From assembly GCA_022925895.1 (NCBI GenBank), contig JAKSYS010000033.1:62001-126000 (forward strand): a DNA stretch of 64,000 nucleotides. The letters are read 5' to 3'. Within the stretch, counting starts at the first letter, position 1; each line of letters opens with the position of its first letter. Source of the DNA: Fragilaria crotonensis. Taxonomy: Eukaryota; Bacillariophyta; Fragilariophyceae; Fragilariales; Fragilariaceae. The notes beneath the pieces were generated by a model. The model searched no databases. It saw only the letters and a program-made list of their open reading frames with translations, and was not told the DNA's origin. This document shows positions 1-64,000 of the stretch, in pieces. The position numbers and the translations under genes are program-made.

Positions 1-242
1 AAGTGGAGATAAATCCACCTCTCCCAAACCCAAAATTCCATTCCAATAAAGCCCTTCCCCTCGAGACTTTCCCTAGCTCTCTTTCCCAACGACGACAACT
101 TGCTTGTGTTAACGATTCAGTCTTCTATGTCAGTTTGCAGTGATGCATTCCATACAGAGAGGTTCACAAATGTAGTAACGAAGAATATACATGATGGTGT
201 GCAATCCCATGGACTGCACAATTCAGTCGGGCATAAGCCCGA

Positions 243-1005
243 CTAATACCACGTGATGGAACCACTCCAGAAGCTGTCGTTATCGAAGAAGTCGTCGGGA
301 TTGGAAATAGATTGCTCGGGGTTGCCAAAAGTCTCGATCTTATCGTTGTGCAACACAACCACTCGGGAGATGTCGTGACGTCCAACTGCTGGGTCATTAG
401 TAGCGAAAAGACCAGACAGTTCTTCTTGGTGAGAAGAAGGATCCACATCTAGCTCAGCAAGCAACTTTCGTTCCAGTCGGTAATCTTGACGAAACCTTAA
501 ATGGTGAAAGGAATCATCGTTAGAGGTGTCGTGAAACGCAAAAATCAGTACTGCTCTCAACGGAAGAAAGCACCAACCACATTCGGAATTCAATCACACT
601 GCCTTCAATGGCGATTTTAGAGAGCTAAAAAAATCGCGAGATCTACATTTGGGTTGGAACGGCGATGGCGATCAACAAGCGAAGAACTGACCTTTGCGTG
701 TCTTCACAGGAGTAGAAGTAGCGACCTAATCCATCCTTAGGATAGAGACGATCAACAATATGGACTTCATCTTCCCCCGAGAAGCTTACACCCCTTGGAG
801 CTTCACTTAGCGACGAGCACGTCGTCGATGCCAGAGAACAGCAATCGTCAAAACTCGTAGAAGGCCGTAGAGATTGTACCAGACATGAGTCAACTCTTTT
901 CGGAGGCGATGATACTAGTACATATTCCTCTTCGTCGTAGCATTCATCGTTCAGTGGTGGACGAGATAAGACGGAAAGCAAAGCATTTCTTTCAATGATG
1001 ATCAT
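243..1005 (-). CDS. Conserved diatom-type protein of unknown function, two exons
   Basis: I recognise no enzymatic function. Two reading frames join cleanly on the minus strand. Exon 1 runs 1005 to 692 and exon 2 495 to 243, with a 196-bp GT..AG intron (691-496; donor GTCAGT, acceptor TTTAAG). The join restores a codon and gives a continuous block FYS-x-EDTQRFRQDYRLERK followed by LLAELDVDP. The C-terminus is an acidic FFDNDSFWSG block ending in SITWY. From memory, this arrangement (VSF..., FYS-x-E-TQRFRQ, RxSRVVV, FFDNDSFW) recurs in a multi-copy family of small diatom proteins. The chosen start, the ATG at 1005 (MIIIERNALLS), gives 188 aa. The frame stays open upstream to an ATG at 1389, but that extension looks unlike the rest and may be 5' UTR or upstream sequence. 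No signal peptide or membrane segment is visible. The family and splice are fairly secure; the start is not. Confidence 0.72.
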
Positions 1006-1389
1006 GGTGAAAAATTTCGGTTTGGCGGATGCGAAGAAAAGAGACTCGAAATTGCACCAGGTTTTGTGTGCTCGAAGGTCGTGGCGTCCAAATGGGAACA
1101 TTCCGTTTCCTTCCCTGCAATTTTGGTGGTCGTGACTCCGCAAAAGTTGGGAGCAAGCGAGCCGTGCCTGTTTCGCGTACTGTTCGCTACTCGCTACCAA
1201 TATACGGAAGGAAATTTCTCCGGCATCGGGGTCATTTGACGCTTGAAGCAGGGAGAGAACTTTAATCGGGTTTGATGGTATGACATTCAATAAGACGTTT
1301 TCGTTAGTACCTGGTACGACTACCCGTATCATAGGACAAGACGACACCCAAAGTGCGAAAAGCTTCTGTAGAAAAACGAGTAATGGCAT

Positions 1390-3991
1390 ACTAGTACTCT
1401 TGTACTGGAGTGCTACAGGTAGAGAAAGTTTTGAATATGCATAATCTTATTTACTTACCGTACTGGTAGTTATATACTCGCCTGGTACTAGTACTTGTAC
1501 CTTGTATGCAGATAGTCCGAGTATCATATCATTTTCGGGTCCATGTTCTGTACGGTACTTGTACTGTACTTGTACTCCGCATTCTGTTGTAGTGCTAGTA
1601 TGTTCTTCGAATGATATGCATATATCAGATATCAGACACCAGACGCCAGAGCACTGGCGAGTGGCGAGTTGCTTTCTACTTTCAACGCTATGCATAATGC
1701 ATACTCATTCACTGCTGGAGTACTTGTACTAGTACCAAGTACCAAGTACCAGCAATCGTGATCGGTGGTAGCACGTACCAGTAGACCTTTCGCAGGACCT
1801 GTATGTAGTATGTACAGTATGCATATGCAGATATGATCAGATTCTCCTACTCTACTAGTAGAGTCTACTACCGGTAGTAGTAGTGAGTTTCATTCACTGA
1901 CATCCTCGTGAACGAGTCGTACTTCATTCACGTTTTCATTTGTCCGGGAAACCTACCGGTAGTAGTACGTACAACTGGAGTAGGTCATACAACATGATAC
2001 AATTACTGTCATGTCATAGTCATTAGTCATTCATATGAATTGAAGCACAGACTACAAGCGGCTCCCTGATTGGGGGGGGGGGGTTAGTTCACATTTTTCG
2101 TGAAGATGATGCCTCCTAACGCCAAACAGTGCCTGGAACCCGTAGCTAACTCAAATGTTTGCGTGCATGGTGTCCTCATTTACACAACTTCTCGTGTCGA
2201 CATACGACTGCCATCGCGACGGGATCTCCATTTGTTACGTGCACCTCAGGTGACTACATGCACCATGAACGTGGTACCTGGTACAATGCACACGAGTTCA
2301 AGACGACCCTACTCCATGCTACTTATGTCCTCTATGTATTCGTTTCCCGCGCCAGACAGCTGATGCCAATGGCATCGACGGCCGGTGTGACTCGTTGTCT
2401 CCACTGCCCGTTGTTTTCCTGAATGTTTCAGGATAACATATCGACCGTGAACATACCACCGCCACCAACATGATGTCGTGTTGGGTACCAGGTTCTTCCT
2501 GGTACTCCGTACTACATACTACATACTACTACAGCAACATACATTTGATGCTGCATCATCATGGCGAGGTGTATTAGCAACGGGTAGGTTGTGGTAGAGC
2601 ACTAACAGCAATCTGGCTGCCTATTGATAAGAAGTAACATATAAGAGGAAAAATAAACTTATGCTGATTACATTATCGCCTGAATCATAACAAGAGTGAA
2701 GGAGTCGCTCACTGCACTTGCAATCAAAATGCTTCTGGTACTGAGATCATTTGTAGGTCCTTGTCATTAACTGGCTGTCATGATTGTCATTGTCCCCAAC
2801 AACACCTTCATTGACAGTGGCAGGAAGGTGCTGTCCCATGCCCCCAGCATAAGAGTCCTGTAGTAGGTAGTGCGCAAGGCAGCGTTGCTACCTATTGATA
2901 CTACTGTAAGTGTTCCTGCTCTCAGCAATGCCATGCTTGTTTCCCATCTCTTGAAGGTTATGATAACTGCTTCCACCAATCACACTGAGGATGTATTCAA
3001 AACAAGCATGACTACCATCGTTTTCATAAAAATCTGAAGTCTATATGTTTGAAATGATATTCAGTGTGAGCGTGTGTGGTCAAGCAGATTAGCCGGTCAT
3101 ATTCATTGGCATCTGGACTATTCACCAACCACTGAATTCTATTCCATTAACCTTGTCTTGGTTGTTGAAAGAATTTCCTGTGATTACGTGCCATGTGGAT
3201 GATGCTCCATCATGATGTCAAATGGTTATCTTCCAGTTTCTGTCTGGTCATTTTGCTCGAGTTGTTGCAGGCATTGCCTTGTTGTTGTTCTTCTCTCGTG
3301 CCAATATTGGTCATGATACTAGGGCCCGAAACGTACTTCTTCTTGCTTAGTTTCATGAGCACCTCAATCTTGTTTGATGCCACTCATGCAGGTTGGAATG
3401 TGTTCAACAAATGATCTGATGCCAATCTTGCCATCATAGGTGCACACTCGTCCTTCTGGTGCATCCAATCAAGCAGCAAGCAACTTCACACACCAGGAAG
3501 CAACATGACTTTCATAACAAATCTGGTTGTGATTCTGTGTTAAGTACCTTTGTGGAATTTCATCATCTTCATCCACGGTGCTTCTTGCCGATGAAGATCT
3601 ACTTTTGTGGATGTGAATATTGTCGTAGAAGCTGTCATGGTAGTTGTTGTTTTCATCATCAACAGTCAACTACTAGCTATGGCTTGAGAGCAAAACTAGT
3701 TGGCACAGTAAGTACCATGTCTTGCTTGTCTGCTTTCATCCTGAGAACAGCACTGCCTTCTTTGATATCCAACCACCACAGCCGAACTCCAAATCACTTT
3801 GCATCTGGCACGTAATATATTGTAATCTTTGGGACCCTTGCACTGTGGGAATACAAATCCACATACCAGGTCTGTACGGAGTACTGGAGTACTGAAGTGC
3901 AACGTCAAGCATGAAACTACTCGACAGGTCGAAACCGCAACACGTTGCGAGTTGCGAACGATGTAGTATGCATACAGTGTACAGTGTACAG
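1390..3991. other. Gene-poor stretch with GTAC-type palindromes and a poly-G run
   Basis: No convincing gene. Positions 1390-2000 and 2260-2530 are dense in short palindromes built from TAC/GTA, such as GTACTAGTAC, CTACCGGTAG and GGTACCTGGTACC. A run of 12 G lies at 2072-2083. Between 2580 and 3850 the composition is more ordinary, but every open frame is under 120 codons and overlaps others without protein-like character. Near-repeated phrases such as CCTATTGATA at about 2620 and 2893 hint at decayed repeat DNA that I cannot name. Confidence 0.5.
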
Positions 3992-5106
3992 TACCACATA
4001 AAAAGTGCCTGGAGCCGTTACTTTCACCCCGTTGTGGACTAAAGATATCTTGCTCAAAAATGCTTTGATTTCAATTCTGTTTTTTTACAAATGCTGTGTG
4101 ATGTTCTTGGCTACCCAGAACATTAATCATTCTTTTTCCAGAGCAAGAATTGATGAAGTTGTCGCTGAACTTGTGACGCTCATTTTAGCAGTTATCAGCT
4201 CAGGCACTTCATTTAAATGTATCCATACCTTAAGACATTTTAGGCATCGGTTGAGATTTTTCACCCCATTCAACTATGATTTTTGTACTTGTTTTCTACT
4301 GCTACAGAGTTTTCCCTATTGGTGGTACGCGATCAATGGGGTGAAAATCCGAGGGGGTGAAAAATTGCGAACCCTCAACTTCCAGTGATGTTTACAACAC
4401 CAGTTTCTAATCGGTTTGTTCACCACTCCAGAAGACTTCGTTGTATTGCATATCAGAGATCAAAACGGCCATAGCAAGTGCCATTGATTTCTTGAAATTG
4501 AGTGACTTATTACCACATACAAAGTGCCTGGAGCCGTTTCGACCGCTGGAGCCGTTAAACGGGGTTTTTTCGACTCCTCCTACAAAGAAGTCAGTCAATT
4601 TCAAGAATTCAATGGACATAAGCACAGCCGAGTTGATCTCTGATATGCAATACAGCAATGTCATCTAGAGCGGTTAACGAACCGATTAGTAGACTGGGGT
4701 TGTGAATGCAACTGCATGTTGAGGGTCGACAATTTTTCACCCCTTCGGGTTTTCACCTCATTGATCGCGTACCACCAGGGAAAACTCTGTAGCAGTAAAA
4801 ACCTAGTACGAGAAATCATGGTCGAATGGGGTGAAAAATCTCAACCGATGCCTAAAAAATGTCTTAAGGTACGTATACATTTAAATGAAGTGCCTGGAGC
4901 CGATAAATGCAAAAATGAGCTTCGCAAGTTCAGCAACAACTTTGTCAATTCTTGCTTCAGTACAAGAATGATTAATGCACTGGATAGTCAAGAACATTGA
5001 ACACTATTTGTAAGCAAACAGACTTGAAATCAAAGCATTTTTGAGCGTGAGATCTTTAGTCCACAACGGGGTTAAAATAACGGCTCCAGGCACTTTTTAT
5101 GTGGTA
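3992..5106. mobile_element. Non-autonomous TIR element, inverted dimer (foldback)
   Basis: Both ends carry the same terminal inverted repeat. The left end reads TACCACATAAAAAGTGCCTG and continues GAGCCGTTA; the right end is its reverse complement, finishing ATGTGGTA at 5106. The outer TA on each side is a likely TA target duplication. The whole 1.1 kb folds back: for example AAATCAAAGCATTTTTGAGC near 5028 mirrors 4040-4065, and the block with TTTAAATG at about 4210 mirrors about 4880. A second terminus (TACCACATACAAAGTGCCTG) begins at 4513. So 4513-5106 looks like one complete element of about 0.6 kb, and 3992-4512 is an inverted copy lacking its own far terminus. No coding capacity; the short mirrored reading frames near 4.4-4.7 kb are products of the palindrome. 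It is related in sequence and layout to the elements at 37.0 kb and 38.4 kb. Confidence 0.85.
4513..5106 (+). repeat. Complete unit inside the inverted dimer
   Basis: A left terminus (TACCACATACAAAG, then TGCCTGGAGCCGTTT) is followed within 80 bp by a CTCCTCCTACAAAGAAGTCA block. An internal TGCCTGGAGCCG copy lies about 210 bp from the right end, and the right terminus ends at 5106. The same order (terminus, CTCTACA/CTCCTACA block, internal terminus copy, CAGTA-x-AGAATGATT block, terminus) is found at 37.0 kb and at the ends of the 6.8-kb element. Confidence 0.7.
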
Positions 5107-5558
5107 GTATCATGTAATCACTACGTCATTTCTACCGGTACTTGTACCGCGGCATCGTACAGTAGCTCCTTCTGATCTCGCACACAAGATAATCGAGTTA
5201 CAACATGCAATGCATGCAACTGTACCATTAACACTCAAATCGGTGCATCCTTGCATCTTCAGTAGTCTAGAGCGGTCTCTGATTTCCAATGGCATTTGGA
5301 TGCGTGATTACACTCTTTCGATATGAATGGAAAGCTGGAAAGTCGTCGTCGACATCGTCCTGATCGAGGAATCGATCTCCCACCGTTGCTCCTCCGCCAA
5401 AACCTTCGATCAGAGCTGCTGCCGCTTCATCGTCTCTGCACTCTCTCGACCGAGCTCGAGGGAACATCCATCTGTTCACCCGTTATTCTTTTCCAGCGCT
5501 ACATTGCAGCAGTATCATATGGAGGAGTTTAAAGTTGTACTCACTGCAAGAAGATTGG

Positions 5559-6958
5559 ATGAATCGAACCCCTCGTACTCTGGTCTTACCAACATGGAAA
5601 TTGGAACTGGTCCAGGATGAGACGTCGCGAGTCGTTAGTTTGACATCCATGGAAGTGACTGTGAACAGCGATGCGATCTTGGGATACGCGATTATAGCGA
5701 CGAGTAGAGGCCATGTTAGTCTGATTGAGATTGACGTTACCACTGGCAACAAACCTCGTCTGGCGTATTCGATCGATACCAACATCTTGAACGTCGTTTC
5801 CGTCACGGGATGGATGATGGAAAATGATATTCATATTGCAGTTGGATCAAAATCTGGATTGATTGAAGAATGGAAGTTTGTCACTGCAGAGTCTACGAAC
5901 GGTCACCAAGAAGTTACAAATCAACTAATCTGGAGGGGTTCATTTTTCACATCCCTCCACTCCTTGATGGCGGTCAACTCCACATTGTCGGCTTGCATCT
6001 CACAGAAACCGCGCATGGGACGAGGCTTACAGTCATCAACTGTCGAAGTTTTGGATAGATCTAAACTCGCGCTTGAATGGAAGCCTGGTGAGATTGCCAC
6101 GCTCGGCGATTACTGCTTGTGGCCGGAGGAAGGATGCGAATGGATTCGCGTCACTGTCGACGGATCGACAGGTGACGACGTGACACTGGGAAGCAATATC
6201 ATGTGTCGAATTGATGATTCATCCTGGGCTGCGGCACTGGCGGATGGTTCAGTGGGGATTCTTCACTCGTTCCCAAGTTCGGTGTCTACCGCTACGATCG
6301 GCTGGGGCGTTCTCCTTGAGTCACACCAAGCAACTCTGCCCTATCCAGCCATTGGTTTGGGCAAACTGGACTTGGAAGGGAAACCACATTTGGCCTGGTG
6401 TCTCCGCGGTGGAACAGTTTACTGCCTCCCAATGGACGAGGGTGGCGCTGATGGCCCTAATCCCAGAAAGGGCGTTCCAACATTCCTTCCTCCGGCAGAA
6501 GACGAGGAAGACTTCTCGTTTTTGCATGGCTTTGCCGCTGGTGATATCCAACTGCAAGGTGATGAATCTACTTCGGCTTCTATGATGGACAAGAGACCCA
6601 TTATTGTATACTCAGGGGACGGCGGCATCATGGAGGTGTACGTATGCGGGCTGCTACAACAAAGCAACGAGGAAGTTGTTGATCGAGTTGCACTCCAAAA
6701 AATGGTGGAAAACGGAACGATTCAAATGTTGCTGGACGCTTTCAGATCCATGGATGATGGCGCTCGATTGTTGAAAAACAAACCTGGTCACTAGCGTACC
6801 AAGAGTGTCAAGATAGTGATGCCAACGTTGACGCTGTGATGGCCAATACGTCGAATGCCTTCCGTCACACAAGATCCTTGCTCTTGAGTCTCGCGCGACA
6901 ACTCAGCCGGGAAGATTCGATATATCTTACGAGCACAGCATTATCCCTAGTATCTTGA
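5559..6958 (+). CDS. Hypothetical protein, possibly beta-propeller-like; one apparent frameshift
   Basis: I do not recognise the family. The first in-frame ATG (5559) opens about 411 codons. The protein is rich in beta-strand-like stretches with repeated Gly-His/Gly-Asp turns (ATSRGHVSLIEI, VGSKSGLIEEW, LADGSVGILHSF, LRGGTVYCL, YSGDGGIMEVYV). These recall WD40-like or NUP-type propeller blades, but canonical GH-WD spacing is absent, so the fold is inference. The frame stops at 6795, just after an A5 run (6774-6778). One more A there would continue the protein for about 54 residues (QTWSLAYQECQDSDANVDAV onward) to a stop at 6956-6958. That tail is coherent, and I believe it is the true C-terminus. 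It would overlap the 3' end of the convergent neighbour by about 30 bp. Upstream ATGs at 5323 and 5327 are in other frames, so an unseen 5' exon or another indel near 5535 is possible. Confidence 0.6.
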
Positions 6959-8672
6959 AACTAAAACCCTCCACCAATTCCAGTGACATCATTATGTCGC
7001 TCCCAATTGGCGCTTTGTTGTCTCCAAAATCCAAGTTAAAGTGGTGTGTGATGTGTTCAGGATCGCCACTGCTCGACTCGTGATAACCATCGATTTCAAG
7101 AGAGGTCTCTAGCGCCTGGTCTTCCTTTCCCGGAGACAAGATAGCAACTCGAAATCGTATTCGTCCACTCTTCCATGGTTCGACATTGGACTTCAAAGTC
7201 ATTAGATGCAAGTATCGAACTTCCTTGCTAACATTCTTTACCTGCAACACCACGTTGGCTCCCGTGCCGATGGCGACCAATCCCGTCTTTCGAGACCATC
7301 CCGTCGTCATGTCGCTCTGAACCTCCCAACCAGTACTGCTGAGCGTGTATTGTGCAAGATATTTTCGAAACTCCATTACTTTTGTCACCGTACCCTGTGG
7401 ACTCGCAAAGACTGCAAACGGACACGAAGGCTCGCCCGTTGACGGATCCTGGCAAGACTCAATCGGAACCACATTAGCAGCAGCAGCATTATGTGTTGAC
7501 TTCTCACAATGCCGTAGCGCTGCTTCGAGCGCACCAAAGGCCACGACCCATGTCATGGCCATGTGACCAGCCATGGCAAAGTCACCGTCTTGTCGATCAG
7601 CCTGCATGGCTCGAGCAAAGGCCTCCTTGTGGTGCATCTTCAATATTTTCTGGTTCAATGCGACACCAACGTCATCCATGTGAATGACCATGGGCGGTAC
7701 GCCGCATGGATGCGAGACTTGGACTGCTCGGAGAAACATGTTCATTTCGGATTTGATTGTTTCTTCAAGATTACCAGTCGATCCCGAGTTGCCGTATGTT
7801 TCATAATCGTAACGACCATAGGCGTTGATGAGAATGTCTGGCCCGTGCGGCAATAAGCTCTTTGGGTAGATCCAGTTGCGTATCAGAGGGATCATGAAAC
7901 CGGTATCAGTTCCTTCCTCCGACAGGTTCGTGACTTGGACCCAATCCATCCCCATTATGGAATTTAGGAAAGCCTGCAATCGATACGGCCATGCACAAAA
8001 CGTTGGATTGGCCATGACACTGCCCTCGGGAATCGAAACAGTGGCTATGGAACAACCTTCGCCTTCCGCAAACGAACCACCGACGACTGCAATGCGAAGT
8101 GGTGGCGCCGTGTCGGGTGATTGCAGTCGCTTTCGGATTATTTCCAACGGACGGGACAAGTCTGGAATGACATCTTGTAGCGTCGATTGCAACAAAGATG
8201 GCGGAAGTTCCGCTAACAGCCGTTTCATCCAGTCTTCGTGAAGAAACTGAGGGTCATCCGGATGCTTGCTTGCGGCAAGAATCGCTCCAATGAATTGAGT
8301 CCACAACTTCTTGGCGGATGAACGCCGAGGTAGCAGTGGACAGATATCTTTGGATGTCTTGATGTCTTCCATAAGTTTCATACGATTTGCATCCCACTTT
8401 TGCTTCCCCTTGAGATGATGGCGATTATCTGCCTTGGAGTTGCTACTTTTACTGCCAGTGCCAAAACTGAAGCGGCCTCCACTTGTTCTTGTCAAGGGCC
8501 AGAACAGGGACCCTTGTATTAGGAGAAGGATGATGAGGCCCCCAACTGTAATCCCCATGATTAAGACTGGAATGGGCCCTCCGTGTCGGGCGACTACCCC
8601 GACAATACCACCACCTCCTCTGCGACGTCGTGACGGCGGGGTGACTGTCACCATTGCAACCATGATGGGCAT
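6927..8672 (-). CDS. Type II membrane protein with SGNH-hydrolase-like domain
   Basis: 581 aa, intronless, from the ATG at 8672. Residues 1-33 are basic and Gly-rich (SRRRRGGGG). Residues 34-59 form one strongly hydrophobic segment, giving a type II signal-anchor layout with the bulk in the Golgi/ER lumen or outside the cell. The segment RIAVVGGSFAEGEG (about residues 193-206) fits block I of SGNH/GDSL hydrolases, with Ser200 as candidate nucleophile. It is followed by ILINAYGRYDY, which resembles the block III Gly/Asn region, and by a VIHMDDVG stretch. A C-terminal region (about 440-581) rich in beta strands may be an accessory carbohydrate-type domain. Diatoms have many such SGNH-like proteins, and substrates are usually unknown (glycan or acyl ester are possible). 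The gene is convergent with, and may overlap, the gene upstream. A complete catalytic set is not proven by eye. Confidence 0.72.
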   Translation of the reverse strand: MPIMVAMVTVTPPSRRRRGGGGIVGVVARHGGPIPVLIMGITVGGLIILLLIQGSLFWPLTRTSGGRFSFGTGSKSSNSKADNRHHLKGKQKWDANRMKLMEDIKTSKDICPLLPRRSSAKKLWTQFIGAILAASKHPDDPQFLHEDWMKRLLAELPPSLLQSTLQDVIPDLSRPLEIIRKRLQSPDTAPPLRIAVVGGSFAEGEGCSIATVSIPEGSVMANPTFCAWPYRLQAFLNSIMGMDWVQVTNLSEEGTDTGFMIPLIRNWIYPKSLLPHGPDILINAYGRYDYETYGNSGSTGNLEETIKSEMNMFLRAVQVSHPCGVPPMVIHMDDVGVALNQKILKMHHKEAFARAMQADRQDGDFAMAGHMAMTWVVAFGALEAALRHCEKSTHNAAAANVVPIESCQDPSTGEPSCPFAVFASPQGTVTKVMEFRKYLAQYTLSSTGWEVQSDMTTGWSRKTGLVAIGTGANVVLQVKNVSKEVRYLHLMTLKSNVEPWKSGRIRFRVAILSPGKEDQALETSLEIDGYHESSSGDPEHITHHFNLDFGDNKAPIGSDIMMSLELVEGFSFKILGIMLCS

Positions 8673-9454
8673 TGTGAATGTTTACAGTGTCTTGTGTCTC
8701 CCGTTGACGTGAAGAGCTCCAAGCAAGAGTCACAGTCTCGCAATGCTTCTACCAACGATGATGAAGTGGACTATCCGTCACAGTAACTTCAAGAGTGATG
8801 AGTCTGTGGATCCGTCGCTACAATGCTTTCGATACGGGTTGATCGATCAGGTGAAGGCTAACCTTGTTTTTCGAACTCAGGGACATTGGACGCAGTCATA
8901 AAGTCATTCGACAAACAAGTACCAGGCATACAAGTACAAGGTACTACTACACTGCAAGCTTCATACACGCCACTATCAGTGTACTGTAGTGCTCGAATAC
9001 TCATCTGGTAGATTTACGTAGCTGTCCAGTACTACAGTACTCAGGTGTCACTTCTTTCGTATCGAGTACTTGTACTCCATGCTTGCACTACAGGTACTAC
9101 AGTCTACAGTGATCCCAAGTGACATTTTTTCGGATGCATGTATGAATTGCACAATCTACTACCAGGTACCAGGTACCAGGTATCGTACCAGTACATGAAC
9201 AACAACATACTACAGTAAGCAGCTTGTATGATACGCCTACTCTCTAGCAGAAAGACCCCCAATATCGTCGAGAGACCCCAAAACGCATACTGTCATTCTG
9301 TTTGAGAAGATATGCTTTCTGCGTGATCAGAGAGCCGACACCAGGTGTTCTTAGCATACAATACTGTTCCGAAGAAGGGGTAGAAGAATATTAGATACTC
9401 CAGTGCTCAGAGAACCGATTAGCTTATTACTCCTTAGCATTGACATCCGACGGT
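8673..9454. other. Intergenic, palindrome-rich
   Basis: No gene seen. It is rich in TAC/GTA palindromes (ACCAGGTACCAGGTACCAGG near 9163, CAGTACTACAGTACTCAG near 9030). It lies between the start of the SGNH-like gene and the 3' end of the cap-binding gene, so its left part should contain the former's promoter. Confidence 0.5.
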
Positions 9455-12400
9455 TCATGGTATGGCCCCCAAAATCGCGATGATAGCCTCGACGACGTTC
9501 GACGACGACCCACTGTCGCGACATGAGTCGGCCAAAGCTTCCCCAGAGAGACCGAAGTCGGAAACAATCAATGCCATCGCTCCGCTCGCAGACATTGGCT
9601 TGGTTGCAGATGTTGTCAATGCTTCATAAATCAACATACGAGCCGCCACAACGAAACGCTTCAATCCCTCGACCAGATCAGCCTCGACCGGTGTTAACCT
9701 TTTGGGGTCTTCGCTATCTGACAGCCTCTGGCATACCTGCACAACGGTTGCCTTGACAAGAGGGCCTGCAAACTCCGTCAACGCCTCGACCAGCTGCGCA
9801 TTTTTTGGTGTATCCCCTTCCTCGTCGGCATCAGCGTCCCCAGCACGGTCGATCATCATCACACCATTGTATCCCCGAACATCAATCGCCTTATCTATTC
9901 CAGCACGGACAACCATAATGGCGAGATTCCACCAATGTAGGGGCGGCGGGGAATCAGAACCGACTAACCATCGAACTACAGACTTGCCTTCAACAATGTC
10001 GTTATCCAGCAAGCACTTGAGACACCCTTCCAAAAGCACTCTGTTGTCACTGGTAGTGGCAGCCACAGTCTCGAGAAGCTTTGCGTGTCCGGCAGCCAAG
10101 AGTTCCTCCTCATCCGTTTCTAGCTCAGAATGATCCTTTTCAATACAAGAGCGAATCACACTTTTGTATCGTACAATCGTCTCTGTTGCTACAACCAAGA
10201 CATCTTCTTTCGAGTTTTGCTCGCTCTCTTCAGCATCCATGGCATCCTCGGAATTCGTAGCAGACAAAGCGTCGAGGATCTGCTTCCGTTGCTGCTCTCG
10301 ATGCTTCTCGACAGATGCTAGCAAGGATCGAACGAGAAGTTGAGTGCGCAACCATGATACATCCTCCGCACCATTGACGTCCTCTACGAAAGCTCGGAGT
10401 GCATCGGGATCTTCCTCCTTCTCCCAAATCCTGACTCTCAATTCCTGCTCAATGCTTGACAACTCCTCATCAGGGACCTCCTCCTTGAGAAGCTTTGTGG
10501 CAAGGGAACTTCCAGATGGAAGGCAAGTTGATACCATAATACCCCTTGAGCTGAGATTTCCCCCATTAACTCTAGAGCGTACATCACAAAGTCACCGCGA
10601 CTGTTTCTCTTCTCTGTGACATAGTTTGCCCAATGATCCCAGTATGCCTTGGGCCACTGGTAATCAGTATTGATTAGATGGAAGGCAAGCCAACTCGAGA
10701 AGTTATCGCGGCAGCACGGGACCAGAGATGGTAGGTAAAGTTGAAACAGATTTGAAACCCCGACTGCGACGGCTTGAGGCATGACAGCTGGTTGTGCGCG
10801 CACAAGCTCCAGCAAGACTCGAGAAACATAGAGTGGAACGAGGAGAAGACGAGAGTCAAAGGATTGCAGAATCAGAGATAGTAATGTCTCCACCATGATG
10901 TACTCGATTCCATTGGTACCTTCATCGGAAGTATCCAGCAAGTGACAAATAGACCAAATCTGTTGAGCAGTGTCCTTGGCCGAACCGCGCGTGACACCTG
11001 AATCTGTAACGGCGCTCTGGTGACAGATCAGGCAATGACGAATAGCATCGGCGATGAAAAAGCGATCCAGAAGACTGAAGTTTTTCTCGTATGCCTGCGT
11101 GTGTACATTGGTTGGAGCTACGTCGTCCATATCATCGTCGTCGCCATCATCATCTTCTTCATCATCCCCAGCGGGCGATCCGAAAATTGGAAGTCGACCA
11201 AAGAGAACGGTGCCCTCCCAACCATAAGGACGAGCTACGTTGACTTCAGTGTCATTAAGAATAGCCGGAATAGACTTGCAGGTCAGAAACGACAGTCGAA
11301 CCTTATCCGTCGTAGGGTCAGTGTCCCATGGCGCATCGGTGAACAAGGTGAAACGTGTCGTCTTGTCTGGATCATCCACCATGATCTTGACGCACCGTGT
11401 CAAGTCTTGAAGAGTGTCGCATACTTGTCCCGAATCCTCCTCCTCTTCGTCATCGTCGCCATCATCTTCATCCTCGTCATCTCCGCCCTCCTCTTTTTGC
11501 TCACCCTTCAAGAGAAGGGCTTGAGCTCCGATACCTGGAGAGAAAACCGACGCGTATTGCCAATCATCTTCCAGTGGAGTGAGAATGTGGATTGATAGAA
11601 GCTCGCGAGGAATGTATGTCAGGACATATGGTACTGTGTTGAGGATGCACGAGCGCAAGAAGATACTAGTGTTCGTATCCGCAGTCTTGGTGGCAGCCTT
11701 GACAAGTATTAGCAACAAACCCATCACGGTTGTTGGATCCTCAATGTGTGCAGCATCATATCCTTCGACAAGATTTGCCTTCCCAAGAAGAGCAAGGTAT
11801 CGTAGTAAATGCTGTAGTGGCGACATGCAAGAGTTGTCTCCACCTTGAATGATTTGATCAAATAATTGCGAGATTACCGAGAGAGCGCAGTCGATGCATC
11901 GCGATGCGAAACCTGCGAATTCAGCTGGAGTATGGTGATTAACAGCTAGAGTGAGACCGACGTAGGCGGGAGTCTGGAGGGGCAGAGTTGCGGCGCAGTT
12001 GACCAACAAGGCCGCCAAAGGGCCAGCAGCATCAGCTATGGATATCGACTCAGACCTTGATTGAAACTTGAGAAAGAGCGGCGCATTCGCTTCAGCACAC
12101 AGAACAGTCGCCAAGTCCGTGATATTCTTTTGAGTGGCCTTGACAACAGGTCGTTGCTGTGAATCGTCTGCGGATGTGAAGAGGTGCTCAGGCCGATCGT
12201 TGAGCTCGCCAACTCGAGCCACCATGGCCGCCAATTGTTTCCTCATGGCAACCTCTGGATCCAGCGAAACGGTAGCTTGGTTGGAAGTGAAACGATTTCC
12301 AGGAGGACGAGGTCCTCTGTGTCCGCCGCGATGACTGTTATAATGATTGCGGCGATTGTCCCTGTTACCACTCCGATCACGGCCACCACGACCACGATAG

Positions 12401-12486
12401 CTGTGGCCTCCTCGGCCGCCGTGCCAACCTCCCGAGTCGCTCCGATCGGCCGGGCCGTAACGCGACGCCCCAAGAGACTCGTCCAT
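9455..12486 (-). CDS. NCBP1: Nuclear cap-binding protein subunit 1 (CBP80), one apparent frameshift
   Basis: Large subunit of the nuclear cap-binding complex, which together with CBP20 binds the m7G cap and couples splicing, export and decay. The preferred start, the ATG at 12486 (MDESLGASRYG), follows upstream sequence unlike protein. Residues 10-75 are RGG/RG-rich. The MIF4G-like helical region begins near MRKQLAAMVARVGELNDRPE. Two acidic inserts (poly D/E) interrupt it. The segment SWLAFHLINTDYQWPKAYW-DHW matches the second MIF4G module of CBP80. The reading frame then breaks at a G5 run on the minus strand (C5 at 10560-10564). Adding one G joins it to VSTCLPSGSSLATKLLKEEV and the remaining ~350 residues, which end at 9455. 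The two pieces together, about 1,009 aa, are somewhat longer than animal CBP80 (about 790 aa), the excess being inserts and the RGG head. A one-base assembly error is more likely than a pseudogene. Confidence 0.85.
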
Positions 12487-13651
12487 CCTCGACTTGACGA
12501 CTACAGTGACACTGTGACTGTCCTGATGAATGGCAAATGGGGAAGAGGAGGTACGGACAATCAGGGACAAGCAAGGAGTGTGATGCCTCCAATTGTCCGC
12601 GGTGTCCACTGGACACTGGACCTCTCGCGTCTGCCAGGCGCTATGCGGGCTATATGCAGACATACCAACGAAAAGGCGTACGGCGTACGGCACACGTCTG
12701 TCCGTTGCAGATAAGACATAATACTCTACCGTAGGCACTGTATGCCGGCAGTAGGGACACAAACCCTACTGGACTGCTACTGTACCTACAGTCTAGTCGC
12801 TACGTAGTGGAAAAAGACGGCCCAAGGACAGGTTGGCAGGATCTCAACCGAACAAAATCCTGCCGACAGTGAAGGATAGACTCTGGATGGAAGTATGGCT
12901 CACTTGTTATATCTGCCTGGTCATTTTTCGCGCACCCACCCGCGTTTGTGACGATCAGTGATCAGTACCAGGTAGCACGGCACAGGCATCGCCTAACACA
13001 CCCCGTACCAACATGCACGATTTTGTTGCAGCGCATTAGATATTAGATACAAGAAATACGCTCTCCTCCTGATAATGGAGTCAAGCCCTTGGCTAATCCG
13101 TTTGCGATGGGGATGAGAGCGGATGATGTTCCGGAGGTGACGCTGCAACCATCGGTATCGAAACTGCTGTTTGAAGCGACTCTGAATTCTGACAATGTGC
13201 AGTTCGTGTCGTCTCGGTTCACGCACACCCTTGTTCACCTTGTCTTGATACAAGGACTATGCTGAGCAAGAGTTTCGATGCGCCGGTTGGGAGTTGGGAC
13301 TCGCCAAATTTGGTTTACTGACTATGCTCGCCCAGTCAGGGCGCCTCAGTCGCTGGTGGCAATGACCACGAGAGCACCTTTGTGTGGGATTTATCAACAT
13401 TCATAGCCTATACCTGCGTTGGTGGCGATTCCCTCACCCACGTTGCTATCATGGATGATGATTAAGATGCAATGGGATGACAGTTGTGAACCATAATACC
13501 ATTACACATGGCTACGCAACTGACTGTTACTGCTGAAGCGGAGAGTCAAGTTATCCAATACGTGAAATAACATGGTAAATCACATGCTTCGTACGACAAA
13601 ACCAATTCTGACTGTTACGATCAAGTGCTATGTTCAGTTACTAAAGGCACC
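12487..13651. other. Intergenic region upstream of NCBP1
   Basis: Contains the presumed NCBP1 promoter and 5' UTR (12487-12800, with a CTAC/GTAC palindrome group near 12770-12810). It also holds one short open fragment, listed separately, and otherwise nothing I can support. Confidence 0.45.
13047..13265 (+). pseudogene. Short protein-like open fragment without start codon
   Basis: Open for 72 codons after a TAG at 13044, ending at a TGA (13263-13265). It reads protein-like: PLANPFAMGMRADDVPEVTL, then SVSKLLFEATLNSDNVQFVS. The only Met residues are internal, and no partner exon was found. It could be the relic of a gene or the last exon of one that I cannot see. No family recognised. Confidence 0.22.
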
Positions 13652-14185
13652 TTATTCGTCTTCCTTTTCTTGTTGATTTCGTTTAGCCCGACATCTCTCT
13701 TTCGCAAGATGGATCGAATCCTTGAGTGCATCCTCATCGTCACTGTCCAACCGTGAATCTTTGCCGTCCCCATCACGATCCTTCCAGTCCATCAAGGAAA
13801 TCGTCCGCAGAGAGTCTGTCACAAAGTCCAAAATGTCGACTGGGTTCACCGGTCCTGATGTGCTGGTCGTGTCCGGCGCTGTTGCCAGATCCAGGTATTG
13901 GAGGCCTCGGGGTTGGGGTGATTCGTCATCATTGTGCTCCGCCATTTCCACCAAAAGGCCGCCCAATGACAGAGATTCATCAGTATTGCAGTCTTCATGA
14001 CGGAGAGAGTTGTTCATGTCGACGATGGATCTGAGTACCTGTGCCAAACGGTTCTTTGGAAAACAAGGATGTGGCCTGACGTTTGGTGAGACCGGAGTAG
14101 CATTGGTGGAACAAGTCTCGTCTGCAGTGTCAGACGCATCACTTATCGCCACTAGGTTGCCGTCGCTATTGGCGCTTTTCTTCAT
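13652..14185 (-). CDS. Acidic, probably disordered hypothetical protein
   Basis: The ATG at 14185 (MKKSANSDGNLVAISDAS) gives 177 aa. The open frame extends to another ATG at 14380, but that part has a Trp/His/Cys-rich, non-protein-like look and I leave it out. The protein is rich in Asp, Ser and Asn, with a central segment (LAQVLRSIVDMNNSLRHED) and a second helical segment (VDILDFVTDSLRTISLMDW) that could be short amphipathic helices. The end is strongly charged (DSDDEDALKD, AKERCRAKRNQQEKEDE). I recognise no domain, signal peptide or membrane segment. Codon use looks coding, but conservation would be needed to be sure. Confidence 0.45.
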   Translation of the reverse strand: MKKSANSDGNLVAISDASDTADETCSTNATPVSPNVRPHPCFPKNRLAQVLRSIVDMNNSLRHEDCNTDESLSLGGLLVEMAEHNDDESPQPRGLQYLDLATAPDTTSTSGPVNPVDILDFVTDSLRTISLMDWKDRDGDGKDSRLDSDDEDALKDSIHLAKERCRAKRNQQEKEDE

Positions 14186-16225
14186 GATTGTTGTGACGGT
14201 TCTGTGCGTGGAGTTCTGTGGACGTTGTCCTTGTTGTTGCCGTTTGTTCGTAATCTGGATTTTGAGCAATCCCCAGCCAACCAAATCATGCCACCACAGG
14301 TGTGAGGCAATATGGAGCAGGTGTAGACCTGTACGGCACCGATTAATTTTCACTTCGGTCGGATTTCCGCACAACCACAACTTTCAAGGAGCAAGTTGAA
14401 GTTGAGGAAATTCATTTAAGTACTCGAGTACAGGATTATGTGCGTTGATTATATAGTGAAAGTCAAACGCTCTGACATCAGTAGAGATGTTGCATCTTAT
14501 ACATAAATGTTGGATGTTGCCGTAACAAAAAATCATCACCGATCTGTCGTTCCTGTGACGCAACTACTCCGAAGTGAAGATAGGACACAGTAGGGCGGCG
14601 GCCCTAAGTGCAGCAACGCCAGTTCACGATCAAAACGTCGCGTCTCTTGAAACGCATGGATGGGATGGTGTACTTCGACTGCCGGTTCCGAAGATTCAAC
14701 TGATGCCCTGCGCGTCCCTCAGACTTCATGCGCCTACTCGACAAATAAAGGCTGTCGTAGTCTTGGTTGGATAACATACAAAGCGAGGTACAATGTGACG
14801 TACGATCGTGAACAGTGAGTGATGTCACAGGACAGCTGGATCTGGAGAAGTTGCCTCGCTGTAAATTAGTGTATCTGCAGAAGTGCATGGATATGCGCAG
14901 TGGTCCCAATTGAACATTTTTAGACGAGAAAATTCTTGCGTTTGAGCAAAACGTCTTCTCATTCACATGAAGTATTCCCGCCTTGATTTGGACGGTTCAT
15001 TTATTGACTTTTCAGGCGGACAACTATACAACAGTTGTCATTAAAGGTTTTAATTCGCAACAATGATCTCCGGGTGTTTGTCTACTAGTACGGAAATTGT
15101 CTAACCGTGCCATTGACAAGAGACTCCAATCATAGGCACCGCGACAACATAATGTAAAACTAGAAGTTCAGTTTTTTGTAAAGGAGGTAGGAGCATATGC
15201 GCTTAGTGTATGAGTGACTCTGTGAAAAGCCATTATGATTATATGGAGGATGTTATAAGTTGTTTGCTAAGCTTTGATTTTTCAAAAATGAATGCAATGC
15301 ATCATGGTGAACTTCAATTGTTCAGAGCACATGAATAAAAATGCACTTCTGACCTTCCAAGTTATGAAACAAACAAACTACACAAACTCGTCTGAAATTG
15401 AAAAGCATACTTCTTCGTGCATGTTCCTTTGACATCATGGTGTCTGGCTGGTGTCCACACGACCATGCCCTACTCTGCCCAAGAACCCTCATCCCTTCAT
15501 CCCAGCAGATGGTTACCCATATGACTTCTCATCCTCATCATCACTGCTGCTTGCCACATCCATCCTCTGGTGGAAGTTTTGATTGCTGGCTGGTGAGCGA
15601 CTACATAGTGGCCACAAAAACCTGGTACATAGACCTGGAGCTGGTGCTGCTGCTGGTGCACCAGCCATTGTGTTCATGCGTGAGCTGTCCTCGCTAACAA
15701 TTTGTTGCTTGTTGCCAACCAATTTTTCTTGCTCATGACTGCACAAAAATGCTGTTCACACTTCAATGAATCAAAGGACAGATGTGCTTGCTTACTTGTG
15801 CTGTCACTCATCTAGCAAAGTTTTGTTGTTGAGGATTATCCTTGGTACTAGGCCTTTCCGTAGTGACCATGCTGAAAAATCCATCACCAACCAATTAAAA
15901 GTCATCTATCAAAGTCCTAAGGGGGGATGTTGAGAGGCTTCCAGCATGGATTAATGCCAAGGATTGGAACCACTGGTGCCTGATCTGTCATCAAGAGCCA
16001 ATCAGTGCTCTATGATTTCTGTGACGGAATTCACAGACAAGTTCCAAGAAAGAGAGAGTTAGACATTAAGCATTGACTCTCACCCTTATCCACAGAACGT
16101 CATTGCTACTGTGCTCCCATAAACACCCACAGCAGCAACACTGCACATCAAGCAAGAATCAAAAGTCATTTTGATTCAAATGCATGGTTTACTAAAAAAA
16201 AAACACAGATAATACAAGAACTTGA
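14186..16225. other. 2-kb stretch with no supported gene
   Basis: No open frame here has convincing protein character; all are under 125 codons and overlap antisense frames. The part from 15.4 to 16.2 kb is CA/TG-rich. The right end abuts the left target-site duplication of the LINE at 16226. Confidence 0.45.
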
Positions 16226-16241
16226 CATCTGCAATAAAAGG
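16226..16241. repeat. Left target-site duplication of the LINE
   Basis: CATCTGCAATAAAAGG, identical over 16 bp to 17698-17713. Its length is typical of target-primed LINE insertion. Confidence 0.85.
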
Positions 16242-17697
16242 GATTGAAACACAGAAGCCGTTTCAAGTGGATTACCGATAGCAAGGCAGCGCTTTCAAAA
16301 GTTCGGTTGATAACACGCCGCGGATGGAGGGCAACCAGACAACCAAACGAAGCAGATCTCCTTTCCATCATCGCATCCCTTCTGCAGGAATTGCGCTGTA
16401 AGGTGGTCTATGCTTGGATCAAAGGCCACCAAGACCGATTGAATTCGTACGATTCCCTTCCCTTTCTCGTTCGTCTAAACGTCTCCGCGGATTTCCTTGC
16501 AACTCGGTATCGTTTAAGAGGCAAACTCAAGTCCTCACAACGTGTCGATCATGACCCATCTCAAAAAATATCAATCTCGATACATGGATGCAGGCTCACA
16601 AGCCAATATGACGACTGTCTCCGTTTTCACATCAACGGGTACCATCTGCGTCAGTATATCCAGGACAAGAGAAAATGGTCGGACAAGGTATGGGACGACG
16701 TGGATTTTGACATTTTTGGTACCCACTTCCGCCGTTTGCGACCTTCACAACGCACCCAGCATATGAAATTAGTTCACGATCAGTTACCTCTGGGATGGAG
16801 GCGACGTCAACAATCTGCGACAAATGACCAACATCTGGAAACATGCCCATGCTGTTTATCTGACAAAGAGACGACAGAGCACTTTCTGAGATGTCACAGC
16901 AACGATCAGCTATTCGAAGGAAGATCCCAGATATCGAAAGACTCTTACGAGAAGTCGCCCCATCTGCTGAGACACCTTCTGATGGACGGAATCAGACATT
17001 GGCAGCACACCGGGAACCAAGAATTTTACCCCACAACCATGCAGCAGTATCCACAGCACATGAGGGAGGCCGTCCACAACGTTCTACAGAAACAGTCGGC
17101 AATTGGATGGGACAATGCTCTTGGGATACCTCAGTAAAGCATGGACTCATCTTGCATCCCTCGACAAAGACGATGCGTCCAAACAAATTGATTCTCGTCT
17201 CGCACGTCAACGAATGCTCAGGACTATTTCGGCACTCCATGCATATACACGCTCAGCCTGGATCAACAGGAATAAACTGCTCCACTCCACAGAGCATAAC
17301 GAGGCAGAGCGTATCAGGTCTTCCCATCAATCAGAGATCAGACATTTTTTCCTTCATCGAGACGAGGTATGTTTGAGGATCAATATCTGTTCCGCTTCAC
17401 TCTGGAACAAATTCTACGTGCACCAAAATCGACTCAAGTAAGGTGGCTCCGTAGAGCCGTCCGTTCTGCTGCTAAAAAGAAGAATGCGCCAAATACCCAA
17501 ATGCTCATGACAAATTTTTTCCAACCGAAACCGACACTATGATTAACCTACAGTGGCGCGGTGTCAATGTACGACAGCTTCTGCTCGGTATGTGTTTAGA
17601 GCTCTCGCAGAAGTGAATCTGCCGGAGCGGGGTACACGGCGAATCCCGGAAGGTTTTTGCGTGGTGATAACCCGATAATTAGTTCTTTTATTATTAT
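16242..17697 (+). mobile_element. 5'-truncated LINE copy: RNase H, zinc motif and C-terminal tail
   Basis: A 1,456-bp insertion lies exactly between two copies of a 16-bp direct repeat, the signature of a 5'-truncated non-LTR retrotransposon. The main frame (16244-17137) starts inside an RNase H domain: WITDSKAAL carries an active-site Asp, WIKGHQDRL is the His-bearing loop, and SADFLATRY is the last acidic block. It continues through CPCCLSDKETTEHFLRC, a zinc-binding motif of the kind found at the end of many plant and algal LINE reverse transcriptases. The reverse transcriptase itself is missing through truncation. The frame shifts near 17.12 kb into LLGYLSKAWTHL... and again near 17.37 kb into FTLEQILRAPKSTQVRWLRR, ending around 17.54 kb. 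So this copy is dead. A TTATTATTAT tract at the 3' end precedes the right duplication. The perfect 16-bp duplication suggests a fairly recent insertion. Confidence 0.82.
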
Positions 17698-17713
17698 CAT
17701 CTGCAATAAAAGG
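17698..17713. repeat. Right target-site duplication of the LINE
   Basis: Exact copy of 16226-16241, directly after a TTATTATTAT tail. Confidence 0.85.
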
Positions 17714-19116
17714 AATAAAGCAAAAAATGAATTGAGACCTTCATTTCTCAAATCATCATTGTAAGGGAAATCTTTGGTCCTCAACCCTCTTGTTGGCTGT
17801 CCCAGAGAGTAGGCTTAGAACTTTGACTGCTTCTTGACAACTAGCATCGATCCTAGTAGGGGTTAGGTACCCCATATGCATTAAACCCAGCAATCCAGGT
17901 AGTACTGCTGGTATAACTTCAACCTGACTCATGAACTTTTTAAAGATGTTTATACAAGCTTGAATGCATTGCAGGGAGAAAAAAACCTTAGAAGAAGCTA
18001 AAAGTCTCCAGTATGCATTAAAAATGGATTCAAAAATATATGAACAACAAAAATAGACAGAGCTGCATAATGCTTACACAATTAGCTGAAAACAATTATT
18101 TTGAATGATTACATACATGGACGTAAATTGAATATAAACGCAACTGCAGAAAACAATTTAAACGAATATAAATAGTGGGCGGTGCTTTATATAGCTAATT
18201 GATTGCTTTTGAATTCTATACTTACACATAAATAAAGTATGTTAATAAAAACATCTGTTGAAACATAACATGATTTGCATTTAATTAGCTAATTAGCATA
18301 TATAAAGCTTGAGATGATGTCATCAAATGGACAATTAGTTTTCTGTTTCTTTCATCTGACAAAACCAATCTTTAGTGCATGCATCTCCTGCAATGGTTAT
18401 CATCATACTCTGTGTCACTGTGCTGCACAGTATTTTACAATCTGCCATGGTTTACTTTACCATCACTTGTGTTGAGGCAAGGATGTCAAGCAACAGCACA
18501 CAGAAACACAACATGCAGCACCTTCCCAGGGATCTTGCATACCTGTCAATTCCTTGACTTGGATGAGGAATTTTAGAAGTGACAATAAGCCATAGACTCC
18601 GGCTCTACATGAAGTTGGTAAGCATCCCCGAGCTGGTCCCATTCCATTCCATCGCCTTGCTTGGTGCTATCATATAGCGTTTATGTATCAGTATGCGAAC
18701 AATGAGACTTGCGACACCGCCAGTCGTGTTAGGCTTTTTGGCGGCCTCTGCCCAATCATATACATACATACTGTAGTATGTTGTACTGTAGATGTGCCAA
18801 TGTCCCATACATGGAGTTTAACGGAGAAAGGCAAACTTATTCGCAGCTGGAACTCGGAACTACGATGACAGAATGACTTATGACCCTCCTATCCCTATTC
18901 TTCACATCAGTTTGAAGCCTAAAATGCATCGTGCGACCAAATTACGACACTCGGAGTGTGTATGCTATGTGTAGCAGGTACAGTACCGTGCACGACTGGT
19001 AGTACTCCACTCTACTCCCACGCGTTGTAAAATCCTGGAATTATGCCCCTTGTACGAATGCCGAGGTGGAGGTGTGGAGGTGCAATCCCTGACACTATCC
19101 GTTCCTCGCCAGCAAC
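17714..19116. other. AT-rich intergenic region
   Basis: Mostly AT-rich from 17.9 to 18.35 kb, with TTAATTAGCTAATTAGCATA-like palindromes near 18280. It then becomes ordinary sequence without a supported gene. The last few hundred bases should hold the promoter of the membrane-protein gene at 19117. Confidence 0.45.
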
Positions 19117-19815
19117 ATGTCGAACGCAGCACACAATGGCTGGTTGTTGTACTCCACCACCATTGAAGTTCCCGGCCGCGAGCCCGCAACATGCTTGAGG
19201 GTAGTAGAAGCTTACGCCGCATTGCTGGTGTTCACTTCCGCGACCTTGTTGATCAAACGATACTTTTTTCGTCCTGTCTTGGAATCGCACTTGAAAAAGA
19301 AGTACGCGGAGCGTCTTCGCAGCCGACGCCGTCGCTTGCAGGAGCTGCTGTGTGATCAGATGCTTCTGGCGGGGCTAGAACGGGAACTGGAGCGACGCTA
19401 CAATGGAGACAAACGGCGAGTTATGACCGATTTGGAGAATCTGCGCCTGTTGGCGGAAACGGATGTCATTGAGGAACACGACAACACCAAGGGGGATGAA
19501 AAGCATCAAGCAGCATATGTTTTATTGATAGGGACGTCGATGCTTTCTGTCGTAGTTCTTCTGTCCTTGGCTCTCTGCAATCTGATACTTCATATGGGAA
19601 TGGATTTTGATTCAGCCGTGACGATACAATTGCGGCAAGATCTATGTGGCGACATGCAAACAGTGGATGTCTTCCTTCCCTATGCGACGTATGCATTCCT
19701 GCTTGTTCATTTTGTTGACAGCGGTGCCATGGTCGCCATGTTGCCTGGGGCGCGGATGAAACGTTTGGTGACTGAATGCACCGTGGTTGACGTGGAGAAA
19801 TCGCAACATCTATAG
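19117..19815 (+). CDS. Membrane protein of unknown function, about three TM segments
   Basis: 232 aa from the ATG at 19117. Hydrophobic stretches lie at about residues 28-48 (YAALLVFTSATLLIKRYFF), 131-158 (AAYVLLIGTSMLSVVVLLSL and following) and 186-205 (FLPYATYAFLLVHFV). Between the first two is a long, highly charged helix (residues 55-125, with ERLRSRRRRLQELL and LERELERRYNGDKRR) that could be a cytoplasmic coiled coil. I recognise no family. No cleavable signal peptide is evident, and the N-terminal 25 residues are short and polar. Confidence 0.62.
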   Translation: MSNAAHNGWLLYSTTIEVPGREPATCLRVVEAYAALLVFTSATLLIKRYFFRPVLESHLKKKYAERLRSRRRRLQELLCDQMLLAGLERELERRYNGDKRRVMTDLENLRLLAETDVIEEHDNTKGDEKHQAAYVLLIGTSMLSVVVLLSLALCNLILHMGMDFDSAVTIQLRQDLCGDMQTVDVFLPYATYAFLLVHFVDSGAMVAMLPGARMKRLVTECTVVDVEKSQHL

Positions 19816-20538
19816 TTTCCACGAGAATATAGTCATCCATCAAACTCAAGAGTCAGAACAGCCGTGTTATAGATGGGCTTCATCGCCCAGTGTGATTTCC
19901 GATAGCTATGATGATATCGGCCCTGCTCCATATCCTATGTCTCTACTCGAGCGAGTAGGGTGAGTAATCAGTGATGACACTCATCATGTCAATTTACTCG
20001 ACAAATGTGAGAAGCTCTAGTCAACGTCTTCGCTTCCCATGTGATCATCTTCCCATGAATGCAGCAAACGATACCTAGATTTTGTCGCCATCGTTGTTCA
20101 TTATGTCTCTCTTAACTCTCGACGAGCCACTTTTTCGCGCGTTTACTAGTCTCTGGGTTGGTTGTCGGTTGTGTTGGCTTGTCTTATTCCCTGAGCTGAC
20201 TACAATCCGTGGACAATACATTACTACTACTCGGAGCCTCGGAGTATACTACCAGCTATGTACAAGGTATGCATAATCTAGTACTAGCTAGTAGGTCTAC
20301 TGTCTACTCGTACTCTAGGACGCGGCACGCGGCGGTGCGAGTCTTGTTTAGAACGAGAATCTGCTGACTTCTGTGATGATCTTTGTTGACTCAATTATCT
20401 TGTTCGGGTCTGGTGTGCTGCTATCTGCGGTCTGCGGAATCATCGCAATCAGTACGGAGCACTCCCAAATTAGGATTGCTTACTACAATCATCAAATCAT
20501 CACAATAGCATACTCTGATAAGGGAAGGTATTTGCTTC
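19816..20538. other. Intergenic, upstream of PI31
   Basis: No gene. A cluster of TAC/CTAG palindromes (CTAGTACTAGCTAGTAGG near 20278-20295) lies about 250 bp upstream of the PI31 start. Confidence 0.45.
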
Positions 20539-21945
20539 ATGAGTTCGTTAAACAGAAATAATGCTGACGAAACAGACGAAGAAGAGTTCAAACGCCTTAA
20601 AGCGTATATCCAAAAGTGTCCTGAAGTTCCCCTCCAATCCAGGGCTGTACAGGTTGCTCTTGCTTCTCTTGATTTGGAGCTCAATCGTATGGAGCGAGAC
20701 GCAAAGCTCAAGCGAAAGTTCACGGCGTCAACCTCTGCGTCCTCGAATGGAGCAACAGCGACAACAACCTCGAATGCCACGATCAAAATAGAGAACGAAC
20801 AACTGCCGGGAAATGATACTACAACTAATTCCGCGACGACGCAGCAGTATTCTGACAACGACGATGAACTCATGGCAGAATGGCAAGATGTAGCCCAAGA
20901 ACCAAAGTCAATTCTTGGCGCTCGTTTGGCTCAACTCGCCGTGGGTGCCATGTCGCAACATCAGATCTCGGTCAAAACACCCTTGGCTGCCCTTGCCCTC
21001 GCGCTGCATGCCGCATTGGGTACTCCAATTCTGGGCTTCGCCTGCACGGGTGTGCCTGAGAACCCAGCGTCGAGCAAAGGATTTGCTCCTCCTATTCGTG
21101 AGCTTCCAAAAGGACATTTCGTACCTCAAAAGTGGGACGAACAGGAATCTGCCGATCAAATACGTTTGCGTTATAGAAAGACGGCTGTGGGATCTGTCAT
21201 TCTCACTGTTGCATTGGCAAAGGATCAGCAGAAACAAGTCGTCGTGTGTGTGAAACCTGCCAATTCGACTGAACCGCCATCGCACGAACTTGTCTTTAAC
21301 TTGGACGACCACGTCAACCTTGAATCTTTCCAGAGGGTGTTGCAGAAGGACGGATCCGTTCTTCCCGCATTGCACTATAAGGACTTGCCCACCTTGCTGA
21401 CAAACTTTGCAAACTCGGTGGATGTGGGGCCAATCCGTGATTCTCCTGACGCAGTCCCAGATCAACTTCCCTACATGGATGCAACTGCTGTTCCTCCACA
21501 AACGTTCAACGACCCCTTGCGCATTCCTCCATCTACATTGCCTGATAATCAGCGTCCCACCAACAATCCATATGATATCCCGGGAAACAGCCCGTATGAC
21601 ACTCCCACAATTGATGTGTTTGGAATCGGAAGGCCCCAGCGTGGTGACTTTGCGGGAGACTTGCATCCACCTGGTATTGGCGATTTCATGGGCAACGGCG
21701 GTAACCTCATGGGTCCGAATCATCCCATGTTTGGCAGAGGTGGTGGCATCGGACCTGCTGGAGGAGGAGGATATGGGATGCGACCTCGGTTTGATCCCTT
21801 TGGCCCACCTGGTGGACCTCAAGATCCACCCAATCCCGATATTCCACCACCACCCACACGTCGACCTCCCCCGAGGGGCTTCGGAGACCCAAATCCTGAC
21901 CATTTGCGACCGCCCAACAATTTGAATAATAACATGTTTATGTAA
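20539..21945 (+). CDS. PSMF1: PI31-like proteasome regulator (PSMF1 family)
   Basis: 468 aa from the ATG at 20539. In animals and yeast (Fub1), PI31 binds the 20S proteasome and can inhibit it or aid its assembly and transport. About residues 120-270 fit the N-terminal FP domain (ILGARLAQLAVGAM, YRKTAVGSVILTVALAK, LNFDDHV-like LVFNLDDHVNL). The C-terminal third is Pro/Gly-rich and carries the PI31 signature, with MRPRFDPFGPPGGP followed by GFGDPNPDHLRPP near the end. This is the Pro-rich tail that enters the proteasome chamber in the known family. An extra N-terminal charged, Ser/Thr-rich region (residues 1-110) makes it longer than human PI31 (271 aa). It is convergent with the transglutaminase-like gene, 246 bp apart. 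Confidence 0.82.
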   Translation: MSSLNRNNADETDEEEFKRLKAYIQKCPEVPLQSRAVQVALASLDLELNRMERDAKLKRKFTASTSASSNGATATTTSNATIKIENEQLPGNDTTTNSATTQQYSDNDDELMAEWQDVAQEPKSILGARLAQLAVGAMSQHQISVKTPLAALALALHAALGTPILGFACTGVPENPASSKGFAPPIRELPKGHFVPQKWDEQESADQIRLRYRKTAVGSVILTVALAKDQQKQVVVCVKPANSTEPPSHELVFNLDDHVNLESFQRVLQKDGSVLPALHYKDLPTLLTNFANSVDVGPIRDSPDAVPDQLPYMDATAVPPQTFNDPLRIPPSTLPDNQRPTNNPYDIPGNSPYDTPTIDVFGIGRPQRGDFAGDLHPPGIGDFMGNGGNLMGPNHPMFGRGGGIGPAGGGGYGMRPRFDPFGPPGGPQDPPNPDIPPPPTRRPPPRGFGDPNPDHLRPPNNLNNNMFM

Positions 21946-22191
21946 CGCGACTAGATCGCGATCACTTCTAAAAAAGCCGAAAGTATAGAATGTACCTACA
22001 AAGTTACTACTTTTGTAGTTGGTATGTCGTTGTCGTCGAGCCCTTTCAGCAAGTCTTGCCGCCTGACATCATTAATGCATTTCAAATACTTGTAGGCAAC
22101 CATTAAGTATCATGATTTCAAATTGGTACTATATATATTAAAAATGTGGAAACCCACGATTACCTGCCTCTATCCCTCCTCGTCCGGCACT

Positions 22192-22923
22192 TCACGATGC
22201 AGCTCGCAACGCATCCATGTGACTGTTGGAGCCTTCCAAAAATCTCCCCATGAACCATCCGAGCACGGGAATGCCAAGGATGCTCATCAAATCCGAGTGG
22301 AGGTATCCCGAACTTTCAACAACATCCTTATGCGAGCTGTACCGCTCTTCGAGCTCTGGAGTGTGCGTCGACTGAACGTATTGGATAAAGGCATCTCCAT
22401 CTCCGTTCCATTGCGTCGTTCCGGCGAGATGAATGCCATAACCCGTATTCATCTCCTCGTTACTGTCCTTGTTGTCCTGGCTTCTTTGGATTAATTTTGA
22501 CCGAACACCATCATACAGCGATGTATCCACCACGTACGAATCAACACGACACAACTTGCCATCAACAGTCACCTCGGTGAAGCAATGTTGTAGTCGACTG
22601 GGGAAGGGCGACGATTCCTTTGGTCCTAGAAACCTCAACACGTGGCCTGGAATGGGGACAGTCACAATGGTGGCATCCTGAAACCCGGCTTGGCGCAGCA
22701 TGGCACAGAACAGTTCGGTCTTTGGAGTACAGTGCCCGACTTGACGTTGGAGTGTATACGCGGCATCCGCCGTGTCGTGCCGTTTCGTAAAGCCAAAGCG
22801 GACTGTATCTCGGACGTAATCATGAATCGCAACTGCCAATTCGCGATTCGACGAGGTAGATTGACGCAACATGGCAACCACGGAAGGGATTGTTGCAGTC
22901 AACGTGGTGTCAGTCAAAGCCAT
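22192..22923 (-). CDS. Transglutaminase-like (papain-fold) protein
   Basis: 243 aa from the ATG at 22923. The segment AVAIHDYVRDTVRFGF, then VGHCTPKTELFCAMLRQAGF, matches the transglutaminase-like superfamily core, with Cys65 as nucleophile. His113 (LQHCFTEVTVDG) and Asp128 (RVDSYVVD) complete the expected Cys-His-Asp triad. Such stand-alone domains can be proteases, amidases or peptide N-glycanase-like enzymes; nothing here fixes the substrate. No signal peptide. The C-terminus has a short hydrophobic stretch (LMSILGIPVLGWFMGRFL, about 213-230) that could be a membrane-contacting helix. The bacterial-like, compact form leaves open an ancient lateral origin, but there is no direct evidence for it. 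Confidence 0.78.
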   Translation of the reverse strand: MALTDTTLTATIPSVVAMLRQSTSSNRELAVAIHDYVRDTVRFGFTKRHDTADAAYTLQRQVGHCTPKTELFCAMLRQAGFQDATIVTVPIPGHVLRFLGPKESSPFPSRLQHCFTEVTVDGKLCRVDSYVVDTSLYDGVRSKLIQRSQDNKDSNEEMNTGYGIHLAGTTQWNGDGDAFIQYVQSTHTPELEERYSSHKDVVESSGYLHSDLMSILGIPVLGWFMGRFLEGSNSHMDALRAAS

Positions 22924-23426
22924 TTAAAAAATCCTGTCGTTCGATGCAAGGTGGAATTGTTAGTTCGACAACACCGTTGCGACCAACCGAATGTGGCCGT
23001 TGTGTTCAAAGTAATGAAAAAATGTGATCAAGGAAATGAATTTTTCGTCCTTGCATGTACGACTATAGTATTGAAGTATTGAATGGTACAATACGTGCGT
23101 ACTCCAGGAATTCTAAGGAACATGCGACGTCATGGGAGAGTCGCTGACATGGTTTCTGGGTTCTGTGATATTCATGCATGAACCACTACGTAAGCCGAGT
23201 ACTAATAGGACAAAAGTTCCATTACACACCCTAGCACTATGCGTAGGCAATACAGTACCTAGTAGTATCTACCTTAAACCTTAAACGCTTAAACCAGTCC
23301 ACAACTGACCGCAACTCTACTAGCTAATAGCTAGTATCGTGGAATGCCTGTTCCCTGTATTGTCGAACTTAAAGTTGTAGCAGGACCAGGAACAAGAACA
23401 GTTGCCTAGAGGATATATGATGGGAC
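22924..23426. other. Intergenic, no gene seen
   Basis: Carries the presumed promoter of the transglutaminase-like gene and a CCTTAAACCTTAAACGCTTA tandem motif near 23273, plus TAGCTAATAGCTAG palindromes near 23320. No coding signal. Confidence 0.45.
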
Positions 23427-24861
23427 TCAAAGCGAAACAGTGAACGGTTCATCTCCTTTGGGCATTTCAGGAGGGAAGCACGATGGTGGAGGAGCTACAG
23501 AGGCTCCCATGTTGACCGGGGCCAAGAAAGGTAGCACATCTCCCCAACCTTGGATATATTTTTGCGCGTATTCGACTTGGACTTTATGGTAGGTCTCCAT
23601 GGTGGTCCTCATCGTTTGGTGGAAGTATATCTTGAAGCGTTCCACATCTCTCTGCAATCTCTTCGAAATTGTATCGACTACCTTCCAAAGTTCAGCTCCT
23701 TCTTCCTTCAATAAACGAACTTCCGCCTCCAATGCAGCAATTCTCTCTGGATTCCCTCCAGCGTTTTCACGGAGCTTATCCAATTGGCCCATTTTGGTCT
23801 TACCCTGCAGGGCCTTGCGACTGTATTTCATGAGAGCAGCCTTGCGCTGTGAAATGGCCTTCTGAAGAGCCTGAACGTCACGAGCCAGATCTTGCATGGG
23901 CTCGTCGAGCTTGACTTCTCCGCTCATGTGTGCAAAGTTGGTCAATTTGGACAAGTTGTTCCAATTATGACCCAACTTGGTATACATGGTGGAGGATGAG
24001 GTCCGAACAAGAATGTCATGGTCGAGTTTGTACTCACCCATTTCGCTAAAGGCCACCGCCATCTGTTCCATCTTCGCTGCCTGTGTTTTGATCGCCGCAA
24101 CGAGCAGAGTGGCATCCTTCGCCAAGACCTTGATGTTGTTGTCGATATTATGCGCGTAAGAGTGCAAATCATTAAAGATATCGTCGTCCGGAGTACTTTC
24201 CAATTGAAGCGAGCTCATGGCAATGCGCGTCTCGGACACTTTCTTTCCTACCCACGAAGCAATGCGGAACGAAGCCTTTTGAGTGGGCGTCGAGGGGTCG
24301 GCGTTAATGTATGCATCCGAGCTCCCGTCCTCTGCCTCTTCGCCTAGTTGCAAGTCTTTGGGAACATCGGTAGGCGAAGTGGGTAGCGATCCCTGCTTCT
24401 TGGTAATCTCCCAGACATTGTAATCTGCTGTCAAGAAGGTGTGCAAGGAAGGTGAATCGTGCAGTTCTGGATGCTGCATGAGGCGTTCCAAGAATCGCTG
24501 GAGTTGTTGCTGACGTTCACTGATGAGTTCGTCGCTGAATCTGATCTTTGAGGTCAAGGCTAGCTTGTGAGGGATAATCGGGACAATGGCACCTGGTCGT
24601 TCTGCGAGGACGGCATCGTAGAGCCATTGGAAATCACTGTACCGGCGACGCGCTGCGGATTTGAAGGGAGATAAAACTTCGACAAGATACGTGGTGTACT
24701 TGGCACGCCCTTCTCCGTGATGATGAGGATCGGAAACCTGAGTGTGGGTCGGGTGTTAGTTGGAACGAATTAGGAGCGAATACGGAGGAGAGAGGCACCC
24801 CATTCGGCGGTGGTAGCAGTAGTAGAATAAATTCGGCATCCAGCGCACATGAGTTGGTCAT
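23427..24861 (-). CDS. PX-BAR sorting nexin (SNX1/2, Vps5-like)
   Basis: Endosomal sorting protein of the retromer-linked SNX-BAR type. A PX domain binds phosphoinositides and a BAR domain bends the membrane. Exon 1 (24861-24799) encodes 21 residues. A proposed 61-bp intron (24798-24738, acceptor CACTCAG) joins it in phase to VSDPHHHGEGRAKYTTYLVEV. The PX core RRRYSDFQWLYDAVL and the loop IVPIIPHK are clear; the latter is the Pro-rich membrane loop. About residues 190-440 are long helices typical of a Vps5-type BAR domain, ending FHQTMRTTMETYHKVQVEYA. Total 457 aa. The donor (GTGCCT) is not a consensus site, so exon 1 is the least certain part; the frame from 24737 to the stop is secure. The gene faces away from the lumenal protein gene. 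Confidence 0.82.
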
Positions 24862-25663
24862 TCCAGCTAGTCGACACCGTACGCGGAGTGACGGAGTAGA
24901 CACAGCACGTCATGCAAGGAGGACTGCACGATATAATCGACAATCGAAAAAGTCACTCGAACGAACGCAACGCACCGATAGCTTCACAGGACGTTCAACG
25001 GTCTCGTTGTCAGTCATCATCTTCCTGTTTCCAGACCAATACGGAGCACCAGAGATGACGTTCGACTATGTATGAAACTGGAGAGCCTTCCTATTCAGTT
25101 CAATGTTACTCCGGAGTCTTCGTACTTTGAAGTTTGCAGCTTGCAATCTTGCAATGCTTTTGTTTGAGGACGAGGATGCAATATGTCCGTCTGGTGAGCA
25201 TGAGTTGCCTGAATGCCGCGAATCGTTTCAAGTTGTACTGCGAGTATTGTATCGAGTATCTTGCACACAATTGTTGTACTCCAAACGAGTAGATTCGTCG
25301 TACTCGCATACGAGTATGATACACTGAATGCATAGGGGATTTGTGAAGAGTACTCTAGTAGTAGTACCAGGTAGTGAAGGTTCTACGGCAATACTCGTAG
25401 TATGATACATGATCGGACACGCAGCCGTATCCTGCCAACTCGTCTACGGTACTACTACCTGGTACCAGTACTGGAAGCCTGTGAACTGGCGTGCACTCAG
25501 GAATGTCAGTGGATTCTTCACAATGCACTATATGCATTCCGCTGTGTTTCTTGAGTCCACTTTTTCCCTTGTCGTCACTAATCAACAAGATAACACATAT
25601 TCGCGAAGGTGGCACATTTGTTTATTGCATGTCGTCCACCGTCCACGGATACAACAATTACCA
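24862..25663. promoter_or_regulatory. Divergent intergenic region between sorting nexin and lumenal protein genes
   Basis: About 0.8 kb between divergent start codons, so it must contain both promoters. It includes TAC/GTA palindromes (TACTCTAGTAGTAGTACC near 25351, TACTACCTGGTACCAGTAC near 25453). No TATA box or known operator is identifiable. Confidence 0.4.
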
Positions 25664-26485
25664 ATGCGACAAAACAAACAATTTCACGTCCTTACCTCAT
25701 TGCCGCTATTTCTGTTACTTGCACTACTTTCGGCAGTGCCCACAAATGCACTTTCAAGTCGACCCATCGCTCGTCGACGTGCCGTGTTTCTTGTGACGGG
25801 CACATGTCTCATCACGACGGCGCATGGTTCGATGGACGCGGCATTTGCCGATGCGGGTGAAACGATTCGACGTGGGGCTTCCAACCTACCGGGATATGGA
25901 CCTGCTGATGTGTATTATCCACCAATCTTCAAGGGAAAATGGAATGTTGTCGAGGAAGAGACAGTACAAGGACGAACTATAGAATATGAAATGCGATTCA
26001 TTCCATCCATGGACAATTTCGTCGTTGCCGACCGAGGTTTTAATGAGGTCGCACGACAAAAAGCCAAAATGTCAGACAATAACTACGCTGACAACAGCAT
26101 CATTGCTACCGGTGGTGTTCGATCATACGATTGGACTGAAACAAACCCCAACGATTTGCGATTAACCATGGAGGATGGTTCTCGCCAAGAAATCAAGGTG
26201 ACGAAACGACGAACAGAGAATGAACAAGAAAGTCAGGATTATGTATCTAGTTCCGAGTTCCGACGAATCACTACGGAGGATGCGATACTGCGGATTCCAG
26301 TCATTTCCGCCCAACGTGCATTGACCAAATGGAAAGTTGTGACCGACTCCAAAATCGAAGGATTGGAAATCGTCTACGACATGTCAGTGGGAGGAATTGA
26401 CCCTCTCACTGGACCTGCGCCATCATCATCGTCGGGACCGCAAGTAATATCCAAGTCACGATTGCATCTGACACGAGTTTCATAG
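25664..26485 (+). CDS. Predicted thylakoid-lumen protein of unknown function (DUF6816-like)
   Basis: 273 aa from the ATG at 25664. The N-terminus is tripartite, as expected for a diatom thylakoid-lumen protein. There is a signal peptide (SLPLFLLLALLSAVPTNA), a short basic transit-like piece (LSSRPIARRR), then a Tat-like hydrophobic stretch (AVFLVTGTCLITTA) ending in AAFADAG. The mature part (YYPPIFKGKWNVVEEETVQG, YEMRFIPSMDNFVVADRGFN) resembles the small beta-barrel plastid/cyanobacterial family I know as DUF6816 (motif P-x-x-F-x-G-x-W-x-V). That assignment is from memory and tentative. The Leu rather than Phe after the predicted signal cleavage is unusual for diatom plastid import but tolerated in some proteins. 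It is convergent with the next gene. Confidence 0.72.
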   Translation: MRQNKQFHVLTSLPLFLLLALLSAVPTNALSSRPIARRRAVFLVTGTCLITTAHGSMDAAFADAGETIRRGASNLPGYGPADVYYPPIFKGKWNVVEEETVQGRTIEYEMRFIPSMDNFVVADRGFNEVARQKAKMSDNNYADNSIIATGGVRSYDWTETNPNDLRLTMEDGSRQEIKVTKRRTENEQESQDYVSSSEFRRITTEDAILRIPVISAQRALTKWKVVTDSKIEGLEIVYDMSVGGIDPLTGPAPSSSSGPQVISKSRLHLTRVS

Positions 26486-26652
26486 AATAGAAGAACAGAA
26501 GACGAAACATTGATATGTTGGGAGCAACAATGCTTTCCGGGCAAACTTTGAAAATTATGGTCCACATTCAATTTGATTTACGTCAACGATGTTAACTAAA
26601 TGAGTAACCTACACTTGAATCCCATATTCTTGAATCACTCTAAAATTCTCCC

Positions 26653-27894
26653 TCATCCATGCGATATTGCTGCATCCACAGGCGGCAAAGTCGAACGCAA
26701 CAGCAGAATTAGCATTTCGCGAATTTCAGCCACTCGCACATTGTTTTCTTCTATTTGAACCCGATGTTCCGCCATTCGTGCCTCATTCGCTGCCATGTAC
26801 GCCTTGTGCTCGGCCATGCGTGCCTCGTTCGCTGCCATGCGCGCCTCATTCTCTTCCATGCGTGCCCTGTGCTCCGCCAGTAAGGCCTTGTGCTGTTCCA
26901 CGAGCGCCCTGTGCTCGGCCAATTGGGATTTATCGTATCCGGGGGTTGCTGCCGTTGAGAGCGAAGATATATCATCGTCATCGTCGTCAGTCTCATCAGT
27001 ATCACCATGATCATGATCAGCAACAGGAGGCACAGAGTTGTTCGCCATTCTAGTAGGCGGCGGGACTAATGCTGGGGAGCCCGCAGCAGAAAGCTTCAAG
27101 TTTTGATACTTGATGGCATTCTCAAATGCAGTGAGACACGAATATCTCATTTTGAAGGAGACAAAGGTCTTTTGGCCTCGGAATGCCGTTCTGAGTAGCT
27201 TTCCCATGTTGTGATTGTCGACAGATTGGACTTCGACTGCATAAGCCGTTGTGGAGATGACACGATCGGGGTGACGAACAGTGGGAGTGGACAGGACAAG
27301 ACGGAACTGGGGGATGTCCTTGCGAGAGATTTTAGGGACTTGTTGCAGAATCTTTTGAATCAAGACTTTGGTTGCTTCTTCGGGTTCGTAGTGCCGATAG
27401 TCAAGGCCAACGATGAATCCAAGCTGCTGGCAGTCCCACACAGTCTCGCCCCAGTAGTGTTCATGAAGGTAGCAATTGTGTTCTTTTAAAATCTGAAACG
27501 CTCGAGGAATTCGCTTGATCATATCGATGCTTTCCTGAGTCCGGATACGGTGAACCAGATAGAATGTGGTCCTTTGTTCGTTATCGCGCCTGTCTATCTT
27601 TTTATGAATGTGAAAGTGTTGCTTATAGAGGTTTGGATTGCTCCACTTCACTGTATCCACCGTGGACATCCTTCGATTCTTGTTGCTGATCAGCTCTACA
27701 GTATCACCGAGTGCATCTTGTACTGCTTTCATCCAGAGTACGTGGACTTTGAACGGTGACAACGATACAGGACCTGCCTTTTCCGCGAAACGACGACAAT
27801 CGTTGAATTGGAACTTGATTGTTCTCTCGATCCGATCAGGAACGTTACATGCAGTCATCTCCACTCTTCCAACAGGAGGATTCAGATTGGACAT
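26653..27894 (-). CDS. Unknown protein with C-terminal Met/Ala/Glu-rich coiled-coil repeats
   Basis: 413 aa from the ATG at 27894. The N-terminal 270 residues look like a globular domain (SPFKVHVLWMKAVQDALG, TTFYLVHRIRTQESIDMIKR, CYLHEHYWGETVWDCQQLGF) that I associate, from memory, with a multi-copy family of unknown function in diatoms. An acidic linker (DTDETDDDDDD) follows. Residues about 335-395 are built from a repeated seven-residue unit (AEHRARM, EENEARM, AANEARM, AEHKAYM, AANEARM, AEHRVQI), an almost perfect heptad series expected to form a coiled coil. At DNA level the repeat is a 21-bp tandem, prone to expansion. No catalytic motif was recognised. A mobile-element origin is possible but not shown. 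Confidence 0.65.
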   Translation of the reverse strand: MSNLNPPVGRVEMTACNVPDRIERTIKFQFNDCRRFAEKAGPVSLSPFKVHVLWMKAVQDALGDTVELISNKNRRMSTVDTVKWSNPNLYKQHFHIHKKIDRRDNEQRTTFYLVHRIRTQESIDMIKRIPRAFQILKEHNCYLHEHYWGETVWDCQQLGFIVGLDYRHYEPEEATKVLIQKILQQVPKISRKDIPQFRLVLSTPTVRHPDRVISTTAYAVEVQSVDNHNMGKLLRTAFRGQKTFVSFKMRYSCLTAFENAIKYQNLKLSAAGSPALVPPPTRMANNSVPPVADHDHGDTDETDDDDDDISSLSTAATPGYDKSQLAEHRALVEQHKALLAEHRARMEENEARMAANEARMAEHKAYMAANEARMAEHRVQIEENNVRVAEIREMLILLLRSTLPPVDAAISHG

Positions 27895-28441
27895 CTCAGC
27901 AAGTTATGCACCTTCCTTATTCAAGAATTCAGGTGGTGAAGGGCTGAGGGGGACGAAGTTGATGATGAGTGATGAGAATGGGGTTGACATGTGGGTCGTA
28001 TGCTTGAGTACAATTGTACAGTGTATGACTCTACACGAAAAGAGATACTCGGAGTATACGCACTTCTTTGAGAATTCTATATATCATATATGGACCTACG
28101 ATATATATACCTATATATGCGTATGCGTATACGAGCGGTGCCTTCGCAAATGTGTACTACAGTACTACAGTAGGATTGTCTGCAGTCTGTAGAACCGTGC
28201 GCAGTAATTCTACAAAGTTTGTACTGTATACGATGCATGCAAAGGAGTACCAGTACCCGTTTTGTTCTCCAGTATTGTAGGTACAGTATTGTTTTCAAGT
28301 TTTTGTACGCTGTCGCTTACTTTGGATGGATGATAGTATTGATAGCACTCCCTAACCCAGAAACACTCCTAGTAGAATAGAAATAGAGTAGACGAACCCA
28401 CCGAGATAACAGAAATGATATTGCTTTCCTATCCTTCAACA
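27895..28441. other. Intergenic, AT-rich and palindromic
   Basis: Contains an alternating AT tract (TATATATCATATATGG at 28078, then TATATATACCTATATATGCG) and CTACAGTACTACAGTAGG near 28156. It holds the presumed promoter of the coiled-coil gene. No gene seen. Confidence 0.45.
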
Positions 28442-29489
28442 TTACACCTCAACCACCTTAGGATAGAAGATCGAACTCCTGTCGCTAAGAAGATTCTCAA
28501 TCGGCTCGGCGATACCAGGGACGAAGCCAAATCTTGTGAAAAAGCGATGGTATGGCATATTTTCATCCTCCTCTGATCGGTACTGATTCAGGAGCTCCTC
28601 GCCAGGAGCGATCGTCCGCCGAGCTCTCACTTCGACTGTTCCATCGTCGTTCCTCATCGAGTGCCGAACATTTGGTTCCTCACTGTGCTGCAGCATATCC
28701 AACATGGGAACTAGTTTCTCTTCATCGCCCTCCCCATCTTGAAACGCTCGAGTCAACAGGGCGACGAACGATCCCTTGACGGCTTGCTCCAAGCCATCCA
28801 CCGTCCGCAGATTCGCTCGGCGTTATTTGCCAAGGCCATCGGAAGCCATCATCCATTTCTCCACGTGCAATTCTGATAGAGTCACCAACGATCTTGCTAA
28901 TGACCTTGGTCGCCAACGCCACCTCTGACCGAAGTTCTTTGGCTTCGGCGTAACAAAATGATCCCCCCAGGTTGGCATCCAATTCAGCATCTGTCCAAAA
29001 TAAAACATGCTCTTGACTGTTGATTCCGCGCTCCCATGGCAAGGTTTCTAAATAAGGTCCAAACTTGACTTCCTGTTCCATCGATATCAAGTATTCCTTT
29101 GCCAAGTACGCAGCCATGACAACTGTGTTGCCACCGGGTCCAGCCTTTTCCATAATCTTTGAAAATGATTCGCCACATTTAGGGTCGGTCGTAGCATCAG
29201 AAAGAGTCACACATGCCTGACGGGGGACTGTAAATAGAATCTCGCCTTCATCCACCTGAGATGTTACAAATGCACCATAACCATCGCCGAGAGTCGATTG
29301 TTGAATGATGAGCTTGTCGCTGACCTCGGCATCCTTGGAACGCATCCATTCCAACAAGTCTTCATACTTTGACTTCTCCACAGTTGTACATGTCATGGGA
29401 ATTACATGACAAACAGTTGTTGGTTCATGGTATCGCCTTGAGGATGGGCCAATCGAGAACAGTGCCGTTGCCAATTTGAGAATCGTCAT
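28442..29489 (-). CDS. SET-domain lysine methyltransferase (LSMT/SETD3-like), apparent frameshift
   Basis: Start ATG at 29489. The first part contains the SET N-region (TLGDGYGAFVTSQVDEGEIL, FTVPRQACVTL) and the inserted helical region typical of Rubisco-LSMT/SETD3/SETD6 enzymes (VVMAAYLAKEYLISMEQEVK, FGPYLETLPWERG). The second part has the cofactor/substrate end: LVPMLDMLQHSEEPNVRH (equivalent of the NH-x-x-x-P-N motif), RARRTIAPGEELLNQY and RFFTRFGFVPG. The two halves lie in different frames that overlap at 28800-28860. One small indel there is the simplest reading, though I could not pin a single base. The combined length of about 350 aa is short for the family, whose C-terminal substrate-binding domain is usually longer. 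The substrate cannot be told. Confidence 0.75.
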
Positions 29490-29965
29490 GTTGTTAGTCA
29501 GCGCGTAACCATAACTCGGAATAAAGTGAACGCAGTTGAGGATGGCCTGCTGATGAGGGCGCTCCAGCTGGAAGAAAACTGGACGAAAAAAACCTCAAAC
29601 CATAAGCACAGTCTCAATCTCCTATACAAGTACTGGTACTACAGTAGCCCTAGCTATGCGTACAAGGTTGTATTGTCATGCATCATGAAGCCTGAAGGTG
29701 AAGATTGCGTGCTCCACAATAACTTAGTACTCGGAGGACAACGTATTAGACTGTAGTCTATACATGCCGATCATGGAGTAATGAAAGTAGTACGAGCCGC
29801 AAAATCGCCTTCAACAGTCTTAGGTTTAATTGAAGAAAGTTTAGAGCTTGCTCGACGTGGTCGTTCCCGGCGTACCCTGGAACAGTTGTGATGACATCTG
29901 CGAGGTAAACTGCGCTGCGTGTGAAACGTGGTGCGTGCTCTGCAATAAACAACTGGCAATAGTGT
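29490..29965. other. Intergenic between SET gene and DIS3L2-like gene
   Basis: About 480 bp; promoter side of the SET gene and 3' side of the exoribonuclease. Short frames on both strands here lack any protein character. Nothing else seen. Confidence 0.45.
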
Positions 29966-32836
29966 TCACTCTAACCAAGGACCCTCGAGCTTCAATTTGA
30001 TATCGATAGGGGGCTTTTCGTTGCAGAACACGGATACCTTGACCTTGGCAAACACCTTTATGTCGATTTCAGTCCAGAGACTACCAGCGTTTGCATTCTT
30101 TCTCTTCAGCTGTATACGCTTTTGCCCGCTCTTGGAGACGACCGCTTCAGAATCGACCAGCTGCTTGTGCTCATCCAGAAAGACTTTCCCTGAGCATCCA
30201 AGCTCTTGGATATAAACAGTGAAGGTCTTCTCTCCCACGCTAATGACAACTCCAAGTGTGTCCCTCAAGGGCTTCTTCTTCAGATAGATCGCCAGGAAGA
30301 CTCTATCACTGCGGTCAGAGGCCGCCTTGGATGCAGTCTTCTTCTCATTACAAACATCACACACTGTCTGAATCTCCTTCTCATCCAATTCAAAGTCGTC
30401 CACCGTATCATCGATAGTTGCCTGCAAAAGACGGTGGACAATGACATCAGCGTACCTACGAATGGGGCTTGTAAAGTGTGTGTAATACGGAATATTCAGT
30501 GCGAAGTGACTCCACTCTTCTTCACTGAAGTTCCCAGCTGCCATGTATTCGGCGGGGCGCATCGGCGTCATGAGAAGTTCTGTGATGCACTGCATGACGA
30601 GCTCATCGTCACACTCCCGTCCCAAGCGACTTAGAGACGCTTGAAGAGATTTCGAACTCGTAAGATCCAAGACAAAGCCTTTACCCACTCGTGCGGCATC
30701 GGCGACACTCTCCATTCGCTCAGCGATTGGAGGCGGGTGCTGGCGCAGTAAAGCAAGCTTGCCCGCGTGCGAAATGAGGCGTTCGGCAACCAAATAGTTG
30801 GCAAGAAGCATGTACTCCTCCACCAAGCGATTGGAATCACGAATCGGGTACGGGGCGCAGAGCGCAGGTGTTTCGCCATCACTCTCGAGCTTGAAGGAAA
30901 GCTTTACTCCATTCAGGGCGAGGGCTCCATTCGCAAATCGAAGCTTACGTCGTGCCATAGCCACCTTGTGCATCAGGCGCACATCCGCAGCCACTTGGTC
31001 GATAGTGTGCCCTCCCGTTGGCCGGCGACTCTTCGGCCATAAAGTCTCGTCCATTTCCTCAATCGATTCACCGTTGGCAACCACCTTGTCAATAATGTTT
31101 TGAGCGGTTGCGTAATCCAGTCGAGCACAGGACTTGATGACAGTCTTCCCATACCAGACTTCGTCGCCTTTCTTCTTACCCTTTGTCTCCACTGTCCCAT
31201 CCATATTCATCCTCCACACGCAAGAAAACGCCAGGCGCTCAACATTTTCATTCAAGCTACATGCTATCTCACAAAGAGGCCGTGGAAGCATCGGAATAAC
31301 CCGATCGACAAGGTAGACTGTGGTCGCACGGCGCTTGGCCTCCTCATCAACGGCAGTTTCGTGTTTCACAAAGTGAGATACATCAGCAATATGTACACCG
31401 ATTTCGACGCGACCGTCGGGTAATTGCGTAATATGCAATGCGTCATCCAGATCTCTTGCTGTTGTCGGATCAATGGTAAAGATCCGTTGCGCTCGATAAT
31501 CCCGCCGCCCCTCGTACATGTCAGGTGTTGGCCTCCATCCCAAATCATCCGGTGAATTGCTGTCAAGAATCAGACCCGAGTCGACGGACGCTTGCACATC
31601 CTTGAGGACATCGGAAGGAAAATCACCATGATCAACTCCATTCTCGACGAGCAATGCTAGGGTCTCATCCTCAACATTACACGAGCGGCCCATTTCTTGA
31701 ACATTGACACAGGGAGGCCAATTATGATGTTCAGCCCATGATCCATACACATATTCCGCTTTATAAAGACCGCCTTCGCCATTAGAGGGAGTGAATGACG
31801 CATGGCAGAGGAATTGTGGCATGCATTTACTGTTGGGTGTCATGAGGTGGAGCGGCTTGCCCTCTTTTTTGCTGATTGTGGTGATAGTGCCGACAATTGT
31901 CCGCCGTGGAGCATGCTTTAAGTCGTCACCGGGATTCAATTCCGATGGTTGACTGCCGGCCGTTTCTTTGGGAGCGATTACACAGACAACACGACCCTTC
32001 CGTTGCGGTAGCGCTTCTGTGACATCATTGGAAACACCTCGTGGCGGCGCTTTGCGGATAGGAATAAGGGGATCCCAGAGAGATTTCTGTACCTCGTCGT
32101 CCTGCCAGGTTTGTGGCTGTTGCAAACCAGCTGTTGTGAGCTCGTTCATGTCTTTGGTAAGGTCATCAACCTCGTCCTCTCCATCCTTTTTGTCACTGTC
32201 TTCGCCATCATCATCGCCGTCGTCGCCATCATCATCTTCATCAAGAGGAATCAACTCCACAAATACTAGATCGCCATCCAATGATCTGTTTTGATTTTGA
32301 CTCGTTTCAATGACCACGTCCCGTTGTAGCGAACCGCGATCGCAGGTGCAAAAGGCTGTAGCATCCTTGCCCCAGAGCATGCGTATCTTCCCTCGAATCA
32401 AAGTTGGATCCTTGTCGGCATAACGTTGCAGAAGATCTGCTAGTTTTTCGTATGGAGCAAAGCCTGCCATTTTTGAGCGTGCCTTGCGTTTCGGACGTTG
32501 AGGACGAGCGGCGTTCGGAACGCCATTGCTGCTGGTGGACAATACAGCGTCGCTTGCAGAATGTGATGCGCCGTTGTCGGTTGTTGGCACGTCTGATGGC
32601 GGACGAGGACCTTTCGATGATCTATCTTCGCCCCCTCTCCCTGCTCGTCCTCGCCCACCTCGTCTGCCCCGGCCCGACCCACGACCGCCGCCCCGACCGG
32701 ACCTTGGTGCGGCATTGCTTTCTGATACGTCGCGCGGACCTGCATCCGGAGATTTGCCAATTCTGCCTCGTCCTTTGACACCCCTGCCCCAACGACGATG
32801 CTTGTTGGTGCTCACTGGTGTTTCTGTTTCCGTCAT
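29966..32836 (-). CDS. DIS3L2: DIS3L2-like 3'-5' exoribonuclease (RNase II/R family)
   Basis: 956 aa, intronless, from the ATG at 32836; the nine codons upstream start with TTG and are excluded. Residues 15-80 are an RGG-rich, low-complexity head. Two cold-shock-like regions follow, split by an Asp-rich insert (about 200-230). The RNB catalytic domain starts near residue 450; FTIDPTTARDLDDALH holds the acidic residues that bind catalytic magnesium. Further RNB blocks are HIADVSHFV, YLVDRVIPMLPRPL, EEYMLLANYLVAERL and YTHFTSPIRRYADVIVHRLL. A C-terminal S1-like barrel (GVVISVGEKTFTVYI) follows. There is no PIN domain, so it is not the exosome core Dis3/Rrp44. It fits DIS3L2, which in animals and plants degrades uridylated RNAs in the cytoplasm; DIS3L1 is the alternative. 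Diverges from the armadillo gene across 1.2 kb. Confidence 0.86.
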   Translation of the reverse strand: MTETETPVSTNKHRRWGRGVKGRGRIGKSPDAGPRDVSESNAAPRSGRGGGRGSGRGRRGGRGRAGRGGEDRSSKGPRPPSDVPTTDNGASHSASDAVLSTSSNGVPNAARPQRPKRKARSKMAGFAPYEKLADLLQRYADKDPTLIRGKIRMLWGKDATAFCTCDRGSLQRDVVIETSQNQNRSLDGDLVFVELIPLDEDDDGDDGDDDGEDSDKKDGEDEVDDLTKDMNELTTAGLQQPQTWQDDEVQKSLWDPLIPIRKAPPRGVSNDVTEALPQRKGRVVCVIAPKETAGSQPSELNPGDDLKHAPRRTIVGTITTISKKEGKPLHLMTPNSKCMPQFLCHASFTPSNGEGGLYKAEYVYGSWAEHHNWPPCVNVQEMGRSCNVEDETLALLVENGVDHGDFPSDVLKDVQASVDSGLILDSNSPDDLGWRPTPDMYEGRRDYRAQRIFTIDPTTARDLDDALHITQLPDGRVEIGVHIADVSHFVKHETAVDEEAKRRATTVYLVDRVIPMLPRPLCEIACSLNENVERLAFSCVWRMNMDGTVETKGKKKGDEVWYGKTVIKSCARLDYATAQNIIDKVVANGESIEEMDETLWPKSRRPTGGHTIDQVAADVRLMHKVAMARRKLRFANGALALNGVKLSFKLESDGETPALCAPYPIRDSNRLVEEYMLLANYLVAERLISHAGKLALLRQHPPPIAERMESVADAARVGKGFVLDLTSSKSLQASLSRLGRECDDELVMQCITELLMTPMRPAEYMAAGNFSEEEWSHFALNIPYYTHFTSPIRRYADVIVHRLLQATIDDTVDDFELDEKEIQTVCDVCNEKKTASKAASDRSDRVFLAIYLKKKPLRDTLGVVISVGEKTFTVYIQELGCSGKVFLDEHKQLVDSEAVVSKSGQKRIQLKRKNANAGSLWTEIDIKVFAKVKVSVFCNEKPPIDIKLKLEGPWLE

Positions 32837-34065
32837 GGCTGTTGCTTTAACACCTGTTGTCAATAAGTAAGACGTGGGTCGAGGCAGAGATTAACGAAGA
32901 ACCCTGATGATGGAATGAGTAAAGGGGTGGAGATGTCTCCAATGTTCCAATGCTTTGATGTATATTGTGATGCCAGATGCCAGATGCCATCAGTGTTGTG
33001 CTCATTACGCATACTCGTACTGGAGAACTGGAGTTCTTGTACTCGTACTGCAAGCACTATACCAAGTACTATTTTACCGTACTGTATACGATGGTCTGAA
33101 ACCCCTATGTACCTACCCCGGACATGCCTGAAGCACGTGCATTACAAAAAGTCGCTGGCGGGCTCGGGCTTGGAAGGCTGCGACAGACATAATTAAATGG
33201 GAGCTGAATATTGGTCTCAGAGTTGACATATGAAAACTTCACAATGTTATTAAAAATCCGTCCTCGAGGAGAAGTTTGAATTTCGCGCAGGTTAGTGCCG
33301 GTAGTCGTATTTATGCGCTTAAATAACGATGTCATGGTGACTCCGACTTGAAACTTCAGAACACGTCACCTGGTCATGTGTTGCGTGTGTCTTATGTCAC
33401 AATGCATTCCACGAGCTCATCGTTTTGAGAGTTCACAAGAATTCTCTCGTTCGTACTGTAGCACGTCGTAGATGATGTACCAGTGACATCAGTATAATCT
33501 AATTCCTAATTGCAGACGAGGACAAAACTGCAGCTAAGGATAACGAAATTTGTTCGTCGGAAAAGGTACTATCACCGGAAAAGTGATTGCCGGTACTCGT
33601 ATTGCAGTAGCAGTGACAAGGCTTGGGACTCTAAAGACAAACAAAAGAGATGGTCATTTGGGATTCTGGCCGCCGTCGCTGCATCGAAAGGCATCCACTA
33701 CGAGGTGGAACTATCGGGAGTCTATTTCATCCGAATCTCCAGTTTCCGATCGAAACAAGCGTTTCACGCCTTGAAGTCAACAGGAATCCAGCGTTAGTCT
33801 CGTTAGTCTCAACGAAAGTAGCAGCGTTGGTTGGTTCTCAATTCGGTCTATAGGTTGTGTCGCTGGCGTTGTAGGCGATTTCTACGTATTGGTGTACAGT
33901 ACCTGGTATTAGTCGGAGTACAAGTTCCGCCAGAATCAATACCAGCGCGAGTTGACTGTGGCAATCGTTCGTTGCGGATTTACTTAATCTTCAGTTGTTG
34001 ACGACACAACTCTCAACCAGTGACACACCGAATATTCATCACGTTCATCACTCCAAAACTTCATC
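32837..34065. promoter_or_regulatory. Divergent intergenic region, 1.2 kb
   Basis: Lies between the divergent starts of the exoribonuclease and the armadillo gene, so it includes both promoters. It has TAC/GTA palindrome clusters near 33010-33080 and 33890-33920. Small frames at 33.1-33.3 kb and 33.5-33.8 kb are not supported as genes. Confidence 0.4.
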
Positions 34066-36718
34066 ATGGAGGACCGAATTGGAATTGACTTCTCGTCTAG
34101 CGGGTCTGTAATGTCTAAAAAGCAACTAGAAGAACAGCGACGGAAGCGAGGTCAATGTCTTTCTTGTGGACAACAGTGCTTCCAGAAAAAGCTATTTAAA
34201 TTGATTCCCCTTACGAGTCATGGATGTGTCTTGGAGGGACGTTGTCTCAAATGCAAACCGCTCGATGTTACTTCCACAGACGTTGTGTTACCGGCTGTAT
34301 CACGGCCAGCTACTCGACAAGATATGGAACGATTCACCAGATCGCAATCTTCCTTGCGATTGCAGGGAGCTGGTGTCAATGCGCCTAATTCTAGTAGCAG
34401 CAGTGGTGGTGGTGGGAGTGCGAGTGGTCGACGAGGGCATTCTCCAACACCCGGCGCCTCCTATCTGCAGTCGACGTCGGGCTTGGGAATCAATTCCATT
34501 ACACGAATTAGCGAACACGGAAGTGGCAGTGGTGGTGGGCGCCACGAGGATAGTACCCGATCGTCGCGATCGGCAGATGAGTATTTGGATACTTCCAATC
34601 GCCTTTCACCTACCGCGCGAAATCATCAGGTGCTAAATCGTGCAAGCAGTTTCACACCAGAGCTAGCACGAGGGCACGATGCAGGTCGCGACCGGACTCG
34701 AACATACGCCGGATCCAGAGGACATTCGCCAGCTGGAACGAACAGTCGAGGCTCGACTGCTGGAAGCTTTTCTCAAGTGTCACAACAAGAAAACTCCTCT
34801 AGACATGCCACGCTGGCAAGGACTACCGAGTCGCGTGAAAACGGTGCGCCGACCCCTTCAGTACACGCCGCAATATTGGGGGGTATGGCTGCGAGGAGAA
34901 TGGTGGATAACTTCCGAAGTAGAAAAGCTGCCAGCTTACCATTAGAATCTGCGCCCCCGTATGTTGATCAGAATTCGTTGAAATCGGATGGGGCCGGTTC
35001 GCGGGAACGATTATCAAGAACAGAAAGCATACACTCCCGAGATTCAAGGTCATGGCGAACGGACGAATGGAAAGCAAATGATGACGACGCAGATCAATAT
35101 CCAGAACCCATACACGGAATACTCAATCGAGGAGGGGAGTTCAGGTTCGTAGAAGACGAAATTCCGCTTGAATCCGGCGCCGCCGCCGCACTTCCTCAGT
35201 TCTCGACTGCTCACTCTGAAAGCAATCGGACTATGAGTTCAATGTCGTCCATTGAAGAAGACGGAGGTGGCGCTGGTCATCGACAGAAGTCGTGGAAACC
35301 AGCCCTTGAGTTTTCCATGAAGAAACGGGCTGCTGACTTTGTCGAAGACGATGGAGATGACCCGAGTGTTGCTTCCGGGGCAGACTCGAATCTACTGAGC
35401 TCACCGTATGATCGCCGTGCTTTGGAGGAGCAACGGGCGATTGAATCGCTATCAGCGCACTCAAATGATTATCGAGAAATTGTTTTTGTCATGCGAGAAT
35501 TTGAAGAATCACCGATTGTGCAGCAGGAGGCTCTGAAGCACATATCAAACCTTCATATAACTGACGTCGAGTATACCGAGCTGCTGGAGATTGGAACCTT
35601 GAACGTTGTCATCGCGGCGATGTACAACCATATCAACTCGCCCGAAGTTCAAAGCGGGGCGTGCCGAGCGATTTGGAATCTAAGTGCAACGAGCGAAAAT
35701 CAAGTTCGGTTGGTCGAGCAAGGTGCCTTGGATTGCATTCTAGCCGCAATGGACAAATATCCAGCGGACGCTGAACTGCAGGAAAAGGCTCTTGCTGCAC
35801 TGTCAAATCTCGGCGCCGCGATGGAAAACCAAAATGTCATCCTAGAAAAAGGTGCGATTGATAGGGTTGTGGAAGCCATGAATCGTCACTCCGAGGATGG
35901 GCCCGTCCAGTCAAAGGCATGCTCAGCATTTACCAATTTCGCCTCGTACGACTCGCCGCTGAAACGAGAGATAATGCGGCGAGGTGGCGGTGGAGCTGTA
36001 GTGATATCCATGATCATGCATCCCGAAGATGTTGATTTGCAAGAAAAGGCGCTAAGAGCGCTCCGCAACATTTGCGCCAACAGTGATGAGAATAAGATAG
36101 AGGTTGCTAGTGTGGGTGGTATCGATGCAGTGATCAGTGCCATGCAAGTACATCGTGACGAACCAGGGGTCCAAGAAGCCGGTGCGTGGACACTGTCAAA
36201 TCTGGCAGTCAATCCCGACAACAAGGCATTCATCGGGGACAGCGGGGGCATTGACGTCGTTATTCGTGCCATGTGGGTCCATTCCGACTGTGTTGGTGTT
36301 CAGGAGTGGTGCTGTCGTGCCTTGTGGACACTATCGGTGGACGCGCAGAATCGGCTTGTCATTATGGAAGTTGGTGGCATTTCAGCTGTTGTGAATGCGA
36401 TGCAAGCTCACTCTGATGCCGCCACAGTGCAAGAAAAGGGCTGCGGCGTATTGAGCAACTTGGCTGCAACGGATGATGACAGCAAGATGCGGATTGTAGA
36501 AGAAGAAGCCCTGGATGCCATTATCATGGCCATGGTCTTGCATGCCGACAATCGTGCTGTCCCAAGATCGTGCTTGTTCCGTGCTGAAGCGCCTTGCGAT
36601 TGGTCCCAACCTGAAGTACATGCAGTTTGCCAACGTAGGCGAACTAGTGAGACAGGCGGGGAAAAGATTCCCGGACAAATGTCAAGACAAGGCAAACGCC
36701 ATCCTGGCAGTCTTGTAG
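34066..36718 (+). CDS. Armadillo-repeat protein with N-terminal C4 zinc motif, one apparent frameshift
   Basis: Start ATG at 34066. Near residue 30 is a C4 cluster, CLSCGQQCFQKK ... EGRCLKC, a zinc-knuckle-like motif I have seen in front of other diatom repeat proteins. Residues 80-460 are Ser/Arg/Gly-rich and probably disordered. From about 465 onward come roughly nine armadillo repeats of about 42 residues, with the recurring phrase LQEKALRALRNICANSDENK and variants (VQSGACRAIWNLSATSENQ, VQEAGAWTLSNLAVNPDNK). The ordinary frame runs to 36744 but loses repeat character after residue 831, at CCC (36561-36563). Dropping one C restores VQDRACSVLKRLAIGPNLKY and a natural end at 36718. So the annotated end assumes a one-base error. 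Likely a protein-protein scaffold; partners unknown. Confidence 0.8.
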
Positions 36719-37003
36719 TTGGAATCTGGTTGCAGATGCACTAACTCAGTTGTATCATGAACATAGTCCTCGCGTTGTTGGGTTTGTGCATTTGGACCTG
36801 GTAGAAGTTGTACAAGAACAAACTCTGGGAAAGCATTGCAGTAGGCGACACACGTAGCTAGCCTTGGTTCGATTTCTGTCGGACTGAATGCCCCTGGGTG
36901 ATCTCATCACAGCGGAGGGTGCTGAATACGAGACAAAGTGGAATGTTGCTCGGTTGGTCTCCCTCCCCTCTAGGCCCACGACCGACGACCTACCGGTACC
37001 AGG

Positions 37004-37746
37004 TACCAGTTAAAAATGGCTTTGAGCCCTTAAAAAAAATTGAGCCACTAAATGGTGTAATTTTCACGACCTCTACAAAAAAGGTGCTCAATATCATTCT
37101 AATTACCGCTTCACATACGGCAATGACGTTCCTTGCCATGTGCACCTACTTTCCTTTGCAGTGCAAAACAGGCATTTTGGAAGCCGCGGTTTTGCTGAAC
37201 GCACTGGATGTTGGTACCTCGGAGATTTTGCACATCTCAAATTTTCCACCATTGAGCCGGGCCACCAATTTTATGTAGACATTCCATGCAGTATTTTTTT
37301 TTAATCATTGCGACAAATATAGATAGCTGCTTAACTGTAGTTCCCACGCCATGTACTTCACGTGATGCATTATATTAGGTTTTGGCGTGTTACCAAATTG
37401 CGACGTAGAATCAGCGTAGCAGTACAAAGAAATTGGATGACGACGATGATAAGATTATGTTGAATGGGGTAAAAAAACTCAACGGACAAATATTGAAAAA
37501 TATTCAGGTATATATATAAACCAGTAAATTGCTTAGAGCCATTAAACCGAGAACGACGCTTCTAAAAGCATCAATATCTTCATGAATTCTTTGTCCAGTA
37601 TAGAAATGATTCAACCATGATGAAGCATAAAGCATGATCGACATGTGTGGCACTTGAAGTTGATTGCATTGCGTCAGATTTTCATTGAGAACTTTTTAGT
37701 CCAACATGGTGTTTTTTAATGACTCAAAGCCATTTTTAACTGGTAG
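37004..37746. mobile_element. Non-autonomous TIR element, about 0.74 kb
   Basis: Left end TACCAGTTAAAAATGGCTTT, then GAGCCCTTAA. Right end is the reverse complement, CATTTTTAACTGGTA, ending at 37746. Flanking TA on both sides fits a 2-bp target duplication. Inside are an inverted-terminus copy near 37531 (TGCTTAGAGCCATTAA), the CACGACCTCTACAAAA block near 37068 and a CAGTATAGAAATGATT block near 37597. All match in order the element at 4.0-5.1 kb and the ends of the 6.8-kb transposon. No open reading frame of note. It lies only 677 bp from the large element. Confidence 0.8.
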
Positions 37747-38422
37747 ATAGTTGTGCTGGCACTATGCGAACGCTACAGTACGGCGCACTCAATACTGGAG
37801 TATACTACCTTTACACCATTTTTCCATTCGATTACTGTCGCAACAGAACGTGAAGGCTTAAGTTTTGTAACGTCATGATAGACTTCCTTTTTAATCGGAG
37901 TATCTCGGAGTACATCGCACATAATAGAATGACACGGAGTATCTCGATGAGTGGTGAGTATGTGACCATATGTGCATGATTACATTGTACTACTACTGGT
38001 ACTCCCTTTTTGTTTTCCCACTTTGATGGCGACCATCACGATGTCCTCCGATCTCCTATGCTCGTAATCCTTCCATACACACACTTGAAACTTTTAAAAC
38101 AGAAAGCAACCACACAAAGGAAGATGATGACAGCTCGCTGCAAGTCATTTATTTATACAGGTATGTCTTAAGCTGTGACCTGTGACCCAAGATACGACAT
38201 TCGAATGAGCATTTTTCCAGCACTATCTTAGAACATATTTGGAGTACCAGCAGTACGCCTTTAAGGGCCATCATAAGTCATGAGTCGTAGCAGGATTCGA
38301 CAGTTCGGTGCTTCAAACGAATACGTCGTACTCCAGTACGCAGTTTTCCTTTTTACCGGTGGTCATTTCCATACGCGCAAAAAGTGTTTGGTCGGAAAAT
38401 GAAAGCTGCTGGCTGACTAATG
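37747..38422. other. Spacer between two related transposons
   Basis: No gene. TAC/GTA motifs (CTACTACTGGTACTCC near 37990) and ordinary AT-balanced sequence. No remnant of either transposon recognised. Confidence 0.45.
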
Positions 38423-38453
38423 CCACCTAAACACTACTTAGAACCGATAATTT
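38423..38453 (+). repeat. Left 31-bp terminal inverted repeat
   Basis: Starts CCACCTAAACACTACTTAG; 29 of 31 bases match the reverse complement of 45162-45192. It is followed by TTGCTTAGAACAAATAACG and a CCTCCTACATGAAAGTT block also seen in the small elements. Confidence 0.85.
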
Positions 38454-38695
38454 TGCTTAGAACAAATAACGCGCTAATATCCGTTCCTCCTACATGAAAG
38501 TTAATCAATTTGTTGTTTTCAAATAAAGTTCGTAGGAGACTCTTGTTCCTTGTCGGAAAGTGTGTTTCCCTGGAAGGTCCGGCAATCCGGGCGAAGTCGT
38601 GAATAAAGGAACTATGCGCGCCCGCCGGGAGGGAAACAAGTTCCGATCGATGTCTGGCTGGCGCAAAAATGGATGTGCCGGCGTGGTGGTGACAC

Positions 38696-38976
38696 GGCTT
38701 ACGTCTGTAAAAAAATTGCTTACAGCGAAAATTTTTTTGCTTACGGAATGAATTGCTTACGGAATTTGCAAATTTATTGTAAGCAGAAATTTGCTTACAA
38801 AATTTGCTTACTGTAAGATTAAATTGCTTACGGGTACTGTCTTTTCTACGTAAAAACATACCAATTTTCAAACACCTAAATAAAATTTACTTACAGCAAA
38901 TTTGCTTACAGAAGAAATTTGCTTACAAAATTTGCTTACCGGCATAATTTGCTTACTGTCAAGAAAATTTGCTTAC
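38696..38976 (+). repeat. Subterminal array of GCTTAC motifs
   Basis: About a dozen copies of GCTTAC, mostly as AATTTGCTTAC, plus one reverse copy (GTAAGC), occur in 280 bp with irregular spacing. The phrase AATTTGCTTACAAAATTTGC occurs twice. The array lies 270-550 bp inside the left TIR and has no counterpart at the right end. Such subterminal short repeats are commonly transposase-binding sites in large DNA transposons; that role here is inference. Confidence 0.75.
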
Positions 38977-39357
38977 GATGAAGCAACCTTGCCGGCTCGG
39001 ATGGATCATTACAATTGCTAAAATTCTCGCATCGTGCAAATCGGAGCAAGGCTGGCGCGCAAACTAAGCTGCCCCAAACGGTACAAGTACAGCTGGAACG
39101 TGCATGGGCCGGACCTTCGTCGCTCAATATTTCACACCGTATTTTGGCACTTCAGGTCAAAAGTTGCTCAAAATATTTGCACATCGAGGTGGGCCTCCCA
39201 TTTAATGCTCTCCGTTGTGACGCTGTGTATTTTTTATGCTTGCTATTTTTATAGAAACGCCTGCCACATGATATAGGCCACGAATTTCTAGTGGTCCAGG
39301 GTTGGTACAAGCCACGCGTAAAAAGCAGCGTACCAGTAGTCCCAAGGTCCAAGAATA

Positions 39358-39394
39358 CACTAGAGACCATTCGGGCTCTGGAGCTTGGCCCGAT
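39358..39394 (+). repeat. Internal 37-bp inverted repeat, left copy
   Basis: Starts CACTAGAGACCATTCGG and ends GCTTGGCCCGAT. It is a perfect reverse complement of 44849-44885, 5.5 kb away. The copies lie just outside the two transposon genes. Confidence 0.88.
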
Positions 39395-39766
39395 CCCGCC
39401 ACTTCAGCGTTATAAGACCGTTATCACTTTTTTGTTTGTACGAGACAAAAACTATTCTTTACTTCAGTGTCATTAACGGTTTTGAGCTCAGCAAAAGTGG
39501 GATTTTCTCAACCAATTCCCAAAACAACGATGAGATACTGCACATTCGCACTCATGGGGGTGTGTGGTGTCACGAGATGCACGGGCTCGTCGTTATTCGG
39601 AATTTTGGAGAAGTCGGTTTGGTATCCAGAATTGACATTCCACGTGGAAACAAAGTAGAAATGTACTAATTCCCACGTACACTGCACGCACAAAAACAAA
39701 TTCTGGATCGTCAAGTTGGATCCCAGCTGCTTGTTTTCATACGCAGAAACGCAACCTTTGCATGCG

Positions 39767-42700
39767 ATGTCGATCAAGCAACATGACCTCTACAAACGAG
39801 GCAGGAGTTATCCTGTCACGTGTCTTTCCTTCGGGAAACATCGTAAGGAAGAATATCCGGATCATTTTTTTTGTCACGGGTGTGATCTGTTCGAAGATGC
39901 CGTTGAAAATCAAATACAGCGGGCTAATCGGCAACAAAAGAAGTACTTGTGCACGGGTGGTCACTCTAACCTGGCGTACCCAACAACATTCAAACGCCAG
40001 TATCGACCGAAGAATACAGCGAGAAAGCAGCAGCAACAAGACAAGAACAAGGATGATTTGTTTGATTATACTGTTGATGCCTCACCACCAAGTAAGAGCC
40101 CTACCAAGAAGAAGCAACGACGAGAACTCATGACAGATGACAACGCTGCAAGAGATCAGAGTGACTCAGAAGTTCAAGAAGGGGGTTACTACGCGCAGGA
40201 TTCTTGTGCTACTAATACAAGTGCTGCACACCTGTTTTGTACAGGCATTGACAACAATGAGACACAAGTCAGCAAAATTGAACGTGGCATACAGAGAACG
40301 AATGTGCTTCTGTCTCAATCGACAATGGCGACCTGTGTCACTCCAGCAGCCCATGAATTTAATTCGTTCAAGGAACGTGAGTTGATGGAAAACATCAATA
40401 TGCTTAAGGCACAGAATGCTCTGCTTAGTAAGCAACTCCAAGACCTCGACAATTGCCATCTAAACCTTTCACGTACAATGGAGACTCTCACATCGGAAAT
40501 GCAACAGCTCAAGTTCCAATCAAGAACTAGTTTGAGTAGTGACCCTGAAAGCCTTGAGTGTAATGATAATGGCAGTGATGGGAAACATCGGGAGGACTCT
40601 GCGATGAGAAAACATCGCGTACAAATAGAGAATGCAAAGCTTTCTCGTGAACTTGCACTCCGTATTCAGGAATTTGTCTCAAGTTCAAACCTTGCGGACC
40701 GACGCAAGTTTCCTACGAGTCGACTTGCAAAGATTGTCGTAGGTAGCATTCTTTCATTTGAATGGACTCATTCGGAAATTGCCAACTGTTCTTTGATGCA
40801 AGCGACGCATAGCAACTCATTGGTCATACTCCTGTCAACATTTTTGAATGTCAAGATGAAGCAATGTGGCGACAAGAGTAAAGCAGCGTTACTAGTGGAT
40901 TGCATGTGGGACAACAACTTTCTTGATGGAGAAGTTAAAGCATGTATGATAAGTAGAGTTCGTTCTTACCTTCGCAATCGGGTCTTCACCCCATGGAAGA
41001 TCTTAAAGGCAATGGACATTGCAGGATTTAACTTAAGTCTGGCAGGTATTGAAGTCTTGCGAGCCGTCGAAGTTCAGGGGAACAAGTACATACGAGGCAT
41101 ACTCCCAAGCAAATCAACAATATTAAGAACTGCAAGAAAGCTTGAAGCAGCTGCTGATATGTTTTGCCCCTTTAGAATGATAGGAGCCATGTATCAAGAA
41201 GGCGAAGAACAAGACGAAGAAGGTAATGGGAACAATGAAATCATCGGAGAAGGCTTTGAGTTCGATCCAGTAAAGGTCACAAGAACACTCTTTGAGGCAT
41301 TTGGTTTACTCAATGTAGCCAAGCAACGACCAGTTGAGTTGGGACTTACATCCGATGGTGCTCAACTCACCAACACAATCTTGCATGTTGCTGCAGGATT
41401 GAAATTCAATGATATGGCATTGTGCAATCCATTAACAAAGTGCCCACTATTACTCCACGAACCTGACTCTCTAGTGCAGAGTCGCAATCTTTGTTTTCCA
41501 CTCCGAATAGTTATTGGAAAAGACAGCAAGAAAACTCTGGAGGGGTTTCGATCTCTGTATAACATGTTTAATGGAGGTGAAATATCGAGAGCATTGCAAT
41601 GTCACTCCTTTAAGATGTCCTTCCCGGGAGACATGAAACTGCAATGGGGAGCACTTGATGATGGCGGTGCAGCAAAAGTGAAAGAAAAGTTTTGCTACAT
41701 TTGCCCTTGTCGATCAGCAACTCTGCATGTTCCACAAGACAAGTCACGGTGTCCTTTGTGTAAGGACAAAACAACAGCAAACGGCGAGCCGCAGTATTGT
41801 TATCACTATCCATTTGTCACCGATCCCACTGTCAGACAAGAGCTTGTTGAAGAGTTAGGTGTTCTGACTTCGCTTCGCGATGTCATAAATGATGCCAACA
41901 GGAATAATGCTGCTTTACATCACGATAATGATACGTCAGAACAAAAGATGTACGTGCGTCGGTCTGGTGAAGTGATGATGGAAGGCGATGTGATGGATAT
42001 CGACTATCAACCAACTGAACCAAACGACAGAGCCGTTTGGTCTCGTCTCATTACCGATGAACTTGCACATCGTGGTATGGCAGTCATGGGGACTCTGAGT
42101 AATCGCCAGCAGAGACTCCGAGAGCGACTAGTGAATGAGCAAAGAGCTCAAGACATAGCTCGCATGCTGGCTGAAAGCGAGCCCAAGGACCAGGCCATGT
42201 ATCTTGTACTCCAAGCCGTTGTTTGCATACTTCACTTGGAGAATAGAGTCGGACTTAAATCAATCGAGAGCATCCTCCGTTCAGGAATTACAAATGCACG
42301 AAAAGGGAATTTAGAATGGATCGTTGCAAAAGGTGTCATAACACGTCAGGAAAAGTATGTTGGCCGCATCACAAACATAATTCAAACGCGAATTCTAGGT
42401 TCTACGATGGCACCTTCGCAGTGGCGATTCCCACTGACAGAGGAAGGAAATATGGGAACACTGTCGATGGACAACAATAGAACTCGTGCAGTCATGAACT
42501 CTATTGAACTATTGATTGAAGTGTCATTTCCCAATTCGGATGAGAACAAATGTAACTTGCTTCGATGCTTTCCACGATACAGAGCTGCAATGTCCATTCT
42601 CCGGAAAGATACCAACGCTACATTGGAAGAGATAACTGTTTTCCAGGATCACATCGATGCCTGGTTTTGTGATTGGGTTAAAGTTTATGGAAAAGAAGGA

Positions 42701-43132
42701 TGCACTAACTATACCCACATGCTCTCGTCATCTCACGTAATGAGATATATGCAGGAGTGGAAGTGCTTGCATCGCTTCTCGCAGCAGGGATGGGAAGCTT
42801 TGAATGCACTAATTAAAGCCTATTTCTTTCGTCGCACAAATCGAGGTGGCTTATCCAAGAATGCTACGAAGAAGAGCAAGCTCTTGGGTATTGCTCGATG
42901 GTTGCAGAGACGAATCATGTGGTACAGTGGAAATGGTGATTCTCTTTTTTCAACAGACGAGGATGATGATGATAGCTCCTATGATGATAACGATGATAAC
43001 AGTGAGAGTTCAAGTTCTGATCTTGCATCTGACGGTGACTTGGAAAACGAATCCGGCAGCAGTGACTTAGAATGTGAATCTGGCGATAGCGACTTGGAAT
43101 CTGAACCTAACAGCGACGACGACGTTGCTTGA
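39767..43132 (+). CDS. Large transposase-like protein with zinc-binding insert
   Basis: 1,121 aa from the ATG at 39767; the open frame extends 17 codons further but starts with TTG. Order: N-terminal Cys/His patch (FFCHGCDLFEDAV), Lys/Gln/Asp-rich linker, coiled coil (about 200-250, LMENINMLKAQNALLSKQLQ), then a core. Candidate acidic triad of an RNase H-like fold: Asp530 (LTSDGAQLTN), Asp622 (SFPGDMKLQW) and Glu1010 (SQQGWEALNALIK). Between the second and third lies a Cys-rich insert (FCYICPCRS ... RCPLCKD ... YCYHY, about 643-685), likely a zinc ribbon. The end (1065-1121) is very acidic. The phrases GGAAKVKEKFCYIC, YSQQGW-like FSQQGWEALN and FRRTNRGG recall large uncharacterised proteins repeated in diatoms and other stramenopiles. 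I cannot place it in a named superfamily; the triad is a proposal. Location between TIRs supports a transposase role. Confidence 0.75.
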   Translation: MSIKQHDLYKRGRSYPVTCLSFGKHRKEEYPDHFFCHGCDLFEDAVENQIQRANRQQKKYLCTGGHSNLAYPTTFKRQYRPKNTARKQQQQDKNKDDLFDYTVDASPPSKSPTKKKQRRELMTDDNAARDQSDSEVQEGGYYAQDSCATNTSAAHLFCTGIDNNETQVSKIERGIQRTNVLLSQSTMATCVTPAAHEFNSFKERELMENINMLKAQNALLSKQLQDLDNCHLNLSRTMETLTSEMQQLKFQSRTSLSSDPESLECNDNGSDGKHREDSAMRKHRVQIENAKLSRELALRIQEFVSSSNLADRRKFPTSRLAKIVVGSILSFEWTHSEIANCSLMQATHSNSLVILLSTFLNVKMKQCGDKSKAALLVDCMWDNNFLDGEVKACMISRVRSYLRNRVFTPWKILKAMDIAGFNLSLAGIEVLRAVEVQGNKYIRGILPSKSTILRTARKLEAAADMFCPFRMIGAMYQEGEEQDEEGNGNNEIIGEGFEFDPVKVTRTLFEAFGLLNVAKQRPVELGLTSDGAQLTNTILHVAAGLKFNDMALCNPLTKCPLLLHEPDSLVQSRNLCFPLRIVIGKDSKKTLEGFRSLYNMFNGGEISRALQCHSFKMSFPGDMKLQWGALDDGGAAKVKEKFCYICPCRSATLHVPQDKSRCPLCKDKTTANGEPQYCYHYPFVTDPTVRQELVEELGVLTSLRDVINDANRNNAALHHDNDTSEQKMYVRRSGEVMMEGDVMDIDYQPTEPNDRAVWSRLITDELAHRGMAVMGTLSNRQQRLRERLVNEQRAQDIARMLAESEPKDQAMYLVLQAVVCILHLENRVGLKSIESILRSGITNARKGNLEWIVAKGVITRQEKYVGRITNIIQTRILGSTMAPSQWRFPLTEEGNMGTLSMDNNRTRAVMNSIELLIEVSFPNSDENKCNLLRCFPRYRAAMSILRKDTNATLEEITVFQDHIDAWFCDWVKVYGKEGCTNYTHMLSSSHVMRYMQEWKCLHRFSQQGWEALNALIKAYFFRRTNRGGLSKNATKKSKLLGIARWLQRRIMWYSGNGDSLFSTDEDDDDSSYDDNDDNSESSSSDLASDGDLENESGSSDLECESGDSDLESEPNSDDDVA

Positions 43133-43189
43133 CGGTCGCAACAAATGAATTGCACTTCTTTTGGTACTAGTATTACGTATTACGAATTC

Positions 43190-44640
43190 CTATTCAAGCA
43201 TTTCTTGAATTTTCCGATGAACCGTCTCGACGTCAGTGTAGACAACAACCTCCTCCGATGCATTTACTTTTGTGGTCATCCTAGGATTGTGAATTTTGTA
43301 AACCTTCTTTGCATGTATCTCAGTACTTCGGACTGAGTGAACACGCATCACATACATGTCGTCGATGAACTCCATTCCAGGAGCAATGTCAATGGGGATT
43401 TCATACGATTCGGCACTCGTATTGATACCTACGACACCATTGCTCTTTGGTTTATTGATACCAACGCCAGAAGCAACACCAGCATCAGCAAGGAACGGGA
43501 TTGATTTGCTTGTCACAACAACCTTTCGATACCGTAATGTAATTTGTAACGTGCCCTCCAATGAATCGTACGACAAGTCAATTCCATCTTCAGTTACTCC
43601 GAATCTCTGAAAAGACAAACAATCAGTATTGTCATCAATTTCCCGTCCTTCAGAAGAACACAACACAACATTTAGCACGTCATTCACACTCAATAGGAAA
43701 CGACCATCGCTATACTTCGGCCGCTTTTTGCGGACCCCAAAGCCGGCCATGTTGCCGAAGAGTGCCCGAAAGACTTGTAGCTTGTTGACGGTGTCGAAAC
43801 GCAACACATCAAGGTAACCAGTGTGCCGACATGAATTGTAGACAAGTCCCCAGGAAAGGAAGCTGCGGGGTTGGCTGTATTTGATGGTGATGCTGTCCAT
43901 TCCATTAGTGGCCATCGCGTTCTTGATAAAGTGCCAAGCACAACTAGGAACCTGCAACTTCGTGTTCTTCACTGCAAAGTCGCCCTGTGACTGTGCAACA
44001 CGACAAAGGACTCGTTGCATTTCTCGCCGAATATGCCGGATGGAGTTAAAAACAAGCTCGCAGTAATCCACTGACCAAACCTTTGAAAACTCTCGAGTCG
44101 TCCAGGAAATGGTGGACATGTGTGTCGTGGGATGATGGAAACTTCGCCCTTTTCTGTGATGCGATACTTTGCAACATAAAAGTTACACATCCCTTGACAA
44201 TCATCAAAGAAGCCATCTTCCTCCATAGCAACAAATGCCAGGCCAACGATGTAATTTGACGGTATCCACTGAATTTTGTCTAGCTGAACAATTCTTTCCC
44301 ATCTATCGAAGCTCTCATTGTCCGCTGGAAAATGACTATCAGGGAACAACTGACGGTCCTTGAAGACGTTGACTTTAGCATACTGAAGTGGACTTTCATT
44401 TTCAAACTGACCTGCTGGTGATGTGAGATGAATGAGTGCGTGATTATCAGGAACCAAATCCAAAGATGATACCACTTCAACAATTCGACCAACAGCATCC
44501 GGCGCTGCCTCGCCAGCACTGTATCTTATAAACGATCCTGCTGTTACCGAGATTTTCAGGGATGGTATGTACAGAGTGTTCTTGAATGATGTGGGCGTCA
44601 GGGATTCCCAAGACGATCGCTGCATCTTTGTCGTCATCAT
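43190..44640 (-). CDS. BAH-like protein of the transposon; two overlapping frames
   Basis: Start ATG at 44640. The first frame (to 43969) contains a BAH-like module: GRIVEVVSSLDLVPDNHALI, then YAKVNVFKDRQLF, then RIVQLDKIQWIPSNYIVGLA. The second frame (44119-43190) starts inside it and continues as a protein-like sequence (VDYCELVFNSIRHIRREMQR, SFLSWGLVYNSCRHTGYLDV) to a Glu-rich end. The pieces overlap by about 150 bp in different frames. Either a short intron is removed (for example GTCAGT donor at about 44071 with acceptor TTTGCAG at about 43963, which keeps phase) or one base is lost or gained. BAH domains bind chromatin or nucleosomes, so the product could tether or target the transposase. 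No transposase motif is present here. The gene converges with the transposase gene and lies between the same inverted repeats, so it is probably part of the element. Confidence 0.6.
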
Positions 44641-44848
44641 ACAACTACTGCCTAACGATGGGAATGCTGCTCCATAGATCTTCTCAACTCAAATGCACTC
44701 AGTCTAGAAAATTGCGCGCCGACGTAGTAGGATTGACATGTCCGGCGCCTTTCTTAAACAATTTTTTTATATGTTTCCCCTAGTAGATGGAGGGTGCATT
44801 GCAGAGAAGACGTTAAATTTAGGGTCAAAATTGTGCTCATAACCAGAA

Positions 44849-44885
44849 ATCGGGCCAAGCTCCAGAGCCCGAATGGTCTCTAGTG
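44849..44885 (-). repeat. Internal 37-bp inverted repeat, right copy
   Basis: Perfect partner of 39358-39394. The perfect match, against 29 of 31 in the outer TIR, suggests either selection for binding or a younger inner element. Confidence 0.88.
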
Positions 44886-45161
44886 AGGCATGATTTTGGG
44901 CGAACGTGTGAAAAAAATTACGCGCACACACTATAAATTGTTTTTCATGCATGTATGAATTTTAATGTTTCGCTTAGAACCAATAATCCCAAAACGAGGC
45001 AATCAAATCGTTTGATACCTCGATGAATATCGGCACCCAGTACAAGATTGATTCAATTGTAGGATAAACAAAAACGCTAAGTAGAATTCTTGACAGAATG
45101 TTGATGGGGTGTGGGGTGTGAAGCTTTTCGGAACAAATAAATTGAGTCGAAACATGCGTGT

Positions 45162-45192
45162 AAATTATTGGTTCTAAGTAGTTTTTAGGTGG
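45162..45192 (-). repeat. Right 31-bp terminal inverted repeat
   Basis: Ends GTAGTTTTTAGGTGG. It lies 21 bases before the start codon of the secreted cysteine-rich protein. A second copy of the motif in opposite orientation (GCTTAGAACCAATAAT) sits near 44972, so the last 220 bp are themselves a small inverted-repeat unit. Confidence 0.85.
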
Positions 45193-45213
45193 TACACAAA
45201 ACAAAGCAGTAGC

Positions 45214-45909
45214 ATGACGAAACAGCACCATATCGCATCATCTGGGCCATTCCTCCTCCTAACTTGTTTGGTGTTGGGCACGCACGCCATTCTAGTCAAG
45301 ACGTTGCCACCCGTCGCTTGTCCTGAGCTCCTACCTGCCACCGACGTTTTGGTGGAGTCTTCGTGTTCTCATCACAAAATCGGCTGCCCTGATGAAGGAG
45401 GGGCATATGCGCCTGTGACAACTTGTTCGTATGGCGAACTCTCTGATGCTTCGGTCGCAACAGCCGAGGGAGAGCAATCGAGCTACGGAATGTTCGAATG
45501 CGATTACAATGCCAGCGTCTTTTTGTGCCCATTGGCCCAGCCAAAAGTTGGCAGTAGCAGCTCAACCTTATCTGGGTGCAACGAAATTGGACGGAAATAC
45601 GATAATGAAAAGGAATGTTTCTGTCCTGATGGTCAATTGCATTGCGCATTCAACGAATGTTCAGCACCAGCATATCCAGCGACGCAAACGGGTGAAGGTG
45701 ACGCTTGCCCTGAGTTCAGTCCATACATTTGCTCCTACGGCGAGCTCTGCTGTTCGACTGAGGCTGACGAGGTCGACGACGCAGTGCGTCCGAGGCCTGT
45801 TTTGAGCGAGGTCATCGTAAGGCATGACCAAAGGCGCGGTAAAAGGGATAAAGGTGAGAAAAGGAGGAATGCAAAGAAGAACGGAGATGTAATGTGGAGC
45901 ATCAATTAG
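45214..45909 (+). CDS. Secreted cysteine-rich protein of unknown function
   Basis: 231 aa from the ATG at 45214. An N-terminal signal peptide is clear (SSGPFLLLTCLVLGTHA, cleavage near residue 25). The mature part holds about 18 Cys, many in recurring contexts: TTCSYGEL and YICSYGEL appear twice about 110 residues apart, suggesting an internal duplication of a disulphide-stabilised module (CP-x-x-G..., CSYGE, C-x-FNEC). A basic tail ends it (RRGKRDKGEKRRNAKK), possibly a processing or cell-wall-binding region. From memory such CSYGE modules occur in secreted proteins of diatoms and other algae, function unknown. The start codon is 21 bases from the transposon end, so the 5' UTR and promoter must come at least partly from the transposon, or the gene has lost its own. 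Confidence 0.7.
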   Translation: MTKQHHIASSGPFLLLTCLVLGTHAILVKTLPPVACPELLPATDVLVESSCSHHKIGCPDEGGAYAPVTTCSYGELSDASVATAEGEQSSYGMFECDYNASVFLCPLAQPKVGSSSSTLSGCNEIGRKYDNEKECFCPDGQLHCAFNECSAPAYPATQTGEGDACPEFSPYICSYGELCCSTEADEVDDAVRPRPVLSEVIVRHDQRRGKRDKGEKRRNAKKNGDVMWSIN

Positions 45910-46481
45910 AGGAAGCTTCCCCCAAGGGTTGGATGGCGAGCTCCTATTCCAGCAAAAGCGGTAGCAGATGGATTGAATGAGTCATGCTTTATGAACTATG
46001 CTCCGGATGCCCGTGATTAGGGAACCCTTAGTTAGTGCATTGTTGAGGGTGGCCGGTGGATACAAGGCATAGTACAGGGTAAAGAAGCCAATCGCTATCT
46101 TCACTCCTCATCACTCACCAACAAAGATCTTGGGGGGAAGAGGAGACCATCGACGTTCATTGCCACGGCGTACTCGGAGTGCATAACTGTGTATTCTGTA
46201 TTGAGTCCTTTGATTTTGTGATTACGTGTAATATCTTCATGTAAAGTAGTAGCACTGTGATAGTTCTATGCGTTATTCTTCCAGTTTGTACTACCGGTAG
46301 TACCGTGTACCGGGAGGGAATACTGCAGTGTGTGAATTGAAAAGATGTCGGAGCGTACGGTACCGGTACACCAATGTAAGTGCGTAACTGTCGGCGCCTT
46401 TTTTTCTCCACGTCCGTCCATGCCTATGTCAACACAAGATTTGTACTGTAGTGTGTATAGTGTATTGTACAGTAATCATTG
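45910..46481. other. Intergenic, 3' of the cysteine-rich gene
   Basis: No gene. Palindromes of the GTAC/CCGG class (GTACTACCGGTAGTACCGTG near 46288) are prominent just before the copia insertion. Confidence 0.45.
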
Positions 46482-46486
46482 AGAAG
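46482..46486. repeat. Target-site duplication, left
   Basis: AGAAG, identical to 53637-53641, directly outside the LTRs. Confidence 0.85.
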
Positions 46487-46800
46487 ACTTGAGACTATCA
46501 CCGGAGATGATACTCTAATCGTAGAAAATAGTACGTAGTACCGTAGGAAAATTACTGTAGGAAGGGTTCACACAAAGTACGTTCTGAGAAATTATAAGCT
46601 ACAGTAAAATTCGGCACTCAATCGTATGAACGACAAACTCGTCGAACGTGTCAAATGGCATTTGACATTTCGGGTAGTTCGTACGAAATTAGTTAGAGAC
46701 CGGACAGTACAGCGTATCAAGTTTCACATTTCGATGGATGACCTCACGGTAGCACAGTACAACGATGGCATCGCAGTCCAGTGCAGCGTAGGTTTTAATT
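46487..46800 (-). repeat. 3' LTR (element orientation)
   Basis: 314 bp, nearly identical to 53323-53636. On the plus strand it starts ACTTGAGACTATCACC and ends AGGTTTTAATT. Ends do not show the usual TG..CA. Confidence 0.92.
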
Positions 46801-46910
46801 CTCCCTTTCATCCATAAATGCTGAAACAAAACACAAAACGTCAGTTAAAATAGATACGAGTCAAACGAGGGTTACAGTTTGAACAAGAGACACAAGGGTT
46901 TGGGTGGCCG

Positions 46911-49900
46911 TTACCATCCTTGGACCAGTTTGCGGACGCGTTCGAAACTCTCACGATTTAGTCCTTTCGTAAGAAAATCCGCCCACTGCTCTTGAGTGTC
47001 GACCTTCACGATGGCGACCGTGCCATCACGCACGTGCTGCCAGAAGAAGTGCCACTTCACCTGGAAGTACTTCGTGCGGTTGGTAATGCGTTGGTTTACG
47101 GCAAGAAGAAGGGCGCCATTGTTGTCCTCGAAGACTTGACACTTGATCGTCGACGTGAACGTGCGAGGAAGTTTGATGCCGGAGGCGACTTCCTGGAGCA
47201 TGGAACGGAGAGGCAAGAGCGTACGCATCGCGGAGCTGAGAGCGGAGTATTCGGCTTCGAGCGTGGACAAGGAGATCTCACTTTGGAGGTGAGATTTCCA
47301 CAAAATGGGACATCCGCCGAGCGTGATGATGTACCCAGTTCGAGACTTCGCGGAGGTCGGAGAACGATCGGGATCACGGCCATGGAGACCGGCGAAGTCG
47401 GCGTCGACATAACAGTCGAGATCCAGCGTGCCGGTGGGCTTGACGATCATGCCCATGTCGCTCGTGCGATGCAAGTAGCGAACGAGAGTCTTGACGGCGG
47501 ACGCGTGGCTTCGTTTCGGGCTGTGGCAGAACCTGGCGACCTGGCTGACGGCGAACGCGATGTCGGGGCGAGTGTTTGTGGACAATAGAGGAGCATGCCG
47601 ACAATTGAACGGTAGCTCCACGTTTCCGTCATGGGAGGTCCATCGGGGTCGATTCCAAGTGCGGCCTGAGCGGCTGGCGTCCAATTGTAATTGCTGTCGG
47701 ACATGCCAGTCGCTTCCTTGATCTTTGAATGAGACCCTTCTGAGTGAGGGTCAGGGTGCCATTCGTTGCATCGCGAGTGAAATTGATGCCGAGGAAGTCG
47801 GTGAACGTGCTCGCGAGTAAAACTTAAGTTTTCGCTTCCAGGTTGGCGAAGAGCTTGTCGAGGTCGCTTTGGTCGCGATAGGCGATACCTAAGTCATCAA
47901 CGTATAGAACAACCATAATTGTGTCTTTGTAAAGTAGGCACGGGTCGTTCGCGCAGGCTTTAAAGCCTTCCTCGCGCAAGGCCTCCGATAGATGCTGGTA
48001 CCAAAGTCTTGGCGCCACACTCAAGCCATAAAGGCTTTTCAGGAGTCGCAGGCACGTGGCGTGGCCTTTCGGAGAGTGGAATCCACGAGGCAAATGGATC
48101 CAGACTGGATCCGAAAGCGGGGCTTGAACGAACGCGCTGCTGAAGTCGATGGTGCAAGTTTTCCAGTTCAAAGTTAGAGAAAGAACTAGGAACAACCGTA
48201 CAGTACTCCAAGCCACGACTGGGGCAAAAGTCTCCTGAACGTTTTCTTGGAGATCGCCTCTTACACAGTAGCGTGCCTTGTACTTACTAATAGTACCATC
48301 GGGAGTACGTTTGCGACGAAACACCCAAGTACCGGGCAAAATTCGAGTCTTGGCTTCCGTGATCGGCACTTCGATCCATGTACCGTTTTTCTGCAAACTT
48401 TGAATTTCGTCGTTTGCAGCCTTCAGCCATTTTTCGATGTTGTCATGATCCGCCATCGCTTCGCTGAAGCTCAGAGTGTCAGGATCGCTGACACTCGCCT
48501 TATACGACGAGGGAGGTGGCGAAAGACACTCGGCGACCTCATTGTAAAGCCATTCGAGGGAGGTTCCATCGAATTCGGCGATGTAACCATGTCCTTGCTG
48601 TCCGTCGTATCCGAGGCGGACAGGTGCCGAACGATTGCGAGTGGAGCGACGAGGTTCGTGTTTAACGGGTGTGCTCTTTGCTTTTGTTGCTTTCGGGACG
48701 ATTGGTTGCTCGCTCACTTTGTTGTCGCTTTCGTTTGCAGGACGAATTGGAGTCGGCGGCGACTGGAAGAGTTTGACTGGAGTTGGAGTCGGAAGTTGCG
48801 GCGCAGTCGGCGCAGGCGGTTGCGGAGTCACCTCCCTTGGAGTCAACAACGGAGTGGCAGGGGGAGGAGGCACAACGACTGGTGGTGGCGTGGCGACTTG
48901 CTCCCTTGGAGGCGGCAACGGAGTTGACAGCGGAGGCGGAGCGACTGGAAGAACCTGAGGAGGAGTCGCGTTGTCGAGAGCGGTCGCGACACGTTGCATC
49001 TGGGAAAGGAGTTCGTTGGCTTGTTCGTAGTCGGTCGACTCAACAATCAACCTTTCTTCGTCTTCATCGTCGAGGACGTATTGAAACGTAGAGTCTTGGA
49101 ACATTCGTTTCCAGCTGTCGTCGTTGAAGTTCGGAAGGTCGTCGGCGGAAGCGGGAACAGTTGCGAACCAATCGTCGAAGACGATATGAAACTGTGGGGT
49201 GATGTACCCCGTTTGTGGATTGAGAACGAGAGGAACCGAGCTGGCGTGCTTGTCGGAGAAACCGAGGTTAACCGTGCGAGTCGAACGAGGAGTCCAGCGC
49301 GGCAATTTCTTGCCGTCCGAAATCATTTTGTCGAGGACGTAAACTGGACATCCCCAAACGTGAACGTCCATCAATTTCTTTTGTTCCCAGCGAGTCTTTG
49401 TGAAGAACGTCATGGGAAAGGCCAGTTCGTGGGTCAGGCATGTGGTTCACTAGGAACACAGCATGCTTGACGGCGAGGGGCCAAAGTGTGGGATCGGCAA
49501 CGTCCGGCCAATGGATGGCCGAATGCAACATCATGGTCCTTGCAATGGCCATGATTGTACGAATGTTGCGTTCGGCGATTCCATTGTGATGGTGAGCGCC
49601 GACGCCAGCGAATCGGATGACTTGTTGGAACTCGGCGAGGTTGCGAGAGAACTCGGCGGACGTGAACGTTTTCGAGTTGTCGGCGAGATACTCTTGCGGC
49701 GTCACTCCTGTGTTGCGACACATTCGCTCGAAACTCTCTTTGCCTTGAGAGTCTCGTGCGAGTTCAAGCTGACTTGGTGCTCGACAAAATGTAACCGGAG
49801 GCGTGGTCGACGAAGATGCAACCACCGGTATACATGTCGTCGAGTTTCGTTTTTCCAGCGGAGGTAGTAGACGTCCACGAGTGCTGCAAATAAAATGATC

Positions 49901-51549
49901 GACCGAAATGCGTTGGCCTGGGAGGAGATTGTCGTTTTAAGAGCGTGCGCTCTATCTTTGACAACAGACGAAGGCGTCGTGCCAGGAATTGGACGTCGAT
50001 GTTGTTTGCCATATTGGCAGGCGGCGCATTTTGGGAACGAGGTAAGTCGACATGCGGCGGTTTGTAATCGGCGACTTTCTTCCGTTTTGCTGACGACGCC
50101 GGAACGCAGGATGAACTGGACCTTCTTGAAGCCGACGTGACCCAAACGATAGTGCCAACGAAGCAATTCTTTCTCTGCTTCATTGAGGTTGAGGTTTCGT
50201 TCGTGAACGGTATTCACAATCGAAACGAGAGCGTCGGCGGCCTTGAAAGGATCGGTTGCGTTGTACGCTTCCGACGTTGGGAGATTGTTCTGCGGGTTGA
50301 CGTTTGCAGTGACGGGTCCTCGGTTGACGTCGTTCGGGACGCCGCTGAGCGTCAAACGATTCGGTTCGATGGTGATCGTTTCGTCAGGGTAAGTCTGGAG
50401 GAGACTGGACGTCGAGAGGAGTCGGACTTTGATGTTGGGAACATGAAACGCGGGGACCTTGAGGAGTCGAAGATTTCCAAGCTGATCGTGGACAGCCCAA
50501 GTGACTTCGCCTTGGCCTTTAATTTGTAGACCCTTGGCGATGCCTTTTAGCTGCGTGATCGTTCCGGGCGACGTGACGGGGCCTTCGAAATCGGAGATGT
50601 CGGGCGTGATCGAAATGCTTGCGCCCGAGTCCCAAATGATGGGGCTCGTGTTTGCTTTGGGTCCGAGGGCTTCTCGCATACGAGCGGGAGCCTGAGAGCC
50701 ATTCGAAGCGGCGTGGAATGGCACGCCAGTGAACGTGTGAGAGGATTTTGTTGGCGGCGGCACGTTGGTGAAACGTGAGCGGAGCGATCGCAAACGGGTC
50801 GGGCGAGTTGGCGGGTGCCACAGGGCAATACTTCGCGGTTCGTGGCGACGAACGGGGCGTTTGGAGCACCAGGAAGGACACGAACGCTTGTTTTTGTATC
50901 CCTCCCTTTGGCCTGTGGTAGGCGGCAACGGAGCAGGGCGACGAGAATTGCGAAGCTTGTCGGCTCGACGTTGGAGACGGAGTGCGCGTTCTTTGAGAGT
51001 CGCGAAATGAAGGAAGTCGTCGCGTTGAGCGAGCGTGGGAGGTCGCGATGCGACGTATCCTCGTTGTCGGAGACGAAGAGGATAGGAACGATGCAGCTTG
51101 TTAGCGCGAATACCCGAATTGAAGCGTGGCGGAGCGAACGACTTCTTGAGGAGTCGCGAGAAACGACGACGTTGATTGCGAGTGAACGGAGGCGAGGAGG
51201 GAGCCGTCGAGGCAACGGGAGGTTGCTTTAGGAGCGTTGACGGGAAGACCGAGAGAAAGAGAAGAATGACCCAAACGGTAGGAGCGAACGCGAGCGTTGG
51301 GTGGCGGAGCAAAACTTGGTGAAGATTGTTGGCGACCCAAGCCAAAATGGTCGACCATGGGATGGCGGATGCAAGATAGATAGCCAAAGTAACCAAATTA
51401 GGAACAATGGCACAGATAGCGAGGGAAAGAGCGAAAAGTAGCCATGGGTTCGCACCTCGGATGAGGTTTAAGAGCGAACGAGGAGGAGACGTGACGGTCG
51501 GTTTGACTGGGAAGTCAAGCAACCAAACGGAGGGATCCGGCGCCAACAT
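46911..51549 (-). mobile_element. pol-like region of the copia element
   Basis: Encodes, in element order, a protease-type WDSGAS motif, an integrase region, a reverse transcriptase with the YVDDLG box and a copia-type RNase H (EAEYSAL). Typical of Ty1/copia. Interrupted overall, as noted for the whole element. Confidence 0.88.
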
Positions 51550-51672
51550 GCTGAGATTTGCCCTTGGCGATGGTGCCGGAGCGGGAGGACGACGTTCTCC
51601 ACCGGTGTGAGTGGCGGTCGTGCGTGACGGTCCAACGACGACACTTTTCGCACCAGTTGAAGGTTTTATCCT

Positions 51673-52995
51673 TCACTTTCTTGGAATTGCTAGTTCCGGG
51701 AAGTGGTGGAATTGTGCGCCAGGATTTATGTTTGTTGGTGCGATCCTGGCGGGACCCAGAGGGGAGGACGATCCGGACTTACGATTGAGCTCCGGACACT
51801 TGTTCGCCCAATGACCGGGTTTTCCACACTTGTGGCAATTGCCCTTCTTCGTCGTCGTTTCGGTCCCGGATGCCTGGGACTGAATCAACGTAAGTACCTC
51901 GGCTCGGGAGATACCTGCGGGGGCAGTTGCGACATTACCAAACGTCGCAGACGGAGCTCGGACATCAGGTGCATGACTCGCTGGAGGCCATTCCTTTCTG
52001 TCAAATTGCGTACGGTACGCGTCTTCAGCTTGGCGACAAATATCTTGGAACGTCAATTTCTCGGCGACCATGTGAGCATGGGCGCCTGACTTTTCCTTGT
52101 ACCCAATGTCAAGGAGCGCCTGATCAAGTCGCTGCTTCGTCGAACGGAGAGGAAAGCGGAAGTCTTCGTTTCCGGCTCCTCCGGCCAAAAGGAAAGTCTT
52201 GAGCATCGTGAGCGTGAGGTTGTGGTCGTACTGACCTGCCGTCGTGAGCTCACGTGCGTCCTTGCGATAATCAGCGGCGAGGGCTTCGAGGTTTTCGCCG
52301 GCGTACTGGGACGGGTGGCGAGCCTTGATCGCGGCCTTCAGGTCTTCAAAGCGCTCGATCGACGTCGACTGGATCGTCTTGATCAGCTGAAGCCAGACGA
52401 CGTGAAACGAGTCGTCGTCGTCCATTTTCTCTTTGATCTTGCTCATGAGAGCGGGATCGAGAGACGAGAGAAGGAACTTGGTGGCGGCGAGGTCGTTCGA
52501 CTTGTCATACTTATCGTAACGAAGAATCTGCTGGGAGCTGAGAGTCTTTGCTGTCGCGACGGTGTAGCGGGAGTGGCTCCTGACAACGTTTGTCATCACA
52601 GAGGAGCTTTCGGGATCGGGGAGATAAGCGATGGTATCCATCCCACAATCGACGAGATGGTCCCAAACGGCGTTCTGGAAGTCTACGAGACTGCTCGCTT
52701 GGGTAAATAGGGTCGTCATGCCGGTACGACGAAAGTTGTACCCCTTTTGTGAGGCGGAGGCATGGACAGGGCGGAGTTGATTTGGTGACGTGATGTCGTC
52801 GGCGGCGCTCGGATCGAGGCCGACCCAACCGGGAGCTGGCTTGCCGCCAGTCCAAGCGGACCAATCGTCCCTGGAAAGGGAGACAATGTTGCCCATAATG
52901 GGCTTATCGGGCCTATCAGAGGCGACGATAGGGTCGGAGACAGGTGGCGTCGGAGACGCGGTGACGGGGTCGGAAGTTGGAGTCGGAGACGCCAT
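51673..52995 (-). mobile_element. gag-like region of the copia element
   Basis: About 440 aa with a capsid-like helical region and a CCHC zinc knuckle (CHKCGKPGHWANKC) near the end. Open throughout. Confidence 0.88.
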
Positions 52996-53322
52996 CTCGG
53001 AGAGATCAGAAGGAATAGCGAACTTGGAAAGGTCTTAGAAGAGCAAAGCACGGCGTGCTTGTAGATAAGATAGGTAGCCTAGTTGGTAACTTAGGCGCTC
53101 GGAGAGACTTGCTTGTAGGTTGGAAACCGTAGAGTAGAAGATAGTCAACGGAGTTGACTCAGAGCTGCAGCGTAGGCGATTGCGGAGCAATCGGGGAGTA
53201 GATCCTTGGAAAGGATCAGCCTGGGTGTCCTTGGAAAGGAAACAATGAATTCCTATAGAGAGGAATTGGCTTGCCTGGAAGGAAGCGTGAGGGGGTTAGC
53301 CTATAGATTGGGCAAAATAACC

Positions 53323-53636
53323 ACTTGAGACTATCACCGGAGATGATACTCTAATCGTAGAAAATAGTACGTAGTACCGTAGGAAAATTACTGTAGGAAG
53401 GGTTCACACAAAGTACGTTCTGAGAAATTAAAAGCTACAGTAAAATTCGGCACTCAATCGTATGAACGACAAACTCGTCGAACGTGTCAAATGGCATTTG
53501 ACATTTCGGGTAGTTCGTACGAAATTAGTTAGAGACCGGACAGTACAGCGTATCAAGTTTCACATTTCGATGGATGACCTCACGGTAGCACAGTACAACG
53601 ATGGCATCGCAGTCCAGTGCAGCGTAGGTTTTAATT
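53323..53636 (-). repeat. 5' LTR (element orientation)
   Basis: 314 bp, matching 46487-46800 with one base difference seen. It ends 211 bp upstream of the CWC22 start codon. Confidence 0.92.
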
Positions 53637-53641
53637 AGAAG
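53637..53641. repeat. Target-site duplication, right
   Basis: AGAAG, matching 46482-46486. Confidence 0.85.
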
Positions 53642-53847
53642 TGAGGCAGCCACTCAGCCGCAGACCACAGACTGTGATGAACTGCGAGACGTGCGAGACT
53701 CTAGGATGCACGCTACCTGGTACAAGTACGGTGACGGATCATGGAACTTAACTCGAATACCTTCCCACTTCATCGCTTGCTTTGACATCGCGTTGTCCTT
53801 ATCTCTGTTCAGACCTACTAACAATACCTCGCAATCGTAAAGCCATC

Positions 53848-56781
53848 ATGGGGGAACCTCGTTTAAGAAGAGAAGACAACAGACGGCGTCAGGAGGAGGA
53901 CGAGGAGGAGGGCTTGGTCTCCGATCCCACTGACTTTGGCCCGAGTCGTACAGATAGAGCTGAGTTCTCCCTCGCCACAACCCGTGGTTATTCCGATGCC
54001 AAGACAACTCGTAAACCTTCAACACCCGGAGGAGGTGGTGTTTATATTCCACCCGCCAAGCGCCGTCAAATGCTCCTGGAGCAACAGCAGGATGCAGCGC
54101 AGCAGCTCGTTCCTACAAAGGAGAGATCCAGTGCCATCCAACAGCAAACTTGGAACGATCAAAAACGCGTCATTCACGGCACCATCAATCGATTGAATGA
54201 ATCTACCATCAAACCTTTGATTCACGATTTATTCCGCAAGGTCAATCTCTTGAGGTTGCGGGGTATTCTGGCAAAGCATTTGCTCCAAGCGGCGTTGACC
54301 TCGACGCAGTATTCCGCGGTCTACGCCGCACTCGTTGCGGTTCTCAACACAAAGCTTCCTGAAGTGGGAGAACTTGTCTTGAAGCGGTCCATACTATCCT
54401 TTCGCCGCCATTACCGTCGCAGGGAAAAGTCGCAATGTCTTGCCATGGCTGTCTTTATGGGGCATTTGTTTCACCAGGCTGTCGTACACGAACTGCTGAT
54501 TCTTCAAATTCTTACACTATTATTAGACGGCGACCCCACGGACGATTCTGTGGAAGTGGCGGTGGAGTTCTTGACTGTCGTGGGCCAAGCCCTGTTGGAA
54601 GTTAGTCCTGCCGGGGTTCGTGCCGTCCTTGATCGACTGAGGTCACTTCTCCACGAAGGGCATTTGCAAAAACGAGTCGAGTACAAAATGGAGGTCTTGC
54701 TCAAGATGCGCAAAACGGGCTTCCGGGAGTGTCCCGCGCCTATTCCAGAGGAGTTGGATTTGGTGGAGCGCGACGATCAAATTACATTTGAGCTATCTTT
54801 GGATGATGAAGATTTGACAAAGGACGAGAACTTGGACGTATTTCACGCAGATGATGACTATGAAGATAATGAAGAAACATGGGCAAAGATTCGTGCTGAA
54901 ATCCTCGGTTTGGGCGGAGACAGTGACGGCGATGGAGATGACGAGACTGATGATGACGACGACGATGAAGGGGAAGAGGAGGAGGACGAGACTCCTGATC
55001 AAGAGTTGGTTGTTTTGCCTTCCAACTCCAAGGCGATTACAACTATTCAAGACCTAACAGAGGCGGACCTGGTGCATCTGAGACGGCAGATTTACCTGAC
55101 AATAATGTCCAGCGCCACCTTTGAAGAGTGTACGCATAAGCTTACCCAAATCAGTATCCCTCCAGGTCGAGAATGCGAGTTGATCAACATGATCATCGAG
55201 TGTTGCTCTCAAGAACGAACGTTTCTTCGATACTACGGCCTGATTGGAGCAAGATTCTGCCTTTTGGACAATCGCTGGTTGGGCGCCTTCCTCGAAGCCT
55301 TTACAACCCAGTACACCACTATCCATCGTCTCGAAACCAATAAGCTACGAAATGTTGCGAAGTTATTCGCGCATCTCCTTCATACCGACTCTATGCCCTG
55401 GAAGTGCCTTTCTATCATTCATCTGAATGAAGACGAGACTACTTCGTCTTCGCGCATCTTTGTTAAGATTTTGATTCAAGAAATGGCGGAGGCTATGGGT
55501 ATCGCAAAACTCAAGGAACGATTCGAAACGACTGACCCCGAAATGTCGCAATGGTACAGTGGCATGTTCCCCCACGACGATGTTCGCAAGACCCGCTATG
55601 CAATCAATTTCTTCACATCGATTGGACTGGGACCGCTTACAGATGGGCTTCGTGAGTTCCTCAAGAATGCTCCTAAAATGATACTTGCACAGGCTGCCGC
55701 GGAAGCTGCCGCAAGAGAGGCCAAGGCTGGCGATGATGAGTCGGTGTCTTCAACAAGCTCTAGCAGCACCAGCAGCTCCGACAGCAGCTCCTTCTCTAGC
55801 TCTTCGTCGTACACAAGTTCGTCGTCGTATGACAGCAGCAACAGCACCAGTAGCTCCAGCAGCTACTCTTCCGACTCCTCCAGTTCGTCCTATTCCCGGA
55901 GTCGTCGTAACAGGAGGCGAAGAAGCCCATCACCAACCTCAACTGACTCCGACAGCGACGATGCGTACGATCGTCGAAAATCCGATAGGAAGCGCAAGGA
56001 CGCTGATGGTAAGAATGACAGGGACTCGACACGACAAGATCGCAATAGACCAAAGGAGGGTGATAGCGAAAACAGAAGTAAACGAGCGCCTCGCTCTCCT
56101 GATTCTGATGTTGAGAAAGATTCCCCGAGCAAATCTGGACGAGATGCTGTCGTCTTCAAGGAAAGTTCACGCGTGCGCGTTAGCGACAACCGAAGTGGGG
56201 CAGAACCTCCGAACAAGGATGATGAGGGCAGTAGTCGAGGTCGATCATTTGATGATGATCGTCGAAAGCGAAAGGACGAGGGGGGTGACCTCCAAGACGG
56301 TGGTGGAAGAATTCGACCTGGCGACGATAAACAGCAGGAAACCAAGACCCTCGACGGTCGCGGCCGCGGCCGTGAAGATGGGGATTCTGATCGGCGCGAA
56401 GGCAAGGACAAGCGTAGCCGGGACTCTAGCATCCAAAATGATGCGAAAAGTGGAGGAAAGGGCAGTCGCCGTGAGGGAGAAGGACGACGACGGGGCGATT
56501 CAAGACGTGATAGCAGCGTTTCTCGTGAGAATTCGGTGGATCGTGTCGACAGAAGAAGCAGCAGATCTGACAGCACCGACGATGATTCCAGACGTAGGCC
56601 CTCATCGAGTGCGAGTCGGCACAGATCCCGATCGAACGAGGATCGTCGCGACGACCGAAAACGACGACGATCTCCTTCCTCATCGTCGTCCTCAACATCA
56701 AGCAGCGACAGTGAAGACAGCCGCAGAAATCGACCGAAACGCCGTCGTTCCGCTTCTTCCGCGGATGAATCGTCGCGTTAG
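53848..56781 (+). CDS. CWC22: Pre-mRNA-splicing factor CWC22
   Basis: 977 aa, intronless, from the ATG at 53848. In other eukaryotes CWC22 is a spliceosome component that escorts eIF4A3 and loads the exon-junction complex. Order: charged N-terminus with the YIPPAKRRQMLLEQ motif, MIF4G domain (about residues 110-310; INRLNESTIKPLIHDLF, LRGILAKHLLQAALTSTQYS, VYAALVAVLNTKLPEVGELV), an acidic insert (about 360-400), then an MA3 domain (DLVHLRRQIYLTIMSSATFE, RFCLLDNRWLGAFLEAF, SSRIFVKILIQEMAEAMG). After residue 640 comes a long Ser-rich stretch followed by an Arg/Ser/Asp-rich tail, longer than in yeast and like metazoan and algal forms. The copia element ends just upstream, so the native promoter is cut down to about 0.2 kb unless it lies within the 5' LTR. 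Confidence 0.9.
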   Translation: MGEPRLRREDNRRRQEEDEEEGLVSDPTDFGPSRTDRAEFSLATTRGYSDAKTTRKPSTPGGGGVYIPPAKRRQMLLEQQQDAAQQLVPTKERSSAIQQQTWNDQKRVIHGTINRLNESTIKPLIHDLFRKVNLLRLRGILAKHLLQAALTSTQYSAVYAALVAVLNTKLPEVGELVLKRSILSFRRHYRRREKSQCLAMAVFMGHLFHQAVVHELLILQILTLLLDGDPTDDSVEVAVEFLTVVGQALLEVSPAGVRAVLDRLRSLLHEGHLQKRVEYKMEVLLKMRKTGFRECPAPIPEELDLVERDDQITFELSLDDEDLTKDENLDVFHADDDYEDNEETWAKIRAEILGLGGDSDGDGDDETDDDDDDEGEEEEDETPDQELVVLPSNSKAITTIQDLTEADLVHLRRQIYLTIMSSATFEECTHKLTQISIPPGRECELINMIIECCSQERTFLRYYGLIGARFCLLDNRWLGAFLEAFTTQYTTIHRLETNKLRNVAKLFAHLLHTDSMPWKCLSIIHLNEDETTSSSRIFVKILIQEMAEAMGIAKLKERFETTDPEMSQWYSGMFPHDDVRKTRYAINFFTSIGLGPLTDGLREFLKNAPKMILAQAAAEAAAREAKAGDDESVSSTSSSSTSSSDSSSFSSSSSYTSSSSYDSSNSTSSSSSYSSDSSSSSYSRSRRNRRRRSPSPTSTDSDSDDAYDRRKSDRKRKDADGKNDRDSTRQDRNRPKEGDSENRSKRAPRSPDSDVEKDSPSKSGRDAVVFKESSRVRVSDNRSGAEPPNKDDEGSSRGRSFDDDRRKRKDEGGDLQDGGGRIRPGDDKQQETKTLDGRGRGREDGDSDRREGKDKRSRDSSIQNDAKSGGKGSRREGEGRRRGDSRRDSSVSRENSVDRVDRRSSRSDSTDDDSRRRPSSSASRHRSRSNEDRRDDRKRRRSPSSSSSSTSSSDSEDSRRNRPKRRRSASSADESSR

Positions 56782-57174
56782 CAGTGAACGAGAGTGCTAT
56801 AGAGATGTGTACACGAGGTAGCATCCAAGTCTGTGGAGATCCTCGTATGACATATTGCTGGCTACCTTCAACTATTATTTAGTACAGTGCCTTTTCGGTT
56901 GTCTTCATCGTGCAGCACAAGTATAGTGACCCATTCCATCTGCCTCGATGTAATAGGGGAGCGTACCATAGCTTGTTGGCGTCTGACTAACAGACGTTGA
57001 TGGAGAAACGAGTGTGCTCGTTGCTCGCACCCACGACTGACATCTTGGTCGCGAATCTCGCTCATGTTTGGTCGACCATTTCTCATCACACAAAATGTAA
57101 TGAATTTCGCTTTGATTGCTTCTTTATTTCATCTGTTTGCTATCCGCAACAACAACACCAACGATTCATCCAAC
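56782..57174. other. Intergenic between CWC22 and GNAT genes
   Basis: Tail-to-head spacing of 393 bp. Upstream Met codons at 57064 and 57100 are in frame with the GNAT gene and could extend it. Otherwise nothing seen. Confidence 0.45.
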
Positions 57175-57654
57175 ATGCAAATCACAAACATCTATCCAGT
57201 GACAGAAGAAGACATTCCATACTTGAAAGCTGTCTTGGACTCGAGCGAACTGTTTCCCTCCGAGTATCTCGACGACATGATTGCTGATTACTTGGACAAC
57301 CCCACGACAACAACGGATATGTGGTTCACAGCAAAGACTCATGACGATGATGAAAAACCCATTTCGATTGGATATTGCGCTCCCGAAAAGCTAACCGAAG
57401 GAACCCACAATCTATACGCACTGGCTGTTCACAAGGAATATCAAGGACAAGGAATTGGCAAATCCATGGTATCCTACATTGAAAAAGTCCTCAAGGATCA
57501 AGGTAATCGTATTCTCTTGGTTGAAACATCTGGCACAGAAGCGTACGCCAAGACTTGCACTTTTTATGAGAAATGTGGTTTCACCAAGGAAGCCACCATT
57601 CGTGATTTTTATGCCGACAACGATGACAAGCTGGTGTATTGGAAGCGACTGTAA
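57175..57654 (+). CDS. GNAT-family N-acetyltransferase
   Basis: 159 aa from the ATG at 57175, a usual size for a stand-alone GNAT domain; the preceding CAACAACACCAACGATTC sequence looks like a 5' UTR. Motif A is clear: [20 protein letters not shown], with the Q-x-x-G-x-G acetyl-CoA pyrophosphate loop (QGQGIG). Motif B follows ([20 protein letters not shown], then [15 protein letters not shown]). The sequence resembles small bacterial and algal acetyltransferases acting on amines or protein N-termini; the substrate cannot be told. In-frame ATGs at 57064 and 57100 would add a hydrophobic leader ([13 protein letters not shown]), which could be a targeting peptide if used. The 3' end converges with the ARP4 gene, 54 bp apart. 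Confidence 0.82.
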
Positions 57655-57708
57655 GGACTGCACAGCCGACGAATTCTAAAATTGTAGTTAAAATTGCAGC
57701 ATTTTAAA

Positions 57709-59376
57709 TTAAGGGCACTTGCGATTCACAATCGCAGATCCCCATTCCTCATATTCCTTTTTTGTAATCCACATGTCATGAAAGGTCCCAAGTGAGCCCA
57801 AAATACTGCCCCCCAACCAGGAGCACACGGACCGTTCTGGCATGCTCGGTGACAATACCTTGACGCGCCACCCCGGGGTGTGTTGATGAATTATGGTCTC
57901 GGTGTTCTCTCGCACAAAATCTGGCAGTGCCGATTCGGTGGGGCCCAAACACGCTCCACCACCCGCCAGCACAACATTGGCCAACAGTTGCGCCTGCTGA
58001 TCACGGTCACACGCAAATGCAGCTTCACAGATCATGGCAGGAATATGACTGGCAGTAATGTGATCCTGTTGTAGAGATTGTAAGAATGGACTGCAGGCCT
58101 TCTGCAAATGTTTCCAGGTAGTTGAAAATGGAGTAACTTTCTTGGATGCATCCTGACGGCGTTTCAAGAGACCCACAGACGCGCTTTCCGAATATTGTTG
58201 TTCGTAAAAATCCTTATCTTCGTCATTGTCCACATCTAGTGCATCAGCTTGTTGGATGCGTGCCGCCAGGAGCTTATTCACTTTCGCCAATTCCGCCTCT
58301 CGAATCCCATCATCATTCTGTCCAAATACAATATCCGGCACTTGAAATCTCTGTTTGGCAGGTACGTCAATCACTGTCCCATCTGGCAATTCGAATGGTT
58401 TCGAGGGAGCTGTAAATCCAGGATCCGACACTGCCAAAACAGCAGCACCACTGCCCTCCTCTCGACATTGTTGCGCCACGTGCAGTCTTGTCAATTCATG
58501 AATATCAGGAGATCGCATCTTGTACTTTTGAACACGATACAGTGGTGCGAATGGTGCCTTCAATAATGTATCTAAATTTTGAACAATCATTTGATCCATG
58601 TGTCGTGTCCCCACGGGCAATCGTCGAATGCCCTTGCTTTCAACGTATCCCTCATGGACGGGTGTCACGGTCGTTCCGGAATATCCCACATCCACCACAG
58701 TACCTGTCGTACGACCACAGGCATAACATGCCATGGTCGCATCACGACCCAAAAACATGGCAGGAACTTGTAATTCTTCCATACAAAGTTCCAATACTGC
58801 CTGTCGGAGTGGTGGAGGATTGTAGGAGCGTTCAATGAGAAGCAGTGGATGGTGGGTTAGACGAGAGTTCAAGGAGGATTCGTATCCATGTTGGAGGTAT
58901 TTTTCCACTAGATGGTACCACTGATCATTCTCGCCGTACCAGAGACCTGTGCCGTCGTCGACTGGATTGGCTACCTGATAATCGGCGTCGTTTTCGAGAG
59001 GTCGAGAGAAGTAATCGTATTTGATGGTGAGACCTGAGCCGTCATTATTTTGTTTCACTGCAGTGTTCTGTATTTTGCATTTGTTGAGGAATGCATGTTA
59101 GATGAATAATAGGGAGTGAGAGCAAGTGGCAATGAGCACATGAGCACGTACGGATCGAAAGTACGCCTTGGGAAAGTCTTCGCCCGCAAAGCCAATCTTG
59201 GTGGCATACGATCCGATGTCGGCAACTACCGCATTGATGTTGTCTCCCGGAGTGAAAGTATCCTCCGCCAGACATCTCTTCACAACAGCTTCAGCGAATA
59301 GAACGGGAATCGTCACAATAGATTGGATTGATATGTACTTTCGGATGGCTAATGTGAGACGAATCGGAACTAGCAT
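57709..59376 (-). CDS. ARP4: Actin-related protein 4 (ARP4/BAF53), two exons
   Basis: Nuclear actin-related protein of INO80/SWR1/NuA4-type chromatin complexes. Exon 1 (59376-59152) holds the phosphate-1 region (NINAVVADIGSYATKIGFAG, EDFPKAYF). An 84-bp intron (59151-59068, donor GTACGT, acceptor AATACAG) joins in phase to NTAVKQNNDGSGLTIKYDYF. Exon 2 continues with phosphate-2 (VVDVGYSGTTVTPVHEG), the nucleotide-contact loop (NVVLAGGGACLGP) and the C-terminal SWLGGSILGSLGTFHDMWIT, then KKEYEEWGSAIVNRKCP. The ending RKCP and the EDFPKA motif are characteristic of ARP4/BAF53 rather than conventional actin. Total 527 aa, longer than human BAF53A (429 aa) through inserts. The start at 59376 is uncertain because the first 35 residues do not look like ARP4; another 5' exon is possible. 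Confidence 0.86.
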
Positions 59377-59631
59377 CCAACGTCAACTCCAATTCCATCC
59401 CTTGTCGCAGCTCAGCAACTCTACGCACTCTCTTACGTTGGCGCGCCAAAATCGTACACCTGACAGACATTGGAGGCAATCTTTCGATCACACGTTACCG
59501 TTGATTTGCAGTTATGGTGTAGTCGTGTACCCCAGTACTGTAGTGGATTGAGTACGACAACCGTAGCTCGACCGGAACATGTGACAACAAAAATCACAAT
59601 CCGAGTATACGCCTCACCTTGTCGTACCAAG
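59377..59631. promoter_or_regulatory. Divergent promoter region of ARP4 and OCD genes
   Basis: 255 bp separate the two start codons and must serve both genes. It includes CCCAGTACTGTAGTGG and CGAGTATACGCC motifs. No defined box identified. Confidence 0.4.
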
Positions 59632-60695
59632 ATGAAGACTCCAACCGCAGCAGCAAATAGAATGCTGTTTCTTAGTGAATCCAACGTAAAACAATGTTTG
59701 TCAATGAAGGACTGCATTGACGTGAATCGGCAAGCATTGATATCACTAACGAACAATGGGGGAGGGATTGTCCCAACCAGAATTGCACTACCGTACCAAT
59801 CCTCGCCACTGGCAACAACAACATCCACTACACCATCGACTCCATCATCACAAGATTGGTCTCTCTTCAAACCTGCCACCTACCAACAGTCAGATGGTTC
59901 CACGTCTCACATGGGAATGAAACTTGTTTCGGTCCGATCTGAAAATCCTTCTCGTTTTGGATTGCCCATGGTCCCCGCCACAATTATGGTTGTGGACCCA
60001 CCATCGGGTATGGTCGAAGCGGTCGTGAGTGCCACATACTTGACGGCGGCACGTACAGCTGCAGGAAGTGCCTTGGCAACACAATTGTGTTGTCGTTCCA
60101 ATTCCAAACATGTTCTTGTGTTTGGTGCTGGATGTCAAGCCGAATGTCATTTGGAGGCTATTCAATGTGTCGTACCGACGTTGGAACGAATTACTATTGT
60201 CAATCGTAATCGAGACCGAGCTGATACTTTGGCAGCACAACAGACGCTACCAACGACGGTTCTGGAATTGCAAGACACAATAGCGATTCAACAGGCCTTG
60301 CAAGATGCCGATATTGTGGTGGCATGTACGAATACCATGACGCCACTCTTTGATGGAACATTCTTGTCCAAAGGATGTCATGTGAATGGTATTGGATCCT
60401 TCACACCGGATATGCAAGAAATCGATGATGCTACAGTGCAACGATCTATTGTTCTCATCGATACACCTGATGCTAAAAGTGTGGGTGATTTGAAAGTATT
60501 GGGACTAGTACTACTAATGCCACGAATTTGTTACTTGTCGGCGACGTTCTCAAGACTCCAAATCTCCTTGAGAGGGACCGAGACTGCACATTCTACAAGG
60601 CAGTTGGAACGGCGATTCAAGATGTCATGACAGCACACTTTGTAGTTCAGCGAGCCAAGGAACTTGGCCTTGGTCAATATGTTGACATGAGCTAG
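59632..60695 (+). CDS. Ornithine cyclodeaminase / mu-crystallin family protein, one apparent frameshift
   Basis: NAD(P)-dependent family including ornithine cyclodeaminase, ketimine reductase (CRYM) and alanine dehydrogenase. Start ATG at 59632. N-terminal part: FLSESNVKQCLSMKDCIDVN (family opening), then an unusually long Ser/Thr/Pro insert near residue 65-85. Substrate region: MGMKLVSVRSENPSRFGLPM. Rossmann motif: HVLVFGAGCQAECHLEA (G-x-G-x-x-x). Later IVVACTNTMTPLFDG and HVNGIGSFTPDMQEID. The frame goes wrong after VGDL; one more base at GATTTGAAAG (about 60489-60498) would give ESIGTSTTNATNLLLVGDVL and a family-like end at 60695 (FYKAVGTAIQDVMTAHFVVQ). Without it the protein ends at 60630 with a nonsense tail. 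The reaction cannot be chosen within the family. Confidence 0.82.
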
Positions 60696-60883
60696 GGTTG
60701 ACGACGTCAGTTGGTGGGATTCCCTTGATTCACAAACGAAGAAAACTTTGCACATGACTTTTTCCCACGAAAACCGATCGTTTTAAAGTGTTGTCAGTTG
60801 TCATGTGGACAAAGTCAGTCTTGAAAGAGACAAACTCCTCACAAAAATAAAACCTTGAACAAACACAACACGACGCGAAGACA

Positions 60884-61384
60884 ATGGAACCCAACACGAA
60901 ATTCATAATCTTGAAATCTCATCCGAATGGCAAATATCCTGGACTTCATCCAATGATTCAAGCATGGCGAAGTGTTGTGATGGACCCAGCCAACAAGGGC
61001 TATGAATTTGTCGTGGATATCACCACGACTCCCGACCTCGCGGCCGATCAGCGTGAAATTGGTAATTTCCTTCGCAACAACTACAGCCGATTGCACCATT
61101 TGAAAATCAGTGGTGATCGAGCCTTCCACTTGAATCTGGTTGTGACGGGCAACACCATTGTTAATTTAAAGGCGGAACGCAATGACGACGATGATGCTGA
61201 TGTCACTTGGAAGAACAATCTTGATGCCCTTCCCTCATGGACCGAATCCGACAGTGACGATGACGACGGCGCCAATGAATCCGACGACGATTTTGATTCC
61301 ATGGCACACAGTTCACCATTAGTTGGATTCGACTCTCAGATCGACTCTCAGTACGAGGATGTCGAATTCACTCAAGCATATTGA
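60884..61384 (+). CDS. Small acidic hypothetical protein
   Basis: 166 aa from the ATG at 60884, preceded by an A/C-rich leader typical of a 5' UTR. The first 100 residues look folded (FIILKSHPNGKYPGLHPMIQ, GYEFVVDITTTPDLAADQRE, FLRNNYSRLHHLKISGDRAF, HLNLVVTGNTIVNLKAE), with alternating strand and helix character. The remainder is Asp/Ser/Glu-rich (SDSDDDDGANESDDDFD) and likely disordered. I recognise no family, signal or membrane segment. Convergent with the MsrB-like gene (259 bp apart). Confidence 0.65.
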   Translation: MEPNTKFIILKSHPNGKYPGLHPMIQAWRSVVMDPANKGYEFVVDITTTPDLAADQREIGNFLRNNYSRLHHLKISGDRAFHLNLVVTGNTIVNLKAERNDDDDADVTWKNNLDALPSWTESDSDDDDGANESDDDFDSMAHSSPLVGFDSQIDSQYEDVEFTQAY

Positions 61385-61642
61385 CGAGACCAATGATGAT
61401 TGCTACGTAATCGTATCGTAACATCATTCTCTTGTTTCTCAACGCTTCTATATGGTAGGCCCACATATTACTACTTTCATTTTCTAGACTATGCTGCGAA
61501 CCGTCCATTGAATGGGATAATGATACGGATGAAACAATTGTCATTATAAAGTCTCCGATGCCTAGGCCTTTCTGAACCACATAATCGCTCCCCTCTCACA
61601 AAGATTCGCACGGCCGTCTAACGAAGTCGCCATCGTCTGCGT

Positions 61643-62244
61643 TTAGATCTCCGTCTCCGTCGGTCGGCCCGCAACACTGACAAGATTGATACAGTAGCGA
61701 TTTCCCTTGCGATCTGGCAAATTGTGTCCAAGATGCGTCCCATCCACACTGATGGACTCGCCATTCTTCATGCAACGCACATATTCCCAATTAACTTCCT
61801 CATCCCGGAAGCTAGGCCAACCATGTGCCTTGCTTTCCTGAACAAATTGATCCCACGTACGGCCACGCGGGGCCGTGAAGAGCAACTTTCCTGAATTGGA
61901 GTCGTAAAAGCTAACGTACTGGTCTCGTTCCAGATCCTCGACGGCATCGTTCAAAAATGTTGTCTCGGTAAAGTACGACGAATGCTCGGCGTAATGTCGA
62001 TTAAAATTGCAGATACTATAACCAATGAATGTACTGCACTGTGAGTATACGGATGTTGTACTGGAGGCAATGGAAAATACATTCGAAACAATGGCAACGA
62101 CCAGACTTACCGATCTGCGAGTTCATTCTTGCAGTTCCAACGCAAGTCCGATTGCACGGGAGTATGAGATGTGCCATGTGCCTTTGGGGACATGATGCTT
62201 TCGTCTGCCACGATTGGCAACTTGAGGTCGGGTGTTGGAGTCAT
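61643..62244 (-). CDS. MsrB-like protein lacking the usual zinc cysteines, two exons
   Basis: Related to methionine-R-sulfoxide reductase B. Exon 1 (62244-62111) and exon 2 (62033-61643) are joined across a 77-bp intron with a strong donor (GTAAGT) and acceptor GTGCAG; the phase fits (ADR|TFIGYSI). Total 174 aa; an upstream ATG at 62334 would add 30 residues (MEKLFLVPFPSAHKSN...) that could be a targeting signal. MsrB blocks: HGWPSFRDE (in place of CGWPSF), YVRCMKNGESISVDGTHLGH and GNRYCINLVSV. The last holds the catalytic Cys. The two CxxC pairs that bind zinc in many MsrB proteins are absent (LLFTAPRG and RCMKNGE stand in their place). So it may be a zinc-free MsrB with altered recycling, or a divergent protein without reductase activity. 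Confidence 0.72.
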
Positions 62245-62990
62245 TTTGAGTTGTATGTTCTTTAGTTGTGGTGAGAGTTTGATAAGATTTGATTTGTGAG
62301 CTGAAGGGAATGGGACGAGGAAAAGTTTTTCCATTTCGTGCTTGGGCCGTAAATTGGGTGCCAGCTCGAGCTGAATGGTGATCTGGTGATGGAATCTTGG
62401 ATTTCTTGGATTTTCTCTTGGAGGACTGTACCAGTACCTAGTATTTCTGCTACTACAGTATTGGCCACACGTACATACGGCATACGGAATACGGATACTT
62501 CGCAGAAGTGACAGTATGCATATAACAGTTTGCCACCGGTAGACGTGGACGGAAACTCTTGGTCTCTCTGACGTTGTACAAGTACTGTACTGCGAGTAGG
62601 GATTACTGTATGCATAGAATGAGGTTGGACGATGGTTGTAGCGGTACGTTAATCCAGTAGAGGCTATTTGGTAGTGCATCGTTACGGACGAACTCTATTT
62701 GTACTGTAGTACTAGTACTCCGAGTACTAGTCGTAGCTCATAGATTCCACACCTGACCATGTGCTGTATCGTACCCTGCTGTGATGTACTCCGAGTTTAC
62801 CAGTAGACTTGGAGCAATGCTGCGCCCATAATTTGGCTGATGCGCGCCGTTTTTCTGTCGCAGTACCAGACCATATCTTGTGGAAAGCTTTGGCACGTTC
62901 CATTAGAAATGCCAACAAAGCCTTCGTTGTCATATCACATATCATACATACTTCACCCTTGGCAACCTCCTCATTGTTTGTATTGTAAAC
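62245..62990. other. Intergenic, palindrome-rich
   Basis: Promoter side of the MsrB-like gene and of the ankyrin gene (divergent). TAC/GTA motifs near 62425-62470 and 62695-62740 (GTACTAGTACTCCGAGTACT). A minus-strand frame at 62727-62945 (HKIWSGTATEKRRAS) is not supported as a gene. Confidence 0.45.
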
Positions 62991-64000
62991 ATGGCTTTAC
63001 TTCTTGCTGAAGAGCACGAAAAAATGATACGGAATGATAGCACCGACGTTGTAAGTTTTCAAGAGTACACAGAAGACGCAATCACCTTCCATGTAAGCCG
63101 ACATGGCCATTTGGAAGTTTTTTGCTGCGAGTTGTTGAGCGGAATGGATTATGTGAACATTTCTGATAAGGATGATGAAACGGCCCTCATCTGGGCAAGC
63201 CGCGGTTGTCGTTTAGACGTCATTCGTGTGTTATTGAAACACAATTTGGTTGACTTGAACGTCGGTGATAACAATGGCGAAACAGCCCTGATTTGGGCAA
63301 GCCGTTATGGCCATATGGATGTCGTTCGTGAATTATTGAAGCACGACATGGTCGACATAAACATCGCCAGTGAAGGTGGTGACACGGCCCTAATCACGGC
63401 AAGCTTTGAGGGCGAATGGGTAGTTGTTTTGGAGTTGTTAAAACACAATGTGATTGATGTGAACATCGCTAATGAATGTGGTCATACAGCCCTTACCACA
63501 GCAAGCGAATTCGGACATTTCGAAGTCGTTGCTGTGTTATTGAATCACAGCACGATCAACGTTAACATCGCTAATGGAGAAGGCAAGACTGCCCTCATCT
63601 TAGCTTGCGAAGAAGGCAGCTTGGACGTCGTTAGGGAGTTATTGAAGCACAAAATGGTTGATGTGAAGATTGCTGATGAAAATGGTGATACGGCTCTTAT
63701 CACGGCAAGCCGTGAGGGCTATTTTGAAGTCGTTCGAGAGTTGTTGAAACACGACATGATCGATGCGAACATCGCTAATACATGTGGCGATACGGCCCTT
63801 ATAATGGCAAGCAAATTCGGGCATTTCGAAGTCGTTCATGAGTTATTGAAGCACACCATGATCAACGTGAATTGCGCTAATGGTCACGGCAAGACTGCCC
63901 TCATCTTGGCCAGCGAAGATGGCAATTCTGTAGTCGTTCAGGAGTTATTGAAGCACAAAATGGTCGATGTGAACGTTGCTCATCAATTTGGTGAAACGGC
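62991..64000 (+). CDS. Ankyrin-repeat protein, 3' end beyond the window
   Basis: The ATG at 62991 opens a frame that runs without a stop to the last base (336 complete codons). After a 35-residue leader come at least nine ankyrin repeats, each 34 residues (102 bp), of the form GDTALITASREGYFEVVREL followed by LKH-x-M-x-DVNIAN. The usual ankyrin TPLHLA is replaced by TALI-x-AS. Repeats 3-5 and 6-8 match as triplets: in each set the order is DTALITAS, xTAL-x-x-AS-FGHFEVV, GKTALILA. This shows a duplication of a three-repeat block (306 bp). Likely a protein-interaction surface; partner unknown. Whether other domains follow cannot be seen. No signal peptide. Confidence 0.88.
   Translation, partial: MALLLAEEHEKMIRNDSTDVVSFQEYTEDAITFHVSRHGHLEVFCCELLSGMDYVNISDKDDETALIWASRGCRLDVIRVLLKHNLVDLNVGDNNGETALIWASRYGHMDVVRELLKHDMVDINIASEGGDTALITASFEGEWVVVLELLKHNVIDVNIANECGHTALTTASEFGHFEVVAVLLNHSTINVNIANGEGKTALILACEEGSLDVVRELLKHKMVDVKIADENGDTALITASREGYFEVVRELLKHDMIDANIANTCGDTALIMASKFGHFEVVHELLKHTMINVNCANGHGKTALILASEDGNSVVVQELLKHKMVDVNVAHQFGET

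Follow-up and report, generated by a model that had tools for sequence, protein, structure and literature searches.

An autonomous-looking, two-gene cut-and-paste transposon related to the CMCT (CACTA/EnSpm-Mirage-Chapaev-Transib) clade appears to be nested in an older non-autonomous element at 38423-45192 of the window, the whole 64,000-nucleotide stretch of Fragilaria crotonensis DNA that was analysed; a probability of roughly 55% is given to this reading. That the locus carries a DNA transposon of some kind is held to be very probable, and a divergent member of a known transposon kind with an accessory gene added is the likely case. In the original prediction, 38423-45192 had been taken as the boundaries of a single element; a perfect CACTAG-starting repeat pair was overlooked there, both genes lie within it, and 39358-44885 is the likelier extent. 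The features of the locus are listed in table 1.

Table 1. Coordinates of features at the locus, numbered from the first letter of the window.
Feature	Position	Strand	Remarks
Left outer inverted repeat	38423-38453	+	matches 45162-45192 at 29/31
Outer motif CTTAGAACCAATAAT (15 bases), two copies	38437-38470	+	starts 38437 and 38456; 1 and 2 mismatches
Array of AATTTGCTTAC-like repeats, left outer arm	38713-38976	+	direct repeats D4 and D5
Left inner terminal inverted repeat	39358-39394	+	starts CACTAG; 37/37 complementary to 44849-44885
Inner two-gene transposon, putative unit of 5,528 bp	39358-44885	.	perfect inner repeats flank both genes
Putative DDE transposase, 1,121 aa	39767-43132	+	open frame 39716-43132, ATG at 39767
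Convergent accessory gene	43190-44640	-	no family match; two frames, joined via intron or frame change
Possible 116-nt intron, GTAACT...TTTGGTCAG	44071-44186	-	1 of 51 GT-AG candidates, chosen by eye
Right inner terminal inverted repeat	44849-44885	-	37/37 complementary to 39358-39394
Outer motif CTTAGAACCAATAAT, exact copy	44973-44987	+	motif search of window
Right outer inverted repeat	45162-45192	-	matches 38423-38453 at 29/31
Outer motif CTTAGAACCAATAAT, fourth copy, exact	45164-45178	-	inside right outer repeat; motif search

The inner repeats are separated by 5,454 nt, and the unit bounded by them reads CACTAG...CTAGTG, that is CAC...GTG, at its ends. The two genes converge between them. 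The transposase is read from the forward strand, with 372 bp between the left repeat and its ATG; the second gene is read from the reverse strand, and 208 bp separate its ATG from the right repeat. According to the available part of a 2025 study of fungal transposons (PMC12730594), most members of CMCT have CA..TG termini, and in the accessible text of PMC7204232, CAC is the start of Transib, RSS and RAG-like transposon ends. Such termini are present in the inner pair; the outer pair begins with CCACC instead. The inner 37-bp pair is more likely than the outer 31-bp pair to represent the ends of the element.

The outer repeats on which the earlier boundaries had been placed do exist, and their agreement (94% identity; blastn E values of 1.9e-7 and 5.8e-8 within the 64-kb window) is far above chance. 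The outer arms, 38454-39357 and 44886-45161, have sequence of their own. With up to two mismatches allowed, CTTAGAACCAATAAT was found at four sites in the window, every one of them within the outer repeats or the arms next to them, and at three mismatches two further sites were added, at 37532 outside the element and at 42392 within the transposase gene. AATTTGCTTAC was matched 12 times in the window at no more than one mismatch, 10 of these matches falling within the array of the left arm. Because copies of CTTAGAACCAATAAT with at most two mismatches are confined to the outer arms and outer repeats, two end systems coexist at the locus, and one element inside another is the simplest reading of them.

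Nesting is unproven, because neither repeat pair has a recognisable target-site duplication. The inner pair is flanked by ...AAGAATA and AGGCATG... and the outer pair by ...CTAATG and TACACA...; with slips of up to six bases, no duplication above chance was obtained for either. The best match at the inner pair was CTAG (4 bp), a palindrome that belongs to the repeat itself, and the best at the outer pair was CAC (3 bp); with equal slip freedom, matches of at least 4 bp arise at 134 of 300 pairs of positions drawn at random from the window. In the available part of PMC12730594, duplications of 2-5 bp are given for CMCT elements, and neither these nor the 5-bp duplication of RAG1L-RAG2L elements was seen at the locus. 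The absence of a duplication could be explained by its loss, by recombination between copies or by small deletions. No second copy was found in the 64 kb by BLAST with both proteins, the outer arms and the inner ends, which gave weak short matches only.

The 1,121-residue frame is present as originally predicted, and D530, D622 and E1010 are located where they had been placed. The pair C643-Y-I-C646 starts 21 residues after D622 and is followed by more cysteines (C648, C662, C665 and C678); E1010, the last residue of the putative triad, lies in QGWEALN, 20 residues past the second histidine of H984-x5-H990. A candidate zinc finger, C36xxC39...C62xxxH66, was picked by eye near the start of the protein. 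In the CMCT motif, as described in the available part of PMC12730594, C(2)C and H(3-4)H occur between the second D and the last E; C(2)C is found here in that interval, whereas the histidine spacing is H(5)H and departs from the literal motif. Pfam searches returned nothing credible for the transposase, with two unrelated sub-threshold matches for the whole protein and zero matches for the core segments; PHROGs gave no match, and sequences of solved structures (PDB) gave nothing credible. A single-sequence structure model had a mean pLDDT of 35.4, with 747 of 748 residues below 50, and was unusable for judging an RNase H fold; the PDB fold search with this model of unusable quality yielded no match at E ≤0.001 and 118 at E ≤10. 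The repeats and the long frame support the earlier view of a large, unfamiliar transposase of a DNA transposon, and no known family was matched.

RAG1 is a member of the CMCT clade, and the transposase was compared with the mouse protein. The D-C and H-E distances are 21 and 20 residues in the transposase versus 19 and 20 in mouse RAG1, of which H937, H942 and E962 are taken here to be the counterparts of the aligned histidines and glutamate, and the glutamate block reads QGWEALN in the one and EGNESGN in the other, both conforming to GxExxN. The strict layout D..D-x17-22-CxxC..H-x3-5-H-x17-22-GxExxN, the ranges of which (H-x3-5-H included) were fixed only after the protein had been inspected, occurred once when residues 401-1080 were shuffled 20,000 times and in none of 43 control frames (at least 400 aa; from 15 loci and the remainder of the window). 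The layout D-C2C-HH-E was reached in 126 of 20,000 shuffles, and in 100 of 20,000 when a preceding D was added without GxExxN; four aspartates, D530 among them, fit the first-D place. Against the window around the RAG1 catalytic glutamate, E1010 ranked first of 76 glutamates at all three window sizes (tied at one of them), and against the corresponding RAG1 windows D530 ranked 19th and 32nd of 76, D622 31st and 47th of 76, and C643 8th of 31. The C-terminal segment scored 42 against mouse RAG1 (shuffles, 26.2 ± 5.0; 20 of 2,000 reached 42); the segment round D622 was not distinct (872 of 2,000 shuffles as good) and the whole core was not significant (78 of 500). A gap-tolerant alignment of the transposase core with RAG1 was better than 500 of 500 shuffles, yet it was set aside because E1010 was not aligned with the RAG1 glutamate. 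These comparisons lend moderate support to the view of the transposase as a divergent relative of CMCT; the main ground is that the glutamate block and the CACTAG ends agree in direction. CACTA had been excluded by motif in the original prediction; that exclusion was unwarranted, because the inner ends start with CACTAG and, in its C(2)C, H..H and GxExxN, the protein approaches the layout of the wider CMCT clade.

Relatives were sought by pattern scans. Three scans of viral contigs matched 1, 6 and 11 stretches, none of which was confirmed by tblastn. Three other viral-contig scans gave 14, 1 and 2 loci, the spacing used in the scan with 1 locus having been modelled in part on related proteins, and a scan of genome contigs gave 1 locus with a variant pattern, in which TAY stood where the protein has F (TTY). 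Among the first 15 loci, no relative was encoded at a meaningful E value (best E, 4.0), and at all 18 loci, nothing was obtained at E ≤1 for the transposase or for the second protein. Phages (searched as protein) and plasmids (searched as DNA) gave no match.

Other repeats and mobile-element traces were recorded elsewhere in the window. A retrotransposon at 46487-53622 (reverse strand) has at its ends the repeats 46487-46786 and 53323-53622, which are at least 300 nt long and nearly identical, their initial 108 nt being free of mismatches; judged by its frames it is presumably Copia-like, and Pfam gave no family match. Two inverted-repeat elements were located at 3992-5106, which is almost fully palindromic, and at 37004-37745. 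Their ends follow a common pattern, TACCA..TAAAAA..GC.T.GAGCC.TT (75%), which suggests that they are small non-autonomous elements related to each other; neither has a clear target duplication. Direct repeats with a 102-base period occupy 63110-63919, as six overlapping 300-nt copies, five of which are 63-71% identical to the reference copy. The open frame 16244-17137 matches RNase H weakly in Pfam (E 0.051, short of the cut-off) and is perhaps the end of a retroelement, and the 413-aa frame 26653-27894, with a sub-threshold Pfam match only (E 0.071) and a repetitive C-terminal part, may by its style be a mobile-element protein. Pfam also identified an armadillo-repeat gene and another whose product has MIF4G and MA3 domains, both in keeping with a eukaryote.

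Two other readings concern the extent of the element and the family of its transposase. Read as before, 38423-38453 and 45162-45192 would be the ends of one composite 6.8-kb element, and the 37-bp repeats would be internal or would belong to an insertion that moves with it. The outer repeats, matching at 29 of 31 positions, are far above chance, copies of CTTAGAACCAATAAT gather at the outer ends, and the inner unit is without a duplication that would mark it as an insertion; precedent is offered by the giant DNA transposons of Ectocarpus, in which, in the accessible text of PMC12477816, foreign insertions are fixed among copies and continued movement is inferred by the authors. The inner repeats, however, are longer and perfect, have a recognised CAC terminus and lie tightly round the genes, and the outer pair likewise lacks a duplication, so that the composite element is considered rather unlikely. 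Assignment of the transposase to a different DDE superfamily, named or unnamed, with the RAG1-like layout arising by convergence or chance, is also unlikely, though it would suit a large transposase that has no credible family match, whose likeness to RAG1 is confined to the last catalytic block and whose H(5)H deviates from the published motif; the CAC...GTG ends and the spacing of C2, H2 and E favour CMCT. For KDZ (Kyakuja, Dileera, Zisupton) in particular, no match was obtained in Pfam, which presumably contains a KDZ model. A very large transposase is shared with KDZ, as is the occurrence of accessory genes (PMC12477816, available part), whereas the 8-bp target-site duplication made by Zisupton (PMC12730594, available part) was not seen here.

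Presence of the opposing gene has been borne out, whereas its description as one frame has not, since it consists of two overlapping reverse-strand frames, 43969-44640 and 43190-44119, each open throughout. Codon preference, learned from the transposase, follows one frame to ~44115 and the other from ~44070-44025; in the latter frame the signal is weak, with positive values in 12 of 19 windows. Among the 51 GT-AG candidates, defined by a suitable length class and a long frame left after splicing, removal of 44186-44071 would give a single 444-aa protein, and the ends of this intron look good by eye; the stretch removed has a good codon signal, which counts against the intron, and for that reason a frameshift or assembly error is as likely as an intron. 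A second gene decayed by frameshift, leaving the transposase as the only functional gene, is a tentative reading of some weight: two frames are required and codon preference switches between them, but both are open along their entire length, the 116-nt intron would restore one protein, and an assembly error is a possible alternative cause. The proposal that the second gene encodes a BAH chromatin reader steering insertion through nucleosomes is very unlikely. By eye, the hydrophobic blocks of the 44080-44640 frame come in a BAH-like order, and the likeness to EBS, SHORT LIFE and polybromo-1 is limited to that order; the single-sequence model is nearly all beta, though unusable (187 of 187 residues with pLDDT <50). 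Pfam gave no BAH match and none to kelch or PHD up to E 1, BAH was absent from the matches among solved-structure sequences, and PHROGs gave a single sub-threshold match of unknown function (E 0.082). The fold search of the PDB with the unusable model returned nothing at E ≤0.001 and 708 matches at E ≤10, with no BAH fold among the best 50 of the 708. Against a profile of four BAH domains the second gene scored -0.6 bits, not above shuffles (718 of 4,000 reached that score or better); so small a profile has little power, and the result therefore fails to support BAH without excluding it. The 116-nt intron, if real, would moreover cut away the end of the supposed domain. The term 'BAH domain' was absent among the literature matches listed, a scope lying mostly outside subscription journals and outside Repbase, and 'BAH' does not occur in the available parts of PMC12730594 and PMC12477816. 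Nucleosome-directed insertion is accordingly speculation, because the BAH assignment is unsupported in Pfam, in solved-structure sequences and by the BAH profile.

Two-gene DNA transposons are not unusual, En/Spm and MuDR being examples. Under the preferred reading of a CMCT relative nested in an older element, the transposase would bind the 37-bp CACTAG ends, a zinc site formed by the C-C and H-H pairs would brace an RNase H-type D-D-E active site, as in RAG1, and the inner element would be excised and then pasted elsewhere by way of that site. The convergent second protein may assist or regulate transposition, and as a guess it could be a DNA- or chromatin-binding helper; the older outer element would have ends unrelated to those of the inner unit. 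Should the CMCT placing hold, a very divergent two-gene member, from a microalga, would join the parent clade of RAG1, and its convergent partner would inform how such transposases gain cofactors. A RAG-type two-gene transposon outside animals, in which a RAG1/CMCT-like transposase is combined, with genes converging as in RAG1L-RAG2L, with an unrelated partner in the role of RAG2 (cofactor or chromatin reader), is highly improbable; if true, the pairing of transposase and cofactor would have arisen more than once. The main use of the analysis at present is corrective, in that the likely element is the 5.5-kb CACTAG-ended unit and the idea of a chromatin reader is unsupported.

Among known systems, CMCT elements have H(3-4)H where the inner unit has H(5)H, and the unit further differs from them in its additional cysteines and in showing neither a 2-5 bp duplication nor a profile match; it shares with them the CAC...GTG ends, C(2)C past the second D and two paired histidines ahead of the last E. 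Overall similarity of the transposase to mouse RAG1 is not significant. From RAG1L-RAG2L (ProtoRAG-type) and Transib elements the unit is set apart by a partner with no kelch or PHD match and by the lack of a 5-bp duplication; shared with them are the ends starting with CAC and an H..H and GxExxN block that aligns with mouse RAG1, and, as in the RAG1L-RAG2L elements described in the accessible text of PMC7204232, which have convergent genes and CAC ends, the two genes are in convergent orientation.
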